From Balneola sp. (lineage in GTDB: Bacteria > Bacteroidota > Rhodothermia > Balneolales > Balneolaceae): 64,000 nucleotides of DNA. The position numbers and the translations under genes are program-made. Positions 1 through 64,000 of this stretch are shown in pieces. Location: assembly GCA_002694685.1 (NCBI GenBank), contig NZMW01000016.1, positions 62,001 to 126,000 of the forward strand. The letters are read 5' to 3'. The notes under the pieces were generated by a model, which saw only the letters and a program-made list of their open reading frames with translations, was not told the origin of the DNA and searched no databases. How positions within the stretch are numbered: the stretch's first letter is position 1; each line of letters begins with the position of its first letter.

Positions 1-46
1 TCACTTACTACTTTGTCACTATTAATCATACAAAAAAGACAATTCA

Positions 47-859
47 TTGTCCCAAACTAAAACAACCTACGCGGCCACACTTTACGAAGGTACTTTTTCC
101 GTTGGTCTTGACAAGAAATTTATTCGTATTGACCGGGATGATCCCCCTAATAAAGGAGCGCTCAAGCTTTCCCTGAATCCGGTTTTGATTCATACTACAG
201 ACAAAAACATCCTTTTCGATTGTGGAATTGGTGAATTTGGCGAGGACACCGGGCCAGATACCATCAGAGAAAACCTTGAGGACCATGGACTCACCGAGTT
301 CGACATCACCGACATCTTTTTAAGTCATCTTCATTACGATCACATTGGCGGATTAGCCCATCGTGAAAATGGATATTGGGAACTGACTTTCCCTGAAGCC
401 AAACTCTGGGTTTCCCAAAAAGGCTGGGAAAAAGTAATGGGCAAAGATGAATGGTACGATGAAGAAAAAACGGCATTTATTTCATTTATTGATGCTAAGG
501 CTGATCTCCATTTTTTGGAAGAAGAAGACCAACCATACCCCGAAATGTCGGTTAAAAAAATTGGTGGACATACTGAATTTCATCAGGTGCTTCTTTTTGA
601 TGATGGTGATAAAAAATACATGCAGGCCGGTGATGTCATTGGCACAAAAGGCGCCATCAACCGTACCTATGCCGCTAAATACGATTTCGAACCTAAAGTC
701 AGCCAACAAAAACGTGAAGAATTATCGAAACTGGCTTTTGATGAAGGATATACTATTTTGGCCTATCATGAAGATCGGCATCCTTTATTCAAACTCACTG
801 ATTATAACGAGAAAACCGGCTATAGCACCGAAAATATAGATTCTTATGTCCCTGCCTGA
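47..859 (+). CDS. MBL-fold metallo-hydrolase
   Basis: Cytoplasmic metallo-beta-lactamase-fold hydrolase of 270 residues; the substrate cannot be read from sequence. The dinuclear metal set looks complete: HLHYDH at residues 94-99, H175, D196 and H241. No signal peptide is visible. The first usable start is TTG at 47, because an in-frame stop lies at 23-25 and there is no ATG near it. The gene overlaps the next one by 14 bases, so the two are probably co-transcribed. Lactonases and other small-ester hydrolases share this layout, so I name only the family. Family call is firm; function unknown. Confidence 0.88.
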   Translation: MSQTKTTYAATLYEGTFSVGLDKKFIRIDRDDPPNKGALKLSLNPVLIHTTDKNILFDCGIGEFGEDTGPDTIRENLEDHGLTEFDITDIFLSHLHYDHIGGLAHRENGYWELTFPEAKLWVSQKGWEKVMGKDEWYDEEKTAFISFIDAKADLHFLEEEDQPYPEMSVKKIGGHTEFHQVLLFDDGDKKYMQAGDVIGTKGAINRTYAAKYDFEPKVSQQKREELSKLAFDEGYTILAYHEDRHPLFKLTDYNEKTGYSTENIDSYVPA

Positions 860-1637
860 TTACATTTCAAGCATCAAAAATTTCCTTACCGAAAATGGAT
901 TTCCCGAGCAGATTGATTCTGCTGTGATACTGGGATCCGGATTAGGCACCTTTGGAGATCATATTCAAAATGCTACTTCCATAGCCTATGAAAATATTCC
1001 TGACTTTCCTCACTCAACAGTTATTGGACACTCCGGTGCTCTTATTTTTGGTGAAGTTGGAGGAAAATCAGTCTTGGCTTTTTCTGGCCGATTCCATCAT
1101 TATGAAGGACATGATTTTGCAAAAACTGTACTTCCCGTACAGCTTGCACACGCTTTTGAAGTTGAGAGACTAATTATCTCAAACGCCGCTGGAGGCATTA
1201 ATCTCCGGTATCATGTTGGGGATTTGATGATTATAGACAGCATTATTAAACAATACATGATGGTTTCGGAACCAGCGATAAATACCTGGAGTTCTAACTT
1301 TGAAGCATATGCTCAGGAAGTAAAAGCCATAGCCAGAGATCTAAATATTGAAACTCAGATGGGAACCTACCTTTATGTGAAAGGCCCAAATTATGAGAGC
1401 AAAGCTGAAATCCGAGCCTTCCGGAAGATGGGTGGTGATGCGGTTGGAATGAGTACCGCCCCAGAACTTATCGAAGCCGCTAAACTGGGTGTGAAAACGG
1501 CCGCTGTATCACTCATAACAAATGCGGCAGCAGGGGTCATCAACCAAAAACTTGATCATGCTGAAGTGAAAGAAGCCGCCGATCAGAAGAAAGATGTATT
1601 TGCTAAACTGGTAAAGGGTTTGATTCAGGAATTTTGA
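846..1637 (+). CDS. Purine-nucleoside phosphorylase
   Basis: Trimeric-type (PNP/MTAP family) purine-nucleoside phosphorylase of 263 residues. It splits purine (deoxy)nucleosides with phosphate to give the base and (deoxy)ribose-1-phosphate in purine salvage. Visible family motifs are VILGSGLG near residue 28 (phosphate loop), GRFHHYEGHD, NAAGGIN, GPNYES, and SLITNAAAG, where the Asn that contacts the base lies in ITN. The length matches the family. The ATG lies inside the 3-prime end of the MBL-fold gene in another frame, so translational coupling is likely. An adenosine kinase at 46.6-47.6 kb and PurA at 35 kb are other purine genes in the window but are not linked to it. Confidence 0.95.
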   Translation: MSLPDYISSIKNFLTENGFPEQIDSAVILGSGLGTFGDHIQNATSIAYENIPDFPHSTVIGHSGALIFGEVGGKSVLAFSGRFHHYEGHDFAKTVLPVQLAHAFEVERLIISNAAGGINLRYHVGDLMIIDSIIKQYMMVSEPAINTWSSNFEAYAQEVKAIARDLNIETQMGTYLYVKGPNYESKAEIRAFRKMGGDAVGMSTAPELIEAAKLGVKTAAVSLITNAAAGVINQKLDHAEVKEAADQKKDVFAKLVKGLIQEF

Positions 1638-1696
1638 ATAATTGAATTTTAGCTTACCGGATTCACTCAGACAACACTTTAGAATATCATGTTCTT

Positions 1697-1725
1697 GTTC
1701 TGTACGCTCAGTGCGGAACGATGAG
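1697..1725 (+). repeat. Degenerate REP-like palindrome
   Basis: Between convergent genes. The arms GTTCTGTAC and GTGCGGAAC are an imperfect inverted repeat around GCTCA, followed by GATGAG. It resembles the perfect copy at 36236-36260 (arms GTTCCGACGC and GCGTCGGAAC, tail GAGG). A wider pairing of TGTTCT (1690-1695) with AGAACA (1742-1747) encloses it. Relationship to the other copies is inferred by eye. Confidence 0.45.
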
Positions 1726-1768
1726 TACGACTCAAGAACTCAGAACATTTGGGCAAGTGGAATTAAGA

Positions 1769-2644
1769 CTAGTCAAATTCATCACACCCTGGTTGGTAAT
1801 ACTCTTCGCTGAAGTCTTGATTACTAGTGAGAAACTCTTCATCATCCCAAATAGAGGCTATTTTTAAGTCTCGACTTTCATCATCTATATAAAGGATTTC
1901 ACCTAACTTGTTGATCCAGCTGCTTGAGGTTGAGACAAACATACACGGGGCGTAAAAATCATCGACAATGTTAATTTCATTCACCCCCTCCGAAGTATTA
2001 ATCAGGTAAAATTTCTCCGAACAAAAGTCTTCGCAAGAGCTTAGTAAAAGATTGCTTGAATCTACCCAAGCCACAGCATCAAAATCGTTCCCGGGGACAC
2101 TGTAGATGTTTTGCTCTACCCATCGCTTGTTTTCATCTGCTTCCCAAAAAGCGATATCAACCGTACAATCAGTGCGAGTCTCGAGTACGGCCAAAGCACT
2201 CCCATTAATGGATGGAATTACATTTATGGTTTGAAAATTTCCTATTTTATCTTTGCAGATTTTAGAGTCCTTTGGCGAAAAGGTTTCTTGTAACACACCG
2301 GTAACTGCGTCTATTAAATGGTATTTGTCTGATATTCTGCCGGATACAATATAACCGGCCTCTTTCATGTAGAATAACTCTTCCCCGAAACCTTCAAAAC
2401 TATTGTAAATCTCGAAGTCTCCACTAAACTCTTCATCAGTTAAAAATATCGAATACTGTTCATTCTTGACATCGCCTCCGTCAGGATAATTTCTTTTGTA
2501 CTCATACCGATTCAGGATATAAGCTATTTCAGTGTTATCCTCACTCCAAACTGGTGAAGAAATTCTCTCTTTCTTTTTCCAATTTGCACAAGACCCAAGC
2601 AGAATGGCAGTTAAAGCATAAATAAGTATAGATTGATTTTTCAT
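1769..2644 (-). CDS. Putative lipoprotein of unknown function
   Basis: A 291-residue exported lipoprotein: hydrophobic N-terminus followed by a lipobox LGSC with C19 as the lipidated residue. I do not recognise the mature part. Its opening segment, SSPVWSEDNTEIAYI, reads like one blade of a TolB/WD40-like beta-propeller (PxWSxDGxxIAY), and later segments with AVAWVDSSNLLLSS-like pattern could be further blades; this is a guess. It has an unusually good ribosome binding site for this window, AAGGGAGGT, a few bases before the ATG. It is a single gene, convergent with the nucleoside phosphorylase. It is rich in Asp, Glu and aromatic residues. Confidence 0.7.
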   Translation of the reverse strand: MKNQSILIYALTAILLGSCANWKKKERISSPVWSEDNTEIAYILNRYEYKRNYPDGGDVKNEQYSIFLTDEEFSGDFEIYNSFEGFGEELFYMKEAGYIVSGRISDKYHLIDAVTGVLQETFSPKDSKICKDKIGNFQTINVIPSINGSALAVLETRTDCTVDIAFWEADENKRWVEQNIYSVPGNDFDAVAWVDSSNLLLSSCEDFCSEKFYLINTSEGVNEINIVDDFYAPCMFVSTSSSWINKLGEILYIDDESRDLKIASIWDDEEFLTSNQDFSEEYYQPGCDEFD

Positions 2645-3064
2645 ATCAATACCTCCCTTAATGATTAGTTTACAGGAGAAAAGGTGGATATTTGTTTGTA
2701 CAAATCGATAAGCTACCCGCCAGAATGTAGTCGAAAATATACTTTAGAATACCGTTTGAACAAAACAGTTCTTCCCATATTTCTATCAAAATAACCGTTC
2801 TAATCCTTCAGAAAGCCTTTGTGAAAAGCATGGCCAGACTGTTGCACTTTTATACTCTTTCTAATTGTACCGAACGCCCCGTTGGGTACAAAAAAGCGAA
2901 CCACCGGGTCCGTATAAAAAAATTGTAAGCAATACTCATCCCATCGCTCTTAAAGAGAAAAAGACGGTGAGTCGTAGCCGATATAAACTCCACGAAGAAC
3001 ACTATCCTTATTTTAATCTGTTTTATCTAACAGAGACCATTCTATTTAGCTCGTACATTTTAAA
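2645..3064. other. 420-bp intergenic stretch
   Basis: No gene is supported here. The first 20 bases hold the ribosome binding site of the lipoprotein. At 2867-2889 there is an inverted repeat, GTACCGAACG and CGTTGGGTAC, with one mismatch around CCC. An open frame of 105 codons on the plus strand (2865-3182) runs into the exported-protein gene on the other strand and has no family-like features, so I treat it as chance. I saw no tRNA or terminator with a T-run. Confidence 0.5.
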
Positions 3065-3589
3065 TCAATTCATACTCTTTTTTAGCCGAAGACCAATTTC
3101 ACCAATTCTGTTAAATTCTCTATCCAAAATCAGACTAGATGGACTCTTACTAGGCCCTGTTCCAGATTTCTTTGGAGTATAAATAACAAGATATTTGTCA
3201 TCAGCTTTGTAATAGATTCGATTAAACTTCTCCATAAGGGCTCTGTTTTTCTTCTTGGCATCTAAAGTGTTTGAAATTTTATTACATATATTTGAATCTG
3301 CTATTTGTATAACACCCTTATCCTTCCAATATGAACGAAGATAGCTGGGTAAATCAGGTTTTTGTCGTAAGCTTTCAATACTAATTTTGTTTTTATCAGA
3401 TGAATATATGTTTAAGCCAAATTCAATCCTTTCAGAATCTAATTCAGGATTGGCAAGTAATAATCCATGTATTATGAAAATACTTAAGTCATCAATCTCA
3501 GGACATATATTTTCAGAAGATTGTGCGTGTGAGGTTTCAAATCCTTTAAGGAATATTAGAAAGATGAAGAGTGTTATTTGCAATTTCAT
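3065..3589 (-). CDS. Exported protein of unknown function
   Basis: A 174-residue protein with a clear Sec signal peptide: basic start MKLQ, a phenylalanine/leucine-rich core, then probable signal peptidase I cleavage after SHA near residue 22. The mature part is about 150 residues, lysine-rich towards the C-terminus, with two cysteines (CPEID near 29 and ICNKI near 102) that could form a disulfide in the periplasm. I do not recognise the family. It stands alone between two minus-strand genes with large flanking gaps, and its base composition is A+T-rich compared with the neighbouring pccB-like gene. Confidence 0.65.
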   Translation of the reverse strand: MKLQITLFIFLIFLKGFETSHAQSSENICPEIDDLSIFIIHGLLLANPELDSERIEFGLNIYSSDKNKISIESLRQKPDLPSYLRSYWKDKGVIQIADSNICNKISNTLDAKKKNRALMEKFNRIYYKADDKYLVIYTPKKSGTGPSKSPSSLILDREFNRIGEIGLRLKKSMN

Positions 3590-3620
3590 GGTATCGTTTC
3601 TTAGTCATTTGATCTAGCTT

Positions 3621-3648
3621 CCTCATTCCCAACGAGGTCAATGGGAAC
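3621..3648 (-). repeat. REP-like palindrome, second degenerate copy
   Basis: Read on the minus strand this is GTTCCCAT, eight bases, then TTGGGAATGAGG. The TTCCCA/TGGGAA arms (3626-3631 and 3642-3647) pair perfectly and the 3-prime tail ends in GAGG, as in the copy at 36236-36260. It lies downstream of the carboxyltransferase start-to-stop direction and upstream of the exported-protein gene. Confidence 0.45.
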
Positions 3649-3702
3649 AAGGAGAACTAGTAAATATTGAACTCAACCATTTATCACATCATCAACTCTC
3701 AA

Positions 3703-5253
3703 TTACAACGGCAAATTATCGTGCTTTTTCTTAGGCACGGAATCTACTTTGTTGTGCGAGACTTCAAGTTGTTTAATCAGCTTCGCCCGGGTTTCTGAAG
3801 GCAGAATCACATCATCAATAAAACCACGACCGGCTGCAAGATATGGATGGGCAAAGTTTTCACTATACTCATCTTCCAGCTCTTTTTGTTTGGCTTCGGG
3901 TTCATCGGCTTTTGCAATTTCTTTTCGGAAGATGATTTCAACTGCACCTTTGGTTCCCATTACCGCAATCTCGGCTGTTGGCCAAGCCACGTTATAATCT
4001 GCGCGGATGTGCTTAGAGTTCATTACGTCATAAGCTCCACCGTAGGCCTTACGGGTGATGACGGTCATTTTTGGTACGGTTGCCTCACAAAAAGCATAGA
4101 GCAGCTTAGCACCGTGTTTAATGATTCCATTCCACTCCTGATCAGTTCCAGGTAAGAAACCAGGTACATCTTCGAATACCACCAGTGGGATGTTGAAAGC
4201 ATCACAGAACCGAACAAATCGAGCTCCCTTCAGGGAAGCATCAATATCTAACACTCCTGCAAGCGAAAGCGGCTGATTTGCAACCACGCCAACGCTGCGT
4301 CCACCCAGGCGAGCAAACCCTACTACAATATTGTCAGCATAATTTTCATGGACTTCATAAAACGAATCTTTGTCCATAATACCAGCAATCACATCATGAA
4401 TATCGTACGGCTTGTTAGGGTTGAGCGGCACTAAATCTTCCAGTGCTTTTGCTTTGGCAGAATCTGGTTCTTTGGATTCTATCATTGGTACTTTTTCCTC
4501 ACAATTCTGAGGAACATACTTCATCAACTGCCGGATATCATTCAGGCAAACCGCATCGTTTGCACTCGAAAAGTGAGCTACTCCAGATTTAGTACTGTGT
4601 GTTGAAGCTCCCCCCAACTCTTCGGATGTCACCTCTTCATGGGTAACTGTTTTTACGACGTTAGGTCCCGTCACAAACATGTAGCTGGAATCTTCTACCA
4701 TAAAAATAAAATCGGTAAGGGCAGGACTATAAACAGCTCCGCCGGCACATGGCCCCATTACTGCTGAGATCTGCGGAACAACTCCGGATGCCATACTATT
4801 TCTCCAAAACACTTCAGCATATCCACCCAAAGAAGAAACTCCTTCCTGAATTCGAGCCCCTCCGGAATCATTCAAGCCAATGATAGGAACACCATTTTTC
4901 ATGGCTAGATCCATAATCTTACAAATTTTCTCGGCGTGGGTTTCTGACAAGGAACCTCCAAAAACTGTAAAATCCTGACTGAAAACATAGACGGGTCGGC
5001 CGTGAATTTTAGCATGACCGGTAACAACCCCGTCACCTAAATACTGTTGTTCATCTAACCCAAAAGCTGTGCTGCGATGTGTTACGAATTTATCAATTTC
5101 GTCAAAAGAACCTTTATCGACCAGCAGATCAATTCGTTCACGGGCAGTCAGCTTGCCTTTATCGTGCTGTTTCTCGATACGAGCTTCGCCTCCACCTTTT
5201 AATGCTTCTTCCCGTAGTTTTTGCAGCCGTTCTACTTTCGGATTCGATGCCAT
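3703..5253 (-). CDS. Acyl-CoA carboxyltransferase, PccB type
   Basis: Carboxyltransferase (beta) subunit of a biotin-dependent acyl-CoA carboxylase, 516 residues, the usual length for PccB. It moves CO2 from carboxybiotin to an acyl-CoA, most likely propionyl-CoA, giving methylmalonyl-CoA. Motifs seen include [61 protein letters not shown] and, in the C-terminal half, [11 protein letters not shown]. The Asp in GGAYD is the position that, in Streptomyces PccB, favours propionyl-CoA over acetyl-CoA; applying it here is inference. It starts 15 bases after the acidic unknown protein ends, so they are probably one operon. No biotin carboxylase or carrier gene is nearby; those subunits must be encoded elsewhere. 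Confidence 0.93.
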
Positions 5254-5268
5254 AAATATCTCTATTGG

Positions 5269-6900
5269 TTAGGTTTTATATTCGTCAAAATAAGATTGTA
5301 GCCGGTCGGTAAAATCTACAGCTACTTCAGATGTCATATCTACATCATTGGTAGAAAATACATTCTTTTCTATAAAATCTGTGGCTTTATCCCAGTTTTC
5401 CAACTCTTGAATAGCGCCCAAGGCTTTGGTGTATTTTTTGTCAGAACCTTTAAAAATTTCTTCAACAAAAAAGCCTTCATTATTGATCATAAAGTCTTTC
5501 AATTCAGGAACTGTGTCTTCATCTGTGTCTTCTTCATCTACAATATCTTCTACCAATGTTTCTTCGTCTATCAACTCATCTTCATCGGCATCCTTAGATC
5601 CCATCAATATATCCATTTGGTCGGGACGGAGAAACTGTTGCCACATTTGTGATTTCTCCTCTTCTTCACTCTCTTCAGCTAAAGATTTTTCGGGTTCCTC
5701 TCCCATCATTTCCCCTAGTATGTCTTTCTCTTTCTTTGAGTCTTTTTTAGGGGCAGATTTAGACTTTGCCTTCTTCTTGGTCTTTTTAGCTTTTATTTCC
5801 TGTTCTTCTTTGGAAAGGTTTTTAAACGAATGAGCGGCTTGATCCAAAACGGTTACCAGGTTCTTACGGAATTTTTTAATCTCATCCGTTTGGTCTCCAT
5901 GCTTCAGTGATTCTGAAATTTTATCGGCATCAGGCACTTCTTCAAATTCCTGGAAAATCGACTTATCATCTTGCTCTGTTTTAAATAAAGCATTGAAAGA
6001 TTCTTCATCGGTCATTTGAGGATCATCTTCATTATAATCCCCAAAAAAGCTGTCTAATAACCGCTGTTCTTTTTCGTCAATTTCTTCCACTTCCTCTTCA
6101 TCAGGATCATCAAAACGATTTTTCTGTGCAACCAACTCTGCTCGAAACTGATCCCGGAATTTCTCTTGCAGTTTCACATCCAATAAATCAGGATAGGATA
6201 AAATTTCTACGAAGCGTTCTTTTGTGATTGCTTCATCCAGCTCATTAAATGCTTTAGCGGTCAGGTATAATCCTTTGTCCTCAAAGAATAACTGTATGAG
6301 CTTTGCATCAATTTTACCTCCAAACAGCGTGAAAAGTAGTTCCAAAACCTGAGCCCAGTCTTTGGCTGTGTAAGATGAAACTAGATTAGCATCCAGATTA
6401 TGAATAAGCAGCTTACAGCGTTTTTTCTCAAGCGTTTCCAGCTTCCTTTTTTTCATGTAGAGCGGGATTGCACGGGCAAAATGCTTATAGATCGTCAGCC
6501 TATTGGTTCGTTGAACGAGCTCTTCATAATTCAGTTCTTCTTCCCCCTTGTAGATGTACTCTGCCATGTGCTGACGCGGTTCCAAATATACTTTCACGAT
6601 CTCAGTCATTACCCGGCTGGTAACAACATAAAATTTATCTTTGGGAAGTCTGGAGTTTGCAAAAAGAGCCTGCTGAAAATCTTTCCAGGTATCTTTGACC
6701 ATCTCCTGGTCAATATTAGCCCACTCTGTCTCATCGAGTGTGAACTCTTTTTTCAGCTTCTCATTGATCTCGATACGAATTCGCTCAACAATAAAAGAAG
6801 GAAATCCCGCTGAAAGACAGTCTTTCAGGGTATAATATGGCTTGTCGGACTTAACCGCGCCAATCAGCCTATCGATAATTTCTTCTACTTCTTGATGCAT
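5269..6900 (-). CDS. Large acidic protein of unknown function
   Basis: A 543-residue protein I do not recognise. Residues 1-260 look globular and helical, with many Lys/Glu-rich amphipathic stretches. About residues 265-330 are strongly acidic (runs such as DDPDEEEVEEIDE), about 365-400 are a lysine-rich segment (KKTKKKAKSKSAPKKDSKKE), and about 410-480 are again acidic (EESEEEEKSQ and DEEDTDEDT). The C-terminal 65 residues look folded. There is no signal peptide or membrane segment, so it is cytoplasmic. It lies immediately upstream of the carboxyltransferase on the same strand, with a 15-base gap. The alternating acidic and basic tracts suggest a disordered scaffold or binding protein, but no function can be assigned. 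Confidence 0.8.
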   Translation of the reverse strand: MHQEVEEIIDRLIGAVKSDKPYYTLKDCLSAGFPSFIVERIRIEINEKLKKEFTLDETEWANIDQEMVKDTWKDFQQALFANSRLPKDKFYVVTSRVMTEIVKVYLEPRQHMAEYIYKGEEELNYEELVQRTNRLTIYKHFARAIPLYMKKRKLETLEKKRCKLLIHNLDANLVSSYTAKDWAQVLELLFTLFGGKIDAKLIQLFFEDKGLYLTAKAFNELDEAITKERFVEILSYPDLLDVKLQEKFRDQFRAELVAQKNRFDDPDEEEVEEIDEKEQRLLDSFFGDYNEDDPQMTDEESFNALFKTEQDDKSIFQEFEEVPDADKISESLKHGDQTDEIKKFRKNLVTVLDQAAHSFKNLSKEEQEIKAKKTKKKAKSKSAPKKDSKKEKDILGEMMGEEPEKSLAEESEEEEKSQMWQQFLRPDQMDILMGSKDADEDELIDEETLVEDIVDEEDTDEDTVPELKDFMINNEGFFVEEIFKGSDKKYTKALGAIQELENWDKATDFIEKNVFSTNDVDMTSEVAVDFTDRLQSYFDEYKT

Positions 6901-7038
6901 AACTCAATTTACAATTTTGCTAAAAATAAAGCCTACCGACTCGCAATACAATTAAGGATTTATATAAATGTTTATCGTTTGAAATTTTAGAATTTTAAAC
7001 CAGATTCTTATTTACCATAAACTTGCTACCTTTAAGGC

Positions 7039-7650
7039 ATGATTTCACTACAAGCCGACCAACTTGCTAAAAAATTTAACGCTCATTCTATTTTCTCAGA
7101 CCTGAGTTTTTCTCATTCTGAGGGAATCTTGGGTGTATCCGGAGCAAATGGAAGCGGAAAATCTACCTTATTAAAATGCCTTTCCTATTTACTTCGCCCA
7201 AACTCCGGAGATATAATCTGGAAAAAAGATGAACAAATCATGAACCAAAAAGAGGTAAAAGCTCATATTGGTTATGCTGCTCCTTACATAAATCTTTATG
7301 CTGAGTTATCGGTTTTTGAGAATTTGAAATTTTTGGTTGAAGCTGGAGGCATACCAGCAAAAACGGGTGAACTTATAAATCTGCTTGAGAGAGTTCAGGT
7401 CCCTCACCTTAAAGACCAGCTTTTTGGGAGCCTTTCTACAGGACAACAACAAAGGGCTAAACTCGCAGCTTCTCTGGTTCGAAACCCAAAAATCCTGATG
7501 CTTGACGAACCCGGTTCTAACCTTGATGAGAAAGGACACGCTCTTGTCTCGACAATTGTGAAGGAAGCTTCAGCCTCAGGTGCCCTTGTTTTCCTGGCTT
7601 CAAATGATCCCAACGAAATTAGTTTATGCGATTCGGTTATAGAGTTATAG
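7039..7650 (+). CDS. CcmA-like ABC transporter ATPase
   Basis: ABC ATP-binding subunit of 203 residues, close in size and style to CcmA, the ATPase of the haem exporter used in cytochrome c maturation. Walker A is GANGSGKST (35-43), the signature is LSTGQQQR (132-139) and Walker B is ILMLDEP (152-158). The Q-loop is probably the segment GYAAPYINLYAELSV. The H-switch position reads ASND: Asn189 sits where most ABC ATPases, including E. coli CcmA, have His. No permease (ccmB) or other cytochrome c genes lie beside it. It is divergent from the acidic-protein gene, and a TACCTTTA box at 7026-7033 ends five bases before the ATG. Confidence 0.8.
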   Translation: MISLQADQLAKKFNAHSIFSDLSFSHSEGILGVSGANGSGKSTLLKCLSYLLRPNSGDIIWKKDEQIMNQKEVKAHIGYAAPYINLYAELSVFENLKFLVEAGGIPAKTGELINLLERVQVPHLKDQLFGSLSTGQQQRAKLAASLVRNPKILMLDEPGSNLDEKGHALVSTIVKEASASGALVFLASNDPNEISLCDSVIEL

Positions 7651-7738
7651 TGTATTGAAGTTTTAAACAGTTAAGACGGCTACACATTAAATCTTTAACA
7701 CATTACTAACTTTACTCTCAACTTTGTCGCAATTCCTT

Positions 7739-7761
7739 TAACTTTGTTGAAGAAATTCAAC
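7739..7761 (+). promoter_or_regulatory. Possible minus-7 box and leader hairpin
   Basis: TAACTTTG at 7739-7746 fits the Bacteroidota minus-7 consensus TAnnTTTG and lies 42 bases before the aminopeptidase start. It overlaps a small perfect hairpin, GTTGAA-GAAA-TTCAAC (7746-7761), with a GAAA tetraloop. I found no convincing TTG minus-33 element at 19-21 bases, so the promoter call is weak. Confidence 0.3.
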
Positions 7762-7788
7762 GCCTAATTTCCAACTATACATTCCTAT

Positions 7789-8889
7789 ATGATTTCACAA
7801 AACGATCAAGAACTCGCAAGCCTGATTCTCAACCACAGTACAGAAGTCGAGAAAGGTGACAATGTGATGGTTCAGCTTATTGGTTTAAATGGTATTGACT
7901 TACTTCGGGCTTTGGTGGAACAGATCCGCGAGAAAGATGCTCATCCCTTTATCAAGATTGAAGATGCCGAAACACAGCGAATCCTGATCGAAAATGGAAA
8001 TGAAGAATTCTGGAAAAATCAGGCTTCTGTAGATCAGCTCCCACTTATGAAGCAGATGGATGCTTTTATTGGAATTCGCGCTTCACAAAATATTTATGAA
8101 AACTCACTGGCTAGTAAAGAAGCAAACAAAGCCTATTCTGAGCACTTTCTAAAGCCGGTTCACTTTGATGAACGCGTCAACAATACCAACTGGTGTATTA
8201 TGCGCTACCCTTCTCCGGCTTTTGCGATGAATGCCAAGAAACCAACCAGTTCTTTTGCTGAATTCTATTACAACGCTTGTCTGGTTGATTACGGACAGCT
8301 TGAACAAGCCATGAAGCCTCTTGAAAAAAGGCTCCGTGCTACCGATGAAATTCACCTTAAAGGCGAAGGAACCGACATCAAATTCTCAGTGAAAGGACAA
8401 AATTGGGTTCCTTGTTTTGGAAAACGAAATATTCCCGATGGGGAATTATTCACATCACCAGTCATTGATTCTATAAACGGGGTGATTTCTTATGCGCCTT
8501 CCGTATATCAGGGCAAGCCTTTTGAGTTTGTGAAGCTGGAAGTAAAGGATGGCGTTGTGGTTGATTTCGATTCCTCCAACAACGAAGCACTTAAAGATAT
8601 TTTAGACACCGATGAAGGAGCTCGGCGTTTTGGTGAATTCAGCTTTGGCCTGAATCCGGTTATCGAAAGTCCGATGTACGACATTCTTTTTGATGAAAAG
8701 ATATATGGTTCTAATCACCTCACTCTTGGAAAAGATTATGAAGTAGCACCAAACGGCAACTCCAGTAACATCCACTGGGATCTCGTTTGTATTGGCGCCA
8801 ATGTGTACTTAGATGGTGAGCTCGTTCGTGAAGGACGGAAGTTTGTTGTGGATGACCTGAAAGGACTCAACCCTGAAGAACTGCTTTAA
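7789..8889 (+). CDS. M29 family aminopeptidase
   Basis: Metallo-aminopeptidase of the M29 (AmpS/AmpT, thermophilic aminopeptidase) family, 366 residues, cytoplasmic. It removes N-terminal residues from peptides using two divalent metal ions. The ligands can be placed from the known T. thermophilus enzyme: E219 (IPDGELFTSP), E283 (RFGEFSFG), H310 (YGSNHLTLG), H329 and D331 (IHWDLV). Overall length is somewhat below the typical 400-410 residues, but both the N-terminal alpha/beta part and the catalytic part are present. The membrane-bound LuxR-type gene follows after 12 bases on the same strand. Confidence 0.9.
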   Translation: MISQNDQELASLILNHSTEVEKGDNVMVQLIGLNGIDLLRALVEQIREKDAHPFIKIEDAETQRILIENGNEEFWKNQASVDQLPLMKQMDAFIGIRASQNIYENSLASKEANKAYSEHFLKPVHFDERVNNTNWCIMRYPSPAFAMNAKKPTSSFAEFYYNACLVDYGQLEQAMKPLEKRLRATDEIHLKGEGTDIKFSVKGQNWVPCFGKRNIPDGELFTSPVIDSINGVISYAPSVYQGKPFEFVKLEVKDGVVVDFDSSNNEALKDILDTDEGARRFGEFSFGLNPVIESPMYDILFDEKIYGSNHLTLGKDYEVAPNGNSSNIHWDLVCIGANVYLDGELVREGRKFVVDDLKGLNPEELL

Positions 8890-8901
8890 TCCTAGTATAT
8901 A

Positions 8902-9327
8902 ATGAACAGTACAGCCTGGCTTTATGGAGGAGTGTTAGCAGCGGTAGTTATACTGCTTCAGCTATTTGAATATTATCTGGCTATCTCAATTTTTCCCACC
9001 CCTGTTTATATTGGGGTTATTGCCCTTTTGTTTACGGCTTTGGGAATTTGGTTAGGCAAGAAGCTTACCGAAAAAAGTGAACCTGAATCTCCTGAACCTG
9101 TTTTTCGCCGTAATCAAAAGGCGCTAAAATCTTTGGGTATCAGTGAACGTGAGCTTGAGGTGTTGGAGCATTTGTCCAAAGGTAATTCCAATCAAGAGAT
9201 TGCCAATAAATTATTCATATCCATCAATACCGTAAAAACCCATCTCACCAGCTTATATCAAAAGCTGGAAGTTAGCCGCCGAAGTATGGCTGTTAAAAAG
9301 GCGCGTACATTAAAGCTGATTCCATAA
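8902..9327 (+). CDS. Membrane-tethered LuxR-type regulator
   Basis: A 141-residue protein with two predicted membrane helices (about 6-28 and 36-52) followed by a short linker and a C-terminal LuxR/NarL helix-turn-helix (about 79-140; SERELEVLEHLSKG, NQEIANKLFISINTVKTHL). There is no receiver or ligand-binding domain, so any sensing must go through the membrane helices or dimerisation. The DNA-binding domain would face the cytoplasm with both termini inside. It follows the M29 aminopeptidase by 12 bases and is probably co-transcribed with it. Short LuxR proteins with two membrane helices occur in Bacteroidota and relatives; their targets are not generally known. Confidence 0.85.
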   Translation: MNSTAWLYGGVLAAVVILLQLFEYYLAISIFPTPVYIGVIALLFTALGIWLGKKLTEKSEPESPEPVFRRNQKALKSLGISERELEVLEHLSKGNSNQEIANKLFISINTVKTHLTSLYQKLEVSRRSMAVKKARTLKLIP

Positions 9328-9358
9328 AAAATCCGCTGACTTTTTATAGCCAGCGGAT
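9325..9358 (-). terminator. Rho-independent terminator of pckA
   Basis: Inverted repeat ATCCGCTG (9331-9338) and CAGCGGAT (9351-9358), an eight-pair stem. On the minus strand it is followed directly by a run of T (complement of 9326-9331). It lies about 40 bases beyond the pckA stop. On the plus strand there is no T-run, so it does not look like a terminator for the LuxR-type gene. Confidence 0.75.
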
Positions 9359-9395
9359 CCATGTTAGAAGTTTTGATTTTTAAGCGTGATGCTTA

Positions 9396-11000
9396 TTACA
9401 CTACAACCCCAATATTTGGTCCGGCTTCGGTGATTTCATCACTGCTATCTGCCTCATACTTTTCAAAATTCTTAATGAAAAGTCTGGCTAGTTTTTCAGC
9501 TTGAATGTCATACTCCTCTCTGAATTCCCAAGAATACCGAGGTTGCAAAATCTCGGATGAAACATCCGGGCATGAAGTTGGAATTTCGAATCTAAACACC
9601 TCATCTGTTACCGTTTCAACATCATCCAGCTCTCCGGCATGTATGGCGTTGATGATGGCTCTGGTATCTTTCAGATTCATTCTTTCTCCACCCTTACCAT
9701 AGGCTCCGCCTGTAATTCCGGTATTTACCAGCCATGCTTTAGCATTGTGCTTACGCATTTTCTCGGCAAGCATTTCAGCATATTTGGCAGGTGGCCAGGC
9801 TAAGAAAGCTGCACCAAAGCAAGCAGAGAATGTAGCTTCAGGCTCAGTCACTCCCATCTCTGTACCGGCTACTTTGGCTGTATATCCGCTAATGAAGTGA
9901 TACATAGCTTGTTCCGGAGAAAGTTTACTGACCGGAGGCAGCACGCCAAAAGCATCATAAGTTAGGAATATGATATTTTTTGGATGCCCTGCTGTGCAAG
10001 GTATATTCGCATTCGAAATGTACTCGATTGGATACGAAGCCCGGGTATTTTGAGTAATGCTGACATCCTCATAATCTACTTCACGGCTTTCAGGGTCGTA
10101 ACCGACGTTTTCAAGTACGGTTCCAAACTTAATGGCATTATATATTTCAGGTTCTTTTTCTTCGGAAAGATTTATGGTTTTTGCGTAGCAACCGCCTTCA
10201 ATATTAAACACACCATCATCACTCCAGCAGTGTTCATCATCGCCGATTAATTTGCGGCTTTTATCTGCTGAAAGGGTGGTTTTACCTGTTCCTGAAAGAC
10301 CAAAGAAGAGTGCAACATCCTCAGGTTCTTCGCCCTCATTAGCCGAGCAGTGCATGGAAAGCACATCTTGTTTCGGCATCAAATAATGCATTACAGTGAA
10401 GATGCCTTTCTTCATTTCACCGGCATATTCGGTTCCTAAAATCACCATTTGTTTGGTTTTGAAGTTGACGTCCACACTCGCGTCTGAAGTCATTCCTTCG
10501 GTAAACCGGTTGGCCGGGAACTTACCTGCGTTATACACCACGAAGTCAGGCTCGCCAAAATTCTCGAGCTCTTCCTCTGTTGGGCGGATAAGCATGTTGT
10601 GCATAAAAAGTCCATGATACGGACGCTCAGCTATAATGCGTACTTTCAATCTGTAATTTGGATCCCATCCTGCAAATCCATCAATTACATACAGCCTTTC
10701 ACAAGTATTCAGATAGTCAGTTGCACGCTGATGATTGATATCAAAGGTGTGCTCGTCTAAAGGAATGTTGATGTTTCCCCACCAGATTTCATCCTTGATT
10801 CCTTCGCTTTCTACCACACGTTTATCAGCAGGACTTCTACCCGTTCTCTTTCCTGACCTAACTACCAACGATCCTTTATTGGTTATGGCTGAACCGGGAT
10901 CATATTTTAAAGCATCTTCATAAAATTTAGCCGGGGAAGGATTCCTGATTATATTTTGCACTGAGATATTTTGATTGGATAAGTCAACTTTGGTTCTCAT
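9396..11000 (-). CDS. pckA: Phosphoenolpyruvate carboxykinase (ATP)
   Basis: ATP-dependent PEP carboxykinase, 534 residues (E. coli 540), which converts oxaloacetate and ATP to PEP, CO2 and ADP, the entry step of gluconeogenesis. Motifs: [13 protein letters not shown] near 48-60 (substrate-binding Arg), the kinase P-loop GLSGTGKTT at 234-242, and the metal-binding [12 protein letters not shown] at 253-264. It is a single gene with its own terminator at 9325-9358. A 230-base gap separates it from the divergent DUF4199 gene. PEP carboxylase at 51-54 kb runs the opposite way, so both halves of the PEP-oxaloacetate node are in this window. Confidence 0.97.
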
Positions 11001-11230
11001 GACATTAGGCTTTAGAGATTACTATTGAGTAAGTACTTATAGATACAAACCAAACATGAATTTTCTGTTAATAAACTCAATAAAGTTTTGCTTTTAGCTG
11101 AATTAATTCATGGAATCGCTTTTCCAACACATTGGCCACATTATTTTCTGGAAATCATACTTTCGGGTGATGCATTCTTTCGAATTTTTCCTTAATTCTA
11201 TGCCAGAAATGCTATCTAAACTCTGACCTT

Positions 11231-11791
11231 ATGAAAAAAATCGTTCTCACTTTCGGCATTTTTGCCGGAATCATCAATGTTGGAACAGGCATACTTCTTG
11301 TCAATTTGGCTGGAGAAGAAATGGTTCACGCCAATTCACAATGGATTGGCTATTTAGTAATGATCATTGCTTTGTCAATGATATTTGTAGGGATAAAACA
11401 ATATAGAGACGAGCATCTAGGTGGGGTCATTAAATTTGGCAAAGCTTTTTTAACCGGACTTTATATAGCACTGATTGCAAGCGCAATTTATGTGGGAGTC
11501 TGGGAACTCTATTTACAGGTCTCAGGAGTAGATTTTATAGCAAACTACCAAGCTTCTATGATCGAAAACATGCAAGCTGACGGAGCTAGTCAGGCCGAAA
11601 TTTCAGCCATGAAAGATCAGATGGAATTTTATGCGGAGATGTATGAGAATCCGTTTCTCAGAATATTAATTACATTATCAGAGATACTGCCTGTTGGTTT
11701 AATCATCAGCTTGATTAGTGCCGCCTTACTTAGGAAAAGTACCTTCTTTCCTTCCAACGAAAACATAGATCCCGAAGCACAGGCTATTTAA
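11231..11791 (+). CDS. DUF4199 membrane protein
   Basis: A 186-residue integral membrane protein of the DUF4199 family common in Bacteroidota and relatives. Four membrane helices can be placed, at about 4-26, 37-55, 68-92 and 146-168, with a soluble helical segment of about 45 residues between helices 3 and 4 (MIENMQADGASQAEISAMKD). The GIKQYRDEHLGGVIKFGKAF segment after helix 2 is the most characteristic part of the family. Function is unknown. The DUF1801 gene follows after 15 bases on the same strand. Confidence 0.8.
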   Translation: MKKIVLTFGIFAGIINVGTGILLVNLAGEEMVHANSQWIGYLVMIIALSMIFVGIKQYRDEHLGGVIKFGKAFLTGLYIALIASAIYVGVWELYLQVSGVDFIANYQASMIENMQADGASQAEISAMKDQMEFYAEMYENPFLRILITLSEILPVGLIISLISAALLRKSTFFPSNENIDPEAQAI

Positions 11792-11806
11792 CCCAAATGA
11801 TTACCT

Positions 11807-12262
11807 ATGAAAATTGAAGCAAAAAATCCCGACGATTACATCAACAAAGTTCCAGAAGAACGAACGGAGGCAATGAAAAAGCTTCGGAAAGTCATTAAGG
11901 ATAACCTTCCTGAAGGATTTCAGGAGACTATGAGTTATGGAATGATTGGCTATGTAGTTCCGCATTCTATTTATCCTGATGGATATCATGTGACTCCGGA
12001 CCTACCCCTTCCCTTCATAAATATCGCTTCTCAAAAAAGTCATATAGCCGTTTATCATTCCGGTATTTATGCAGACGATAAGCTTATGGAATGGTTCACC
12101 AACGAATATCCTAAGTATGTAAAAACGAAACTCAACATGGGCAAAAGCTGTATTCGATTTCGTAATCCGGATCACATTCCATTTGAGCTTATTGGTGAGT
12201 TAGCCGGTAAAATGACGGTAGAAGAATGGATCAAACTCTACGAAAAGAACAGGAAAAGTTGA
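11807..12262 (+). CDS. DUF1801 domain protein
   Basis: A 151-residue cytoplasmic protein of the DUF1801 (YdhG/YjhX-like) family. The recognisable parts are the N-terminal VPEERTEAMKKLRKVI helix, the ETMSYGMIGYVVP segment, and the central INIASQKSHIAVYHSGIY strand pair. The aromatic- and charge-rich middle forms the small alpha/beta fold known for the family, but the biochemical role is not established. It follows the DUF4199 gene by 15 bases and is the last gene before a 230-base structured non-coding stretch. Confidence 0.85.
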   Translation: MKIEAKNPDDYINKVPEERTEAMKKLRKVIKDNLPEGFQETMSYGMIGYVVPHSIYPDGYHVTPDLPLPFINIASQKSHIAVYHSGIYADDKLMEWFTNEYPKYVKTKLNMGKSCIRFRNPDHIPFELIGELAGKMTVEEWIKLYEKNRKS

Positions 12263-12289
12263 ACTCAATGTACATGAATATAATCCCGT

Positions 12290-12432
12290 ATTCGTCCGAC
12301 CGCTAAGAGAATGCGTTAGAACTGGGTAGAAACGATTAGCGGCCTGACGATTCAAAAACGACTATCCAGAATATAGGTCAAACAGTTCGTCCCTAAACAT
12401 TCATCGGACGAACCTAGTTCGTCAGATGAAGT
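12290..12432. repeat. Structured non-coding element with repeated TTCGTC arms
   Basis: Contains an imperfect 17-bp inverted repeat (12290-12306 with 12336-12352, 14 of 17 paired). It then has two mutually exclusive hairpins: GTTCGTCC (12385-12392) with GGACGAAC (12406-12413), or a 13-bp arm at 12400-12412 with 12418-12430 (12 of 13 paired, loop CCTAG). The second is followed by GTTTTT, so it could end transcription of the DUF1801 gene. Confidence 0.5.
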
Positions 12433-12493
12433 TTTTAGCCTTATTTCTGAAAACCAGCTTAATTTCAACATTATCACATTTAATTACACCATT

Positions 12494-12844
12494 ATGAATC
12501 CTAAAAACCACTCTATATCGCTTGCAGTAGAAGATATCAAAGCCTCTAAAGCATTTTATGAAAAGCTTGGGTTTGAACCCGTAGAGGGAACCGGCCCTAT
12601 TGAGCAGAACTGGATTATCATGAAAAAAGATTATTCCCACATTGGGTTGTTTCAGGGAATGTTTGAAGAAAATATCATCACCTTTAATCCAACCGATGCC
12701 CGAAGTATTTACAAAGACCTGAAAGAACAAGGGGTGGAGTTCTTGATGGAATCAGAATCCATCAAAGACGAAAAAGGACCCTGCCATTTTTGTATTGCAG
12801 ATCCTGATGGCAACCAGATTTTATTTGATCAGCATAACGACTAG
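12494..12844 (+). CDS. VOC (glyoxalase-fold) protein
   Basis: A 116-residue vicinal-oxygen-chelate fold protein. It shows the two beta-alpha-beta-beta-beta halves: ISLAVEDIKASKAFYEKLGF at the N-terminus and CHFCIADPDGNQILFDQH at the end. This length is typical of single-domain VOC proteins, which include glyoxalases, dioxygenases and antibiotic-binding proteins; metal ligands are not clear enough to choose. It is preceded by the structured element at 12290-12432 and followed by a second, unrelated-looking VOC gene. Confidence 0.85.
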   Translation: MNPKNHSISLAVEDIKASKAFYEKLGFEPVEGTGPIEQNWIIMKKDYSHIGLFQGMFEENIITFNPTDARSIYKDLKEQGVEFLMESESIKDEKGPCHFCIADPDGNQILFDQHND

Positions 12845-12931
12845 TTAGTTAGTGGATATAGAATCTTCAAGTAAATAGGTCCTCAAAAAACAAACGATAT
12901 AGATTAAATAAGCTTTCAGCCGTCAGCAATT

Positions 12932-12969
12932 AGCTTTCAGTTTATACAAAGACTAAAAAACTGATAGCT
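12932..12969. repeat. Inverted repeat of AGCTTTCAG type
   Basis: AGCTTTCAGTTT (12932-12943) pairs with AAACTGATAGCT (12958-12969) with one mismatch. Related AGCTTTCAG and ATCAGCT words surround it (12911-12990), as in the iterated AGCT/TCAG spacer repeats seen in many genomes. It lies in the leader of the second VOC gene. Confidence 0.5.
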
Positions 12970-13005
12970 GAAGTCTGGGAGCCATCAGCTAAAAAAACAA
13001 AATTC

Positions 13006-13428
13006 ATGAAAAAGCGAGTTACAGGAATAGGCGGTGTATTCTTAAAAGCAAAAGACCCAAAAGAAACCCAAGCTTGGTATAGAGAACACCTGGGAATTGA
13101 AAGCGGGAAGTATGGTGGCACTTTTGAATGGAGATATGCTGAAGATGCCTCTAAAAAAGGATATACAGCGTGGAGCATTTTTGACGAAAAAACCGAATAT
13201 ACCAACCCCAGTAATAAAGACGCGATGATCAACTATCGGGTCGAAAACCTCGAAGGGCTACTCAAAGTTCTGGAAGAAGAAGGGGTGGAAATTGTTGGGG
13301 AAATGGAAGTATTTGAATATGGCAAATTCGGCTGGATTATGGATCCCAATGGCTACAAAATTGAGCTATGGGAACCGAATGATAGCGAGTATGACAAGAT
13401 TAAGGGTGAAACGAATATGAGTCGTTAG
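13006..13428 (+). CDS. VOC (glyoxalase-fold) protein
   Basis: A 140-residue vicinal-oxygen-chelate protein: N-terminal TGIGGVFLKAKDPKETQAWY, then LGIESGKYGGTFEWR, and a C-terminal GWIMDPNGYKIELWEPND. The DPxGxxxELWEP ending is the usual last strand of the fold, where the Glu is often a metal ligand. The substrate is unknown. It shares a strand with the VOC gene upstream but is 160 bases away with repeats between them, so a shared transcript is uncertain. It converges on a tiny minus-strand gene only four bases beyond its stop. Confidence 0.87.
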   Translation: MKKRVTGIGGVFLKAKDPKETQAWYREHLGIESGKYGGTFEWRYAEDASKKGYTAWSIFDEKTEYTNPSNKDAMINYRVENLEGLLKVLEEEGVEIVGEMEVFEYGKFGWIMDPNGYKIELWEPNDSEYDKIKGETNMSR

Positions 13429-13432
13429 CTTT

Positions 13433-13537
13433 TTAATCTTTTTTCCTGATCAGCTTCACAAATACAAAACCAATAAGTACACTAACAGCAATAAAAGCTA
13501 AAAAAATTACTGTTTCTACACTCCCTAATGATCCCAT
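13433..13537 (-). CDS. Small single-span membrane protein, 34 residues
   Basis: A short open frame that is easy to miss: MGSLGSVETV at the N-terminus, a hydrophobic segment of about 19 residues (10-28), and a basic end KLIRKKD, giving a clean N-out/C-in membrane peptide by the positive-inside rule. An AAGGTG ribosome binding site sits five bases before the ATG (13543-13548). It lies 70 bases downstream of the TonB-C-like lipoprotein on the same strand and stops four bases short of the convergent VOC gene. No function can be assigned. The hydrophobic pattern, good start site and fit into the gap argue against chance. Confidence 0.6.
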   Translation of the reverse strand: MGSLGSVETVIFLAFIAVSVLIGFVFVKLIRKKD

Positions 13538-13606
13538 CTGTTCACCTTATTCTATAATTTAATTTTTTAAAGTAGTTAATTAATAATCTTTTAGTTGTCA
13601 ATTCAA

Positions 13607-14011
13607 TTAACGACTTAATCTATATGAGTTTCTCGCAGAACCTGAAAAAGAGACAGCTACAGAATCACAGGTGCCCGGTTTAAATTCATGGGCCTTCAAA
13701 ACACGTTCTGAAATTGTAGTTAAGCGATTATGAGGACTTGATAAGGTTATTACTGAATTTACCTCACCGGAAGGATCAACCTGAAAACTCATGATTACCG
13801 TACCCTCCACCCCATCTATTCTCAAGTCGGCAGGGTATTCACTTAGTTCTCTCGCTTCTTTTGCATTTAATAATTCGGGCTTCACTATCTCTTCACTACA
13901 AGCTTCAACCGGCTTAAGGTTGAATGGGTCAGATACTGGTTTCTGAGATTTTTGAGTAGTAGAACAAGAAGCCAGGAAGAATAATCCTGTTAGCAAAAAA
14001 AGTGAACGCAT
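13607..14011 (-). CDS. Lipoprotein with TonB C-terminal-like domain
   Basis: A 134-residue lipoprotein with lipobox LASC (C16). The mature part has a TonB C-terminal-type fold: DLRIDGVEGTVIMSFQVDPSGEVNSV followed by a helix and HEFKPGTC, in the pattern seen in energy-transducer TonB family proteins that lack the transmembrane anchor. Such secreted versions are common in Bacteroidota; their role is unclear. Two or three cysteines (C38 and C114 region) might form a disulfide. It is a single gene followed by the tiny membrane peptide. Confidence 0.75.
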   Translation of the reverse strand: MRSLFLLTGLFFLASCSTTQKSQKPVSDPFNLKPVEACSEEIVKPELLNAKEARELSEYPADLRIDGVEGTVIMSFQVDPSGEVNSVITLSSPHNRLTTISERVLKAHEFKPGTCDSVAVSFSGSARNSYRLSR

Positions 14012-14055
14012 AGGAAATCATTTGTTAATTAAATCGAATAGTTATCATTCAAAAT

Positions 14056-14105
14056 AGGAAACATTGAATTCCTTAACCTCAATAAATACATCATTCAATG
14101 TTCCT
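14056..14105. repeat. Inverted repeat of ACATTGAAT type
   Basis: AGGAAACATTGAAT (14056-14069) pairs with ATTCAATGTTCCT (14093-14105) with a single bulge, loop of 23 bases. Further TTCGATATTCAATATTCG words follow to 14125. It lies just downstream of clpB and may act as its transcript end, although there is no T-run. Confidence 0.5.
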
Positions 14106-14130
14106 TGTTCGATATTCAATATTCGTCAGT

Positions 14131-16770
14131 TCAATCCTCTTCCGCCCACGCTTCCACATCATCCAGTACCTCGGCAAAATCAATGCCGTCTTTGGCTTTA
14201 TTGATGGTAGCTTCGTAATGCACTGCACCTTCTTCATCCCGGCTAATCAACTGTTTAGCCAGCTTATTGGTGATGTTTTGCTGTATCACTCGTTTTAACG
14301 GGCGTGCACCATAAACCGGATCGTAACCGCGGATAGCCAGCCAGTCTTTCACGTTGTCCGAGACATCCAGCACTACATTGTTTTTCTTGAGCATTTCATG
14401 AACCCTTCTAAGTTGAATATCCACAATAGAACGAATGTGTTCTTTTCCAAGCGGATGGAATACAATGGTGTCATCCACGCGGTTTAGAAACTCTGGACGA
14501 ATTGTTTGCTTAAGCTGATCAATGAGCTTGTTTTGAAGCTCTTCATATTTCTGATCAGAAAGCTCTCCTCCTGATTTCTCAATTTCATTTGAAATGAGAT
14601 GAGAACCGATATTCGAAGTCATGATAATGATGGTGTTTTTGAAATCCACCGTCACGCCTTTATTGTCGGTCAGGCGGCCTTCATCCAGCACCTGCAACAG
14701 AATGTTGAATACATCCGGGTGGGCTTTCTCAATTTCATCCAGCAAAATTACAGAGTAAGGATGGCGCCGGGCAGCTTCGGTTAGCTGTCCACCTTCATCA
14801 TAACCCACATATCCCGGAGGCGCACCAACCAGGCGACTTACACTGTGCTTTTCCATGTACTCACTCATATCGATGCGAATCATTGCTTGTTCGTCGTTGA
14901 ACAAAAAGTCAGCCAGTGAACGAGCCAGTTCAGTTTTACCCACACCGGTGGAACCTAAGAAGAAGAAGGAACCGATTGGCTTCTGTTCGTCTTGGAGTCC
15001 GGCACGAGAACGACGCACAGCGTCAGAAACAGCCTCAATTGCTTTATCCTGTCCAATCACTCGTTTGTGTAACTCATCCTCCAGCAGAAGTAATTTCTTG
15101 CGTTCGCTCTCCAGCATTTTACGTACGGGAATTCCGGTCCATCGCGCTACAATATCAGCGATATCTTCGGCATCAACTTCCTCTTTAAGCAGTGCTTGAT
15201 TTTCCTGCATATCGTCCAGCTTCTGCTGTGACTCTTGAAGGTCATTTTCCAGCTGAGCGATAGTACCATATCTCAGCTCAGCAACTTTCTCATAGTTTCC
15301 TTGACGTTCAGCTTTATCCGCTTCATTTCGGGAAGTGTCAATCACTTGCTTGAGTTCACGTACTCTTTGAATCAGTTCACGTTCCTGCTCCCACTGCACG
15401 CGCATAGTCTTACGCTCTTCTTCTAAATCGGCCAGCTCTTTTTCAATCCCTTTCATTTTGGACTGATCTTTTTCACGCTTCAAAGCCTCACGTTCAATTT
15501 CCAACTGACGGATTTGCCGTTCCAGTGCGTCCAGCTCTTCAGGCAGTGAATCTATTTGTAACCGTAACCGGGACGCGGCTTCATCAATAAGGTCAATGGC
15601 TTTATCCGGCAAGAACCGATCGGCAATATATCTGTGTGAGAGTTCAGCAGCTGCAACCACGGCGGCATCGGTAATTCGAACTCCGTGGTGAACTTCATAT
15701 CGTTCTTGTAATCCACGCAAAATGGAAACGGTATCTTCCACAGAAGGCTCGCCTACCAACACAGTCTGCAATCTTCTCTCAAGCGCTTTGTCTTTTTCGA
15801 TGTACTTGCGATACTCGTCCAGTGTAGTTGCGCCGATAGCATGAAGCTCTCCCCGAGCAAGCGCCGGCTTTAGGATATTAGCCGCGTCCATAGCTCCTTC
15901 AGTGGCACCCGCACCAACTAGTGTGTGAATTTCATCAATAAAGAGAATGACCTCTCCATCGGAATCGGTAACGTCTTTAACAACGGCCTTCAGGCGTTCC
16001 TCAAATTCACCCCGGAATTTAGTTCCAGCAACTAATGAACCCATATCCAAGGCTACGATTCTTTTGGTTTTCAAGCCTTCCGGTACATCGCCCCGAATAA
16101 TACGAAGTGCCATACCTTCGGCAATAGCGGTTTTACCAACACCCGGTTCACCAATTAATACCGGATTGTTTTTAGTCCGGCGACTCAGGATTTGCATCAC
16201 TCTGCGGATCTCCTGATCTCGTCCGATAACAGGATCAAGTTTATTCTTTTCAGCCAGTTCGTTTAAGTCACGGGCATATTTTTTGAGTGCACCATAGCGA
16301 CTTTCCGCGTTTGGGTCATCCACTGTCTGATTGCCACGAACGTCTTTGAGTACTTTTAGAATATTTTCTTTGGTAACGCCTTGGTCTTTCAGCAAATTAG
16401 CGACCTCTCCTTTCACACTCGTCATCCCAATAAGAACATGCTCGGAACTGATATATTCATCTCCAAGTTTGCCCCCTTCTTTTTGAGCGACATCAAACAG
16501 CTGTTTGCTTGTGTTAGATAGATATTGTCCTGAGACAGAGGCACCTTGTACATTAGGCAAACGCTCTAAGGCTGAATCCACAACTTTTTGGATAGCCGCA
16601 GGGTTTGCACCAAGTTTCCCTAGTATGGTATTTACGATACTGTCCTGATCGGAAAGAAATGCTTTTAAAATATGGGCAGGTTCTACAGCTTGATTGTTGC
16701 TGCTTTGTGCTATTTCTATAGCTTTTTGAACGGCCTCTTGAGCCTTTAGTGTAAATTTATTCAGATTCAT
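14131..16770 (-). CDS. clpB: ATP-dependent disaggregase ClpB
   Basis: Hexameric AAA+ protein disaggregase, 879 residues (E. coli 857), which works with DnaK to recover aggregated proteins. Order of domains: N-terminal Clp repeat domain (1-150), first AAA module with Walker A GEPGVGKT and Walker [10 protein letters not shown], a long coiled-coil middle domain (about 410-530, [19 protein letters not shown]), and second AAA module with GSTGVGKTE and [15 protein letters not shown]. It has a strong ribosome binding site AAGGAGAT seven bases before the ATG. It is a single gene beside DegP and Hsp20, forming a protein quality-control neighbourhood. No CIRCE element is visible upstream. Confidence 0.97.
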
Positions 16771-17007
16771 AATAGATCTCCTTTTTTCTCTTTTCTACTG
16801 AGATAATGACCAAAATCGTGCCCACTCAAGAATATTGACAGAATTACAGTATTTAAAAATTTTGAACAAACGCCTGATCTTGTGCTTGAGATCTTGCTTA
16901 TTTAACTACCATATGAATAAGATATTTAGAGATCAATTCAGTAATGAATCTTGTGTACTGAGGTCTTTTTTATAGATAAGCTTACCAAGACCACGAATTT
17001 ATAAGGC

Positions 17008-17064
17008 ATAAAAAAACCCCGAACTGTATCAGAGTTCAGGGTTTGGGTTTTTCGGGGTACAAAA
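17008..17064 (-). terminator. Hairpin element A, terminator-like
   Basis: On the minus strand CCCCGAA is followed by AACTC-type arms and then TTCGGGG and seven T. The inner stem GAACT (17021-17025) pairs with AGTTC (17033-17037) around loop GTATCAG. The outer CCCC (17017-17020) pairs with GGGG (17054-17057). It matches element B along its length except for the inner stem. Confidence 0.65.
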
Positions 17065-17169
17065 TCTTAAAAAAAACTTACACGCTAAAGATACAAAATG
17101 TTTAAAATAATATGCTTGTAATTTTTAGTAAATCGTTAAGCCTAAAAATATTAGCACTAATCCACCTGT

Positions 17170-17224
17170 CATAAAAACCCCGGTCCGTATCAGGGACCAA
17201 GGTTTGGGTTTTCGGGGTACAAAT
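17170..17224 (-). terminator. Hairpin element B, terminator of degP
   Basis: Same architecture as element A 160 bases away. The inner stem is GGTCC (17182-17186) with GGACC (17194-17198) around the same loop GTATCAG, and the outer CCCC/GGGG pair is kept. A T-run follows on the minus strand. It lies 20 bases beyond the degP stop. The inner-stem bases differ from A but still pair, which is covariation. Confidence 0.7.
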
Positions 17225-17242
17225 TCAAAGTCTTATTATAGG

Positions 17243-18703
17243 TTATAGCTCAAATGCTATGTATTGTTCCAAATCATTTCTAAGAACAGTTAACAAAATA
17301 ATGTTGCCTTCTGCTTCTTCTATTTCGTCATAAAAATCAGATGCTGAATCAATGGCTTCTCTACCGACTTCAGTGATTACATCTTCACTTCTAAGCCCCC
17401 TCTCGTAGGCGTTACTTCCATCGCTGACATTTAGAACAACAACTCCTTCCGTTTCGTTTGCTATATCCAGTTGTCGTCGGATATCAGAATTCAGATCTCT
17501 TACCGTGAAGCCAAGTCGCTCATCTATACTTTCCTGAGCTTGTGAATTACCCGCTGCCATTGACTCGCCCGGTCTCTCTCCTAACGTGACAACCAGTTCC
17601 ATAGTATCTCCGCCTCTGATAATACCCAAAGTAATTTCATCTCCGGGTTTGAAAACAGCAATACTTGTTCTGAAACTATTCCAATCTCTGATTTTATTTT
17701 CATTGAGAGAAACAATTACATCTTTGGCTTCAAGGCCGGCCTCATCAGCAGGACTGTCATCTTCGACACGCCCTACAATAATACCACGCTCATTATCTAA
17801 ACCAAGAGCTTTTGCCATGGTCTGATCTACCTCACCGGCCATATACATACCAAGATATCCGCGGGATACTTCCCCATCTTCAATCAGGTCGTTCATAATT
17901 CGTTTGGCAAGATTGATCGGGATAGCAAAGCCGATACCATCATTACCGCCTGAACGAGAAGCAATAGCAGAATTGATTCCTACTAATTGGCCATTGATAT
18001 CAATCAACGCTCCACCTGAATTTCCTGGGTTGATGGCAGCATCAGTTTGAATGTAATCACCATACTGAGTCAGGTTTGTCAGTGAACGCCCGCGTGCACT
18101 CACAATTCCAAATGAAACCGTGTGAGCCAAATCTTCTGATAGCGGACTTCCAATAGCCAATACAAAAGAACCGACTTTGGCATTATCGCTATTACCCAGT
18201 TCCAGTGCGGGTGGGTTATCCATATCAATTTGAAGAACTGCAATATCCGTTTCAGGATCCGTTCCTATCAGCTCTGCATCTACTTCATTTCCATTAAACA
18301 GACGAACTCTAATTTCATCGGTATCTGCAATTACGTGATTGTTGGTAAGAATGTATCCTTCATCAGAAACAACCACTCCGGAACCAAGCCCACGCTGCAC
18401 TCGCTCTCTAGTTTGTCCTTCATCCTGCGGATTTCCAAAGAACTGAGAAAAAGGATTCACAACCCTAACTTCCTGCGTTCTTTTGGTTGTTATTGTTACT
18501 ACAGATGGATTTGTTTTCTCAGCTATGTCAACAATAGCGTCATTAAAATCTTTAAGCGAAGCTGCTGGTCTGTTCTCAGCAGATTCAACTTTGGTATCAT
18601 TATTCGATAACGAAACTGCATTATCATTTGTGGCCATATTGAAACCTAACAACACAAGTACTGCTGCGGCCACCCCAAATATATTTCTTACTGTGGTATT
18701 CAT
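17243..18703 (-). CDS. DegP/HtrA-type periplasmic serine protease
   Basis: Periplasmic S1C serine protease/chaperone of the HtrA (DegP/DegQ) family, about 486 residues. I chose the ATG at 18703 because a membrane-anchoring signal (VRNIFGVAAAVLVLLGF) then begins at residue 5. An in-frame ATG at 18748 would add 15 polar residues before it, and neither has a clear ribosome binding site. Catalytic triad: His in TNNHVIADTD, Asp in DPETDIAVLQID, Ser in NPGNSGGALID. Two PDZ domains follow (GYLGMYMAGEVD onward, and ERLGFTVRDLNSD onward). Hairpin elements A and B lie downstream, and Hsp20 with its terminator upstream, so it is probably transcribed alone. Confidence 0.95.
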   Translation of the reverse strand: MNTTVRNIFGVAAAVLVLLGFNMATNDNAVSLSNNDTKVESAENRPAASLKDFNDAIVDIAEKTNPSVVTITTKRTQEVRVVNPFSQFFGNPQDEGQTRERVQRGLGSGVVVSDEGYILTNNHVIADTDEIRVRLFNGNEVDAELIGTDPETDIAVLQIDMDNPPALELGNSDNAKVGSFVLAIGSPLSEDLAHTVSFGIVSARGRSLTNLTQYGDYIQTDAAINPGNSGGALIDINGQLVGINSAIASRSGGNDGIGFAIPINLAKRIMNDLIEDGEVSRGYLGMYMAGEVDQTMAKALGLDNERGIIVGRVEDDSPADEAGLEAKDVIVSLNENKIRDWNSFRTSIAVFKPGDEITLGIIRGGDTMELVVTLGERPGESMAAGNSQAQESIDERLGFTVRDLNSDIRRQLDIANETEGVVVLNVSDGSNAYERGLRSEDVITEVGREAIDSASDFYDEIEEAEGNIILLTVLRNDLEQYIAFEL

Positions 18704-18803
18704 ATGTATGATGATTTGATTCTTATTAATCGATTGCGGTATGTACAACGCATTAACATTTTAAAATTGTGCACATCCACAAACCTTTACATTTCAACCG
18801 ATA

Positions 18804-18842
18804 TAAAAAAGAAACCGAAGCCCCGATCATGGGACTTCGGTT
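18804..18842 (-). terminator. Rho-independent terminator of hsp20
   Basis: AACCGAAG (18813-18820) pairs with CTTCGGTT (18835-18842); inner CCC and GGG extend the stem across a bulge. On the minus strand the stem is followed by TTCTTTTTTAT. It lies about 25 bases beyond the hsp20 stop and upstream of the degP promoter region. Confidence 0.8.
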
Positions 18843-18865
18843 GCCTTAACCTAATAATGGACAGA

Positions 18866-19294
18866 TTATGATATCTTGATCTGCTTCTTAACTTTTTGCT
18901 CGCTCTTTGCAATGGTAATATTCAGTATTCCATTTTCGTAAGCGGCTTCTATACTCTCTTCATCAATAGAATCCGGCAGTTGGAAAGAGCGACTAAAAGA
19001 ACCATATCCTGATTCTAAGCGATGGTAGTTTTTACCATTTTCTTCATTTTCGAATTTTCGCTCGCCGCTAATTGTAAGGCGACCGTGCTCTAGATCAACT
19101 GTGATATCATCTTTGTTTACACCTGGTATCGTTACTGAAATCTCGAAATTATCTCCAGTCTCAGAAATGTCTACGCTCGGTGTAAATGAATCTTTTCTGT
19201 AATTCAGAGAATCATTAAAGAACTCGTCTAATACATCACTGAATCGTTTTGAATGAAGATCAACGTTGGGTCGGTTATATTTCAAAAGTGCCAT
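18866..19294 (-). CDS. Small heat shock protein, Hsp20 family
   Basis: ATP-independent holdase chaperone of 142 residues that binds unfolding proteins for later refolding by DnaK/ClpB. The alpha-crystallin domain spans about 38-130 and includes PSVDISETGDNFEISVTIPG, the LEHGRLTISGER strand and the signature AAYENGILNITIAK near the C-terminus. The C-terminal QIKIS resembles the I-x-I anchor. A GAGG ribosome binding site precedes the ATG. A sigma-54-type promoter lies 60 bases upstream (19354-19370) and a terminator follows, so this is an independently controlled single gene. Confidence 0.95.
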   Translation of the reverse strand: MALLKYNRPNVDLHSKRFSDVLDEFFNDSLNYRKDSFTPSVDISETGDNFEISVTIPGVNKDDITVDLEHGRLTISGERKFENEENGKNYHRLESGYGSFSRSFQLPDSIDEESIEAAYENGILNITIAKSEQKVKKQIKIS

Positions 19295-19353
19295 AATTAA
19301 CCTCGTAATTGAGTTTTTTGGTTCATTTATTCACTCATAATATTGCAAGGCAC

Positions 19354-19370
19354 ATGCCAACAAAAGAGAA
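19354..19370 (-). promoter_or_regulatory. Sigma-54 (RpoN) promoter for hsp20
   Basis: On the minus strand: TTGGCATG, four bases, TTGCA. The consensus is TTGGCACG, four bases, TTGCW. The GG and GC dinucleotides are ten bases apart, as required, and only one conserved position differs. Transcription would begin near 19343, giving a leader of about 50 bases. An enhancer-binding activator would be needed; none is coded nearby. Confidence 0.7.
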
Positions 19371-19503
19371 GATCTGGTATGCTGACAGACGGACAAACTA
19401 AACCTGTTGATTTTTCAGTTTGCTAAATCACGTTAGAAAAGTTGACAGAGTGAAAAGGAAAAGTCTGACAGACTAAAACCAAAAATGGCAGAAATGAGAT
19501 GTT

Positions 19504-19570
19504 AGGTTTTAGTAACAAGGTGTTAGTGCTTTGCTTTACCTGAATTGCAAAACACTAACAACTAAAACCT
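19504..19570. repeat. Long nested inverted repeat
   Basis: Outer arms AGGTTTTAGT (19504-19513) and ACTAAAACCT (19561-19570) pair perfectly. Inner arms GTTAGTGCTTTGC (19522-19534) and GCAAAACACTAAC (19547-19559) pair at 12 of 13 positions, loop of 12 bases. It lies just beyond the DAHP synthase stop with no T-run. The rest of the 292-base gap shows only the hsp20 promoter. Confidence 0.6.
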
Positions 19571-19586
19571 TGCACCTAGAACATAA

Positions 19587-20945
19587 TTACAAATAACTCT
19601 TCTTCCATTCTCGGGCTACAAGAAAGGCCATTTCGAGACTTTGTTCGTAGTTAAGGCGAGGATCACAGAAGGTCTCATAATTTCGCTGAAGCTCTTTTTC
19701 GGCTAAACCTTTAGCTCCGCCCACACATTCAGTCACATTATCACCGGTAAGCTCGAGGTGAACACCGCCAAGGTAACTTCCCTCTGCACGGTGAATATCA
19801 AATGCGGAACGAACTTCGCTTATAATATCATCGAAGTTTCGGGTTTTGATTCCGCCATCAGTACTGAACGTATTTCCATGCATAGGATCAGAACTCCAAA
19901 CAACAGGGAAGCCTTCCCGGCGAACAGCTTTTATCAAATCTGGCAGTTCTTTCTCAATAATGTCTTTTCCAAAACGGGTAATCAATACAATCTTGCCTGC
20001 TTCGTGATTCGGATTCAGTGTCTCAATCAACTTGAGCGTTTCATCAATTTCAAAAGGCGGGCCAATCTTAATCCCCACCGGATTATTGATCCCTTTAAAA
20101 TATTCTACATGAGCACCATCCAAATCACGGGTTCGGTTCCCTAACCAAACCATGTGTGCACTTAAATTAAAATGTCCGGCTTTACGAGGCACTGCTCTTG
20201 TTTGAGCTGAATCATAATAAAGGTTCAGTGCTTCGTGAGAAGTATAAAAGTCTACTTTCTGCAGCGTTGAAAAAGTATCGGGCGCAATGGATTCAACAAA
20301 CCGAACGGCTTTGGTAATCGATTTCACCATGTCTTCATACTCAGCGTAATACTCGTTGTTTTGCATGAAGTCGAGTTCCCATTGTTCGGGATGATGTAAA
20401 TCAGCAAAACCCTCGTCAGCCAGTGCTCTCAAAAAATTGAGTGTTAAACCAGCTTTGTGATATCCTTCCAATAATCGTTGTGGGTCTGGAGTACGAATTC
20501 CTGATTCAGATTCATAGCCATTGATAAGGTCACCACGGTAGTTATGGATCTCTTCCCCATTTACGGTTTCAAAGTCATTAGATCGGGGTTTGGCATACTG
20601 GCCTGCAATTCGCCCTACTCTTAAAACAGGAACGCCCATTTCATGAATTAATATGAAACTTGTTTGAAGAAGCACCTTCACCATATTTACTATTTTAGGT
20701 GCCTTAGTTGCGTTAAAACTTTCTGCACAATCACCACCCTGCAGCAGAAAAGATTTGCCGGCAGCAACATTTGCTAGTTTCTTTTTTAACGCCTCAATTT
20801 CCCAGGACGTAACCAGCGGGGGAAGCGACTTAAGCGTTTCAAAACTATGTTCCAGCTCATCCTGATTGGGATAATCAGGAAGCTGCTTAACGGGTTTCTC
20901 TTTCCAGGAAGTGGGGGTCCAATTCTTATGTGCTACTTCTTGCAT
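19587..20945 (-). CDS. 3-deoxy-7-phosphoheptulonate synthase, class II
   Basis: Class II (plant/mycobacterial-type) DAHP synthase, 452 residues, the first step of the shikimate pathway, condensing PEP with erythrose-4-phosphate. Family landmarks: SFLLQGGDCAESF near 82-94 (metal-ligand Cys), the segment VLRVGRIAGQYAKPRSN, the PDPQRLLEGYHKAG stretch, and the C-terminal GGVHLELTGDNVTECVGG with Glu and Asp ligands. It lacks the long N-terminal extension seen in Mycobacterium. Other aromatic-pathway genes are not adjacent. It is divergent from the adenylate cyclase gene. Confidence 0.95.
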   Translation of the reverse strand: MQEVAHKNWTPTSWKEKPVKQLPDYPNQDELEHSFETLKSLPPLVTSWEIEALKKKLANVAAGKSFLLQGGDCAESFNATKAPKIVNMVKVLLQTSFILIHEMGVPVLRVGRIAGQYAKPRSNDFETVNGEEIHNYRGDLINGYESESGIRTPDPQRLLEGYHKAGLTLNFLRALADEGFADLHHPEQWELDFMQNNEYYAEYEDMVKSITKAVRFVESIAPDTFSTLQKVDFYTSHEALNLYYDSAQTRAVPRKAGHFNLSAHMVWLGNRTRDLDGAHVEYFKGINNPVGIKIGPPFEIDETLKLIETLNPNHEAGKIVLITRFGKDIIEKELPDLIKAVRREGFPVVWSSDPMHGNTFSTDGGIKTRNFDDIISEVRSAFDIHRAEGSYLGGVHLELTGDNVTECVGGAKGLAEKELQRNYETFCDPRLNYEQSLEMAFLVAREWKKSYL

Positions 20946-21062
20946 AGGTAAATTTATTGAGTGAGCGGATAAACTATCGGTTTTTTGGCGTTAATGCTTA
21001 AAATTCTTGCACATTGTTTTGCTCAATCGAATATATTAAGGTCGAATTCTAAAAAACATACC

Positions 21063-22358
21063 ATGTTAGAAACAAAACCACGCATATTGGTGGTAGATGA
21101 CCATCCGGCTCTTGTAACGTTGACAAGACACAAGCTAATTCAAAAAGGGTACGAAGTTTTAACAGCACAAAATGGGGAAGACGCGCTAGAACTGACGCGC
21201 ACGGAATATCCGGATCTCATTTTAAGTGATGTTGATATGCTTGTCATGGATGGCTTTGAACTCTGTGAAAGGGTTAAGCATGATTCCAGGCTTAATAAGA
21301 TTCCAATCATCTTAGTTACCTCGATGGTAACTACTGAGTATATCATGAAAGGTATCGAGGCCGGCGCCGACAATTATCTAACTAAACCTTATGATGATGA
21401 AACTCTGCACAGCAAAATTGAAGAGCTTCTTTTAAATCCCCCCATTCCAATTACTGACGAAGATACGGTCGGTGTTGAAATAGAAGGCAAAACCTATCAA
21501 ATACATGCTAATTATTCACATCTGGTCAATCTTCTGATTTCTACCTACAAAAATACACTTGGACAGAATAATCAGCTTAGCAAGATGCAAAGTGGGTTAA
21601 ACGCGGCCAACAAAGAGCTTGAGCTTACCAAGAAAGAGCATGAAGAACTCATTCATAACATCTTCCCACAAAAAGTAGCCGAGAACTTATTGGCCTATGG
21701 GACAGTCACTCCTGAGCGATATGAAGATGCCACCATTATGTTTACCGATTTTGAAGGATTTACCAAGGTGGTACCAACTTTATCTCCCGAAAAACTTATT
21801 GAAAGCCTCTCCTTTTATTTTGACCGGTTTGACGACTACACCGGCCAGCATAATTTGATCAAAATTAAAACCATTGGCGATAGCTACATGGCTGCCGGAG
21901 GAATTCCTGATCGCAATCACTCCCATCCAATCGATGCTATTTTAGCAGCGCTGAAGATTGTTGATTTCGTCAAAACATTTGGTGAGAAAAATCAGTCCGA
22001 TACTCCTTACCTGCCTATTCGCATTGGTATCCATACCGGAAAAACTGTAGTTGGAGTAATTGGGAAATCACGTTTTGCTTATGATTTGTGGGGCGAGACC
22101 GTAAACCTCGCAGCGCGACTGGAAGAACATTCAGGGGAAAACGCCATTAACATCTCGCAGATAACTTATGAGCGTGTTAAAGATTTCTTTGTGTGTGAGT
22201 CGAGGGGTAATGTTGAAACCAAATACACGGGAAAAATCCCTATGTATTATGTTACACGCATTAAAGAAGATCTTTCTGAGGATGACGAAGGACTATTCCC
22301 AAATCGCTTATTCATCCGTGAATATAATAGCCTGATAAGAAAGCAAGCAGAGAACTAG
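21063..22358 (+). CDS. Response regulator-adenylate cyclase fusion
   Basis: A soluble 431-residue protein: receiver domain (1-125; phosphoacceptor D56 in LSDVDM, Lys in YLTKPYDDE), a helical linker with coiled-coil character (about 165-210), and a class III nucleotide cyclase domain (about 225-400). In the cyclase, the metal Asp residues are in FTDFEGFT and TIGDSYMAAGG. The base-selecting pair looks like Lys in IKIKTIGD and Asp in FAYDLWGE, favouring ATP and hence cAMP. The transition-state Asn/Arg are in GETVNLAARLE. A longer frame from 20985 exists, but the ATG at 21063 starts right at the receiver. No histidine kinase is adjacent. Confidence 0.9.
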   Translation: MLETKPRILVVDDHPALVTLTRHKLIQKGYEVLTAQNGEDALELTRTEYPDLILSDVDMLVMDGFELCERVKHDSRLNKIPIILVTSMVTTEYIMKGIEAGADNYLTKPYDDETLHSKIEELLLNPPIPITDEDTVGVEIEGKTYQIHANYSHLVNLLISTYKNTLGQNNQLSKMQSGLNAANKELELTKKEHEELIHNIFPQKVAENLLAYGTVTPERYEDATIMFTDFEGFTKVVPTLSPEKLIESLSFYFDRFDDYTGQHNLIKIKTIGDSYMAAGGIPDRNHSHPIDAILAALKIVDFVKTFGEKNQSDTPYLPIRIGIHTGKTVVGVIGKSRFAYDLWGETVNLAARLEEHSGENAINISQITYERVKDFFVCESRGNVETKYTGKIPMYYVTRIKEDLSEDDEGLFPNRLFIREYNSLIRKQAEN

Positions 22359-22540
22359 TTCAGGTTTTTGTTTTGATTTGTTCTGAACCCAGTGAGTAGA
22401 ATTCACCCCATAATTTGAAGATTTAAGTTCCGACACTTCAGTATTTCATCCTTCCGAAATCTTTATCAAAAAGGAATGAAGGAATTCCAAGCTCTGTTTT
22501 GTATTTTTTGAAGTTCTGAAATTCCAAAATCCGAGAGACT

Positions 22541-25378
22541 TTGCAACACAATATTGTAGTACGTGGCGCCCGCGAACACAACCTCAAAAATATTGACATT
22601 GACATTCCCCGCAATCAGCTGGTTGTAATTACCGGTCTTTCCGGTTCCGGGAAATCATCGCTCGCTTTCGATACCATTTATGCTGAAGGTCAGCGCCGGT
22701 TTCTGGAATCCCTTTCTGCTTATGCACGGCAGTTTCTTGGAATGATGGAACGCCCTGCTGTCGATTTCATTGATGGTCTCTCTCCTGTTATCTCCATCGA
22801 TCAAAAAACAACCAACCGAAATCCCCGGTCTACGGTAGGTACGGTTACTGAAATCTATGACTTCCTTCGCCTGCTCTATGCACGTATTGGAGTGCCCTAT
22901 TCTTATAAAACAGGGAATGAGATGAAGAAACAGTCGGCTGATCAGGTAGTACAGGCCGTGATGGATATGCCGGAAGGAACCAAAGCTTATTGTTTAGCTC
23001 CTGTAGTACGCGGTAGAAAAGGGCATTATCGTGAACTCTTTGAACAGACTATCAAACAAGGATTTGTACAGGCTCGAATCGACGGCGAGTTTCGGGACCT
23101 TGAAGACGATATGAAACTGGATCGATACAAAACGCACAATATTGAAATTGTGGTCGACCGGTTTGTGATTTCTGAGAAAAGTGAAAAACGTATAGCCGAA
23201 AGCATCCGCCTTGCTCTTGAAATGGCTGATGGAAATGTGATCCTTGCCATAAAGGGTGAAGATGAAACCAAAGACCGCCTCTTTTCCCAAAAGCTTTTTG
23301 ATCCCGAAAGTGGACTGGCTTACGAAGATCCCGCTCCAAACTTATTTTCCTTTAACTCACCCTATGGAAACTGCAAAAAATGTGAAGGCCTTGGATATAC
23401 CTATGATGTAAGTTGGGATTTGCTCGTTCCTAATAAAGACCAAAGCGTTGAAGATGGAGGTATTCGCTTTCTTGGGGCGCCTCGGGATATTTTCGTATTC
23501 AAACAGCTCAAAGCTATTTTTGACACTTTTGATGCCGATTTTGAAACACCCATAAAAGATTATCCTCAAGAGCTAATTGATATTCTGATGAACGGGAGCG
23601 GCGATAAAAAATATTCCGTCAGCTACGATTTCAAAGACAATTCGGTGAACTATAAGCATAAGTTTGAAGGGCTCCGAAATACTATAAAAGATCAGTATCA
23701 AAACAGTAAATCCAACAAACAGCGCGATAAAGCCAAAGCATTCATGGATAAGATTACTTGTCCCAAGTGTGAAGGCGGCCGACTGAATAAGGAAGCTTTA
23801 TCCTATCGGATTGACGGTCATAATATCCACGATCTTGTTCAGAAAGATATTCAGGAATTGCGGGATACCCTCTATGGCATCAACTTAAATGAGCGCCAGC
23901 AGATTATTGGGAATCAGGTTTTAAAGGAAATTCGGGATCGGCTCGATTTCTTACTCAATGTTGGATTAACCTATCTAAGTCTGGATCGTGAAGCGCAAAC
24001 CCTCAGTGGCGGAGAAGCTCAGCGGATTCGTTTGGCTACCCAGATCGGAACACAGCTTGTTGGAGTGCTCTATATTTTGGATGAACCCAGTATTGGACTT
24101 CACCAACGAGATAACATCAAACTGATTAAATCTCTGGAAACGCTCCGCGACCTCGGTAATAGCGTAATTGTTGTAGAACATGATCGTGAGACCATTGAAC
24201 ACGCAGACTTTGTGGCTGACATGGGACCAGGTGCAGGCGTTAATGGCGGCTATATTGTAACTGCCGGCAAACCTGATGAACTCGATCCCGAATCAAGCAC
24301 CGCCCGATTCTTAAGAGATGAGGAAGTTATTGAGGTACCTGAAGAGCGAAGGAAGGGCAATGACAAATCAGTCAAAGTCACGAATGCCCGAGGTCATAAT
24401 CTCCAGCATCAGGATTTAGAAGTGCCCCTCGGTAAATTTATTTGTGTGACCGGTGTGAGTGGAAGCGGTAAGAGCTCGCTTATCAACCAAACATTAGTAC
24501 CTATTCTCTCCAATTATTTCTATAAATCAAAAACTGTTCCTCTTCCCTACGATGGAATTGAGGGCATTGATAATGTAGATAAGATTATTTCCATTGATCA
24601 AAGTCCAATTGGCCGAACTCCGCGATCAAATCCCGGTACTTATACCAAGGTTTTTGACCATATTCGCCGACTGTTTGCCGAGTTGCCGGAATCTAAAATC
24701 CGGGGGTATGATCAGGGTCGCTTTTCTTTCAATGTGAAGGGTGGCCGTTGTGAAGAATGTAATGGAGATGGCGTCCGAAAAATCGAGATGAATTTTCTCC
24801 CTGATGTATATGTGACTTGTGAAACGTGTAACGGAAAGCGATACAACCGCGAAACCCTCGAAATCTATTACAAAGGCAAAAACATTTCTGATGTATTGAA
24901 AATGCCGATTAGTGAGTCAGCAGAATTCTTTGATGCACAGCCTGCGATAAGCCGAATTCTGGGCACTTTGAATGATGTAGGATTAGGATACCTCACCTTA
25001 GGGCAATCTTCTACTACTCTTTCCGGAGGAGAAGCACAGCGCATTAAACTTGCCCGTGAACTTTCCAAAGTTGGAACCGGAGATACGCTTTATGTGATGG
25101 ATGAACCTACTACCGGACTTCATTTTCAGGATGTTCGAATGCTGGTTAATGTGATTCAGCAACTCGTTGACAAAGGAAATACCGTGATGGTTATTGAGCA
25201 TAATCTGGACCTCATCAAAGCAGCCGACTGGGTTATTGATATGGGCCCCGAAGGCGGACGCGGCGGCGGTGAAATTATTGCTACCGGTACACCGGAAGAA
25301 GTAGCTGAGGTTCAAAAATCAGAGACCGGTAAGTTTTTAAAGCAAGAGTTTGATCGATTAGAAAAACAATTGGCTTAA
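22541..25378 (+). CDS. uvrA: Excinuclease ABC subunit A
   Basis: UvrA, the damage-recognition ATPase of nucleotide excision repair, 945 residues (E. coli 940). Two ABC ATPase halves: Walker A GLSGSGKSSLAFDT near 31 and GVSGSGKSSLINQT near 640, signatures TLSGGEAQRIRLA and TLSGGEAQRIKLA, and Walker B ILDEPSIGL and VMDEPTTGL. Zinc modules CKKCEGLGY with CPKCEGGRL, and CEECNGDG with CETCNGKRY, are intact. The start is TTG at 22541: an in-frame stop at 22517-22519 leaves no ATG, and the N-terminal HNIVVRGAREHNLKNI fits the family. It converges on the dehydrogenase gene with a four-base gap. Confidence 0.98.
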   Translation: MQHNIVVRGAREHNLKNIDIDIPRNQLVVITGLSGSGKSSLAFDTIYAEGQRRFLESLSAYARQFLGMMERPAVDFIDGLSPVISIDQKTTNRNPRSTVGTVTEIYDFLRLLYARIGVPYSYKTGNEMKKQSADQVVQAVMDMPEGTKAYCLAPVVRGRKGHYRELFEQTIKQGFVQARIDGEFRDLEDDMKLDRYKTHNIEIVVDRFVISEKSEKRIAESIRLALEMADGNVILAIKGEDETKDRLFSQKLFDPESGLAYEDPAPNLFSFNSPYGNCKKCEGLGYTYDVSWDLLVPNKDQSVEDGGIRFLGAPRDIFVFKQLKAIFDTFDADFETPIKDYPQELIDILMNGSGDKKYSVSYDFKDNSVNYKHKFEGLRNTIKDQYQNSKSNKQRDKAKAFMDKITCPKCEGGRLNKEALSYRIDGHNIHDLVQKDIQELRDTLYGINLNERQQIIGNQVLKEIRDRLDFLLNVGLTYLSLDREAQTLSGGEAQRIRLATQIGTQLVGVLYILDEPSIGLHQRDNIKLIKSLETLRDLGNSVIVVEHDRETIEHADFVADMGPGAGVNGGYIVTAGKPDELDPESSTARFLRDEEVIEVPEERRKGNDKSVKVTNARGHNLQHQDLEVPLGKFICVTGVSGSGKSSLINQTLVPILSNYFYKSKTVPLPYDGIEGIDNVDKIISIDQSPIGRTPRSNPGTYTKVFDHIRRLFAELPESKIRGYDQGRFSFNVKGGRCEECNGDGVRKIEMNFLPDVYVTCETCNGKRYNRETLEIYYKGKNISDVLKMPISESAEFFDAQPAISRILGTLNDVGLGYLTLGQSSTTLSGGEAQRIKLARELSKVGTGDTLYVMDEPTTGLHFQDVRMLVNVIQQLVDKGNTVMVIEHNLDLIKAADWVIDMGPEGGRGGGEIIATGTPEEVAEVQKSETGKFLKQEFDRLEKQLA

Positions 25379-25382
25379 GATT

Positions 25383-26303
25383 TTATGAGTCTTTCACTTC
25401 GTTGATAGCTTTCTTCAAGACTTCAGCGGATTGTTGAAATTTTTCTTTTTCTCTATCATTCATTGTTATTTCGATGATGTCTTCAACCCCTTCAGAGGAA
25501 ACAAGAGATGGTAGAGAGATAGCAACATCTTTCAGGCCAAAAGCCTCATCCTGAACGGTTGAAACCGTTACGATTCTGCGCTCATTTCTCAAAATCCATT
25601 TAAGTAAGGTGGCCGTTACCAGACCGATAGCATGGTTAGTTGCCCCTTTTCTCTTGATGATTTCGTATGCAGCTTTACGGACTTTTTCGGCTATTTCGTT
25701 CTCAAATTCTGACTCCCAATTCGGCCAGTCGCGAATCGGTTTTCCTCCAATATCAGCTCCTGACCATAGTACTACCTCGCTGTCTCCGTGTTCCCCCACA
25801 ACATATGCATGAATACTTTTTGGATCTATATTCATCCGTGCTGCAACCATATCACGTAGTCGGGAGGTATCTAGGAAAGTGCCCGTGCCAATCACCTTTT
25901 CCTTTGGAAGACCCGTAAACTTCTGGTAATAATAAGTAAGTACATCCACAGGGTTTGACACAATTACTAAAATTCCTTTGAACCCTTCTAACTTTTCCGA
26001 GATGTCTTTAGCGATTCGGACATTGTCCTTTAGCAGATCAAGCCGGGATTCATTCTCACCTCCCCCTCTTCCTGCTGTCACAACAATGGCGTCACAATCA
26101 ACCATCTCTTCAATCGAGGCCGGTTTTACTTTTGCACTAGGATAAAAAGATGAACCATGATTAAGGTCCATAGCTTCTCCCTCGGCAATATCCATATTCA
26201 AGTCGTTAACCAGCAAATTTTTACAGATTCCCCGATTCAAAATACTAATTGCTACGCTGGCTCCAACCCAGCCCATTCCAATGATACCAATAGAGTTTTT
26301 CAT
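25383..26303 (-). CDS. Lactate/malate dehydrogenase family protein
   Basis: NAD-dependent 2-hydroxyacid dehydrogenase of the L-lactate/malate family, 306 residues. The Rossmann start is GIIGMGWVGASVA; catalytic residues by alignment are R87, D145, R148 and H172 (GEHGDS), all present. The substrate-specificity loop is unusual: where lactate dehydrogenases read AGxxQKPGETR (Gln102) and malate dehydrogenases have Arg102, this protein reads AGRGGGENESR, placing Gly81 at that position. So neither name is safe, and a bulkier 2-oxoacid is possible. It follows the CHASE-type kinase gene by 38 bases on the same strand and may share its transcript. Confidence 0.85.
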   Translation of the reverse strand: MKNSIGIIGMGWVGASVAISILNRGICKNLLVNDLNMDIAEGEAMDLNHGSSFYPSAKVKPASIEEMVDCDAIVVTAGRGGGENESRLDLLKDNVRIAKDISEKLEGFKGILVIVSNPVDVLTYYYQKFTGLPKEKVIGTGTFLDTSRLRDMVAARMNIDPKSIHAYVVGEHGDSEVVLWSGADIGGKPIRDWPNWESEFENEIAEKVRKAAYEIIKRKGATNHAIGLVTATLLKWILRNERRIVTVSTVQDEAFGLKDVAISLPSLVSSEGVEDIIEITMNDREKEKFQQSAEVLKKAINEVKDS

Positions 26304-26341
26304 AATTAATTAACGATACTTAAGTCTTGTTAAATTAGATT

Positions 26342-28222
26342 CTAAATATTTGAATGAGATCCTTTTTCCTTCACTTTAAATGTAAATGTTAAGCTGAAGC
26401 CACTTTCTGTTTCCAATTTGTGATCAGCTCCGAGTTGGTCGAGTAATGTTTTAATGAGGGTCACACCCATTGTAGTTGAGCTTTCAAAGATGTCATCACT
26501 AAATCCTTTTCCATCATCTTTATAGATCACCTTTATTTCCCCTTTATCCTCCCGAAGGCTTATGCTGATGGTTCCCTCACCTTTATCAAATGCGTGTTTA
26601 AAAGAGTTTGTAATAAGTTCATTCAATAATAACCCAAGTGGAATCGCCTGATTAATATTTAGGTTTGTAGAATTGAATTCGTGTTTGAAAGAAATATGCT
26701 TTCCTCTGCTTTCAAACATTCCTCGGATACGATCAATCAGTTTTATAGCGTACTCTTCAAACGAAATCTCAGTAAAACTATCGGTATTGTAAAGCAGCTC
26801 GTGCACCCCGGATATAGAGAAGATCCGGTTTTGGGTTTGATTGAGAATTATTTTCAAATCTTCATCACTAAGCCCTTCTTTCTGTAGTTCGATCAACCCA
26901 ACGATAATTGCCAGATTATTTTTTACCCGATGATGAACTTCTGAAAGCAGCACCTCTTTTTCATGTACTGAATTCTCTAGCTGCTCCTTGTACTCCTTCT
27001 CTTTAGTTACATCCTCAACGATAGCTAACATTTGCTTATTTTCTGAACTGTCGCCAATAATCTGACTTACGTTTAAGCGCAGATAAATAGGGCTGCCATC
27101 TTTTTTGAAACGAACAATATCTTTGTTCTTAATCTTCCCCTCATCCATGCCTATTTTCATAAGCTCTTCAAAGTGTTCTTTTTGATTATCAGGGACATGT
27201 GGCAAAAACTTCCCTAATGCCTCTTCCTGAGTCCACCCAAGCATCTCTTCGGCTGCTTTATTCCAAAAATCACTTACAATACCGTATTTATCAAGGGTAT
27301 AAATAGCCATTGGGGATGATTCAATAAGTGCACGAATCCTTTGGTTAGCCCGATATGCAGATTTTTGAGCTACAAAAGCAGTTTGCATGAAATACAGCAA
27401 GATGGATATTATCAAACACATTAATAACCCTATTGTCAGGTTAAAAATGGAATTCAAGAATGAGTTTTCCTCCTCAAAAATGTAGTTTGGATACACGGTA
27501 ACAGTCCAAGGATTCGAATTGGTGCCTGGAAGTTCTAAACTGTTTGATATGGCAAAATTTTTTGGGCTTGTATAATTGTTTGCTTCGTCGTAGCGATAAA
27601 AAAGTGTCCCCTGACCATCAACAATCTCGATGTGATACTGGTTTAAGCTTTTCATCACACTATTAAAGTCTGAAGTGAAATTCATACCCGCTGTGATCGT
27701 ACCTTGTAAGTTGCCGTCATAATAAACGGGGGCATCCACCAAAAAAGCATTAGGCCCTTGGACAAGAGTCAACCAGTTAGTGAAATTGATCACAGAATCC
27801 CGGGTTGCCTGTATCCAGGTTGTATTTCTATAATCCAGTTTTGAAATATCCAACCCAATAGCTTCTTTGTTACTCTCAAAGGGTTCAACCTTTCGAATTA
27901 CCATAGTGCTGTCAATCCATTCAACAAACCTAATAGATGAGTCTTGGCTGATGATGTTACTTGCATCATATTCCCAATAGTCGAAATAAGCTCCCTCGGT
28001 CACTTCCAATCTTTTTTTCAGATTCAACAAGCTGTTTATGTTTTCTTGAACCTTTCTTTCGAACTGAAGAGTTATGAGCTGGGCGGTTTCTTCTATTTTG
28101 TTAAGTTTTGTTTCCTGAATATTACGGTGATTACCCAGCCAGAGAAGTAGTACCAATACGCTAAGTACAACGCCGACAACGATGGAAACAAGTCCCCTAT
28201 ATTTTTCGATAAATTTGCCCAA
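26342..28222 (-). CDS. CHASE/PAS sensor histidine kinase (HisKA_2)
   Basis: A 626-residue membrane sensor kinase. Membrane helices at 11-29 and 257-280 flank a periplasmic CHASE-like sensor (30-255). A PAS domain follows (about 293-405; PMAIYTLDKYGIVSDFWNKA), then the HisKA_2 dimerisation helix with EVHHRVKNNL (His430/431 as acceptor) and an HATPase domain with N-box NELITNSFKHAF and DDGKGF. HisKA_2 kinases often signal to stand-alone receivers; none is adjacent here, though the receiver-cyclase at 21 kb is the nearest candidate without a partner. It is divergent from the TPR kinase gene, with the dehydrogenase downstream. Confidence 0.92.
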   Translation of the reverse strand: MGKFIEKYRGLVSIVVGVVLSVLVLLLWLGNHRNIQETKLNKIEETAQLITLQFERKVQENINSLLNLKKRLEVTEGAYFDYWEYDASNIISQDSSIRFVEWIDSTMVIRKVEPFESNKEAIGLDISKLDYRNTTWIQATRDSVINFTNWLTLVQGPNAFLVDAPVYYDGNLQGTITAGMNFTSDFNSVMKSLNQYHIEIVDGQGTLFYRYDEANNYTSPKNFAISNSLELPGTNSNPWTVTVYPNYIFEEENSFLNSIFNLTIGLLMCLIISILLYFMQTAFVAQKSAYRANQRIRALIESSPMAIYTLDKYGIVSDFWNKAAEEMLGWTQEEALGKFLPHVPDNQKEHFEELMKIGMDEGKIKNKDIVRFKKDGSPIYLRLNVSQIIGDSSENKQMLAIVEDVTKEKEYKEQLENSVHEKEVLLSEVHHRVKNNLAIIVGLIELQKEGLSDEDLKIILNQTQNRIFSISGVHELLYNTDSFTEISFEEYAIKLIDRIRGMFESRGKHISFKHEFNSTNLNINQAIPLGLLLNELITNSFKHAFDKGEGTISISLREDKGEIKVIYKDDGKGFSDDIFESSTTMGVTLIKTLLDQLGADHKLETESGFSLTFTFKVKEKGSHSNI

Positions 28223-28414
28223 CGTTCTCGAATGAATAAATGTGATCTCTAAAATTATTCTCTACAGATAACCAAAATCTAAGAGAAAAACACTCTGTTT
28301 TGTTGTGGTAAAGACCTTTTCAACAAGATAAAAAAGCACAGTACTACATACTCTTTGTTTATTAATTCCATATAAATATATTTCCGCTGCTTTAAAATTT
28401 GGGGTAATTACTTT

Positions 28415-30229
28415 ATGGGGATTTATAACAAAGGCTTTCTATTCTTTCTGTTTTTATTTTTTCTGTCCGGCACGGGTTTGACCTTCGGTCAAGATTCAGA
28501 TAGTACAGCAGAAGTTACTATTGATTCTGCACGTGCTCTTACTTTTCAGTACATCACGAGTAAACCTGAGGAAGCTTTCACCTTTTTATATGAAGCCCAG
28601 CTTTTGGCTGAATCAGAAGATGAGAAGGAAGCAGTAGCTGAGATTCTGGCAAACATGTCGATCGCCAAAAGCTACTTGGGAGACTGGGACGAAAGCATTG
28701 AATATCGAATAAGATCCATCAGCTTATATGAAGAACTTGATATGCTTTTGGAAGCCGGAGATGGATTTGCTGAACTTGGCTGGGGCGTTAGGAGAAGAGA
28801 TATGGACCGAGCTGAGTATTTTATGCAGCGTGGTATTCAGTTATTGAGAGCATTTCCACAATCTCGTGAGCTTTCAGATGCTTATAACAATTATGGCATT
28901 GTTAAGCTCAATCAGTCTCAAGTAGATAGCGCCATTTATTTTGTGAACCAATCACTCGATATAAAAGTCCAAAATAAAGACACCCTGGGGATTGCTTATT
29001 CATATGGATATTTAGGCAATGCCTACCAAGAATTAGAAGACTACGAACAGGCTATCGGCTATCTTCAGGAATCGTTTCGTTTAAAAGGTCAAATGAAAGA
29101 TTCTTCCGGCATGGCCATTGATCTTACAAACATTGCTTCTCTATACCAGGAACAAGGCGATGTAGAATCTTCTTTTGACAATTTCCGGTCCTCGCTACAA
29201 ATGGCATTAAACATCGACTACCATCATTTGGCAGAACATAATTTTAACCAGCTAGCCGGACTTTTTGAATCAAAGGCGATGTATGACTCAGCTCTGCATT
29301 ATCAAAAATTGTTTAATTCTTTTCGGGAAGAAAGAGTAAACGAAAGTACCGATGCTCGGCTAGCTGAACTTGAAGTTCAATTCGAAACAGAACAGAAGGA
29401 AAAGGAATTAGCAATCAAGCAGGCAGAATTAAGCTCTGAGCAATTGAAAGTAAGGCAACAGAACTGGATTCTTAGCGCACTGGCAAGTGCTTTATTTGTA
29501 GGGTTTTTTATATCCGGCATGATTCTGCGCCAACAGAAAATTAAAAGGAAAAATGTTGAGCGGGAGAATGAACTCCAGATTCAGTTAGCAAAAGCAGAAA
29601 TGGAGAATAAGATCCACAAAGAGCGGGAACGGATTTCCAGAGATCTGCACGATAACGTAGGGTCTCAAATTTCAAACCTGATAACCGGAATCGAAATTGG
29701 GAATTTGCATATTCAGAAAGACCAGCAAGATGAAGCGGTAAAAATCCTATCGGCTCTAGATACGGATGCCCGAAGTGCTATGGCCGATTTACGAGAAACT
29801 ATCTGGCTTATGGATAAAGACAAAATTGACTTCTCCCAGTTTCTCGATCACATCAAGGAATACGTTGGCAAACAGCAGCGATATCTTGGAGACATGAAGG
29901 GAGAGGTCGTGTCTAACGTAGAAAAATCAATCAGTCTGAATCCAACCCTTTCTTTAAACCTCATGCGGATTATTCAGGAAGCACTGAATAATGCAAAAAA
30001 ATACTCCAACGCGGATTGCCTTCAGATTCTTTTCGAGCAAAATGACAGTGGCTTAAATGTTATCATCAAGGATAATGGCTCCGGTTTTGACGTTGAGAAG
30101 TCGAAAAACAACGGCTACGGACTCATCAATATGCAAAAAAGGGCTGATAGTATGAGGGCTGATTTACAGGTTGAAAGTAGTCCTGGACAGGAAACCCAGA
30201 TCACTCTTTCCATCCCTGATATACCCTGA
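28415..30229 (+). CDS. TPR-containing sensor histidine kinase (NarX/LiaS type)
   Basis: A 604-residue sensor: signal peptide (1-25), periplasmic tetratricopeptide repeats (about 50-310, at least five units such as GIAYSYGYLGNAYQELEDYE), a coiled-coil stretch, a single membrane helix (351-371), a second coil, then the HisKA_3 box RISRDLHDNVGSQISN with acceptor H412 and a HATPase domain (NLMRIIQEALNNAKKYSNA; DNGSGFD). TPR sensors of this layout are frequent in Bacteroidota and relatives. The paired LuxR-type response regulator starts 43 bases downstream, making a complete two-component system. Confidence 0.93.
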   Translation: MGIYNKGFLFFLFLFFLSGTGLTFGQDSDSTAEVTIDSARALTFQYITSKPEEAFTFLYEAQLLAESEDEKEAVAEILANMSIAKSYLGDWDESIEYRIRSISLYEELDMLLEAGDGFAELGWGVRRRDMDRAEYFMQRGIQLLRAFPQSRELSDAYNNYGIVKLNQSQVDSAIYFVNQSLDIKVQNKDTLGIAYSYGYLGNAYQELEDYEQAIGYLQESFRLKGQMKDSSGMAIDLTNIASLYQEQGDVESSFDNFRSSLQMALNIDYHHLAEHNFNQLAGLFESKAMYDSALHYQKLFNSFREERVNESTDARLAELEVQFETEQKEKELAIKQAELSSEQLKVRQQNWILSALASALFVGFFISGMILRQQKIKRKNVERENELQIQLAKAEMENKIHKERERISRDLHDNVGSQISNLITGIEIGNLHIQKDQQDEAVKILSALDTDARSAMADLRETIWLMDKDKIDFSQFLDHIKEYVGKQQRYLGDMKGEVVSNVEKSISLNPTLSLNLMRIIQEALNNAKKYSNADCLQILFEQNDSGLNVIIKDNGSGFDVEKSKNNGYGLINMQKRADSMRADLQVESSPGQETQITLSIPDIP

Positions 30230-30272
30230 TTAAGGTATTTACCTTAGCCTATTAAATACGTTCTTTTGTGCA

Positions 30273-30944
30273 ATGGATATACGAATAGGAATAGTTGAAG
30301 ATCAGTTAAAAGTAGCCGAGCGGTTAAAAACCCGCTTATCTTTTTATGATCACCTGCAAATTGTGATGCATGCCACCAATGCCCGGGAAAGCATGGACAT
30401 GCTCAACAGGTTACCCGACAGCATGCGGCCTCAGATCATTTTGATGGACATTGAAATGCCCGGTAAATCTGGCATCGAAGCAACTCGTGAAATCAAAGCT
30501 GCTTATCCGGAGATCGATATACTTATTCAAACGGTTTTTGAGGAAGAGGACAAGATATTTCAATCTATCCATGCAGGTGCTTCCGGATATCTACTCAAAG
30601 ACGATCCGATCCAAAAGTATGTTGATGCCATGGAAGAGCTTATGGACGGCGGAGCAGCTCTATCTCCAAAAATTGCTTCCAAGCTGATGATGTACGTACA
30701 GAATGTTCAAGAGAGTAAATCAAAGAAAAAAGAAGAAGTACAAGCAGAGTTCTCCCTCACCGATCGGGAAATGGATATCCTGGAAGGTATTGTAGATGAC
30801 CTAACTGCCGAACTTCTGGCTGATCGACTTTTTATAAGTCCACACACCGTTAGGGTGCATATAAAGAGTATCTACAAAAAGCTTCATGTTCACTCCCGGG
30901 CATCCGCAGTTCGCTTTGCTATTACCAAAGGCTTATTCTCATAA
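30273..30944 (+). CDS. NarL/LuxR family response regulator
   Basis: A 223-residue DNA-binding response regulator. The receiver domain holds the acidic pair E9-D10, phosphoacceptor D59 (ILMDIEMPG), T87 and K109 (YLLKDD). The C-terminal LuxR helix-turn-helix spans about 157-220 (LTDREMDILEGIVDD, ADRLFISPHTVRVHIKSIYKKL). It lies directly after its probable kinase. A TTCTTTTG box ends four bases before the ATG; if it is a minus-7 element the gene could also have its own near-leaderless transcript. Target genes cannot be inferred. Confidence 0.95.
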   Translation: MDIRIGIVEDQLKVAERLKTRLSFYDHLQIVMHATNARESMDMLNRLPDSMRPQIILMDIEMPGKSGIEATREIKAAYPEIDILIQTVFEEEDKIFQSIHAGASGYLLKDDPIQKYVDAMEELMDGGAALSPKIASKLMMYVQNVQESKSKKKEEVQAEFSLTDREMDILEGIVDDLTAELLADRLFISPHTVRVHIKSIYKKLHVHSRASAVRFAITKGLFS

Positions 30945-31033
30945 AAGCCATGTAATCTTAGTTTTCGAATCTCTGATATCGAACATAATTTTCAGTTCAT
31001 TATTGGTGTTTAGTTCGTTATATTTTGCGCCCA

Positions 31034-31585
31034 ATGGAATTTTTCCGCACACATATCGCCCGAACGGTTAATGTATGCCTGTTGCTTGCAGGAATGGTGC
31101 TTTATTTTATGAAGCCTGTTAGTGAGCAAGCTGACCATGATGCATTTACCAGCTGGCTTCAATCTAATTTGAAGACGGGCAATAATGCTTCTGTTTATGA
31201 CCAGATAAAGGATCTACAGAGCAGCAATGATGAGTTAGAGTCCATTATTCGTAAGGCTTCTGCACTCGTAAAAGCACATTCGGATGATTTCGAACTTCCG
31301 GTCGACGCTCAGTCCAAAGACGAAAATGAGGTCTTCCAGTTACTTCTTAAAGAATGGAATGCTTATCAGTCCTCTTCAGGAATGGGTAAAGCCGTTATCG
31401 TTAAGCAGGCCAAACCACACTCTATACTTCCTATTGATGGATTAGCTTTTGCTGGACACGACCTTCAAAAACAAAAGACTTTTAACACCCTGGTTTTATC
31501 AGGTTCAGTAGCAACTCCTGCTTCTGAAGCATTGAATTTCAATATTTCTCCCCTTTCAGGCGGCACGGCTATCGGTGCGCCATAG
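31034..31585 (+). CDS. Membrane-anchored protein of unknown function
   Basis: A 183-residue protein that I do not recognise. It has an N-terminal membrane helix (about 10-25; VNVCLLLAGMVLYFM) that is either an uncleaved anchor or a signal, then a helical segment with coiled-coil character (about 50-90; DQIKDLQSSNDELESIIRKA), and a Gly/Ser/Pro-rich C-terminus. I prefer the ATG at 31034 over an in-frame TTG at 31025 because both give the same anchor. It lies between the response regulator and secD on the same strand, with spacers of about 90 and 110 bases, so operon membership is unclear. Confidence 0.65.
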   Translation: MEFFRTHIARTVNVCLLLAGMVLYFMKPVSEQADHDAFTSWLQSNLKTGNNASVYDQIKDLQSSNDELESIIRKASALVKAHSDDFELPVDAQSKDENEVFQLLLKEWNAYQSSSGMGKAVIVKQAKPHSILPIDGLAFAGHDLQKQKTFNTLVLSGSVATPASEALNFNISPLSGGTAIGAP

Positions 31586-31696
31586 GCTATCCCCTCTTAC
31601 TTTTTTTTATTTGTGAGCTCTGAGTGAAATAACCTCCCGGCTTACAATTCCCTTTTATTCAAACTTTTATCTAACCAACTACAAATACACAAAATT

Positions 31697-33511
31697 ATGC
31701 AAGGAAACGGATTTAAAATCGGTTGTATAGTGGCGTTTTTAGCCCTAACACTGTTCTACCTGTACCCAACGATCTTATGGTCTTTAGAGCAAAATTATAT
31801 GGAAGAACTTAGTCCTTCCGAAGAAGCTCAGTACAAGGAAGACAACCAGCAAAAGCTGGAAGAACTTCGCTCAAACATTCTATCTCTTGGTCTTGACCTT
31901 CAGGGTGGTATGCACGTAACGCTTGAAGTTGGCGTACCTCAGCTCATTCGCGAATTAGCGGGTGAAGATGCCGACGAGTTAATTAATGACGTCATTGACG
32001 TAGCAGCAGAACGATCACTAGAAAACGATTCAGATTTCATTGATGAGATGGTTGCTGAATTTGAATCACGAGATCCTGATGCCAGACTTAGCCGTTATTA
32101 CAGAAATGACGCGATGGATATCACTCGCCGTTCTTCAAATGAAGAAATTGCGACTTTCCTCAAAGCACAGCGCACATCTGCACTTGATCGTGCTATAGAA
32201 ATTATCCGTACCCGTGTTGACCGCTACGGTGTAACTGAGCCTTCTATTGTAAAGCAAGGCAACAACCGAATCGTGGTTGAGCTTCCTGGTGTGGAAGACA
32301 AAGAACGTGTACGTAGTCTCCTAAAAGGAACAGCACGTCTTGAATTCCGCCTGGCTGCTGATGCTCAGGAATTTCGTTCTTTTGTAAATTCAGTTTACGA
32401 GTATTACGACAATTTCCAATCAGATTCTGACACAGCTGACACGGCCGCAACCAATCAATTCAATCCTTTAGAAGAAGTGTTGGTGCCGGCTCAAAGCCCT
32501 TATTTAGTTGGATACGCTACAGCTGACGATACTTCACGCGTGATGGACCTGCTGACTGCTGATGCTGTAAGCCGCTTCATGCCGAGAAGTACAACTATGA
32601 TGTGGAGCGCAAGCCCACTTCCCGGGCAAGGCGGAGAAGATCTTTACCAGCTTATTGGTGTAAGAACTCAAATCGAGCTAACCGGTGATGTTATTGAAGC
32701 AGCCACCGTGCAATTCGATCCTGCCACTAACGTGCCTGAAGTATCAATGAGCATGAATAGTGAAGGTGCCCGAAAATGGGGCAGAATTACAGGTGCTAAC
32801 ATTGGTAAGCCGGTAGCTATTGTATTGGATGGATACGTATTCTCATATCCTAACGTACAAACCAAAATCTCAAACGGTCGTTCTTCCATTACTGGATTAG
32901 ACGGTGTTGATGAAGCTGAGGATTTGGTTAACATCCTGCTTTCAGGTGCGCTTCCTGCCCCACTCGAAATTCTTGAAGAACGTACGGTAGGTGCAACTTT
33001 AGGAGCTGAATCTATCCAGGCCGGTTTAAACTCTATCCTATTTGGATTAGGTGTTGTTGCCATATTCATGATTATCTATTACCGAACCGGTGGTGGAATT
33101 GCTGATATCGCACTCCTGCTTAATATCGTTTTCATTCTTGGAATTTTAGCTGCCTTCAAAGCCACGCTAACCCTTCCTGGTATAGCTGGTATTGTATTAA
33201 CCATTGGTATGGCGGTAGATGCCAACGTGCTAATCTTTGACCGAATTCGTGAAGAACAGCGCACCGGTAAAACGCTTAAGGCCTCAATTGAAGCAGGTTA
33301 TGCCAATGCTATGAGTGCTATTGTTGATGCCAACGTAACCACCTTCTTTGTGGGTATCATCCTATTCAGTTTTGGAGTAGGTCCTATCAAAGGTTTTGCG
33401 GTTACACTGATGGCCGGTATTGTAGCCTCCTTATTTAGCGCTATTGTAATCACACGTGTTGTTGTTGATTACCTAACTCAAGCCAAGCAAAGCGCAGTAA
33501 GCTTCGGTTAA
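31697..33511 (+). CDS. secD: Protein translocase subunit SecD
   Basis: SecD, 604 residues, which with SecF uses the proton gradient to help pull preproteins out of the SecYEG channel. It has an N-terminal membrane helix, the first periplasmic domain motif LGLDLQGGMHVTLEVG, a large P1 domain with a P1-head insert, and a C-terminal five-helix block (about 445-600) containing AVDANVLIFDRIREE, the conserved D4 motif with the proton-relay Asp. secF follows after 37 bases. Many Bacteroidota have a fused SecDF; here the genes are separate. No YajC gene is adjacent. Confidence 0.97.
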   Translation: MQGNGFKIGCIVAFLALTLFYLYPTILWSLEQNYMEELSPSEEAQYKEDNQQKLEELRSNILSLGLDLQGGMHVTLEVGVPQLIRELAGEDADELINDVIDVAAERSLENDSDFIDEMVAEFESRDPDARLSRYYRNDAMDITRRSSNEEIATFLKAQRTSALDRAIEIIRTRVDRYGVTEPSIVKQGNNRIVVELPGVEDKERVRSLLKGTARLEFRLAADAQEFRSFVNSVYEYYDNFQSDSDTADTAATNQFNPLEEVLVPAQSPYLVGYATADDTSRVMDLLTADAVSRFMPRSTTMMWSASPLPGQGGEDLYQLIGVRTQIELTGDVIEAATVQFDPATNVPEVSMSMNSEGARKWGRITGANIGKPVAIVLDGYVFSYPNVQTKISNGRSSITGLDGVDEAEDLVNILLSGALPAPLEILEERTVGATLGAESIQAGLNSILFGLGVVAIFMIIYYRTGGGIADIALLLNIVFILGILAAFKATLTLPGIAGIVLTIGMAVDANVLIFDRIREEQRTGKTLKASIEAGYANAMSAIVDANVTTFFVGIILFSFGVGPIKGFAVTLMAGIVASLFSAIVITRVVVDYLTQAKQSAVSFG

Positions 33512-33548
33512 TACAAAAGAAATTTAAACGACTAAAGGAATAAATATT

Positions 33549-34460
33549 ATGAGATGGTTTGAAACCCCTAATTTTGACTTTAACGGAGCAAGAAAGATTG
33601 CCTATATCGTTTCAGCAGTCCTGTTCTTAGCTTCTGTTGGTGCTATTTTAACCAAAGGACTACAGTACGGCATCGACTTCAAAGGCGGAAAAGAATTCGT
33701 TCTTGATTTCGAAAACCCCGTAAGTGTTGTTGACATGAGATCGAATCTCTCCGAGCCACTTGGAGCTACTCCAGAACTTAAACTGTTCGGTTCTGAAAGT
33801 GAGATCCTCATCCGTACCGACAATGAACAACCTATTAATGAAGTACAGCAAATAATTACCTCAACAGTAAGCGAGTTGTACCCGGATAACCCCTTCCTTG
33901 TTATTAAAACTGATGTGGTAGGGCCCCGATTTGCGGAAGATCTCAAGTCCGGTGCTCTCCAGGCTGTTATCTACGCCATGGTGATTATCTTCCTCTACAT
34001 CCTGATTCGATTCCGTAACTGGACCTTTTCAGCAGGTGCTGTTGCAGCCCTTATCCATGATGTTGTAATTGTACTTGGTATATTTACCATTTTGGGAGAT
34101 TTGGTTCCATTCAGCCTTCAGGTAGATCAGGCTATTATTGCCGCCTTCCTGACTATTGTGGGTTACTCATTGAACGATACGGTAGTAGTATTTGACCGTA
34201 TTCGTGAGAACTCCAATGTGCACAAAGGAATGGATTTTATGCCCATGGTAAACAAAAGTCTTAACGACACGCTTAGCCGTACAGTCATAACTTCTATAAC
34301 TACCTTGTTTGTGGTAACTGTGCTGTTTATTTTCGGCGGTGAAGTGTTGAAAGGCTTTTCTTTTGCACTCTTAATCGGTATTGTACTTGGTACTTACAGT
34401 TCGCTATTTGTAGCCAGCTCGTTGGTTGTTGAACTTGAAGCACGTACACAAAAATCTTAA
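33549..34460 (+). CDS. secF: Protein translocase subunit SecF
   Basis: SecF, 303 residues, partner of SecD in the inner membrane. The N-terminal helix (IAYIVSAVLFLASVGAIL) is followed by GIDFKGGKEFVL in the periplasmic P4 domain. The remaining five helices carry the family motif NDTVVVFDRIREN and a last helix pair GEVLKGFSFALLIGIVLGTY. An AAAGGAA ribosome binding site precedes the ATG. The STAS gene begins 21 bases after its stop, so secD-secF-STAS is probably one transcript ending at the terminator at 34846-34870. Confidence 0.97.
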   Translation: MRWFETPNFDFNGARKIAYIVSAVLFLASVGAILTKGLQYGIDFKGGKEFVLDFENPVSVVDMRSNLSEPLGATPELKLFGSESEILIRTDNEQPINEVQQIITSTVSELYPDNPFLVIKTDVVGPRFAEDLKSGALQAVIYAMVIIFLYILIRFRNWTFSAGAVAALIHDVVIVLGIFTILGDLVPFSLQVDQAIIAAFLTIVGYSLNDTVVVFDRIRENSNVHKGMDFMPMVNKSLNDTLSRTVITSITTLFVVTVLFIFGGEVLKGFSFALLIGIVLGTYSSLFVASSLVVELEARTQKS

Positions 34461-34481
34461 AACTAAAACAACAGGAAATCT

Positions 34482-34823
34482 ATGAGCTTTAATACATCAG
34501 AACGCTACAGCAGTGTAGTTATCGAATTCAAGGGAAACGTAATGGGTGGCCCTGATGCCGTTAGCTTGAACGAGAAACTTCACGAACTAATCGACAGCGA
34601 TAAAACCAATATTGTTGTGGATCTTGGTAAAGTGAAATTTATGAACTCCTCAGGTCTTGGTATGCTCATTGGAGCCCTTACTACCATGCGCAAAGCTGGT
34701 GGTGATCTTCGCATTGCAAATGCTACCGATAAGATCGAAAGCCTGTTGATTGTCACTAAATTGATCACCGTCTTCAAACACTACAAATCTGTAGAAGAAG
34801 CCGCTGAATCTTTTGAAGAGTGA
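34482..34823 (+). CDS. STAS-domain anti-sigma factor antagonist
   Basis: A 113-residue single STAS-domain protein of the SpoIIAA/RsbV type, cytoplasmic. The phosphorylatable serine pair is in VKFMNSSGLGMLIGAL (about 47-62). Such proteins bind and release anti-sigma kinases when unphosphorylated. No anti-sigma kinase or sigma factor is adjacent, so its partner is elsewhere. An AGGAAA site precedes the start. It closes the secDF transcript: a strong terminator lies 22 bases beyond its stop. Confidence 0.92.
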   Translation: MSFNTSERYSSVVIEFKGNVMGGPDAVSLNEKLHELIDSDKTNIVVDLGKVKFMNSSGLGMLIGALTTMRKAGGDLRIANATDKIESLLIVTKLITVFKHYKSVEEAAESFEE

Positions 34824-34845
34824 TATTTAAACAAAAATTGAATCT

Positions 34846-34870
34846 AAGGGGTGTTTTGCACCCCTTTTTT
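34846..34870 (+). terminator. Rho-independent terminator after the STAS gene
   Basis: AAGGGGTG (34846-34853), loop TTTTG, CACCCC (34859-34864) and six T. It ends only 11 bases before the purA ATG at 34882, so purA needs read-through or a promoter overlapping the hairpin. Confidence 0.85.
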
Positions 34871-34875
34871 ATTGA

Positions 34876-36156
<1,281 letters not shown>

Positions 36157-36181
36157 CCCTTTTCAAAATATTTGAAACTAA

Positions 36182-36208
36182 AAAACCCCGGCTTGAAGCT
36201 GGGGTTTT
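36182..36208 (+). terminator. Rho-independent terminator of purA
   Basis: AAAACCCC and GGGGTTTT enclose GGCTTGAAGCT, which extends the stem through GC pairs. A-run and T-run flank the stem, so it could work in both directions. It lies 25 bases beyond the purA stop. Confidence 0.85.
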
Positions 36209-36235
36209 CTGTTTTATTGAATAACGTTGCTTTTT

Positions 36236-36260
36236 CGTTCCGACGCAGAGCGTCGGAACG
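36236..36260 (+). repeat. REP-like perfect palindrome
   Basis: CGTTCCGACGC (36236-36246), loop AGA, GCGTCGGAACG (36250-36260), then AGGG. The 11-pair stem is perfect and the tail GAACGAGG matches the style of REP sequences found in many bacteria. It lies between purA and the sulfotransferase-like gene, 25 bases after the purA terminator. Two degenerate relatives are at 1697-1725 and 3621-3648. Confidence 0.75.
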
Positions 36261-36333
36261 AGGGCTATAATTTGTACTTTGACCACTGGATTTGTCGCCC
36301 TGCGCCGTATCCAAAAAGATCAAAACCTCTGAC

Positions 36334-37056
36334 TTAAGCTAACTCGAGCAGTTCTTCGTACGCTTCCTGGCACTGATCATGCAGTTCTTTCAGGTTTTCA
36401 GGGAGTTCTTCATTTTTTGACTTATAAGACCGGAAGCCTGTTGAACGGTGCACATTGTGATACCAATGCTTCGCCCACACTCCATCTTCTTTTCGTGGTC
36501 CCGCAGGCCATTTCAGCATACCTTCATCAAAAGGAATACCCAATGTTCCACACAGTTCCCGTAAGCGTGATTGTGGATACTGCAGGATATCTTTAGAGTC
36601 AACAATCAAAGGCTTCTTATCGATAGCATGCAGATATTTAACTATCTCTAAGTGCTTCTCATAACCCACATCCTGCATTGTTGGGTTTTTAACATGCTTA
36701 GCGTAAGAAAGGAGCATGTCTTTGGGCGGACGTGTTAATATCACATTAACCATCTCACCGAGAAAATCCCAGTCAAGGTTCACCAAATGGTGAGACATGT
36801 TTTTAAAGAATGCGATTGGCGTGTCGTAATCTCCCAAGAATATTTCATCGACCACTTTTTGGCCATCATTTTCCTGGCTTTCAAGCACTTCTTTAGCACC
36901 GGGGTGGTACTCAGCCGCATTCGTTGAAGATAGATAATGAGCGTAAAGCGGCTCATCAAATACGGTGGAGTCGCTGCGCTGTGCAAATGAATACATCAGC
37001 GCCGTTGAGATGTTTCGTGGACCGCTCCACAAGCAAATTCGTTTTGTCTTTAACAT
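36334..37056 (-). CDS. Sulfotransferase-like protein
   Basis: A 240-residue protein of the P-loop sulfotransferase superfamily. The N-terminal ICLWSGPRNISTALMYSF carries the modified P-loop (SGPRNISTA) that would bind the 5-prime phosphosulfate of PAPS. FDEPLYAHYLS is the segment after it, and VNVILTRPPKDMLLSYAKH is the 3-prime phosphate-binding strand-loop with Arg and Ser. Whether it transfers sulfate is not shown by sequence. It follows the class IV aminotransferase by 74 bases on the same strand. In Arabidopsis, as I recall, related sulfotransferase-like and aminotransferase-like domains are fused in single proteins, which supports a shared role. Confidence 0.8.
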   Translation of the reverse strand: MLKTKRICLWSGPRNISTALMYSFAQRSDSTVFDEPLYAHYLSSTNAAEYHPGAKEVLESQENDGQKVVDEIFLGDYDTPIAFFKNMSHHLVNLDWDFLGEMVNVILTRPPKDMLLSYAKHVKNPTMQDVGYEKHLEIVKYLHAIDKKPLIVDSKDILQYPQSRLRELCGTLGIPFDEGMLKWPAGPRKEDGVWAKHWYHNVHRSTGFRSYKSKNEELPENLKELHDQCQEAYEELLELA

Positions 37057-37130
37057 ATGTTCTGTTTTCCTTATTTGAATTGCCCACTCAACTTCATTCT
37101 ACTTTGGGGCAACTACATTATATTAAATGG

Positions 37131-38066
37131 TTACACTTTTACTTTGTTCACTCCTTGCTCAATCGCTTCTTCATACAACTTCTGTAAGCGTTGAGTTAAT
37201 TCTCCGGGACCAGATTCTGAAATAGTACGTCCATCAATTTCTGTAACGGGAGTGAGCCCGCCAAAACTTCCAGTTACAAAAGCTTCATCTGCTCCATATA
37301 CATCAAACAACGAAAAATTCTTTTGATAACAGGGAATCCCTTCTTCTTCACAAACTTCAATAACTTTACCGCGAGTAATACCATTCATGCAATACTGACC
37401 GGTCGAGGTCCAGACCTCGCCATCTTTTATCATAAAAAAGTTGGTGGCATTACATGTTGATACAAATCCATTTATATCCAGCATCAACGCTTCATCTGCG
37501 CCGGCTTCTAATGCTTGAACCAATGCCTGCACTTCGTGAATCTTACTGTGGCAGTTCAGTCTTGGATCAAGATAGTCGGGTGAACCGCGACGTATGGTAC
37601 TGGTAAATAAAGTAACGCCCCGATCACGGCTTTCAGGATCGGCTTTTTTGTATTCGGCTATTATAACCAAATTTGGGCCAGAAACGGTCAGTCGGGGATC
37701 TTGTGACGGCGTCTTTTTAATTCCTCTTGTAAACATCAACCGAACGTGGACCCCATCTTTCATCTCATTGGCATCCAGTGTTTTCCATATGGCTTCGGTG
37801 ATTTCTTCACGCGACATCTTCAAATCCATGCCGACTGTTTTGGCTCCCTGAAAAAGACGGTCATAATGTTCTTTTAGAAAAACCAATACGCCTTTGTGAA
37901 GGCGGAATCCTTCCCACACTCCATCACCTACCAAATAGCCGCTGTCAAAAACAGAGATCTTGGCTTCGTTACGAGGGAAAAGCTCCCCGTTCACGTAAAT
38001 CAGTACATCTTCATTTCGCGGATCATAAACCGCGTTGTGCGTGCCGTGCGTCATGTTTTCATTCAT
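37131..38066 (-). CDS. Class IV aminotransferase (BCAT/DAAT-like)
   Basis: Fold-type IV PLP enzyme of 311 residues, related to branched-chain and D-amino-acid aminotransferases and aminodeoxychorismate lyase. Catalytic Lys is K175 in LNCHSKIHEVQ. Other landmarks are VFDSGYLVGDGVWEGFRLHK, the cofactor-binding Glu in the ALMLDINGFVSTCNATNFF strand-turn and the PLP phosphate loop NGITRGKVIEV. A second, clear IlvE is at 49.9-51 kb, so this paralogue probably has another substrate. It lies between the sulfotransferase-like gene and a class I aminotransferase, all on the minus strand. Confidence 0.88.
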   Translation of the reverse strand: MNENMTHGTHNAVYDPRNEDVLIYVNGELFPRNEAKISVFDSGYLVGDGVWEGFRLHKGVLVFLKEHYDRLFQGAKTVGMDLKMSREEITEAIWKTLDANEMKDGVHVRLMFTRGIKKTPSQDPRLTVSGPNLVIIAEYKKADPESRDRGVTLFTSTIRRGSPDYLDPRLNCHSKIHEVQALVQALEAGADEALMLDINGFVSTCNATNFFMIKDGEVWTSTGQYCMNGITRGKVIEVCEEEGIPCYQKNFSLFDVYGADEAFVTGSFGGLTPVTEIDGRTISESGPGELTQRLQKLYEEAIEQGVNKVKV

Positions 38067-38147
38067 TGATGATTGCTCTCAAAGAAAAGAAAATAACTAC
38101 TCGGTTGCGAATTTCGGTTTTAGGGCTATTTTAGCCCGTATTATCGC

Positions 38148-39446
38148 CTAAGAATCGAGGTATTCCCGAATAGAATCACGGACTTGCGTAAAGGTCTTTT
38201 TGAGAAGCTCTTCGTCTTCCTCCAACAGTGTAACCCTAAATCCGAGCAAATTTGAGCAAAAAGAAGAGATAGGAACCACGCAGATACCTGTAGCCCCTAA
38301 TAAATAATAGACAAATCGAAAATCGAGCGGTACACCTTCTACCCAATCCTCTACTTTCTTTTTAACCACCGGATTCTCTATTTCGAGTGACTGATTATCT
38401 TTCAAAACCCCTTCCTTGAAAACAATGGTATTGTAGAAAGCCCCATAGGTTTTATTAATAATTAATTCGGGCACTTCCGAAAGGGTATCGGCAATAAAGG
38501 TGCTGCGCCATCCTATTTTTTTATTCAAAGCATCACGGTATTCAGTAAAACGCTGATCACCCAAAATTTTTGGGATCGCCATTTGGGGAAGCGTCGTTGA
38601 GCAAACTTCAATCATCTTTGCATCGTCAAGCGCATTGCATAATTGATCGAACTCAGAGCTTTTATCACGATTATAGCATTCAATCCATCCACATCTTGCA
38701 CCCGGCCATGGCATTTCTTTTGAAATTCCCTTCATCGCAATACCTGGCACATCATCAATAACTTCCGAAAGAGCATATGAACGGGCACCGTTATAGGTGA
38801 TGTGATGATAGATTTCATCTGAAATCAGCATCAAGTCAAACTCCTTAGCCAGAGCCACTATGCCATCCAGAATCTCTTTTGGATATACCATCCCGGTCGG
38901 GTTGTCCGGATTGATGAGCAGAATAGCTACTACATTCGGGTTGAACTCCACTTTATTCCGCAAGTCTTCCATGTCCGGATACCAGCTGTTCTCCGGATCT
39001 AATTTATACGTTAGCGGCTTGTGGTTGGCGTGCGCAGCTTCCGCGGAAGAATGTGTTGAGTAAGCCGGAGAGGGTCCTATAACACGGGATGTAGAATTTA
39101 AATATTGATAGAGCGTTGAGATGGCATCACCCAACCCATTAAAAAAGAGGATGTCATCGGCGGTAATTTGAGCTCCACCCATCTCATTATTTCTGGCTGC
39201 AAGAAATTCTCGGGTTTCAAGTTCTCCCTTTGAATCACTGTATCCATAGGTGATGTTATCTGCTGCTAAATCTTGGATAATTTCTTTTATCCATTCGGGT
39301 ACTTTGGCATTTTTCTGGATGGGATCGCCGATGTTCTCCCAGGTGATTTCAACGCCTTCCTTCTGAAGGATATTTGCCTTCTTAACAATCTCACGGATTT
39401 CATAAGAAAGTTCCTTGGCGCCTTCACTGAGCAGCTTCTGTCGCAT
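38148..39446 (-). CDS. Class I/II aminotransferase, AlaA-like
   Basis: Fold-type I PLP aminotransferase of 432 residues. Landmarks: GDPIQKNAKVPEW near the N-terminus, GLGDAISTLYQYL, INPDNPTGMVYP with the cofactor-ring Asn, ISDEIYHHITYNG with D210 and Y213, and the Schiff-base K243 in GISKEMPWPGARCGW. The C-terminal Arg for the substrate carboxylate is in the LLGFRVTLLEED region. It resembles alanine- and aspartate-type transaminases such as AlaA, but the substrate is not certain. It is upstream of the class IV enzyme by about 80 bases; a small GGGCT/AGCCC hairpin lies between them. Confidence 0.87.
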   Translation of the reverse strand: MRQKLLSEGAKELSYEIREIVKKANILQKEGVEITWENIGDPIQKNAKVPEWIKEIIQDLAADNITYGYSDSKGELETREFLAARNNEMGGAQITADDILFFNGLGDAISTLYQYLNSTSRVIGPSPAYSTHSSAEAAHANHKPLTYKLDPENSWYPDMEDLRNKVEFNPNVVAILLINPDNPTGMVYPKEILDGIVALAKEFDLMLISDEIYHHITYNGARSYALSEVIDDVPGIAMKGISKEMPWPGARCGWIECYNRDKSSEFDQLCNALDDAKMIEVCSTTLPQMAIPKILGDQRFTEYRDALNKKIGWRSTFIADTLSEVPELIINKTYGAFYNTIVFKEGVLKDNQSLEIENPVVKKKVEDWVEGVPLDFRFVYYLLGATGICVVPISSFCSNLLGFRVTLLEEDEELLKKTFTQVRDSIREYLDS

Positions 39447-39741
39447 AAATTTATAAGTAAATGAGTGAGTTTGATTGTCTCACTAATAAAAGCATTTAAA
39501 TGCAGGGTTGCCATTGAATACAGCTTAAGCCTACTTCTCAAAACCCTATCTCTGTCTCTTTCCCTTTGAAAAGGGAAAGAGGACGCCTCTCATCAATCAA
39601 TAGCAGATTCTATTTTTTGATACTTAAAGAAGAATCTACTCCAGCTCTCTTTTAGGCTTCTCCTTCCTTGCAAGAGCCAGCGAAGTAGGGAAGGAACAAA
39701 GATGGTCAGAAAGACTACTCAAATCTTGATAAAGGATTATA
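39447..39741. repeat. Intergenic spacer with CTCTTTCCC palindrome
   Basis: 295 bases without a gene. It contains a perfect inverted repeat CTCTTTCCCTT (39556-39566), loop TGAA, AAGGGAAAGAG (39571-39581), followed by GACGCCTCT, and a second weaker one with TCCTTCCTTG and GGGAAGGAA near 39660-39695. Such CCCTTTGAAAAGGG words are typical of dispersed spacer repeats. Confidence 0.55.
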
Positions 39742-40416
39742 TCACTCCTCAAAAACTAATGCTTCCGGGTCGGCCCCTAGCTCTTTCAAATATCCCATAA
39801 TCGCATCATTAAAAGGACCTGGACCACATACGTAAAACGGCTGATCAAAGTCATTAATTAGTGAAGCCAGAAATTCCTTATCGATAAATCCATCTAAGAA
39901 AACATGGTCTCCCGATGGTTCTTCATCTGTAATCACATTGATGAACTGATTCCCCAGAATATCCTCAAATTCTTTTTGCAGGATAATATCCTTTTCTGTT
40001 TTGTTGGAAAAGATGAGGGTGTTATTTCCGATCTCACCATTTTTGTTAAGATCTCGCAGAATAGCTATAAATGGTGTTACTCCAGCCCCACCTGCTATAA
40101 AGACTCCTTCGCCGTCGTACTGAATGGTTCCCCAAGCATCATCAACCAAGAAAGCATCTCCAACTTCCAGCTTCCCGATCTGCTCGGTTACTCCGTCATG
40201 CTCTGGATAAATCTTTATGGTGAATTCAAGCTCATCATCTTCAGGCAGAGAAGTGAAGGTAAATGGACGTTTCTCTTCTCTCCATCCATCTTTATCAATA
40301 GCTACTTCCGTGGCCTGCCCCGGCTCAAAATCGTAGCCATCCGGTTTTTCAATAGTGAAGCTTTTTACGTCGTGCGTTACGTTCTGAATGTCTTTTATCT
40401 TGAGTGTATGTGCCAT
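39742..40416 (-). CDS. FAD/NAD-binding oxidoreductase, FNR family
   Basis: A 224-residue flavoprotein of the ferredoxin-NADP reductase superfamily, with no [2Fe-2S] domain. FAD-binding barrel: KRPFTFTSLPED with the RxYS/T-type motif as RPFTFTS, and the pyridine-nucleotide domain has GGAGVTPFIAILRDL and YVCGPGPFNDAIM. The length fits a stand-alone reductase module that hands electrons to an unknown partner protein. Cytoplasmic, no signal. It is on the minus strand 88 bases downstream of the NTF2-like gene, perhaps at the end of that run. Confidence 0.88.
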   Translation of the reverse strand: MAHTLKIKDIQNVTHDVKSFTIEKPDGYDFEPGQATEVAIDKDGWREEKRPFTFTSLPEDDELEFTIKIYPEHDGVTEQIGKLEVGDAFLVDDAWGTIQYDGEGVFIAGGAGVTPFIAILRDLNKNGEIGNNTLIFSNKTEKDIILQKEFEDILGNQFINVITDEEPSGDHVFLDGFIDKEFLASLINDFDQPFYVCGPGPFNDAIMGYLKELGADPEALVFEE

Positions 40417-40503
40417 ATTTCTATCTTTTTGTGGTTTGATAGTATTACAATTATGACAAATAAAACATTCGCTGCCAGTCAGGATATCAGTCTTTCTAAG
40501 AAA

Positions 40504-40965
40504 TTATCCCCTAAACTTCTCCATGCTATTGCGGACTTCTTTTTGCACTTTCTTTTGCAGAAATGGAGTCCAGCCAAGCAAATACCCGGGCAGGCCCAAA
40601 GCGTACCTGCTCCATCGCCAAAAATCAAAATAATCTCTATGCTCGATAATCAGTCCATCCTGAAACTGGAAGTTAGCATCAATTTTATTGTGAACTTTAC
40701 GGCCGGTAGCTGAAAATAGATATTTGGCTTCTACATGTGCTGAACCGGTTGAATCATCAGCTTCTACTTCATCAAAAGTAAGCTCAAACTCTTTGGCACG
40801 ACTGCAAAGCATCGTCCACATATCATCAATTTCACTTTTTGAATGAAGTTCAAATACAGGATCTTTAAAAGTGGCTTTTTCGTGATAGCAACTCAGCATG
40901 GTTTTGGCATCCTGCTCTTTGAGTGCTAAGTAAAGTTTATGAATCAACTGTTTGTTACTATCCAT
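40504..40965 (-). CDS. NTF2-like (SnoaL-type) protein
   Basis: A 153-residue cytoplasmic protein with the cone-shaped NTF2-like fold: N-terminal helices (IHKLYLALKEQDAKTMLSCY), then strands ATFKDPVFELHSKSEIDDMW and the later DFWRWSRYALGLPGYLLG, a segment often seen in SnoaL-like proteins. It might be an enzyme or a binding protein; catalytic residues are not evident. Its start overlaps the stop of the sodium symporter gene by eight bases, so translation is coupled and the two probably form an operon. Confidence 0.82.
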   Translation of the reverse strand: MDSNKQLIHKLYLALKEQDAKTMLSCYHEKATFKDPVFELHSKSEIDDMWTMLCSRAKEFELTFDEVEADDSTGSAHVEAKYLFSATGRKVHNKIDANFQFQDGLIIEHRDYFDFWRWSRYALGLPGYLLGWTPFLQKKVQKEVRNSMEKFRG

Positions 40966-42484
40966 TTTTCGATCCTCTAATTCTTGCTGAAAGTGAGCCT
41001 ACAATAACCACAATTGTTGAGCCGACCAAGGTGTAAAGTGGCCAGGCAATGGCTAAGCCATCCCCCGGTAAGATATTTTGAATAGGCCCCTGAACCATGA
41101 ATAGCAATGAGATCAGCCCAAAGAAAAACCCAATCATGGCATCGGTTTTATCGGGCTTGGGGAAAAACATCCCAAGTAAGAACGCTCCCAATAATCCGCC
41201 GTAAGTGTATGATGCTATCCCCAACCCAAGCTCTACAATAGCTGGGCGCTCGCCACCCTGCAGCTGAAGCACCGCAAAGAAAATTGCTGAGGCAGTTAGA
41301 ATCACACCCCACCCCATCGTAATTTTGCGGGAAATAGATAAGTCTTCGGCTTCGTTATTGTCTTTACCGAAATAGGGCTTATACAAATCAAAGGTGGTTG
41401 AAGATGCCAGGGAGTTCAGAGACGAACTCAGGCTACTCATAGCAGCCGCAAACAATGCAGCTACAATAAGACCCGAGATGCCCACCGGAAGCTGCTCTAC
41501 GATGAATTTTGCAAAGACTTCATCCGTAGTTGCCAATCCCATATCGGTAGCTGACATTCCCTCATAAAACATAAAGAGCAGTAAGCCAATCCCCATAAAA
41601 AGAGCAAATTGCAAAGCTGCTAAAACCCCACTCCAGATCATTGCTTTCTGGCCGGACTTTAAATCACGTGTTGCAAGCACTCGCTGCACCAATAGCTGAT
41701 CCGTTCCATGAGAAGCAAGCGAGAAAACAGCGCCTCCAACAATGGCTGTAATAAGAGTGTAAGGCTGAGCTATAAATTCTTTAAAGCTCATATCAAACCC
41801 AAGGTTGATGAGTTGGAGCTTTTCGGATGGCAGTTCAAATCCGGCAGGTAAATTCCCCAACAGAACACCAACTGCAATAAATGCCCCCCCGATGTACACA
41901 ATCATTTGAACGAAGTCCATCCATACAACAGCTTTAATCCCTCCAAAAAAGGTATAGATGAGGGTAATGGCTGTAATCACACAAATAGAAACGATGTATA
42001 ATTCTAAGTCACCCCAGCCAGAAAAAGCTCCGCCCAATCTCAAAATAATGGCTAAAGGAATAGCCGTTGCAAATAGCCGAACACCGTCGGCCAGCAGTCG
42101 GGTAATCATGAAAGTAGTACTGGCAGCATTCCGCATGCCATCACCAAACCGCTTCTCAAGGAAGGTATAGGCAGTGAGCAGATCACCTTCATAATATTTA
42201 GGCAAAAAGAAAAGTGCTACAAACACCCGCCCAATGATATAACCCACCGTAATTTGCAAAAAAGTAAGGTTGCCGCCATAAGCCACAGCAGGAATACTGA
42301 TAAAGGTGAGCGTACTTGTTTCAGTGGCCACAATGGAAAACAAAACAGCCCACCATGGGATCCCATCACCACCTAAAAAGTAGTCTTTATTTGAAGTTTG
42401 CTTACCGGATGATTTCAGTCCAAGAATTGCCACTCCCACCAGATATACTACAATAACGATATAATCGATGGGAGAGAATTGCAT
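40958..42484 (-). CDS. Sodium:solute symporter
   Basis: A 508-residue transporter of the SSS family (SLC5/SglT/PutP), 13-14 membrane helices with the inverted LeuT-like fold. Family segments: IDYIVIVVYLVGVAILGLKSSG, the DYFLGG loop after helix 1, GYIIGRVFVALFFLPKYYEG, and SSLSSSLNSLASSTTFDLYKP, the signature of helix 8 with the Na2-site Ser pair. It lies 12 bases after the glycosylasparaginase gene, which makes uptake of sugars or amino acids released from glycopeptides a good guess; sequence alone does not identify the solute. Confidence 0.92.
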   Translation of the reverse strand: MQFSPIDYIVIVVYLVGVAILGLKSSGKQTSNKDYFLGGDGIPWWAVLFSIVATETSTLTFISIPAVAYGGNLTFLQITVGYIIGRVFVALFFLPKYYEGDLLTAYTFLEKRFGDGMRNAASTTFMITRLLADGVRLFATAIPLAIILRLGGAFSGWGDLELYIVSICVITAITLIYTFFGGIKAVVWMDFVQMIVYIGGAFIAVGVLLGNLPAGFELPSEKLQLINLGFDMSFKEFIAQPYTLITAIVGGAVFSLASHGTDQLLVQRVLATRDLKSGQKAMIWSGVLAALQFALFMGIGLLLFMFYEGMSATDMGLATTDEVFAKFIVEQLPVGISGLIVAALFAAAMSSLSSSLNSLASSTTFDLYKPYFGKDNNEAEDLSISRKITMGWGVILTASAIFFAVLQLQGGERPAIVELGLGIASYTYGGLLGAFLLGMFFPKPDKTDAMIGFFFGLISLLFMVQGPIQNILPGDGLAIAWPLYTLVGSTIVVIVGSLSARIRGSKNG

Positions 42485-42496
42485 TGAGTATCCGGC

Positions 42497-43459
42497 TTAT
42501 ATTAGATATTCAGTTGGTTCAGCTCGGTTACCATCAGCATTATAAACTGATACATCAAAGCCTTCCTGAATACTGTAACCGGCGTAAACACCTTCATTAT
42601 TCAAAGCTATATAGCCTACCTGTATTTTTTTGGGGTCCCCGGGATAACGTTCTAAAATTCGCTCAATGGCAATTTTGCAAGCCTCTTCGGGAGAATGTCC
42701 GGCTCGCATCATCTCCACTACTAAATGGCTCCCAGCGGTCTTTACTACTTCCTCTCCGGCTCCAGTGGCTACAGCACCACCAACTTTTGGATCAATAAAT
42801 AAGCCCGAACCAATAATTGGAGAATCACCAACCCTTCCATTCATCTTATAAGCTGCTCCACTTGTGGTACAAGCTCCACAAACTCTTCCATCTTCATCTA
42901 AAGCCAACATTCCGATGGTGTCGTGGTTTTCAACATTTATTTCCAGCTCATATTCAGAATTCTTGAGCCATTCTTCCCACTCTTCTTCAGACTTCTTGGT
43001 TAATAGATTCGTCTCTTTGAACCCCTGCTCTAAAGCAAATTTCTTAGCACCTACACCTACCAGTAAGCTATGCGGGGTTTCGGTCATCACTTTACGGGCT
43101 ACAGAAACTGGATGCATGATATCCTGCAAGAATGCTACAGCTCCACAGTTTCCATCTTCATTCATCACACAAGCATCTAAGGTCACATTTCCATCCCGAT
43201 CCGGGCGTCCACCGTAACCTACCGTTATATTCTTGGGGTTTGCCTCTTCAACCATAACTCCTTTTTCTACGGCATCTAAAGCATAACCTCCTTTCGATAG
43301 CACTTCCCAAGCTGCTTTATTGGCGTCGGTTCCTGTGTGCCAGGTTGAAATTACAACGGGCTTCTTCCCTTTTTTTGGTTTTTCCTTTAGCAGTCCCGAA
43401 AAGTTTAAAGGCGCTATTGCCAATAGCGATGTTTTTAAAAAACTCTTTCGATTTATCAT
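42497..43459 (-). CDS. N4-(beta-N-acetylglucosaminyl)-L-asparaginase
   Basis: Glycosylasparaginase (Ntn-hydrolase), 320 residues, which cuts the GlcNAc-Asn link of N-glycoproteins after the peptide has been degraded. Autocleavage before the catalytic Thr is expected at HDTIGML (T181). Other family segments are GGYALDAVEKGV, GRPDRDGNVTLDACVM and the C-terminal MNGRVGDSPIIGSG. I chose the ATG at 43459: it gives an export-type N-terminus with NRKSFLK, a Tat-like motif having Arg-Lys instead of Arg-Arg. A longer frame from 43576 would overlap the mannosidase by 80 bases. It sits between GH92 and the symporter, so it should act in the periplasm on trimmed glyco-asparagine. Confidence 0.92.
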   Translation of the reverse strand: MINRKSFLKTSLLAIAPLNFSGLLKEKPKKGKKPVVISTWHTGTDANKAAWEVLSKGGYALDAVEKGVMVEEANPKNITVGYGGRPDRDGNVTLDACVMNEDGNCGAVAFLQDIMHPVSVARKVMTETPHSLLVGVGAKKFALEQGFKETNLLTKKSEEEWEEWLKNSEYELEINVENHDTIGMLALDEDGRVCGACTTSGAAYKMNGRVGDSPIIGSGLFIDPKVGGAVATGAGEEVVKTAGSHLVVEMMRAGHSPEEACKIAIERILERYPGDPKKIQVGYIALNNEGVYAGYSIQEGFDVSVYNADGNRAEPTEYLI

Positions 43460-43496
43460 CTTTCTATCTTTTATGGATGGGTATCCGTTTTCACTC

Positions 43497-45764
43497 TCAG
43501 TTATTATATACCATATTAGGTGGTCGCTGATCTTTCTTTTTCGCCCATTCTTTATTTGGACTACTTCCCATCTCAAAAATCAACTCGCCTCCACTCACGA
43601 CCTCAGCATGAGTTATATAACTTCTCTGAAGAGACTCACCATTTAATTTTACTGACTGAATGTACACATTTTGATCATTCAATTTCTCAGCCCGAATGTT
43701 AAAGCTTTTCTCCCCCGGCAAAGTGATCTCAACTTCTTCAAAACGCGGACTTCCCAATACGTAAACACTGTTTGCCGGATTAACAGGATAAAAACCCATT
43801 GAGCTGAGTACATACCATGCAGACATTTGCCCTGCGTCTTCGTTGCCCGTCAGTCCATCTGGTTCGATAGTATATAGGCTGTCCATAATTTGACTAACCA
43901 GCTTCTGGGTTTTCCATGGAGCTCCTGCAAAATTATATAAATACGCTATGTGGTGACTCGGTTCATTTCCATGCGCATACTGTCCAATCATACCAGAAAT
44001 ATCTGGTGAGATATCTTCTCCGGTTAACACAGAAGGCATATTGAACATAGAATCTAAACGGGAAATGAACGCTTTATCCCCACCTATTTTGTTGATAAGT
44101 CTTTCCACATCATGAGGAACAAACCAGCTATGTTGCCACGCATTTCCCTCAGTATAATTCGGGCTTTGGTTGTGAATAGATTGCAGGGGGTCGAAAGGGG
44201 TTATCCAATTTCCATCGGCTGTTTTACCCCGCATGAATTTTGTTTCCTCATCATACAAATTTTGCCAAAATCCCGATCTCACTATAAAATGTTCGTACTC
44301 TGCTTCTTTTTCTAAAAGGAATGCCATTTGTGCAATACACCAGTCATCGTAAGCATATTCCAGAGTTTTGGTCACCGATTCATGACCTAAATCTGAGGGT
44401 ACATATTGGTACTTCCTGTATAAATCGGTATCGCGATGGTCTTGCATTGCGCTGGCTTTCATAGCCTCGAAAGCGAGTTCAGCATCAAAGCCACGATATC
44501 CTTTTTGGTAAGCATCAAGGATTACGGGTACGGCATGATAGCCCGTCATCGTATTCGTTTCATTTCCGTGGAGCTCCCAAACCGGTAAATATCCTGTCTC
44601 CTGATAGAAATCGAGCATAGTATTTATCAGATCATTTACCCGATCCGGGTTGGTTATGGTAAGTAGTGGATGTTGTGCCCGAAAAGTATCCCATAAAGAA
44701 AAAACCGTATGGCGTTGGTATGTAGAATCCTGATAGACCTTGCCGTCTCCGCCCCTGAACTTTCCATCAACATCAGAATATAAAACCGGTGCAACTTTGG
44801 TGTGATACAGAGCTGTATAGAATTTTGTTTTACGGTCTCTACCTCCTGTCACCTTGATTTGCTCCAGCTCTTTTTGCCAGGCCATTTCAGCAAAAATCCG
44901 GGTTTCATCGAAGTCCCATTCTTTAAGGGTGGAAAGATTTTTCAATGCACCTGCTTCGCTTACTGAAGAGATGGCTACTTTGGCCAGTATTTTCTCGCTT
45001 CGGTTTTTGAAATCAATTTGAACTCTTTCCCATCTTGTAACTACTGAGTCATCTTGCTCCGTATCCAACAGAGATTCTGAATGACCAATCTTAAAAGGTT
45101 CTGAGAACTCCATCGCAAAATATACCCGCTGATCTTTCGCCCAGCCCGAGGACATCCTGTAGCCGGTAATCGTGTTTTCATCAACACTATCAACTCTGGA
45201 GGAATCAACAGTATCCCAGTTTATTCGAAAGCCGAGATCTATAATTAAAGAACGGTTCTCATAATCAGGGTAGGTAAACCGGTACATTGCGACCCGATCT
45301 GTAGCGGTCATCTCTGCATTGATGTCAAAATCCTGAAGCAAAACGCTGTAGTAACCCGGAACAGCTTTCTCATACTGGTGTGAGAATTTTGAAGTATAAA
45401 AAGGCTTATCCGGATATTTTGAATCTATCTCAAAATCTTCATAACCATTTACCGGTTGGATGAGGATATCATTTAAGTCCCCGATTCCGGTTCCACTTAA
45501 ATGAGTTTGGGTAAATCCGGCAATCAGGCTATCCGAGTAGTGATATCCAGAAGTCCAATCCCAGCCTTCTGTTCCGTTAACAGGTCCGGGCTGAATCATC
45601 CCAAAAGGCACGGTAGCACCGGGGTAAGTGTGCCCATGCCCGCCCGTTCCGATAAATACATCTGTGAAGTTATTTGGATTCTGATAGTTTGAACATGAAA
45701 ACAGAGACATGGCTGCCAGAAAAAGAATACTGATTATCGAAACCCGGCTTCCATTTCTTTTCAT
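43497..45764 (-). CDS. GH92 alpha-mannosidase, lipoprotein
   Basis: Exo-alpha-mannosidase of glycoside hydrolase family 92, 755 residues, anchored as a lipoprotein (lipobox LFSC, C24). Family motifs: DVFIGTGGHGHTYPGATVPF at the start, GIGDLNDILIQPV, WELHGNETNTMTGYHAVPVI in the (alpha/alpha)6 domain, and GNEDAGQMSAWYVLSSMGFY near the C-terminus, which contains the catalytic and Ca-binding region. GH92 enzymes strip alpha-linked mannose from high-mannose N-glycans. It overlaps rdgB by four bases (start inside the stop codon) and precedes the glycosylasparaginase, so the two act on the same polymer. Exact linkage preference is not read from sequence. Confidence 0.93.
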   Translation of the reverse strand: MKRNGSRVSIISILFLAAMSLFSCSNYQNPNNFTDVFIGTGGHGHTYPGATVPFGMIQPGPVNGTEGWDWTSGYHYSDSLIAGFTQTHLSGTGIGDLNDILIQPVNGYEDFEIDSKYPDKPFYTSKFSHQYEKAVPGYYSVLLQDFDINAEMTATDRVAMYRFTYPDYENRSLIIDLGFRINWDTVDSSRVDSVDENTITGYRMSSGWAKDQRVYFAMEFSEPFKIGHSESLLDTEQDDSVVTRWERVQIDFKNRSEKILAKVAISSVSEAGALKNLSTLKEWDFDETRIFAEMAWQKELEQIKVTGGRDRKTKFYTALYHTKVAPVLYSDVDGKFRGGDGKVYQDSTYQRHTVFSLWDTFRAQHPLLTITNPDRVNDLINTMLDFYQETGYLPVWELHGNETNTMTGYHAVPVILDAYQKGYRGFDAELAFEAMKASAMQDHRDTDLYRKYQYVPSDLGHESVTKTLEYAYDDWCIAQMAFLLEKEAEYEHFIVRSGFWQNLYDEETKFMRGKTADGNWITPFDPLQSIHNQSPNYTEGNAWQHSWFVPHDVERLINKIGGDKAFISRLDSMFNMPSVLTGEDISPDISGMIGQYAHGNEPSHHIAYLYNFAGAPWKTQKLVSQIMDSLYTIEPDGLTGNEDAGQMSAWYVLSSMGFYPVNPANSVYVLGSPRFEEVEITLPGEKSFNIRAEKLNDQNVYIQSVKLNGESLQRSYITHAEVVSGGELIFEMGSSPNKEWAKKKDQRPPNMVYNN

Positions 45765-46345
45765 TTTTTCAGGAACTCCACAAATTTTTGAACGGCTTTG
45801 CCGCGATGAGAAATGTCATTTTTGATAGCTGAATGGAGTTCAGCAAAAGTTTTCTCAAAACCATCCGGCTGAAAAACAGGGTCATATCCAAATCCCTTAT
45901 CTCCCTTTTCAGCAGTTGTGATTTTTCCGTGACAGACTCCTTCAAAAGTAAATTCTTCCAACCCATTCACAAGTGCTACAACCGTTCTGAATCGGGCCTT
46001 ACGATTTTCTTTACCGGCCAATTCTTTTAACAGCCTATCTACATTATCCTGATAGCTGGCATTTTTACCGGCGTACCTGGCAGAATAAACACCCGGAGCA
46101 CCATCAAGGGCATCAACTTCTAAACCAGTATCATCAGAAAGAGCAGGCAGTCCTGTAAAACTTGCAACATACTCTGCTTTTTTAAGAGCATTCCCCTGCA
46201 AAGTTGGGCGATCTTCAACTACTTCTTCCAGCTCGGGAAAGTCCTTCGTTGAAAGGACTTCAATCCCCAGTGGACCTAGTATTTGTTCTAATTCCTCTAT
46301 TTTATGAGGATTCTGAGAAGCTAATACGAGTTTTGTGAGTCTCAT
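45761..46345 (-). CDS. Non-canonical purine NTP pyrophosphatase, RdgB/HAM1
   Basis: ITP/XTP pyrophosphatase of 194 residues that removes inosine and xanthosine triphosphates from the nucleotide pool. Motifs: LVLASQNPHKIEELEQIL at the N-terminus, ALSDDTGLEVDALDGAPGVYSARYAG around 65-90 (metal and base site), and GFGYDPVFQPDG then SHRGKAVQKFVEFL at the end. It overlaps SemiSWEET and GH92 by four bases at each end, an ATGA-type coupling, though functionally it is a housekeeping gene inside a glycan-type run. Confidence 0.95.
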   Translation of the reverse strand: MRLTKLVLASQNPHKIEELEQILGPLGIEVLSTKDFPELEEVVEDRPTLQGNALKKAEYVASFTGLPALSDDTGLEVDALDGAPGVYSARYAGKNASYQDNVDRLLKELAGKENRKARFRTVVALVNGLEEFTFEGVCHGKITTAEKGDKGFGYDPVFQPDGFEKTFAELHSAIKNDISHRGKAVQKFVEFLKK

Positions 46346-46602
46346 AATTCTTTTCGCGGGAAGAGTTTATAGTACATATTAATGCCGCTTCCAATGGTTA
46401 AAAGTGCATTCAGTGCGGTAAAAATAGGATCACCTGTAATCACAGAGTAAATGGTAAGCATCAAACTTGAGCTAAAATACATAATGATGAACGCGATGTT
46501 CATTGAGGTACTTCCTTGTTTAATAGTGTCCCATGTTTGAGGGATCCAGGCCGCCACTAAAATTCCAAAACCGGCCCATCCCAATAATTCAATTCCTGTC
46601 AT
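46342..46602 (-). CDS. SemiSWEET family sugar transporter
   Basis: An 86-residue three-helix membrane protein of the SemiSWEET (PQ-loop/MtN3) family, which works as a homodimer to move sugars down their gradient. The PQ motif is WIPQTW (P21-Q22) at the end of helix 1; helices are about 5-21, 36-57 and 65-80. The conserved Asn of helix 3 is in INMYYK. It lies four bases after the adenosine kinase gene and overlaps rdgB by four bases. A low-affinity sugar path would suit a glycan-degradation operon, but the sugar is unknown. Confidence 0.9.
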   Translation of the reverse strand: MTGIELLGWAGFGILVAAWIPQTWDTIKQGSTSMNIAFIIMYFSSSLMLTIYSVITGDPIFTALNALLTIGSGINMYYKLFPRKEL

Positions 46603-46606
46603 AGTT

Positions 46607-47602
46607 TTATTTTAGTTGGTGAAGGATTTCTTGTGCTTCGTGCCACTTTAGTCTTGGACCATATTGTGCTACGATCTTTGATCCAGCTAGGCTGGCTAAT
46701 TTGCCTGAGTTTGCAAATCCTAAACCATTCGTAATTCCATAAAGAAAAGCTCCGGCAAACATATCGCCTGCTCCATTGGTATCTACTGCTTTCACGTCGT
46801 AAGGCTCGATGTCAATGAAGGTGTCTCCATCATAAATCATTGCACCATTTTTGCCTTGGGTAATGACAAAGCGCTTAGCTTCCTGCTTCAACATCTCGCG
46901 TGCTTCTATCAAATCATCTTTCCCTGTAAAAGCTTTGGCTTCTTCTTCATTACAGAAAAGCAGATCTACAGATGCACCAATTACATCTTTAAACTGAGAC
47001 TTAAATGCACCTACAATAGATGGATCTGAAAGTGTCAGAGCCGTTTTCACATCATTTTCTTCTGCGATATTCTTGGCTTCTTTCATCGCCTCAAGCCCAG
47101 GTTCTGAAGCCACCAGATATCCTTCCAGATAGACATATTCGGAATCTTTAATTGCCCGCTCATCCACTTCGCTAGTTGACAAACCGGATGAAATCCCCAA
47201 ATAAGTATTCATCGTGCGATCGGCATCATCAGTAATCATTACCAGACATTTTCCAGTCACGCCTGCCTCACGTTCTTGCCTGTCAAAATTTGTTGGGATA
47301 CCGGCATCTTCCATATCCTTTAAATAGAAATCACCGAACTCGTCGGCTGCTACTTTACAAGAATAGAAGGCTTTTCCACCAAACTGACTTACTGCGATCA
47401 CTGTATTGGCTGCCGAACCGCCTGACTTTTTCTCTGTTTTATGATGCTCAATTGCACCGATAAGGCGATGCTGGGTGTCTTCATCGACCAGTGTCATCAG
47501 TCCTTTTTTAACTTCATGTTCTTTAAGAAATTCCGGACTGACTTTAAATTCTAAATCTACAAGGGCATTACCAATGCCATATACGTTGTGCTTTTTACTC
47601 AT
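46607..47602 (-). CDS. PfkB-family kinase, adenosine kinase-like
   Basis: A 331-residue carbohydrate kinase of the PfkB/ribokinase family, closest in style to adenosine kinase. The N-terminal GIGNALVDLEFKV, KSGGSAANTVIAVSQFGG (substrate loop), and the signature DTNGAGDMFAGAFLYG with the catalytic Asp are present. Adenosine kinase phosphorylates adenosine to AMP, but sugar or nucleoside kinase activity on another substrate is possible. It is the first gene of the seven-gene minus-strand run (46.6-40.5 kb). A 130-base gap separates it from the divergent NUDIX gene. Confidence 0.88.
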   Translation of the reverse strand: MSKKHNVYGIGNALVDLEFKVSPEFLKEHEVKKGLMTLVDEDTQHRLIGAIEHHKTEKKSGGSAANTVIAVSQFGGKAFYSCKVAADEFGDFYLKDMEDAGIPTNFDRQEREAGVTGKCLVMITDDADRTMNTYLGISSGLSTSEVDERAIKDSEYVYLEGYLVASEPGLEAMKEAKNIAEENDVKTALTLSDPSIVGAFKSQFKDVIGASVDLLFCNEEEAKAFTGKDDLIEAREMLKQEAKRFVITQGKNGAMIYDGDTFIDIEPYDVKAVDTNGAGDMFAGAFLYGITNGLGFANSGKLASLAGSKIVAQYGPRLKWHEAQEILHQLK

Positions 47603-47735
47603 GAATGATATTTGTGACTCAAAACAGATTAATAGTAAATTTTCAGAACCTTAAAAGTACGGACATGTGTTCAGCTTTGAAAACGCTTTGAAATGCAATC
47701 CTACTCTTTTATGTTGTTTCCTCAAAATAAAACAC

Positions 47736-48383
47736 ATGACTTCATTTTATAATTTTCTTAACCATCGGTTATCGAAAGATCTTCCCGGAAGGGTAGCCCA
47801 AAAAATCATGGCTCCCTATCCTTTAAATGGGAAGCCTAACCGAACTCACTACGAACCCGCTCATGATGATTTTCGAAACAGCAGCGTACTCGTTCCTTTT
47901 ATTGAGTGGAATGGTGAATTGGAGATTATTCTCACCCTCAGAACCCAGTCAATAAATCATGGCGGACAATTAAGTTTCCCGGGTGGTGGAAAAGAAGGTG
48001 ACGAAACAATTGAAGAAACAGCCTTACGTGAAGCCCAGGAAGAAATTGGCTTAGATAGAGAAAGTGCTGAGATTGTAGGGAAACTCACTCCTCTTTATGT
48101 TGGTCATTCTGATAACATGGTAACCCCGGTGATTGCCTTCATTCGAAAAGAGCAAGAATTCACTCCTAATCCGAACGAGGTGGACGAAATTATATCAGTT
48201 CCCATTTCTGATTTAGTCACCGAACAAAAGCTTATCGAAGATGAGTGGGATTTAAGAGGCACTCCATACAACGTTCCCTTCTGGAATATCCATCGGGTTC
48301 CACTTTGGGGTGCCACTGCCATGATGATGAGTGAGCTGGTTGAATTGTATAAAGAATATGTTTCTAAACACAACAATTCCTAA
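47736..48383 (+). CDS. NUDIX hydrolase, CoA pyrophosphatase type
   Basis: A 215-residue NUDIX hydrolase. The NUDIX box is complete: GGKEGDETIEETALREAQEE followed by IGL. Just before it is the NuCoA motif for coenzyme A pyrophosphatases, read here as ILTLRTQSINHGGQLSFPGG, so it should split CoA or acyl-CoA derivatives into 4-prime-phosphopantetheine and 3-prime,5-prime-ADP. I chose the ATG at 47736; an in-frame GTG at 47667 would add a cysteine-rich tail not seen in the family. A heptamer repeat tract starts immediately after the stop. Confidence 0.9.
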   Translation: MTSFYNFLNHRLSKDLPGRVAQKIMAPYPLNGKPNRTHYEPAHDDFRNSSVLVPFIEWNGELEIILTLRTQSINHGGQLSFPGGGKEGDETIEETALREAQEEIGLDRESAEIVGKLTPLYVGHSDNMVTPVIAFIRKEQEFTPNPNEVDEIISVPISDLVTEQKLIEDEWDLRGTPYNVPFWNIHRVPLWGATAMMMSELVELYKEYVSKHNNS

Positions 48384-48431
48384 TTGGTCATTGGTCATTG
48401 GTCATTGGTCATTGGTCATTGGTCATTGGTC
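48383..48431 (+). repeat. Seven-copy heptamer tandem repeat ATTGGTC
   Basis: Seven perfect copies of ATTGGTC run from 48383 to 48431 and end with a partial ATT. The first base overlaps the last base of the NUDIX stop codon. It lies about 70 bases before the next gene. A perfect short repeat like this is prone to slippage. Confidence 0.97.
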
Positions 48432-48499
48432 ATTAAGATTCCCACTTTGTAGTAATTAGCTAATCACTATCTTTTAGCCCAACAAAAATATTTTATAAC

Positions 48500-49429
48500 A
48501 TGTCGCTGTTACTTATAGCAAAAAACCGGGACTTCACTTCTCTCAAAGAAGCATTATTAGAAAAAGATCCAAACCTGGATGTGGAAATTTGGCCTCGTGT
48601 CCAAAATAAGGAACGAGTACAATTTGCCGTTTGCTGGCAGCATCCAAAGCACGTTTTGGACAGCTACCCAAACTTAAAAGCCGTTTCCTCATTAGGTGCT
48701 GGGTTGAATCATTTACTTGATGATGAAGATCTTCCCGAATCGACGAGAATTTGCCGTTTAGTAACTACTTCTCTCAAAGATCAGATGGCTGAATATATAC
48801 TCAATGCCATTACTAATTATCGGCTGCATATTCCAAAATATATCAGCCAAAAACAGACAGGTAAATGGGCCCAACACAGCGCTATACCAAAAAGCAGCTC
48901 CTCTGTTGGGATTATGGGGATGGGCGAGATGGGGCAAGCTGTTGCCCAAGAGCTAGTGCGTCAAGGTTATCTTGTCAATAGCTGGTCTCGTTCGCAAAAA
49001 GATCTGGATGGTATTAATTCCTTCTCGGGACAAGATGGACTGAGTTCTTTTCTGGAGCATTCAAAGATATTAGTCAATTTACTACCACTGACTAATGAAA
49101 CCGATGGCATTCTTGATCTTGAGCTTTTTAAAAAACTGCAAAAACCTGGTTTCCTAATCAACGTTGGGCGTGGGAGTCATCTGGTGGAAGAAGATCTGAT
49201 TTATGCGTTAGATACCGGGCAGCTTGATGGAGCATACTTGGATGTCTTCAACACAGAACCACTTCCTGAGAATCATCCCTTCTGGAATCGTCAGAATATT
49301 ATGATTACTCCTCATATTGCTGCTATAACTCCCGCAAAAGAAGCAGCTGATGTTATTGTAGAAAACTACAAGCGGGCACTTTCGGGTATGGATCTTATGT
49401 TTGAGGTAGAGCGAGAGAGAGGGTATTGA
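48500..49429 (+). CDS. D-2-hydroxyacid dehydrogenase, GhrA type
   Basis: A 309-residue NAD(P)-dependent D-isomer 2-hydroxyacid dehydrogenase of the GhrA (glyoxylate/hydroxypyruvate reductase A) type. The Rossmann domain has GIMGMGEMGQAVAQELVRQG; the substrate Arg is in INVGRGSHLVEEDL; catalytic Glu follows in the FNTEPLPENHPFW segment; and catalytic His is in MITPHIAAIT. Cofactor preference looks NADP-like because SWSRS follows the glycine loop strand, as in GhrA, but this is inference. It is probably transcribed on its own, behind the heptamer repeat. Confidence 0.9.
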   Translation: MSLLLIAKNRDFTSLKEALLEKDPNLDVEIWPRVQNKERVQFAVCWQHPKHVLDSYPNLKAVSSLGAGLNHLLDDEDLPESTRICRLVTTSLKDQMAEYILNAITNYRLHIPKYISQKQTGKWAQHSAIPKSSSSVGIMGMGEMGQAVAQELVRQGYLVNSWSRSQKDLDGINSFSGQDGLSSFLEHSKILVNLLPLTNETDGILDLELFKKLQKPGFLINVGRGSHLVEEDLIYALDTGQLDGAYLDVFNTEPLPENHPFWNRQNIMITPHIAAITPAKEAADVIVENYKRALSGMDLMFEVERERGY

Positions 49430-49455
49430 TTGAAGCTGTCAGCTCTGTTCACTCT

Positions 49456-49545
49456 GTCATTCCTGCGAAGGCAGGAATCTAATTATTAAAAATAGATCAA
49501 GACTTAAAAACAAACCCAGATCTCGGGAATTCGCCGCGAGATGAC
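49456..49545. mobile_element. MITE-like element with paired hairpins
   Basis: A 90-base unit starts GTCAT (49456-49460) and ends ATGAC (49541-49545). Its left hairpin is ATTCCTGC-GAAG-GCAGGAAT (49459-49478, eight perfect pairs), and its right hairpin pairs ATCTCG with CGAGAT (49519-49543). Paired hairpins inside short terminal repeats resemble the non-autonomous palindromic elements known from many bacteria. Confidence 0.6.
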
Positions 49546-49552
49546 TATTCAA

Positions 49553-49945
49553 TTAGTTAAGCAACCGAAGTAGCTGATACCCTATCCAAACGAAAACCAA
49601 CCCCAGTGTAATCTGAAGTCCCATGTTCAGAAAGCTCATCAACAATTTTCCGTTTTCCCAAAGCAGAAAAGTTTCATGAGAGAAGGTTGAAAAGGTGGTA
49701 AAACCGCCCAGAACTCCTACAAAAATGAAAAGCCGGAATTCGGGATGTGCCCAGGATTTCAACTCAAATAATCCTGCTAAAAATCCTATTAACAGACACC
49801 CCAGCATATTTACAATAACGGTGCCATAAGGAAATTCACTATCGGGAAATTTAGACTGTGCAAAAAGGGAAAGTAAATAGCGGCCTGAAGCTCCAATGAA
49901 ACCACCGGAACCGACCGCTATAATTTTCAGCCAGTCAACATTCAT
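49553..49945 (-). CDS. crcB: Fluoride ion channel CrcB/Fluc
   Basis: A 130-residue four-helix membrane protein of the Fluc (CrcB) family, which works as a dual-topology dimer to let fluoride out of the cell. Motifs: GSGGFIGASGRYLLS near the N-terminus, GTVIVNMLGCLLIGFLAG in helix 2 (with the pore Asn) and GVLGGFTTFSTFSHET in helix 3 (phenylalanine track and central Na site). It starts two bases after the ilvE stop, so the two are co-transcribed. No fluoride riboswitch is visible, because the gene has no separate leader. Confidence 0.93.
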   Translation of the reverse strand: MNVDWLKIIAVGSGGFIGASGRYLLSLFAQSKFPDSEFPYGTVIVNMLGCLLIGFLAGLFELKSWAHPEFRLFIFVGVLGGFTTFSTFSHETFLLWENGKLLMSFLNMGLQITLGLVFVWIGYQLLRLLN

Positions 49946-49947
49946 GC

Positions 49948-51039
49948 TTAAATGGTTACCGGATGGATCCAGCCAAACTTATCCTCTGCCCGACCATACT
50001 GTATGTCGGTAATTTTGTCGAAGCATTTCTGAGCAAATTCGCCGGGCTTTTCACGGTCAAGCTCTATGGTTTTACCTTTATGGTCAATCAAACCCACCGG
50101 AGAAACTACAGCAGCAGTTCCTGAACCGAAGATTTCTTTGAGTGATCCATCTTCATAAGCCTTAAACACTTCATCAATCGTTATGCGGCGTTCTTCAACA
50201 TTCAATCCCCACTCTTTGGCAAGAGCTACAACTGAACGGCGAGTTACACCCGGGAGAATCGAACCCGTCAAAGCTGGCGTAATCAGGGTATCGCCAATAA
50301 GAAAGTGAATATTCATGGTACCCACTTCTTCAATATATTTGTGCTCTTTGGCGTCTAACCAAAGCACCTGAGTGTATCCTTTTTCTTTGGCTTTTTGGGC
50401 CGGCAGAAAGCTTCCTGCATAATTACCAGCCGCTTTCGCTTCACCTGTGCCGCCTTTAACAGCTCGGACGTAGTTTTCCGTAGTTGTCAGGGAAACAGGG
50501 TTAAAACCTTCTGCATAATAGGCACCAACCGGAGAAGTAATAATCTGATACGTGAATTTATCAGATGACCGGGCAGCTAATAGATCGTCCGAAGCAAAAA
50601 TAAATGGACGGATATATAACGCTGTACCTGATTTTTTTGGAATCCATTGGCTATCCATCTTAATCAGGGTTTCAAGTGCCTCAATAAATGTTTCGTAATC
50701 CGTTTCTGGAATACACATTCGGCGACAAGAATTATTGAACCGCTCAAAATGGGTTTCAGGGCGAAAAATGTGGACCGTATTTTCATCCACATAAAATGCT
50801 TTCATCCCTTCAAATACAGCCTGACCATAATGAAACACATTCATGGCTGGCGTAACCTCGAAGGCCCCATAGGGTTTGACAACAGGTTTTTTCCATTCTC
50901 CATCCACATAATCCATTTCGAACATGTGGTCAGAGAACTTTCGGCCAAAAATCAGGTTATCGAAATCAACCTCGTTTATTCGGCTCTCATTAACTGGTTT
51001 TACAGTAATATTGGTGCTTGAAATTATGTCGTTCATCAT
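49948..51039 (-). CDS. ilvE: Branched-chain amino acid aminotransferase
   Basis: Fold-type IV branched-chain aminotransferase (BCAT), 363 residues, the last step of valine, leucine and isoleucine synthesis. Landmarks: FHYGQAVFEGMKAF, HFERFNNSCRRM, YIRPFIFASDD, the Schiff-base K202 in GEAKAAGNYAGS, and EVGTMNIHF and GSILPGVTRRS near the cofactor phosphate. The length and the C-terminal FGWIHPVTI are standard for the class. It comes 68 bases after PEP carboxylase on the same strand and is followed by crcB two bases later. Confidence 0.96.
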   Translation of the reverse strand: MMNDIISSTNITVKPVNESRINEVDFDNLIFGRKFSDHMFEMDYVDGEWKKPVVKPYGAFEVTPAMNVFHYGQAVFEGMKAFYVDENTVHIFRPETHFERFNNSCRRMCIPETDYETFIEALETLIKMDSQWIPKKSGTALYIRPFIFASDDLLAARSSDKFTYQIITSPVGAYYAEGFNPVSLTTTENYVRAVKGGTGEAKAAGNYAGSFLPAQKAKEKGYTQVLWLDAKEHKYIEEVGTMNIHFLIGDTLITPALTGSILPGVTRRSVVALAKEWGLNVEERRITIDEVFKAYEDGSLKEIFGSGTAAVVSPVGLIDHKGKTIELDREKPGEFAQKCFDKITDIQYGRAEDKFGWIHPVTI

Positions 51040-51107
51040 ACTCCTAAAATAACACGTTTCGGGTTAAATAACAGGCGAGGTAACGTTAATTAATAATTCA
51101 AAAACGC

Positions 51108-53909
51108 TTACCCGGTGCTCTGCATAGCAGCCGCAATTCCATTAATATTGAGGAATAAAACTTCGGTTAAATCCTCTTTTTGCTCCTTCTCGTCTGCTTT
51201 TTTCCATCGCTTTAGCAATTCCGCCTGAATAATATTCATTGGATATGTGAACGGGTTTCGGAATAAGATTGAATTCTGAATCACTTTGTTGTGGTCCAGA
51301 ATATGATCATACCCTGTAATCGATGTAATCCAATTTTCCGCTTCTTCGAAATTTTCAATTAACTGTGTATGGAATTTTGATGGTTCGTTATTGTAGAGAT
51401 CCGAAGTTGGCAGATGTGTCCTAGCCATTTCACGCTGAGAGTTATTCAACACTGTTCGGAAAAACGTCCATTCTTTGTTCCATTTTTTCAGAATTTCCAA
51501 TGTCTTGTCATTCTGCTTTGAGGCTTCCTTCAAACCTTCCCCAATTCCATACCAGCCCGGTGTATTATATCGAACTTGTGTCCATGCAAATACCCATGGA
51601 ATAGCTCGCAAAGAGTCGAAAGTCATTGAATCTGACGACCCCCGCGAAACCGGCCGTGAAGCAATTGGAAGCTTACCAATATGCTCGATAGGAGTGATTC
51701 CTGAATACCAGTCCCAGAATTCCGGATCATCAATAAGATCACGGTATGCTTTCATAGAAACGTCGGCAAGCGTATTAATGACTTCACGCTCTTCTTCTTT
51801 GCCGTGTAGATATCCAGCTGACTCCGAGTACTGCGCCATCGTCACTTTCGCCATTGCGTTCACAATCTGCTCAAGGTGACGGTGAGTAATGGATGGCAAC
51901 ATGTATCGGAATGAAATAACTTCTCCCTGCTCGGTAAATCTAATTCTTCCGTTATTGGCAACCGCAGGCATTGCTATAATCGCTTGATTAGACTGCCCTC
52001 CTCCACGGCCAACCGTTCCACCACGCCCATGGAATAACCGGAAATCAACTTCATATTTTCTACAAACGGTACCGAGTTCATACTGTGCTTTGTCCAGTGC
52101 CCAATTGGCCATCCAGTATCCGCCATCTTTATTACTGTCGGAATAGCCCAGCATAATTTCCTGAAAGTTATCCCGTGATTTTAGATGCTTGGAAAACAGA
52201 TCGTGCTCGTACATCTGCCCCATCAAGTCAGCACTGTTCTCTAAATCTTCAATGGTTTCAAAAAGTGGCACTACATCAAGCGCGCTTTCTACTTTATCAC
52301 CGGAATAGCTCCAGAGCCCGACTTCTTTAGCAATCAGCATCACTTCCATCATATCGCTAATGCCGTGTGTCATACTGATGATATAGCTCCCAAAGATTTC
52401 AGGATTCAAAGTCAGCATATCGCTGATTTCTTCGAAAACCGTCATAACTCGACTTGCTACTTCAGAACGAGCGCTTTTCGCCGGACTCAGCGGACGAGGA
52501 TTTGAAAGCTCCTGAACCAGGACCTCAATCTTATCATCTTCACTTAGTTCACCATAATTATCTATTACTTTTGCCTGAGATAACAATTCCGATACCGTTT
52601 CCTCATGCAACCCACTATGCTGCCTGATATCCAGTCCACTGAGGTGAAACCCAAAAGTTCTGGCTCGGATAATCATATCCTGCAGCTTTCCTTGCTCTGA
52701 AAGCCCCGGAAGGCCGTTTTCCGCTAAGCTTTCTTTGATCAACTCAAGATCAGCAATAAACTCTTCAGCAGTGTACTTCTTAGATTTCTCCAGAATATCT
52801 TTTTTATCACCAGATAGAGCATCCAGCAGATATTCGATCTTTTTCATCACATGAACCACTTTCCGGCGATAAGGTTCTCTGCGATATCTTCGGTCGATAC
52901 GTTCCGAGATCGGAAAATCTTTTTCATCCTCTTTAATGGAATTCACCAGCGCTTCTGAAACGGAAGACTGATTGTCGGATACACTCAGATATCTTCTTAA
53001 CTCATTCAAATCTTTTCGATACATACTCAACACCGTTTTCCGCTGTTGAATCACAGTCTCCCAGGTTACGCTTGACGTCACGTTTGGATTTCCATCGCGA
53101 TCACTACCAATCCACGAACGGTATTTCAGTACAATCGGAATTTCCGGCCGCTTGTTGTAATAGGTATCAAAAGCCTGGCGGATGTCGCGATATAGGACAG
53201 GAATAGAATCCCAGATGGAATGGGTAAAATAGAACAAGCCGTTTTCCACTTCATCTTCTACCGACAACCGCTCTGCACGAACTTCATCAGTAAGTAAAAG
53301 CAGGTTCAGTTGATTCAGGATTTCTCGGCGTAAGTCAATTTTTTCATCTGGGGTGATGTCGCTGTCACCCAGTCTGGAAACCATAGAAGCCAGTTCCTGC
53401 TGCTTCAACAACACGCTTCTTCGGCGAGCTTCCGTTGGGTGTGCGGTAATGGTGGGCTGAATATCCATTTGGTGAAATGTATCCAGCGCTTCTTCAAAGC
53501 TATACCCTTGCTCCTTCATCCGGTATACAGATTCCGCGATACTTTCTTTTCGTGGTGATTCCGGAGTTTCCTCAAATTCACGACTTCTGTTGACCCTGCT
53601 TATTTCATACTGTTCCAGAGAATTCACCAAATGAAAAAAGGTCGTGTACATCCGGAGAATTTCTTTAATCTCTTCAAGTGATGCATCACCCATTTCTTTC
53701 TGGAGAGATTTAAGTGCGTCTTCATCTCCTTCATCCAGAGCCTTGGCACTTTCTATGGGAAGCTTACCCAGTTTTTTAACGAACTCTTTGCCGTGCTTTT
53801 CTTCGGCAAGTTCCTCCAGGATTTCCGTAAGATTAATAACTCTTTTCGAAAGGCTTTGACTGATCCCGCTACTTTCAGCGAGATTGCTTACTGTTTCTTT
53901 CCAGTGCAT
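51108..53909 (-). CDS. ppc: Phosphoenolpyruvate carboxylase
   Basis: PEP carboxylase, 933 residues (E. coli 883), fixing bicarbonate onto PEP to give oxaloacetate. Catalytic segments are present: TAHPTEARRRSVL (His), LGYSDSNKDGGYW, FHGRGGTVGRGGG and IPWVFAWTQVRYNTPGWYG. The feedback site differs from E. coli: the Lys773 region reads NNSQREMARTHL (Arg there), and the C-terminus is MQSTG, so the aspartate-binding Asn881 is Ser. The Arg of LFRNPFTYP (Arg832 equivalent) is kept. Loss of aspartate inhibition is therefore possible. It forms a minus-strand group with ilvE and crcB. Confidence 0.95.
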   Translation of the reverse strand: MHWKETVSNLAESSGISQSLSKRVINLTEILEELAEEKHGKEFVKKLGKLPIESAKALDEGDEDALKSLQKEMGDASLEEIKEILRMYTTFFHLVNSLEQYEISRVNRSREFEETPESPRKESIAESVYRMKEQGYSFEEALDTFHQMDIQPTITAHPTEARRRSVLLKQQELASMVSRLGDSDITPDEKIDLRREILNQLNLLLLTDEVRAERLSVEDEVENGLFYFTHSIWDSIPVLYRDIRQAFDTYYNKRPEIPIVLKYRSWIGSDRDGNPNVTSSVTWETVIQQRKTVLSMYRKDLNELRRYLSVSDNQSSVSEALVNSIKEDEKDFPISERIDRRYRREPYRRKVVHVMKKIEYLLDALSGDKKDILEKSKKYTAEEFIADLELIKESLAENGLPGLSEQGKLQDMIIRARTFGFHLSGLDIRQHSGLHEETVSELLSQAKVIDNYGELSEDDKIEVLVQELSNPRPLSPAKSARSEVASRVMTVFEEISDMLTLNPEIFGSYIISMTHGISDMMEVMLIAKEVGLWSYSGDKVESALDVVPLFETIEDLENSADLMGQMYEHDLFSKHLKSRDNFQEIMLGYSDSNKDGGYWMANWALDKAQYELGTVCRKYEVDFRLFHGRGGTVGRGGGQSNQAIIAMPAVANNGRIRFTEQGEVISFRYMLPSITHRHLEQIVNAMAKVTMAQYSESAGYLHGKEEEREVINTLADVSMKAYRDLIDDPEFWDWYSGITPIEHIGKLPIASRPVSRGSSDSMTFDSLRAIPWVFAWTQVRYNTPGWYGIGEGLKEASKQNDKTLEILKKWNKEWTFFRTVLNNSQREMARTHLPTSDLYNNEPSKFHTQLIENFEEAENWITSITGYDHILDHNKVIQNSILFRNPFTYPMNIIQAELLKRWKKADEKEQKEDLTEVLFLNINGIAAAMQSTG

Positions 53910-54019
53910 GAATATTTTTTGTTTGAAATGAGTGTGTGAGTGATTAAATAGTTAAGGTAGAAATAAATAAAATCTTTTTTAATTTCTAAAAACTTAACCG
54001 AACACTAAATATACATCGA

Positions 54020-54598
54020 ATGAGTGTAAAACGCTGTGATTGGGTAGAAGACCAATTTGATGACTACATACAATACCATGATAACGAATGGGGCGTTCCG
54101 ATTCATGACGACCAAACTCATTTTGAATTCCTGATTTTGGAAGGTGCTCAAGCTGGGTTAAGCTGGTCTACCATCCTAAAAAGACGGGATGGCTACCGCA
54201 AAGCTTTTGCTGATTTTGATCCCGAGAAAGTAGCAACCTTTAGCGAGGACAAAATTCAGGAACTACTTCAGTTTGAAGGCATAATCCGGAATAAACTGAA
54301 AGTTCGTTCGGCCGTAACCAACGCTCAGTTATTTCTGGACATTCAAAAGGAATTTGGAAGCTTCGATAATTATATATGGGAATTTGTTGGAGGTGAAACC
54401 ATCGTGAATCATTGGAAAAGTATGAAAGAAGTCCCTGCAACAACTAAAGAATCAGATGCTCTTGCCAAGGATTTAAAGAAACGCGGATTTAAGTTTACAG
54501 GAAGTACCATCATGTATGCCCATATGCAAGCGTGTGGTTTGGTGATGGATCATACCACTGATTGTTTTAGGTATGATGAGCTCTCAGATTACTCCTGA
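54020..54598 (+). CDS. tag: DNA-3-methyladenine glycosylase I
   Basis: Tag-type base-excision glycosylase of 192 residues that removes 3-methyladenine from alkylated DNA. The zinc ligands line up with E. coli Tag: Cys in KRCDWV (residue 5), His in YIQYHDNEWG, and the C-terminal MDHTTDCF with His and Cys. The catalytic/base-pocket stretch AQAGLSWSTILKRRDGYR and the HhH region GIIRNKLKVRSAVTNA are present. It converges on the lipoprotein gene with a ten-base overlap at their stop ends. Confidence 0.95.
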   Translation: MSVKRCDWVEDQFDDYIQYHDNEWGVPIHDDQTHFEFLILEGAQAGLSWSTILKRRDGYRKAFADFDPEKVATFSEDKIQELLQFEGIIRNKLKVRSAVTNAQLFLDIQKEFGSFDNYIWEFVGGETIVNHWKSMKEVPATTKESDALAKDLKKRGFKFTGSTIMYAHMQACGLVMDHTTDCFRYDELSDYS

Positions 54599-55344
54599 AC
54601 AATTCTCGATACGTCTCCTTCACCAACAAGTATATCTAAATCATAAGAGTATTTACCTGGTTGTAACTCTTCTTCACCCTCGTAATCAAATGGTGATATA
54701 CGTAATGTATCGTCTTCGGTAACTATCTCAGCATAGGCATACCTGTAAGCGGCAGCAACATTCACAAATTCTGAACTAGCACCGCTAGCAACTGCGCCGT
54801 AATTTACTTCTCGATAACTAAAGGCAGCATCAGATGGAAACAAAACCTTCACATCCTTAAAATTTTGATTGCTCTTATTTCTGATATTTATCGAAACACT
54901 ATCATTACTCGTATCTGATTCGTAAGTGTATAGTGAAAGGTCCAAAAATTCAGTCGGCTCTAGTGCAAGTATTAATATATATCTGCCTGTTTCGATTCTT
55001 GATATACGGTCATAGTCAATCCATGTACAGTAATTAGCTAAACTGAGTTTTTGAGGTAAAGTTGCTGTTTCAACATTTGTAAAGGTACAATATGAACCAC
55101 TTAGGGAGTCAGTAGGAATTATATGAGATTCTGAGTATTCACCTCTCGTTAAATTCCGAAAGTTTAACTCCATATCATTATTTGCTCCGAAAGAGAAAGA
55201 AACTTTTGCTTCGACTATATCATAACCTGTCAAGTTTAAAATCCTAAACTCCGTTATATCTACCGCGCTTTGATCATTTGGATTGCATGACGCAACAGTC
55301 ATACAAAAAAGAGCAAAAATGAAAAATCGAATTTTATTAGACAT
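54589..55344 (-). CDS. Lipoprotein of unknown function with two similar domains
   Basis: A 251-residue lipoprotein (lipobox VASC, C20 from the ATG at 55344; an in-frame ATG at 55356 adds four residues). I do not recognise the family. The mature protein seems to have two related halves of about 110 residues: ITEFRILNLTGYDIVEAKVSF... and SVSINIRNKSNQNFKDVKVLF..., each followed by a Tyr/Ser-rich beta region and a final segment ending in a GRYILIL or GKYSYDLDI strand. That suggests duplicated beta-sandwich domains. It is convergent with the tag gene and 60 bases from the terminator of the sulfur operon. Confidence 0.65.
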   Translation of the reverse strand: MSNKIRFFIFALFCMTVASCNPNDQSAVDITEFRILNLTGYDIVEAKVSFSFGANNDMELNFRNLTRGEYSESHIIPTDSLSGSYCTFTNVETATLPQKLSLANYCTWIDYDRISRIETGRYILILALEPTEFLDLSLYTYESDTSNDSVSINIRNKSNQNFKDVKVLFPSDAAFSYREVNYGAVASGASSEFVNVAAAYRYAYAEIVTEDDTLRISPFDYEGEEELQPGKYSYDLDILVGEGDVSRIVQE

Positions 55345-55403
55345 AGTCTCAAGCACATGTATAATTTTCGAAGCAAACTATCATATAAACAAATAGCTAT
55401 CAA

Positions 55404-55440
55404 TAAAAAACCTTCAAAGACTCTGCATCTTTGAAGGTTT
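55404..55440 (-). terminator. Rho-independent terminator of the sulfur/RND operon
   Basis: AAACCTTCAAAGA (55408-55420), loop CTCTGCA, TCTTTGAAGGTTT (55428-55440): 13 perfect pairs. On the minus strand it is followed by TTTTATTG. It lies 30 bases beyond the stop of the last operon gene. Confidence 0.9.
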
Positions 55441-55472
55441 GAATTAGTCATCTAATAAAGAGTGGGAAAGAA

Positions 55473-56906
55473 TTAAGCTTCCAGCCCTTTTTTATCCCAG
55501 TCATTTTTTTCTAGCCAGGGTTCAACTTCATCGTCGACATAGGTAACTGAAAAATCGGCTCTTTCCAGCATTGCTGAAGCCACCGCAGCACGTGCTCCCG
55601 ATTTACAATGCACCATTATTGGTTTACCGGATGGCACATCATCAAGTTGGTCTAATAATCGGGTGTGGGCAATATTTACTGCCTCAGGATGATGCCCTTC
55701 ATCAAACTCAGATTTTTTGCGGACATCTAGCAGGTTCATTTCTTCACTTGCCAGGTATTCTTCTACTTTTCCGAAATCAATGGTATCGGTTTTGAAGAGC
55801 TCCCCGCCTTTTTCTCTGAATTTGTTCAATTCCTCTGGTGTTGCCCAGCCTTTGATATTATCCAACCCGATCCGGATCAGGTCAATAACAGCTTCTTCTA
55901 CTTTCTCTTCAGGGATAATAAGATAGATTCCTTCATTTTCGGTTACATAAGAACCTACAATGGTATTGAACTGCTTGTTCATTGGAGATAGCAGTGAGCC
56001 TTGAATGTGACCATTCATGAAGTCAGTACGATTTCGAGTATCTACAATTACAGCTTCACTTAGTCGAACTTCACCAATCATTTTTTCAATGGTAGTGTGT
56101 TCAGGCTGAGGAAGGTCACCAAGTACAGCGGGACCAAGCTTGTTGTCTCTCTTCATGCGGGCAAAATAAAGTGGCGGCTCAGGCTGCCCTTCCAGAATAT
56201 AATCTACAAACTCTTGCTCACTTATGGCTGCTTTGATAGAACCGTTAAACCGCTGTTCGTATCCTACTGTAGATTCAGGCACAGCGCCCAAGGCTTTACC
56301 ACAAGCACTTCCGGCTCCATGTCCCGGCCAAAGCTGTAAATACTCCGGCATCTCTTTAAATTTTTTGAGTGAATCATATAAAACACGTGCTGAGCTTTCC
56401 ATAGCTCCTTCTTGCCCCGCTGCTGATTCAAGCAAGTCTGGCCGGCCAACATCACCCACAAAAACAAAATCACCGGATAGGATACCCATTGGTTCATCAG
56501 TTGCAGCTCCATCAGTTACCATAAAGCTAACGTGCTCAGGCGTGTGTCCCGGGCTGTGAACGGTTGTGAATTTGATATTTCCGATTGAGAACTCATCACC
56601 ATCCTTTAGCAGCTCATAGTTATAATCGCTGCCTTTAAGCCATTCGTACTTCCAGTCTTTATCTCCTTCGTCAGAGGCGTAAACTTTCATCCCCTGCTCA
56701 GCTAATTCTCTCAGTCCAGAAAGGTAGTCGGCATGGATATGAGTTTCCGCAGCTGCAACCAATTCTAAATTATTATCTAATGCCAATTCTTTGTAGCGCT
56801 CAATATCGCGCATGGGATCGATCACAATGGCTTTGCCATTAGCCTGACATCCAATGAGATAAGCATACTGAGCTAGTTTGTCTTCAAATATTTGCTGAAA
56901 AAACAT
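55473..56906 (-). CDS. Persulfide dioxygenase-rhodanese fusion (ETHE1-like)
   Basis: A 477-residue fusion. Residues 1-245 are an MBL-fold persulfide dioxygenase-like domain with the ETHE1-type iron motif THIHADYLSG, then HSPGHTPEH and SGDFVFVGDVGRPDL, and the last ligand in LWPGHGAGSACG. It should oxidise glutathione persulfide or a related thiol persulfide to sulfite. Two rhodanese domains follow: the first (about 265-360) has no active-site Cys (the loop reads LIIPEEKVEE), the second (about 375-470) has VHCKSGARAAVAS with the catalytic Cys. It ends the eight-gene operon and is closed by a strong terminator. Confidence 0.9.
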   Translation of the reverse strand: MFFQQIFEDKLAQYAYLIGCQANGKAIVIDPMRDIERYKELALDNNLELVAAAETHIHADYLSGLRELAEQGMKVYASDEGDKDWKYEWLKGSDYNYELLKDGDEFSIGNIKFTTVHSPGHTPEHVSFMVTDGAATDEPMGILSGDFVFVGDVGRPDLLESAAGQEGAMESSARVLYDSLKKFKEMPEYLQLWPGHGAGSACGKALGAVPESTVGYEQRFNGSIKAAISEQEFVDYILEGQPEPPLYFARMKRDNKLGPAVLGDLPQPEHTTIEKMIGEVRLSEAVIVDTRNRTDFMNGHIQGSLLSPMNKQFNTIVGSYVTENEGIYLIIPEEKVEEAVIDLIRIGLDNIKGWATPEELNKFREKGGELFKTDTIDFGKVEEYLASEEMNLLDVRKKSEFDEGHHPEAVNIAHTRLLDQLDDVPSGKPIMVHCKSGARAAVASAMLERADFSVTYVDDEVEPWLEKNDWDKKGLEA

Positions 56907-56991
56907 GAACTTCTAAGAGTTACTAAATTGAAATTAAAAGAGCACTTCTAAATTTCTGAATAAACCAAAGTGCTGCATTCTGAACTAATTA

Positions 56992-57384
56992 TTATTCTGA
57001 TTCCAAACCCGAGTTAACCAAATCCTGGTACCCACCAATATTGTAGACCTTTTCAAACCCTTTGTCTTTCATCATTTGGGTAGCTTTGCCACTTCTGTTA
57101 CCCGATCGGCAGTAAAGATAATAGGTTTCATTTTTATCTAAACTATCCAATTGTTGTGCAAAATCGCCATTTAGTATGTCGTGATGCTGATCTGTTATTT
57201 TTAAGTGGCCATTATCATATTCGCCTTGGGTGCGAACGTCGATCACTATTCCGGGGGTCTCTTTATACTGTTGTTTAAAACTTTCAGTACTGGTCATACT
57301 TTTAGAATTCTTTTTTGTAGTTATTAAGTAAAACGCGGCTAATGCAACGGCAACTAATACGATTATCGAAATTACTGATTTCAT
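56992..57384 (-). CDS. Membrane-anchored/periplasmic rhodanese
   Basis: A 130-residue protein with an N-terminal signal-anchor helix (SVISIIVLVAVALAAFYLI) and one rhodanese domain (about 35-128). The active loop LYCRSGNRSGKA carries the sulfur-accepting Cys. Rhodaneses move sulfane sulfur between thiols. The anchor puts this one on the outer face of the inner membrane, next to the sulfite exporter encoded upstream. It is 85 bases upstream of the dioxygenase fusion. Confidence 0.88.
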   Translation of the reverse strand: MKSVISIIVLVAVALAAFYLITTKKNSKSMTSTESFKQQYKETPGIVIDVRTQGEYDNGHLKITDQHHDILNGDFAQQLDSLDKNETYYLYCRSGNRSGKATQMMKDKGFEKVYNIGGYQDLVNSGLESE

Positions 57385-57421
57385 ATTCTATCAAAATTTT
57401 ATAGTTAAGTACTTATCATTT

Positions 57422-58177
57422 TTAAAAATTCATATATAGTATATAGGAGCCCATCAATACTAAGAATACAGCAAACCCTTTCTTGAGTTTATAGTTTGAA
57501 ATTTTTGCCCCAATTGTCTTGCCCACTAAACTACCCACGGCTCCAATCAAACTGAATATAAGAACCAATTCCCAATTAATACCCAAATCCAGGTTTTCTA
57601 ACACCTCCATATATTTAAAAAATCCGCTAAAGCTTTTTAGAGCTATAATCAGAAGGCTGGTTCCAACTGCTATATTCATGGGAAGGCCTCCTAAGATAAC
57701 TAGTGCCGGAACAATCAGGAAGCCACCGCCAACACCTACCAATCCGGTTAAAACACCTATTGCAAGTCCTTCTAAAACAATCTTCCACCAAGCGTGTAGT
57801 TCTTTTTCATTTGGATCTACTCTCTCTTTCTGATCTTTAAACATCAGCACAGCTGCCAATATCATCACCAGAGAAAATAAAATAAGCTGAAAGTTTGCGG
57901 AAACGTATTCGGCTATCACAGCTCCACCATAAGTTCCGGCCATACCCGGCAGCCCAAAAAGAACTACACTGCGCCAGTGAACCTGCTTTTTCAGAGCATA
58001 TGGAATAAATCCAGCTAAGCTTATTGAACCCACTATTCCCAAAGATTCAGCAATGGCTACTTTTTCTTGTTCACCGGCTAAATAAATGAGAACCGGAACG
58101 GTGAGTATTGAACCGCCTGAGCCTAAAAGGCCAAGAGATAATCCTACCATCAAAGCTCCAACCCAAGCTAGGATCAT
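57422..58177 (-). CDS. TauE/SafE family sulfite/anion exporter
   Basis: A 251-residue membrane protein with seven or eight predicted helices of the TauE/SafE (DUF81) family, which exports sulfite, sulfoacetate and similar anions. Both halves carry the family glycine motifs: LSLGLLGSGGSILTVPVLIY near 16-35 and LTGLVGVGGGFLIVPALVIL near 143-162. In the same operon as a sulfite-producing dioxygenase, sulfite export is the simplest reading. The rhodanese gene starts 38 bases later. Confidence 0.9.
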   Translation of the reverse strand: MILAWVGALMVGLSLGLLGSGGSILTVPVLIYLAGEQEKVAIAESLGIVGSISLAGFIPYALKKQVHWRSVVLFGLPGMAGTYGGAVIAEYVSANFQLILFSLVMILAAVLMFKDQKERVDPNEKELHAWWKIVLEGLAIGVLTGLVGVGGGFLIVPALVILGGLPMNIAVGTSLLIIALKSFSGFFKYMEVLENLDLGINWELVLIFSLIGAVGSLVGKTIGAKISNYKLKKGFAVFLVLMGSYILYMNF

Positions 58178-58223
58178 AATTCAATTCTTCGTTTTAGCAG
58201 TGGACGTTTGATGCTTTAAATGC

Positions 58224-58481
58224 TTAGTTATTATCTACAATATTACGTTGCTTGCCAAATCCAATCTTTGTTAATATATCCTCAGCCAGGCACCAGTTAG
58301 TAAACGAAGACTGCAATAAATTCAATCCCACAAAAAGCGTAAACAAAAACCAGTAGGGGCTAACAAAGTAACCAAGCACCACGCTCAAAGTTACAAAGAA
58401 GCCGGCTAAACGGCGTATAAGTTTTTCCATTGGACTCATAGTTGAACAACTGTTTATATCTTTTGATGTATCTGTTTTCAT
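58224..58481 (-). CDS. DUF2892 membrane protein
   Basis: An 85-residue protein with two membrane helices (about 27-42 and 46-62) of the DUF2892 family, the same module that forms the membrane part of the YgaP rhodanese. A Cys-containing segment NWCLAEDILTKIGF follows the second helix, and an N-terminal Cys (C12) is also present. It lies between the P-II-like gene (four-base gap) and TauE/SafE. In YgaP-type proteins this module is thought to pass sulfur species across the membrane; here that is inference. Confidence 0.85.
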   Translation of the reverse strand: MKTDTSKDINSCSTMSPMEKLIRRLAGFFVTLSVVLGYFVSPYWFLFTLFVGLNLLQSSFTNWCLAEDILTKIGFGKQRNIVDNN

Positions 58482-58485
58482 AACC

Positions 58486-58797
58486 TTAAGCTGATGCCTC
58501 TACGTTTAGCTGATATGCGTGCAGAGGGTAGTTTTGTGTATTTTCATGTTCTTCGTTATGCTTTTTAACGGCTTCCAGAACCCGTTTTACTGCGTCTTCA
58601 GATTGAATACTGAAAAAGAGTTTTGAGAAGCGTTCCTGATGGTCATGGGCAAACCAGTTTGAGATATCCGGTTTATGCTCCTCGATATTAAACCCATAAA
58701 TATCGGTTTCTGAATAGACCGGCACTCCTTCTTCCCGAAGGAGTTGCCGAACTTGCTTTGTGTGTTCCTCTATAGAGAGGATGATCAATAGTTTCAT
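58486..58797 (-). CDS. Small P-II-like / ferredoxin-fold protein
   Basis: A 103-residue cytoplasmic protein. The pattern MKLLIILSIEEHTKQVRQLL, then EEGVPVYSETDIYGF, and FFSIQSEDAVKRVLEAVKKH gives the beta-alpha-beta-beta-alpha-beta order of P-II-like signalling proteins, with a His-rich middle (HKPDISNWFAHDH). I chose the ATG at 58797; a frame starting at 58848 would add 17 residues. It starts four bases after the RND stop. Proteins like this sit beside RND pumps in several Bacteroidota; their ligand is unknown. Confidence 0.7.
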   Translation of the reverse strand: MKLLIILSIEEHTKQVRQLLREEGVPVYSETDIYGFNIEEHKPDISNWFAHDHQERFSKLFFSIQSEDAVKRVLEAVKKHNEEHENTQNYPLHAYQLNVEASA

Positions 58798-58801
58798 GAG
58801 A

Positions 58802-61800
58802 TTAGGTATTTGAAGTTGAAGTTTCGGCTTCCTGATCTTCGTGTTCATGACGGACGGTCATGTAATAGATCAGTGGCACCATCAACAAGGTTAAAGCGGT
58901 AGAAGCAATGGCTCCTCCCATTAGTGAGATGGCAAGGCCCTGAAAGATCGGGTCAAACAAGATCACGAAGGCTCCGATCACTACGGTACCGGCTGTTAAA
59001 AGGATCGGCATTGTTCTGACTGCACCGGCTTCGATCACTGCATTTTTGAGATCTACTCCGTCATCCAGTCGAATCTGAATGAAGTCGATTAAGAGCACTG
59101 AATTTCGCACCATGATTCCCGCCAGCGCGATCATACCAATCATAGATGTTGCCGTAAAGAAGGCCCCGAGAATCCAGTGTCCAACGATAATTCCGACTAA
59201 TGACAGAGGAATCGCAACCATCATTACAATGGGTACTTTGAAATCCTGGAACCAACCAATAATCAGCATGTAGATTATGACCAACACGATGGCAAAGGCA
59301 ATTCCAAGATCCCGGAATACCTCGTAGGTGATCTGCCATTCTCCATCCCATTTCAGGGTATAGTTTTCTTCCATGAACGGCTGCCCTGAAAAGATCTGTG
59401 TAAGGCTATATCCGTCCGGCACCGTGATTTTATCAATCATTTCGCCGGCATCGAGTAAGGCATAGACCGGGCTTTCAATAGCGCCGGCTACTTCAGCTGT
59501 TACATAAAGTACATTTCGCTGATTTTTTCTATGAATACTGGACTCTAAAGTCTCTTCATTTACGGTAATCAGATCGGTAACCGGAAACATCGTTCCCTGA
59601 GGGTTTTTCACATAGATTTGTCCTAATTGTCCGACTCCGGAGCGGGATGCTTCAGGAAGCTGTAGTACGATCGGTACCTGATTAATATCATCCGCGCTGT
59701 GAATACGGCCAACCGGTTTTCCATTCAGGGCCATGCTCATTGTTTGGGTGATTTGCTGCGGAGTTATTCCCGAAGCCAGTGCTTTTTGCGTGTTGATATC
59801 AAATCTGAGCTGGGGTTGTTCGGCCTCTTTCATCCAGTCTACATCCACCACACCTTCCTGCTTGCGAAAGATCTCCATGACTTCACCGGCGATGCGTTCT
59901 CTTTGAGCTTCGTCCGGACCATACACTTCTACCACCAGCGTTGACATTACCGGAGGTCCCGGTGGCACTTCAACCACCTTGATATTCGCGTTATATTTTT
60001 CGCCCACTTTTTGAACGATCGGCCGGATGCGCTTCGCGATGTCGTGACTCTGCTGATCTCGTTTTGATTTATCGACCAGGTTGAGCTGTACATCCGCAAT
60101 ATTTGAGCCTTGGCGCAGATCGTAGTGCCGCACTAAGCCATTGAAATTGATCGGGGCGTTTGTACCTGCATATACCTGGAAGTTGTGAAGTTCTGGCACA
60201 TCTTTTAAACTGAGAGCCACTTCTTTAGCCACTGCATTGGTACGCTCGAGCGTTGTACCCTCCGGCATATCCATGATCAACTGAATCTCATTCTTGTTAT
60301 CAAAAGGCAGCATTTTCACTTCCACCATTCGGAATACAAATAGCAACGTTGAGGCCAACAGCAGTACCGTTACACTGCCAATGAATACCCATCGTTTTTT
60401 CACATCATCCAGCAAGGGTTTTACCGTCTTGAAGTACAGCTTGTAGATCAGCGTATCTTCGAGCCGGTATTCCTTTTCTTCTTTTTCGTTTCCTTTTTTT
60501 ACGTAAGGAAGAAGTTTATAGGCCAGCCATGGGGTAATGATCAAAGCAACTATAAGTGAAAAGATCATAGCCAGTGAAGCGCCTATGGGCATTGGACTCA
60601 TATAAGGGCCCATCAACCCGGAGACAAAAGCCATTGGTAAAACGGCCGCGATCACAGTGAAAGTTGCTAATATCGTGGGATTGCCTACTTCATTGATCGA
60701 AGCTATAGCAGCTTGCTTCAATGGCAGTTTTTTCATCTTGAAGTGGCGATGCATATTCTCTGCAATAATAATGGAGTCATCCACCACAATTCCGGTTACA
60801 AACACCAGGGCAAATAATGTAATCCGGTTCAGTGTGTAGTCGAACATGTAGTACTGGAAAAGAGTTAGTGCAAAAGTTACCGGTACTGACAAGAACACAA
60901 CCAGCGCTCCTCGCCAGCCCATCGAAAGAGCAACCACCACCGTTACAGCCAGTATTGCCGCAAGTAAATGCTCAAGCAGCGAAGCAACTTTTTTAGCCGC
61001 TGTTTCCCCATAGTTCCGGGTTATACTCACGGTAACCTCTGAGGGAACTAACGAACCCTTTAGCGCTTCTAATTTTGTTTCAACCTGCGATGCGATAGCC
61101 ATGGCATCGGTACCGGGTCGCTTCCCTATAGAAATAGTTACTGCGGGATATGATACTCCGGAAGCCCCTCCTTCAATTTGTTCAGCTCCGGCACCCAAGC
61201 CATACACCACATAATCTGATGATTCAGAAGGGCCGTCAATAACATCCGCTATACTGCTGAGATAAATGGGAGCCCCTTCTTGTACATCCACTATAAGGTT
61301 TTTTATATCAGATGCATTTTTGAGGAAGTTTCCGGTGTTCACCAGATACTCGGTATCATTTTGATTGAAAGAACCGGATCTCATTTCCTGATTAGAAGCC
61401 TGAATAGTACCGGCAATCTGAGAAACACTGATTCCGTATTCCGCCATTTTTGCCTTATCCATCAAAACACGTATTTGTCGTGATCTTCCTCCGTGTACTT
61501 TTACATCGGCAACATCCGTGATCTTTTTCACCTCATTCGCTAGTTCTTCGGAAACACGTCTCAGTTCATAATCTGAGTAAGATTCACTCCAAAGAGTTAG
61601 GGTCATCATAGGCACATCATCAATCGACCGTGTCTTTATCAAAGGCGGAGTTGTGCCCCGGGGCATGCGATCTGAATGTTTCATCAGTTCGTTATACAAG
61701 CGCACCAGGCTACGTTCAACATCTTCGCCCACATAAAAACGGGCGGAGACCATTGCTTGTCCTTCCATAGACGTAGAATACACATACTCAACGCCTTCGA

Positions 61801-62035
61801 TATTAGACAATACTTTTTCTAAGGGAACGGCAACGCGCTGCTCCACTTCATCGGGAGAAGCACCCGGATAGCCAATAAAAATATCAGCCATAGGTACATC
61901 AATCTGGGGTTCTTCTTCTCTTGGTGTGAGGTAAGTTCCGTACACTCCAAGGGCCAAAAAGGCGATCATTAAAAGCGGTGTCAGCTTTGAACTGATGAAC
62001 GCTTGCGCAATTTTTCCTGCAATTCCTGTCTTCAT
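58802..62035 (-). CDS. RND efflux pump inner-membrane subunit
   Basis: A 1077-residue resistance-nodulation-division transporter with the usual duplicated layout: helix 1, large periplasmic porter/docking loop (about 30-340), six helices, second loop (about 560-870) and five helices. The proton-relay region in helix 4 reads VFVTGIVVDDSIIIAENMH with the Asp pair, matching drug/AcrB-like rather than the heavy-metal DET pattern. Other segments are EEEPQIDVPMADI and PRGTTPPLIKTRSIDDVP. It lies 18 bases downstream of the adaptor gene. Neighbours suggest that the substrate is a sulfur-containing or thiol-reactive compound; sequence alone cannot tell. Confidence 0.93.
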   Translation of the reverse strand: MKTGIAGKIAQAFISSKLTPLLMIAFLALGVYGTYLTPREEEPQIDVPMADIFIGYPGASPDEVEQRVAVPLEKVLSNIEGVEYVYSTSMEGQAMVSARFYVGEDVERSLVRLYNELMKHSDRMPRGTTPPLIKTRSIDDVPMMTLTLWSESYSDYELRRVSEELANEVKKITDVADVKVHGGRSRQIRVLMDKAKMAEYGISVSQIAGTIQASNQEMRSGSFNQNDTEYLVNTGNFLKNASDIKNLIVDVQEGAPIYLSSIADVIDGPSESSDYVVYGLGAGAEQIEGGASGVSYPAVTISIGKRPGTDAMAIASQVETKLEALKGSLVPSEVTVSITRNYGETAAKKVASLLEHLLAAILAVTVVVALSMGWRGALVVFLSVPVTFALTLFQYYMFDYTLNRITLFALVFVTGIVVDDSIIIAENMHRHFKMKKLPLKQAAIASINEVGNPTILATFTVIAAVLPMAFVSGLMGPYMSPMPIGASLAMIFSLIVALIITPWLAYKLLPYVKKGNEKEEKEYRLEDTLIYKLYFKTVKPLLDDVKKRWVFIGSVTVLLLASTLLFVFRMVEVKMLPFDNKNEIQLIMDMPEGTTLERTNAVAKEVALSLKDVPELHNFQVYAGTNAPINFNGLVRHYDLRQGSNIADVQLNLVDKSKRDQQSHDIAKRIRPIVQKVGEKYNANIKVVEVPPGPPVMSTLVVEVYGPDEAQRERIAGEVMEIFRKQEGVVDVDWMKEAEQPQLRFDINTQKALASGITPQQITQTMSMALNGKPVGRIHSADDINQVPIVLQLPEASRSGVGQLGQIYVKNPQGTMFPVTDLITVNEETLESSIHRKNQRNVLYVTAEVAGAIESPVYALLDAGEMIDKITVPDGYSLTQIFSGQPFMEENYTLKWDGEWQITYEVFRDLGIAFAIVLVIIYMLIIGWFQDFKVPIVMMVAIPLSLVGIIVGHWILGAFFTATSMIGMIALAGIMVRNSVLLIDFIQIRLDDGVDLKNAVIEAGAVRTMPILLTAGTVVIGAFVILFDPIFQGLAISLMGGAIASTALTLLMVPLIYYMTVRHEHEDQEAETSTSNT

Positions 62036-62053
62036 AATCTCTCTTTTCTCGTC

Positions 62054-63148
62054 TTAATTTTGAGATACAACTTTGATACCATCACGGGCGATAGCACTGC
62101 CGTCAGCTACATATCGCTCACCTTCCTGCAATCCTGATAGGACCTCCACCATATTGCCGGTGGCACTTCCTATACGGATCCATCGCAGTAAAGCCTCGTC
62201 TTGTGAACTGAGTGTATAAACCCCTGTTAACTGTCCGCGCGTTACCAGCGCTTCTAATGGAATGGCTATGATCGCTGACGAATTATCCCTTATCAGGACC
62301 TCAGCAAACATCCCGGATCGTAACCCTTCAATACCGGCCGTTTGTATAAGCCTAAACTCAACCTGAAATTGTCGGCTCTGCGGACTTCCGGATGCACTCA
62401 CTTCCGTTACTAAAGCTTGCATACCACCAGCTTTTACCGCAGGAATATTCACTTGTACCGTATCTCCCTGTTTAATAGATGATATCTCAGATTCGGGCAA
62501 GGTAGCCGCTACTTTAAAGCGACCGGATTGCTCTACTGCCAATAATGGACGACCCGGTGATGCAATATCTCCGACTTGTACATATTTAGCTGCAATCACA
62601 CCGTCGTAAGGTGCTTTTATCTGTGTGTAAGTAAGCAGATCATTAATTTCCTCCAGCTGACTTTCAGCACCTTGAACTCGAGCCTTGGTCGCCTGAAACT
62701 GAGTACGAATATCATCCCACTCTTTAGATGTGGCACTGCCTTGCTCGTACAGTGTTTTGAAGCGATTGTAGTCATTTTCTACGGCTTCGAGTCGAATACG
62801 AGCTTCTTCCAGCCCGGCTTTGGCCTGCGACTTTTTGGCTTCCAGATCATCATCCTTGATCTTCAGAATGAGGGTTCCTTTAGAAACTTTATCCCCAATA
62901 TTTACGGGAATGGCTTCCACCTCGCCCATCACCTTGGTGCCGATTTCGCTCCGCACTTCACTTTTAAGGCTACCGTTGAAGCTTTTGTGTGACAGTACTT
63001 CTTGTTTTTGTGCTTTGGAAACTTCAGTCTCCACTTCTTCACTTTGCTGCTGAACGGCTTCTCCGTCGCCAGAACATGCCGGCAGTGTGAACAGAGCCAG
63101 CGTGAAAGCCGCTAATAAAACCTTTGAATAGTTGTTTAATGATCTCAT
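62054..63148 (-). CDS. RND efflux adaptor, membrane fusion protein
   Basis: Periplasmic adaptor lipoprotein of 364 residues that links the RND pump to the outer-membrane channel. With the ATG at 63148 the lipobox LPAC gives C25; an upstream ATG at 63184 would bury it. Domain order: lipoyl/barrel half ending NIGDKVSKGTLILKIKDDDL, an alpha-helical hairpin (about 100-170, KAGLEEARIRLEAVENDYNRF), then lipoyl second half TQIKAPYDGVIAAKYVQVGD and the beta-barrel and membrane-proximal domains. It lies between the TolC-like and RND genes. Confidence 0.93.
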   Translation of the reverse strand: MRSLNNYSKVLLAAFTLALFTLPACSGDGEAVQQQSEEVETEVSKAQKQEVLSHKSFNGSLKSEVRSEIGTKVMGEVEAIPVNIGDKVSKGTLILKIKDDDLEAKKSQAKAGLEEARIRLEAVENDYNRFKTLYEQGSATSKEWDDIRTQFQATKARVQGAESQLEEINDLLTYTQIKAPYDGVIAAKYVQVGDIASPGRPLLAVEQSGRFKVAATLPESEISSIKQGDTVQVNIPAVKAGGMQALVTEVSASGSPQSRQFQVEFRLIQTAGIEGLRSGMFAEVLIRDNSSAIIAIPLEALVTRGQLTGVYTLSSQDEALLRWIRIGSATGNMVEVLSGLQEGERYVADGSAIARDGIKVVSQN

Positions 63149-63184
63149 GATTGATTGATTTGAAATAGTGTAATTGATATTCAT

Positions 63185-64000
63185 TTATGATTCTGATTCC
63201 AGCAGGTACTCTAGTGAGGCCATGGCCATTTGATACTGGTATAAAGCCTGCAGTTTGCTCAGCTTATTCTTTAAATTTTTGGTCTCGGATAGAAGTAGAT
63301 CCGATGTTTTCTCAATGCCCTGGTCGTAGCGATCGGAGCGGAACCGGACGTCTTCTTCTGATTGCTCCACCGCCAGTTCACTCAGCTCAATGTTTTTTAA
63401 AGATTCGTCTATGGTTCTTCGGGCTTCTTTAACCTGAATTCGTTGATTCAACCGTTGTTGCTCAAACTGCAACTCGGCTTTTTTTGATTCAGCTTTTCGC
63501 TGACTTACTAAGCCCATTTGCTTAAAACCTTTAAATAGATCCCAGCGAAGACTAGCCCCGATCATATAGTTGTCTGCTTGATTTCCGAATAAACTTGAAT
63601 CATGCAATTCATAGGCTCCAAATACATTCAGATTTGGAAGGAAGCCGGACTTTGCTGCTTTCAACATGGCATCAGAAGCTTCAACCTGATGTTTCATCGC
63701 CAAAAGTGATGCATTCATCATGCTTCCGCCATTTACTGTAACCTGACTCTCACTTTCCGGCTGTGGCCTATCCAGAACTTTAACCTGCAACTCCTCTTGC
63801 ATCCCCATCAGTAACAACAGCTGATCGTTTACGGACTTGCGTTGGTTTTCTGCTTTTAATAATTCCTTTTCTGCATCCAGTGCATGTACCCGCGCATTCA
63901 AATATTCTGACTTTGGAATCATCCCTTGCTCAAAATAGTCGGAAGCCTGTTTTTCAAATGCCTTATTAGTAGCTAAATGCTGTTTAAGAACTGCAATCTG
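63185..64000 (-). CDS. TolC-family outer-membrane channel, partial
   Basis: The C-terminal part of an outer-membrane efflux protein. The frame stays open to the window edge at 64000, so the N-terminus and signal are missing. About 271 residues are visible, mostly heptad-like coiled coil (KSEYLNARVHALDAEKELLK), with NLNVFGAYELHDSSLF as a likely beta-barrel strand, and long helices ending YQMAMASLEYLL. It is the first visible gene of the RND-sulfur operon and precedes the adaptor by 36 bases. Regulatory genes may lie beyond the window. Confidence 0.9.
   Translation of the reverse strand, partial: QIAVLKQHLATNKAFEKQASDYFEQGMIPKSEYLNARVHALDAEKELLKAENQRKSVNDQLLLLMGMQEELQVKVLDRPQPESESQVTVNGGSMMNASLLAMKHQVEASDAMLKAAKSGFLPNLNVFGAYELHDSSLFGNQADNYMIGASLRWDLFKGFKQMGLVSQRKAESKKAELQFEQQRLNQRIQVKEARRTIDESLKNIELSELAVEQSEEDVRFRSDRYDQGIEKTSDLLLSETKNLKNKLSKLQALYQYQMAMASLEYLLESES

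Follow-up and report, generated by a model that had tools for sequence, protein, structure and literature searches.

A conserved, probable sigma-54 promoter element before hsp20 and other chaperone operons of Balneolaceae

What governs transcription of a small heat-shock gene that is preceded by a sequence of sigma-54 type? The window analysed here, a 64-kb stretch of Balneolaceae DNA, carries such a gene, hsp20 (Table 1), for which an initial annotation had proposed a sigma-54 promoter on the minus strand, with GG and GC exactly ten bases apart and one departure from consensus. That element is present as TTGGCATGTGCCTTGCA, with GG at -24 and GC at -12 in exact spacing and a sole departure, C to T, from TTGGCACG-N4-TTGCA. 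It had been placed at 19354-19370, about 10 bases too high, and lies at 19344-19360; the proposed distance of about 60 bases to the hsp20 ATG is fair, the 3' and 5' ends of the motif being 49 and 66 nt from that codon. The transcription start usually falls at a set spacing from the -12 element, and from this spacing hsp20 transcription would be expected to begin near 19332-19335.

Because a terminator follows it, hsp20 is probably transcribed alone; degQ-like and clpB genes lie downstream on the same strand. The gap between these two genes holds two similar minus-strand copies (17010-17060 and 17180-17230), both beginning GTACCCCGAAAA.CCCAAACC and finishing GGGGTTTTT, which look like duplicated terminators. 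A response regulator in which a receiver is fused to an adenylate/guanylate cyclase domain is encoded on the plus strand at 20985-22358. An Rfam search of the 64-kb window returned no match.

Table 1. Features of the hsp20 locus (window coordinates) and sigma-54 activators of the source genome
Feature	Place	Strand	Basis
Predicted sigma-54 (-24/-12) promoter, TTGGCATG-TGCC-TTGCA	19344..19360	-	sequence and orthologue conservation
hsp20, small heat-shock protein, 142 aa	18866..19294	-	ORF; Pfam HSP20 PF00011, E 5.3e-26
Intrinsic terminator 3' of hsp20	18813..18842	-	12-pair stem, 7 G-C pairs, T tract
Proximal enhancer-like site TTGTCCGTCTGTCAG, TGTCA at -27 from -24 box	19382..19396	-	TGWCA conservation
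CTGAAAAATCAACAG, possible further dyad (YTG-N9-CAR) and conserved A-tract	19404..19418	-	alignment
Distal enhancer-like site CTGTCAACTTTTCTA, TGTCA at -87 from -24 box	19434..19448	-	TGWCA conservation
GTCTGTCAGAC, further TGTCA site at -110, place little conserved	19463..19473	-	sequence
Activator, folD-linked, with receiver (NtrX/AtoC-like)	source genome		
Activator with receiver and GAFTDA for GAFTGA	source genome, C17:90 kb		
Activator before lptE, receiver-less	source genome		
Activator taken as flagellar from neighbourhood	source genome, C1:840 kb		

Conservation of the element among hsp20 orthologues

Short motifs of this kind arise readily, and the element might be a chance sigma-54-like string before a gene that is really read from a housekeeping promoter. 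Motif frequency fits this reading: TTGGCAYN5TTGCW with at most one mismatch occurs twice in the window against 1.74 expected, TGGCACGN4TTGCW with at most two mismatches 12 times against 6.95, and TTGGCAYN5TTGCW with at most one mismatch is matched 88 times in the source genome (3.95 Mb, 17 contigs), as compared with 50 times for the reversed pattern. Exact copies of TTGGCAYN5TTGCW in the source genome number four, two of them before hsp20 genes and two within other ORFs. With frequencies so near chance, we rejected rarity of the motif as evidence for a promoter.

It is position and conservation that make the motif significant despite its chance-level frequency. Among 92 Balneolaceae genomes (one of them, G021, Gracilimonas amylolytica), 89 had an hsp20 match and all 89 upstream regions were analysed, with the qualification that kinship among these genomes inflates every count. 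TTGGCAY-N5-TTGCW with at most one mismatch stands 39-69 bases before the ATG in 76 of the 89 orthologues, so that the scan of orthologues by which the initial annotation proposed to challenge its own claim turns out in that claim's favour. Mismatches are distributed as 53 exact sites, 23 with one, 5 with two and 8 with three. By contrast, the opposite strand gave no match with at most one mismatch in 90 regions (the 89 and one paralogue), and shuffled hsp20 upstreams gave 3 in 1800. The best-matching site retains GG and the -12 G in every one of the 89 orthologues; among the 81 sequences that deviate at two positions or fewer, T-G-G at -24 and T-T-G at -12 are invariant and the spacer is variable, an outcome that this selection of sequences itself favours. 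Invariant -24 and -12 bases around a variable spacer form the pattern that would be expected of RpoN contacts. Adding that the same element recurs before grpE, groES and a second hsp20, and that a simple sigma-70 scan (one that does not cover the housekeeping type of Bacteroidota) found no promoter before hsp20, we regard a chance origin as very improbable.

Two or three mismatches separate the remaining 13 orthologues from the motif: those of the seven g19 genomes, which read RTGGCATAYNWTTTGTG always 51-52 bases before the ATG, and of G028, G045, G074, G079, G089 and G090. Beyond Balneolaceae the signal fades but remains: of the roughly 150 genomes of the wider order, class and phylum that had an Hsp20 match, 44 supplied 45 upstreams, and 16 of these 45 carry the motif with at most two mismatches, compared with 2 when the reverse strand is scanned.

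Conservation also bears on a second reading, in which the sequence is the operator of some other regulator, recognized for instance through the near-palindrome GGCATGTGCC, rather than a promoter. The -24 box and spacer of the window do form GGCA-TG-TGCC. The spacer half of this palindrome is unconserved, however, whereas GG and TTG are kept at exact spacing, and the -12 side would be superfluous for such an operator; we consider this reading, too, highly unlikely.

Enhancer-like sites and other chaperone operons

Further upstream, the hsp20 orthologues share TGWCA at two fixed distances from the -24 box: of the 89, 77 have it within -30..-21, 85 within -92..-81 and 75 at both places, as compared with 0 to 17 for other 10-nt windows. 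This two-site layout appears enhancer-like, and the sites are putative sites for an activator. The longer unit resembles YTG-N9-CAR or YTGWC-N5-GWCAR, the latter occurring with at most two mismatches 257 times, versus 41 in shuffles, in 77 sequences (a count made without G079, G087, G089 and G090, whereas the TGWCA window counts use all 89). Within the 81 anchored sequences, a conserved A-tract places A at -54 in 70 and at -53 in 73, and TGWCA at -109 is found in only 4; some hsp20 upstreams carry further sites near -110 and -130.

These observations extend in part to other genes. At least four chaperone operons, that of hsp20 included, appear to have such a predicted promoter, a wider set than the single gene of the initial claim. 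Among the source-genome matches examined (30 of 52 and 30 of 88, in overlapping sets, with gene identities from NCBIfam and gene maps), intergenic matches close before an ORF include those of hsp20, of hsp20-2 followed by dnaK, of grpE-dnaJ and of groES-groEL. The motif before hsp20-2 is exact and lies 35 bases from the gene; those of grpE-dnaJ and groES-groEL lie 54 and 78 bases from theirs. In the source genome only, dnaK follows hsp20-2 by 186 nt on the same strand, and the two are probably co-transcribed, in which case the hsp20-2 promoter would serve dnaK. Of the remaining intergenic matches, two lie at C1:836 kb, close to the activator taken as flagellar, and three precede other genes.

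Across the family, a promoter-like match with at most one mismatch precedes groES in 38 of 39 upstreams analysed, in a form like TTGGTAC-N5-TTGCW, and grpE in 33 of 41. These were taken from 80 groES and 86 grpE matches, as the best 30 of each together with 9 and 11 picked mostly from genomes without an activator type or rpoN. Second Hsp20 genes show the element with at most one mismatch in 15 of 21 cases (21 of 23 matches analysed). Often these second genes (L218-L237, L136) read TTGGCAY-N5-TTTGT, with T for the usual C at -12, at 61-115 bases before the ATG. The clpB upstream of the window (16771-17242) contains no match with at most two mismatches, and clpB was rejected there as a sigma-54 target. 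As for the upstream sites, TGWCA stands at the same -27 position before grpE in 18 of 30 sequences and, by eye, a GTCA site lies at a like distance before hsp20-2/dnaK; before groES the -27 site is found in none of 30, so the idea that groES shares it with hsp20 was rejected.

Sigma factor and candidate activators

The source genome encodes one copy of rpoN (E 5e-56) and four NtrC/PspF-type activators with strong PF00158 matches, which, with orthologue conservation, lend support to the initial reading of the element as a sigma-54 promoter of hsp20. Elsewhere in the family, rpoN was found in 84 of 92 genomes; incomplete assemblies may explain the other 8, which include G082 and G085, both with promoter-like sites retained. 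Three of the source-genome activators have a GAFTGA or GSFTGA loop and one has GAFTDA; this last, an NtrC-like response regulator (G000:C17:90296-90796, L033), may no longer work on sigma-54. A row of genes at L356 5072-9260 (source genome C1) runs ptsN-like, dacB-like, sigma-54 activator, folD, the names being given by eye.

One might expect chaperones to be governed instead by HrcA and CIRCE or by a factor of sigma-32 type, leaving the sigma-54 site a secondary role, as is reported for E. coli ibpB; these are the textbook systems. HrcA, however, is missing from all 92 family genomes in a search that was positive in 7 of 14 control genomes, and we judge this arrangement improbable.

We consider it very probable that the hsp20 site is a working sigma-54 promoter, driven from enhancer sites by an AAA+ activator and sharing this control with other chaperone operons. 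RpoN-polymerase would bind the -24/-12 element of hsp20 and wait there until the activator, seated on TGWCA-centred dyads at about -27 and about -87 from the -24 box, used ATP to open the promoter. The same polymerase would also serve hsp20-2/dnaK, grpE-dnaJ and groES-groEL, and RpoN would thus run the core cytosolic chaperone genes of these HrcA-less bacteria. Use of the promoter in the cell, and its response to heat or unfolded protein, we infer from sequence.

Which activator would act is a separate matter. A true sigma-54 promoter might answer to the folD-linked, receiver-bearing protein and so serve an envelope or nitrogen response rather than heat shock. In the family this activator is widespread; in the source genome it comes after ptsN-like and dacB-like genes, and it is the only type found in G044 and G052 (fragmented assemblies of 260 and 350 contigs). 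At first we favoured it, since the genomes that lack it (G079, G080, G081, G082, G085, G089 and G090) have off-consensus hsp20 promoters. Those same seven nevertheless keep their grpE promoters (7/7, at most two mismatches) and their groES promoters (6/6 found), and in the four that belong to g19 both TGWCA sites upstream of hsp20 are retained; because these features are intact without it, the folD-linked activator was set back, and it now seems a possible but unlikely regulator.

The receiver-less protein encoded before lptE has a broader claim. In the 17 cases analysed where a genome has one or two activators, lptE-linked proteins occur in 15, folD-linked ones in 10 and a flagellar one in 1, and the lptE-linked type is the only activator found in G079, G080, G081, G085, G089 and G090. 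All six of these genomes keep grpE promoters (at most two mismatches), and the five in which groES was found all keep groES promoters (at most one mismatch), an argument limited by incomplete assemblies and by the fact that the six represent three genera only. Since promoters persist where it is the only one found, the lptE-linked protein is the best candidate, and we give about an even chance to its being the activator. Like PspF-type activators it lacks a receiver, enters the AAA+ domain almost immediately and ends in a Fis-type helix-turn-helix, which is well conserved across 16 sequences (GNRRKAS.LG.SERTLYRK); unlike PspF, it has a long and variable linker, and it scores 293 bits against an NCBIfam PspF cut-off of 444. 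More tentatively, and with rather less than even confidence, we propose that this protein could stand in for sigma-32 and HrcA as the master activator of the heat-shock response in Balneolaceae, and perhaps across much of Bacteroidota. It would act through the two enhancer sites at fixed distances, the nearer only about 25 bases upstream of the -24 box, and would be set by free chaperone rather than by phosphorylation.

Relation to known systems

The E. coli small heat-shock gene ibpB reportedly has both sigma-32 and sigma-54 promoters. There sigma-54 adds to sigma-32, whereas in Balneolaceae it is apparently common to several chaperone operons. Open-licence literature yielded nothing on sigma54 in Balneolaceae, and only phage work combining at least three of RpoN, Hsp20, Bacteroidota and Rhodothermus, each weak evidence of absence. 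As far as our sources, some of them partial, extend, neither the enhancer-like sites at fixed distances nor an lptE-linked activator in this role was found described.

The initial annotation held that RpoN control of Hsp20 is not a standard expectation, which is only partly right given the precedents, one mapped (PMC9723704) and one predicted and including an IbpA/Hsp20 COG (PMC12316311), in the portions of these papers used here. The predicted case, aRpoNDB (2025), reports GroEL, GroES, GrpE, DnaJ, DnaK and IbpA/Hsp20 (COG0071) as enriched behind predicted Bacteroidota sigma-54 promoters (PMC12316311). Its main text contains no word starting with Rhodotherm or Balneol, and the portion used names neither an activator nor an enhancer site for this group (PMC12316311).

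The mapped case, Flavobacterium psychrophilum (2021), has transcription starts with sigma-54 (SM4) -24/-12 elements at groES-groEL, dnaK, grpE-dnaJ, clpB, htpG and lon, and an activator gene adjoining lptE, four locus tags from groES (PMC9723704). The part of the promoter table used here lists no hsp20, and the passages used describe no enhancer sites (PMC9723704). Balneolaceae resemble this flavobacterium in their predicted promoters at groES-groEL and grpE-dnaJ and, in the source genome only, in one that would serve dnaK; they differ in belonging to another class of the phylum and, in the window, in a clpB without such a promoter (PMC9723704). Chaperone induction without HrcA has been thinly studied in Bacteroidota and their kin, and specific sites and a specific candidate activator can now be put to the test. 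We take the Balneolaceae case to be a probable sigma-54 chaperone regulon of a kind already known, extended to a further class and to genes for small heat-shock proteins: the wiring mapped in one flavobacterium would reach a distant class and take in small heat-shock proteins.
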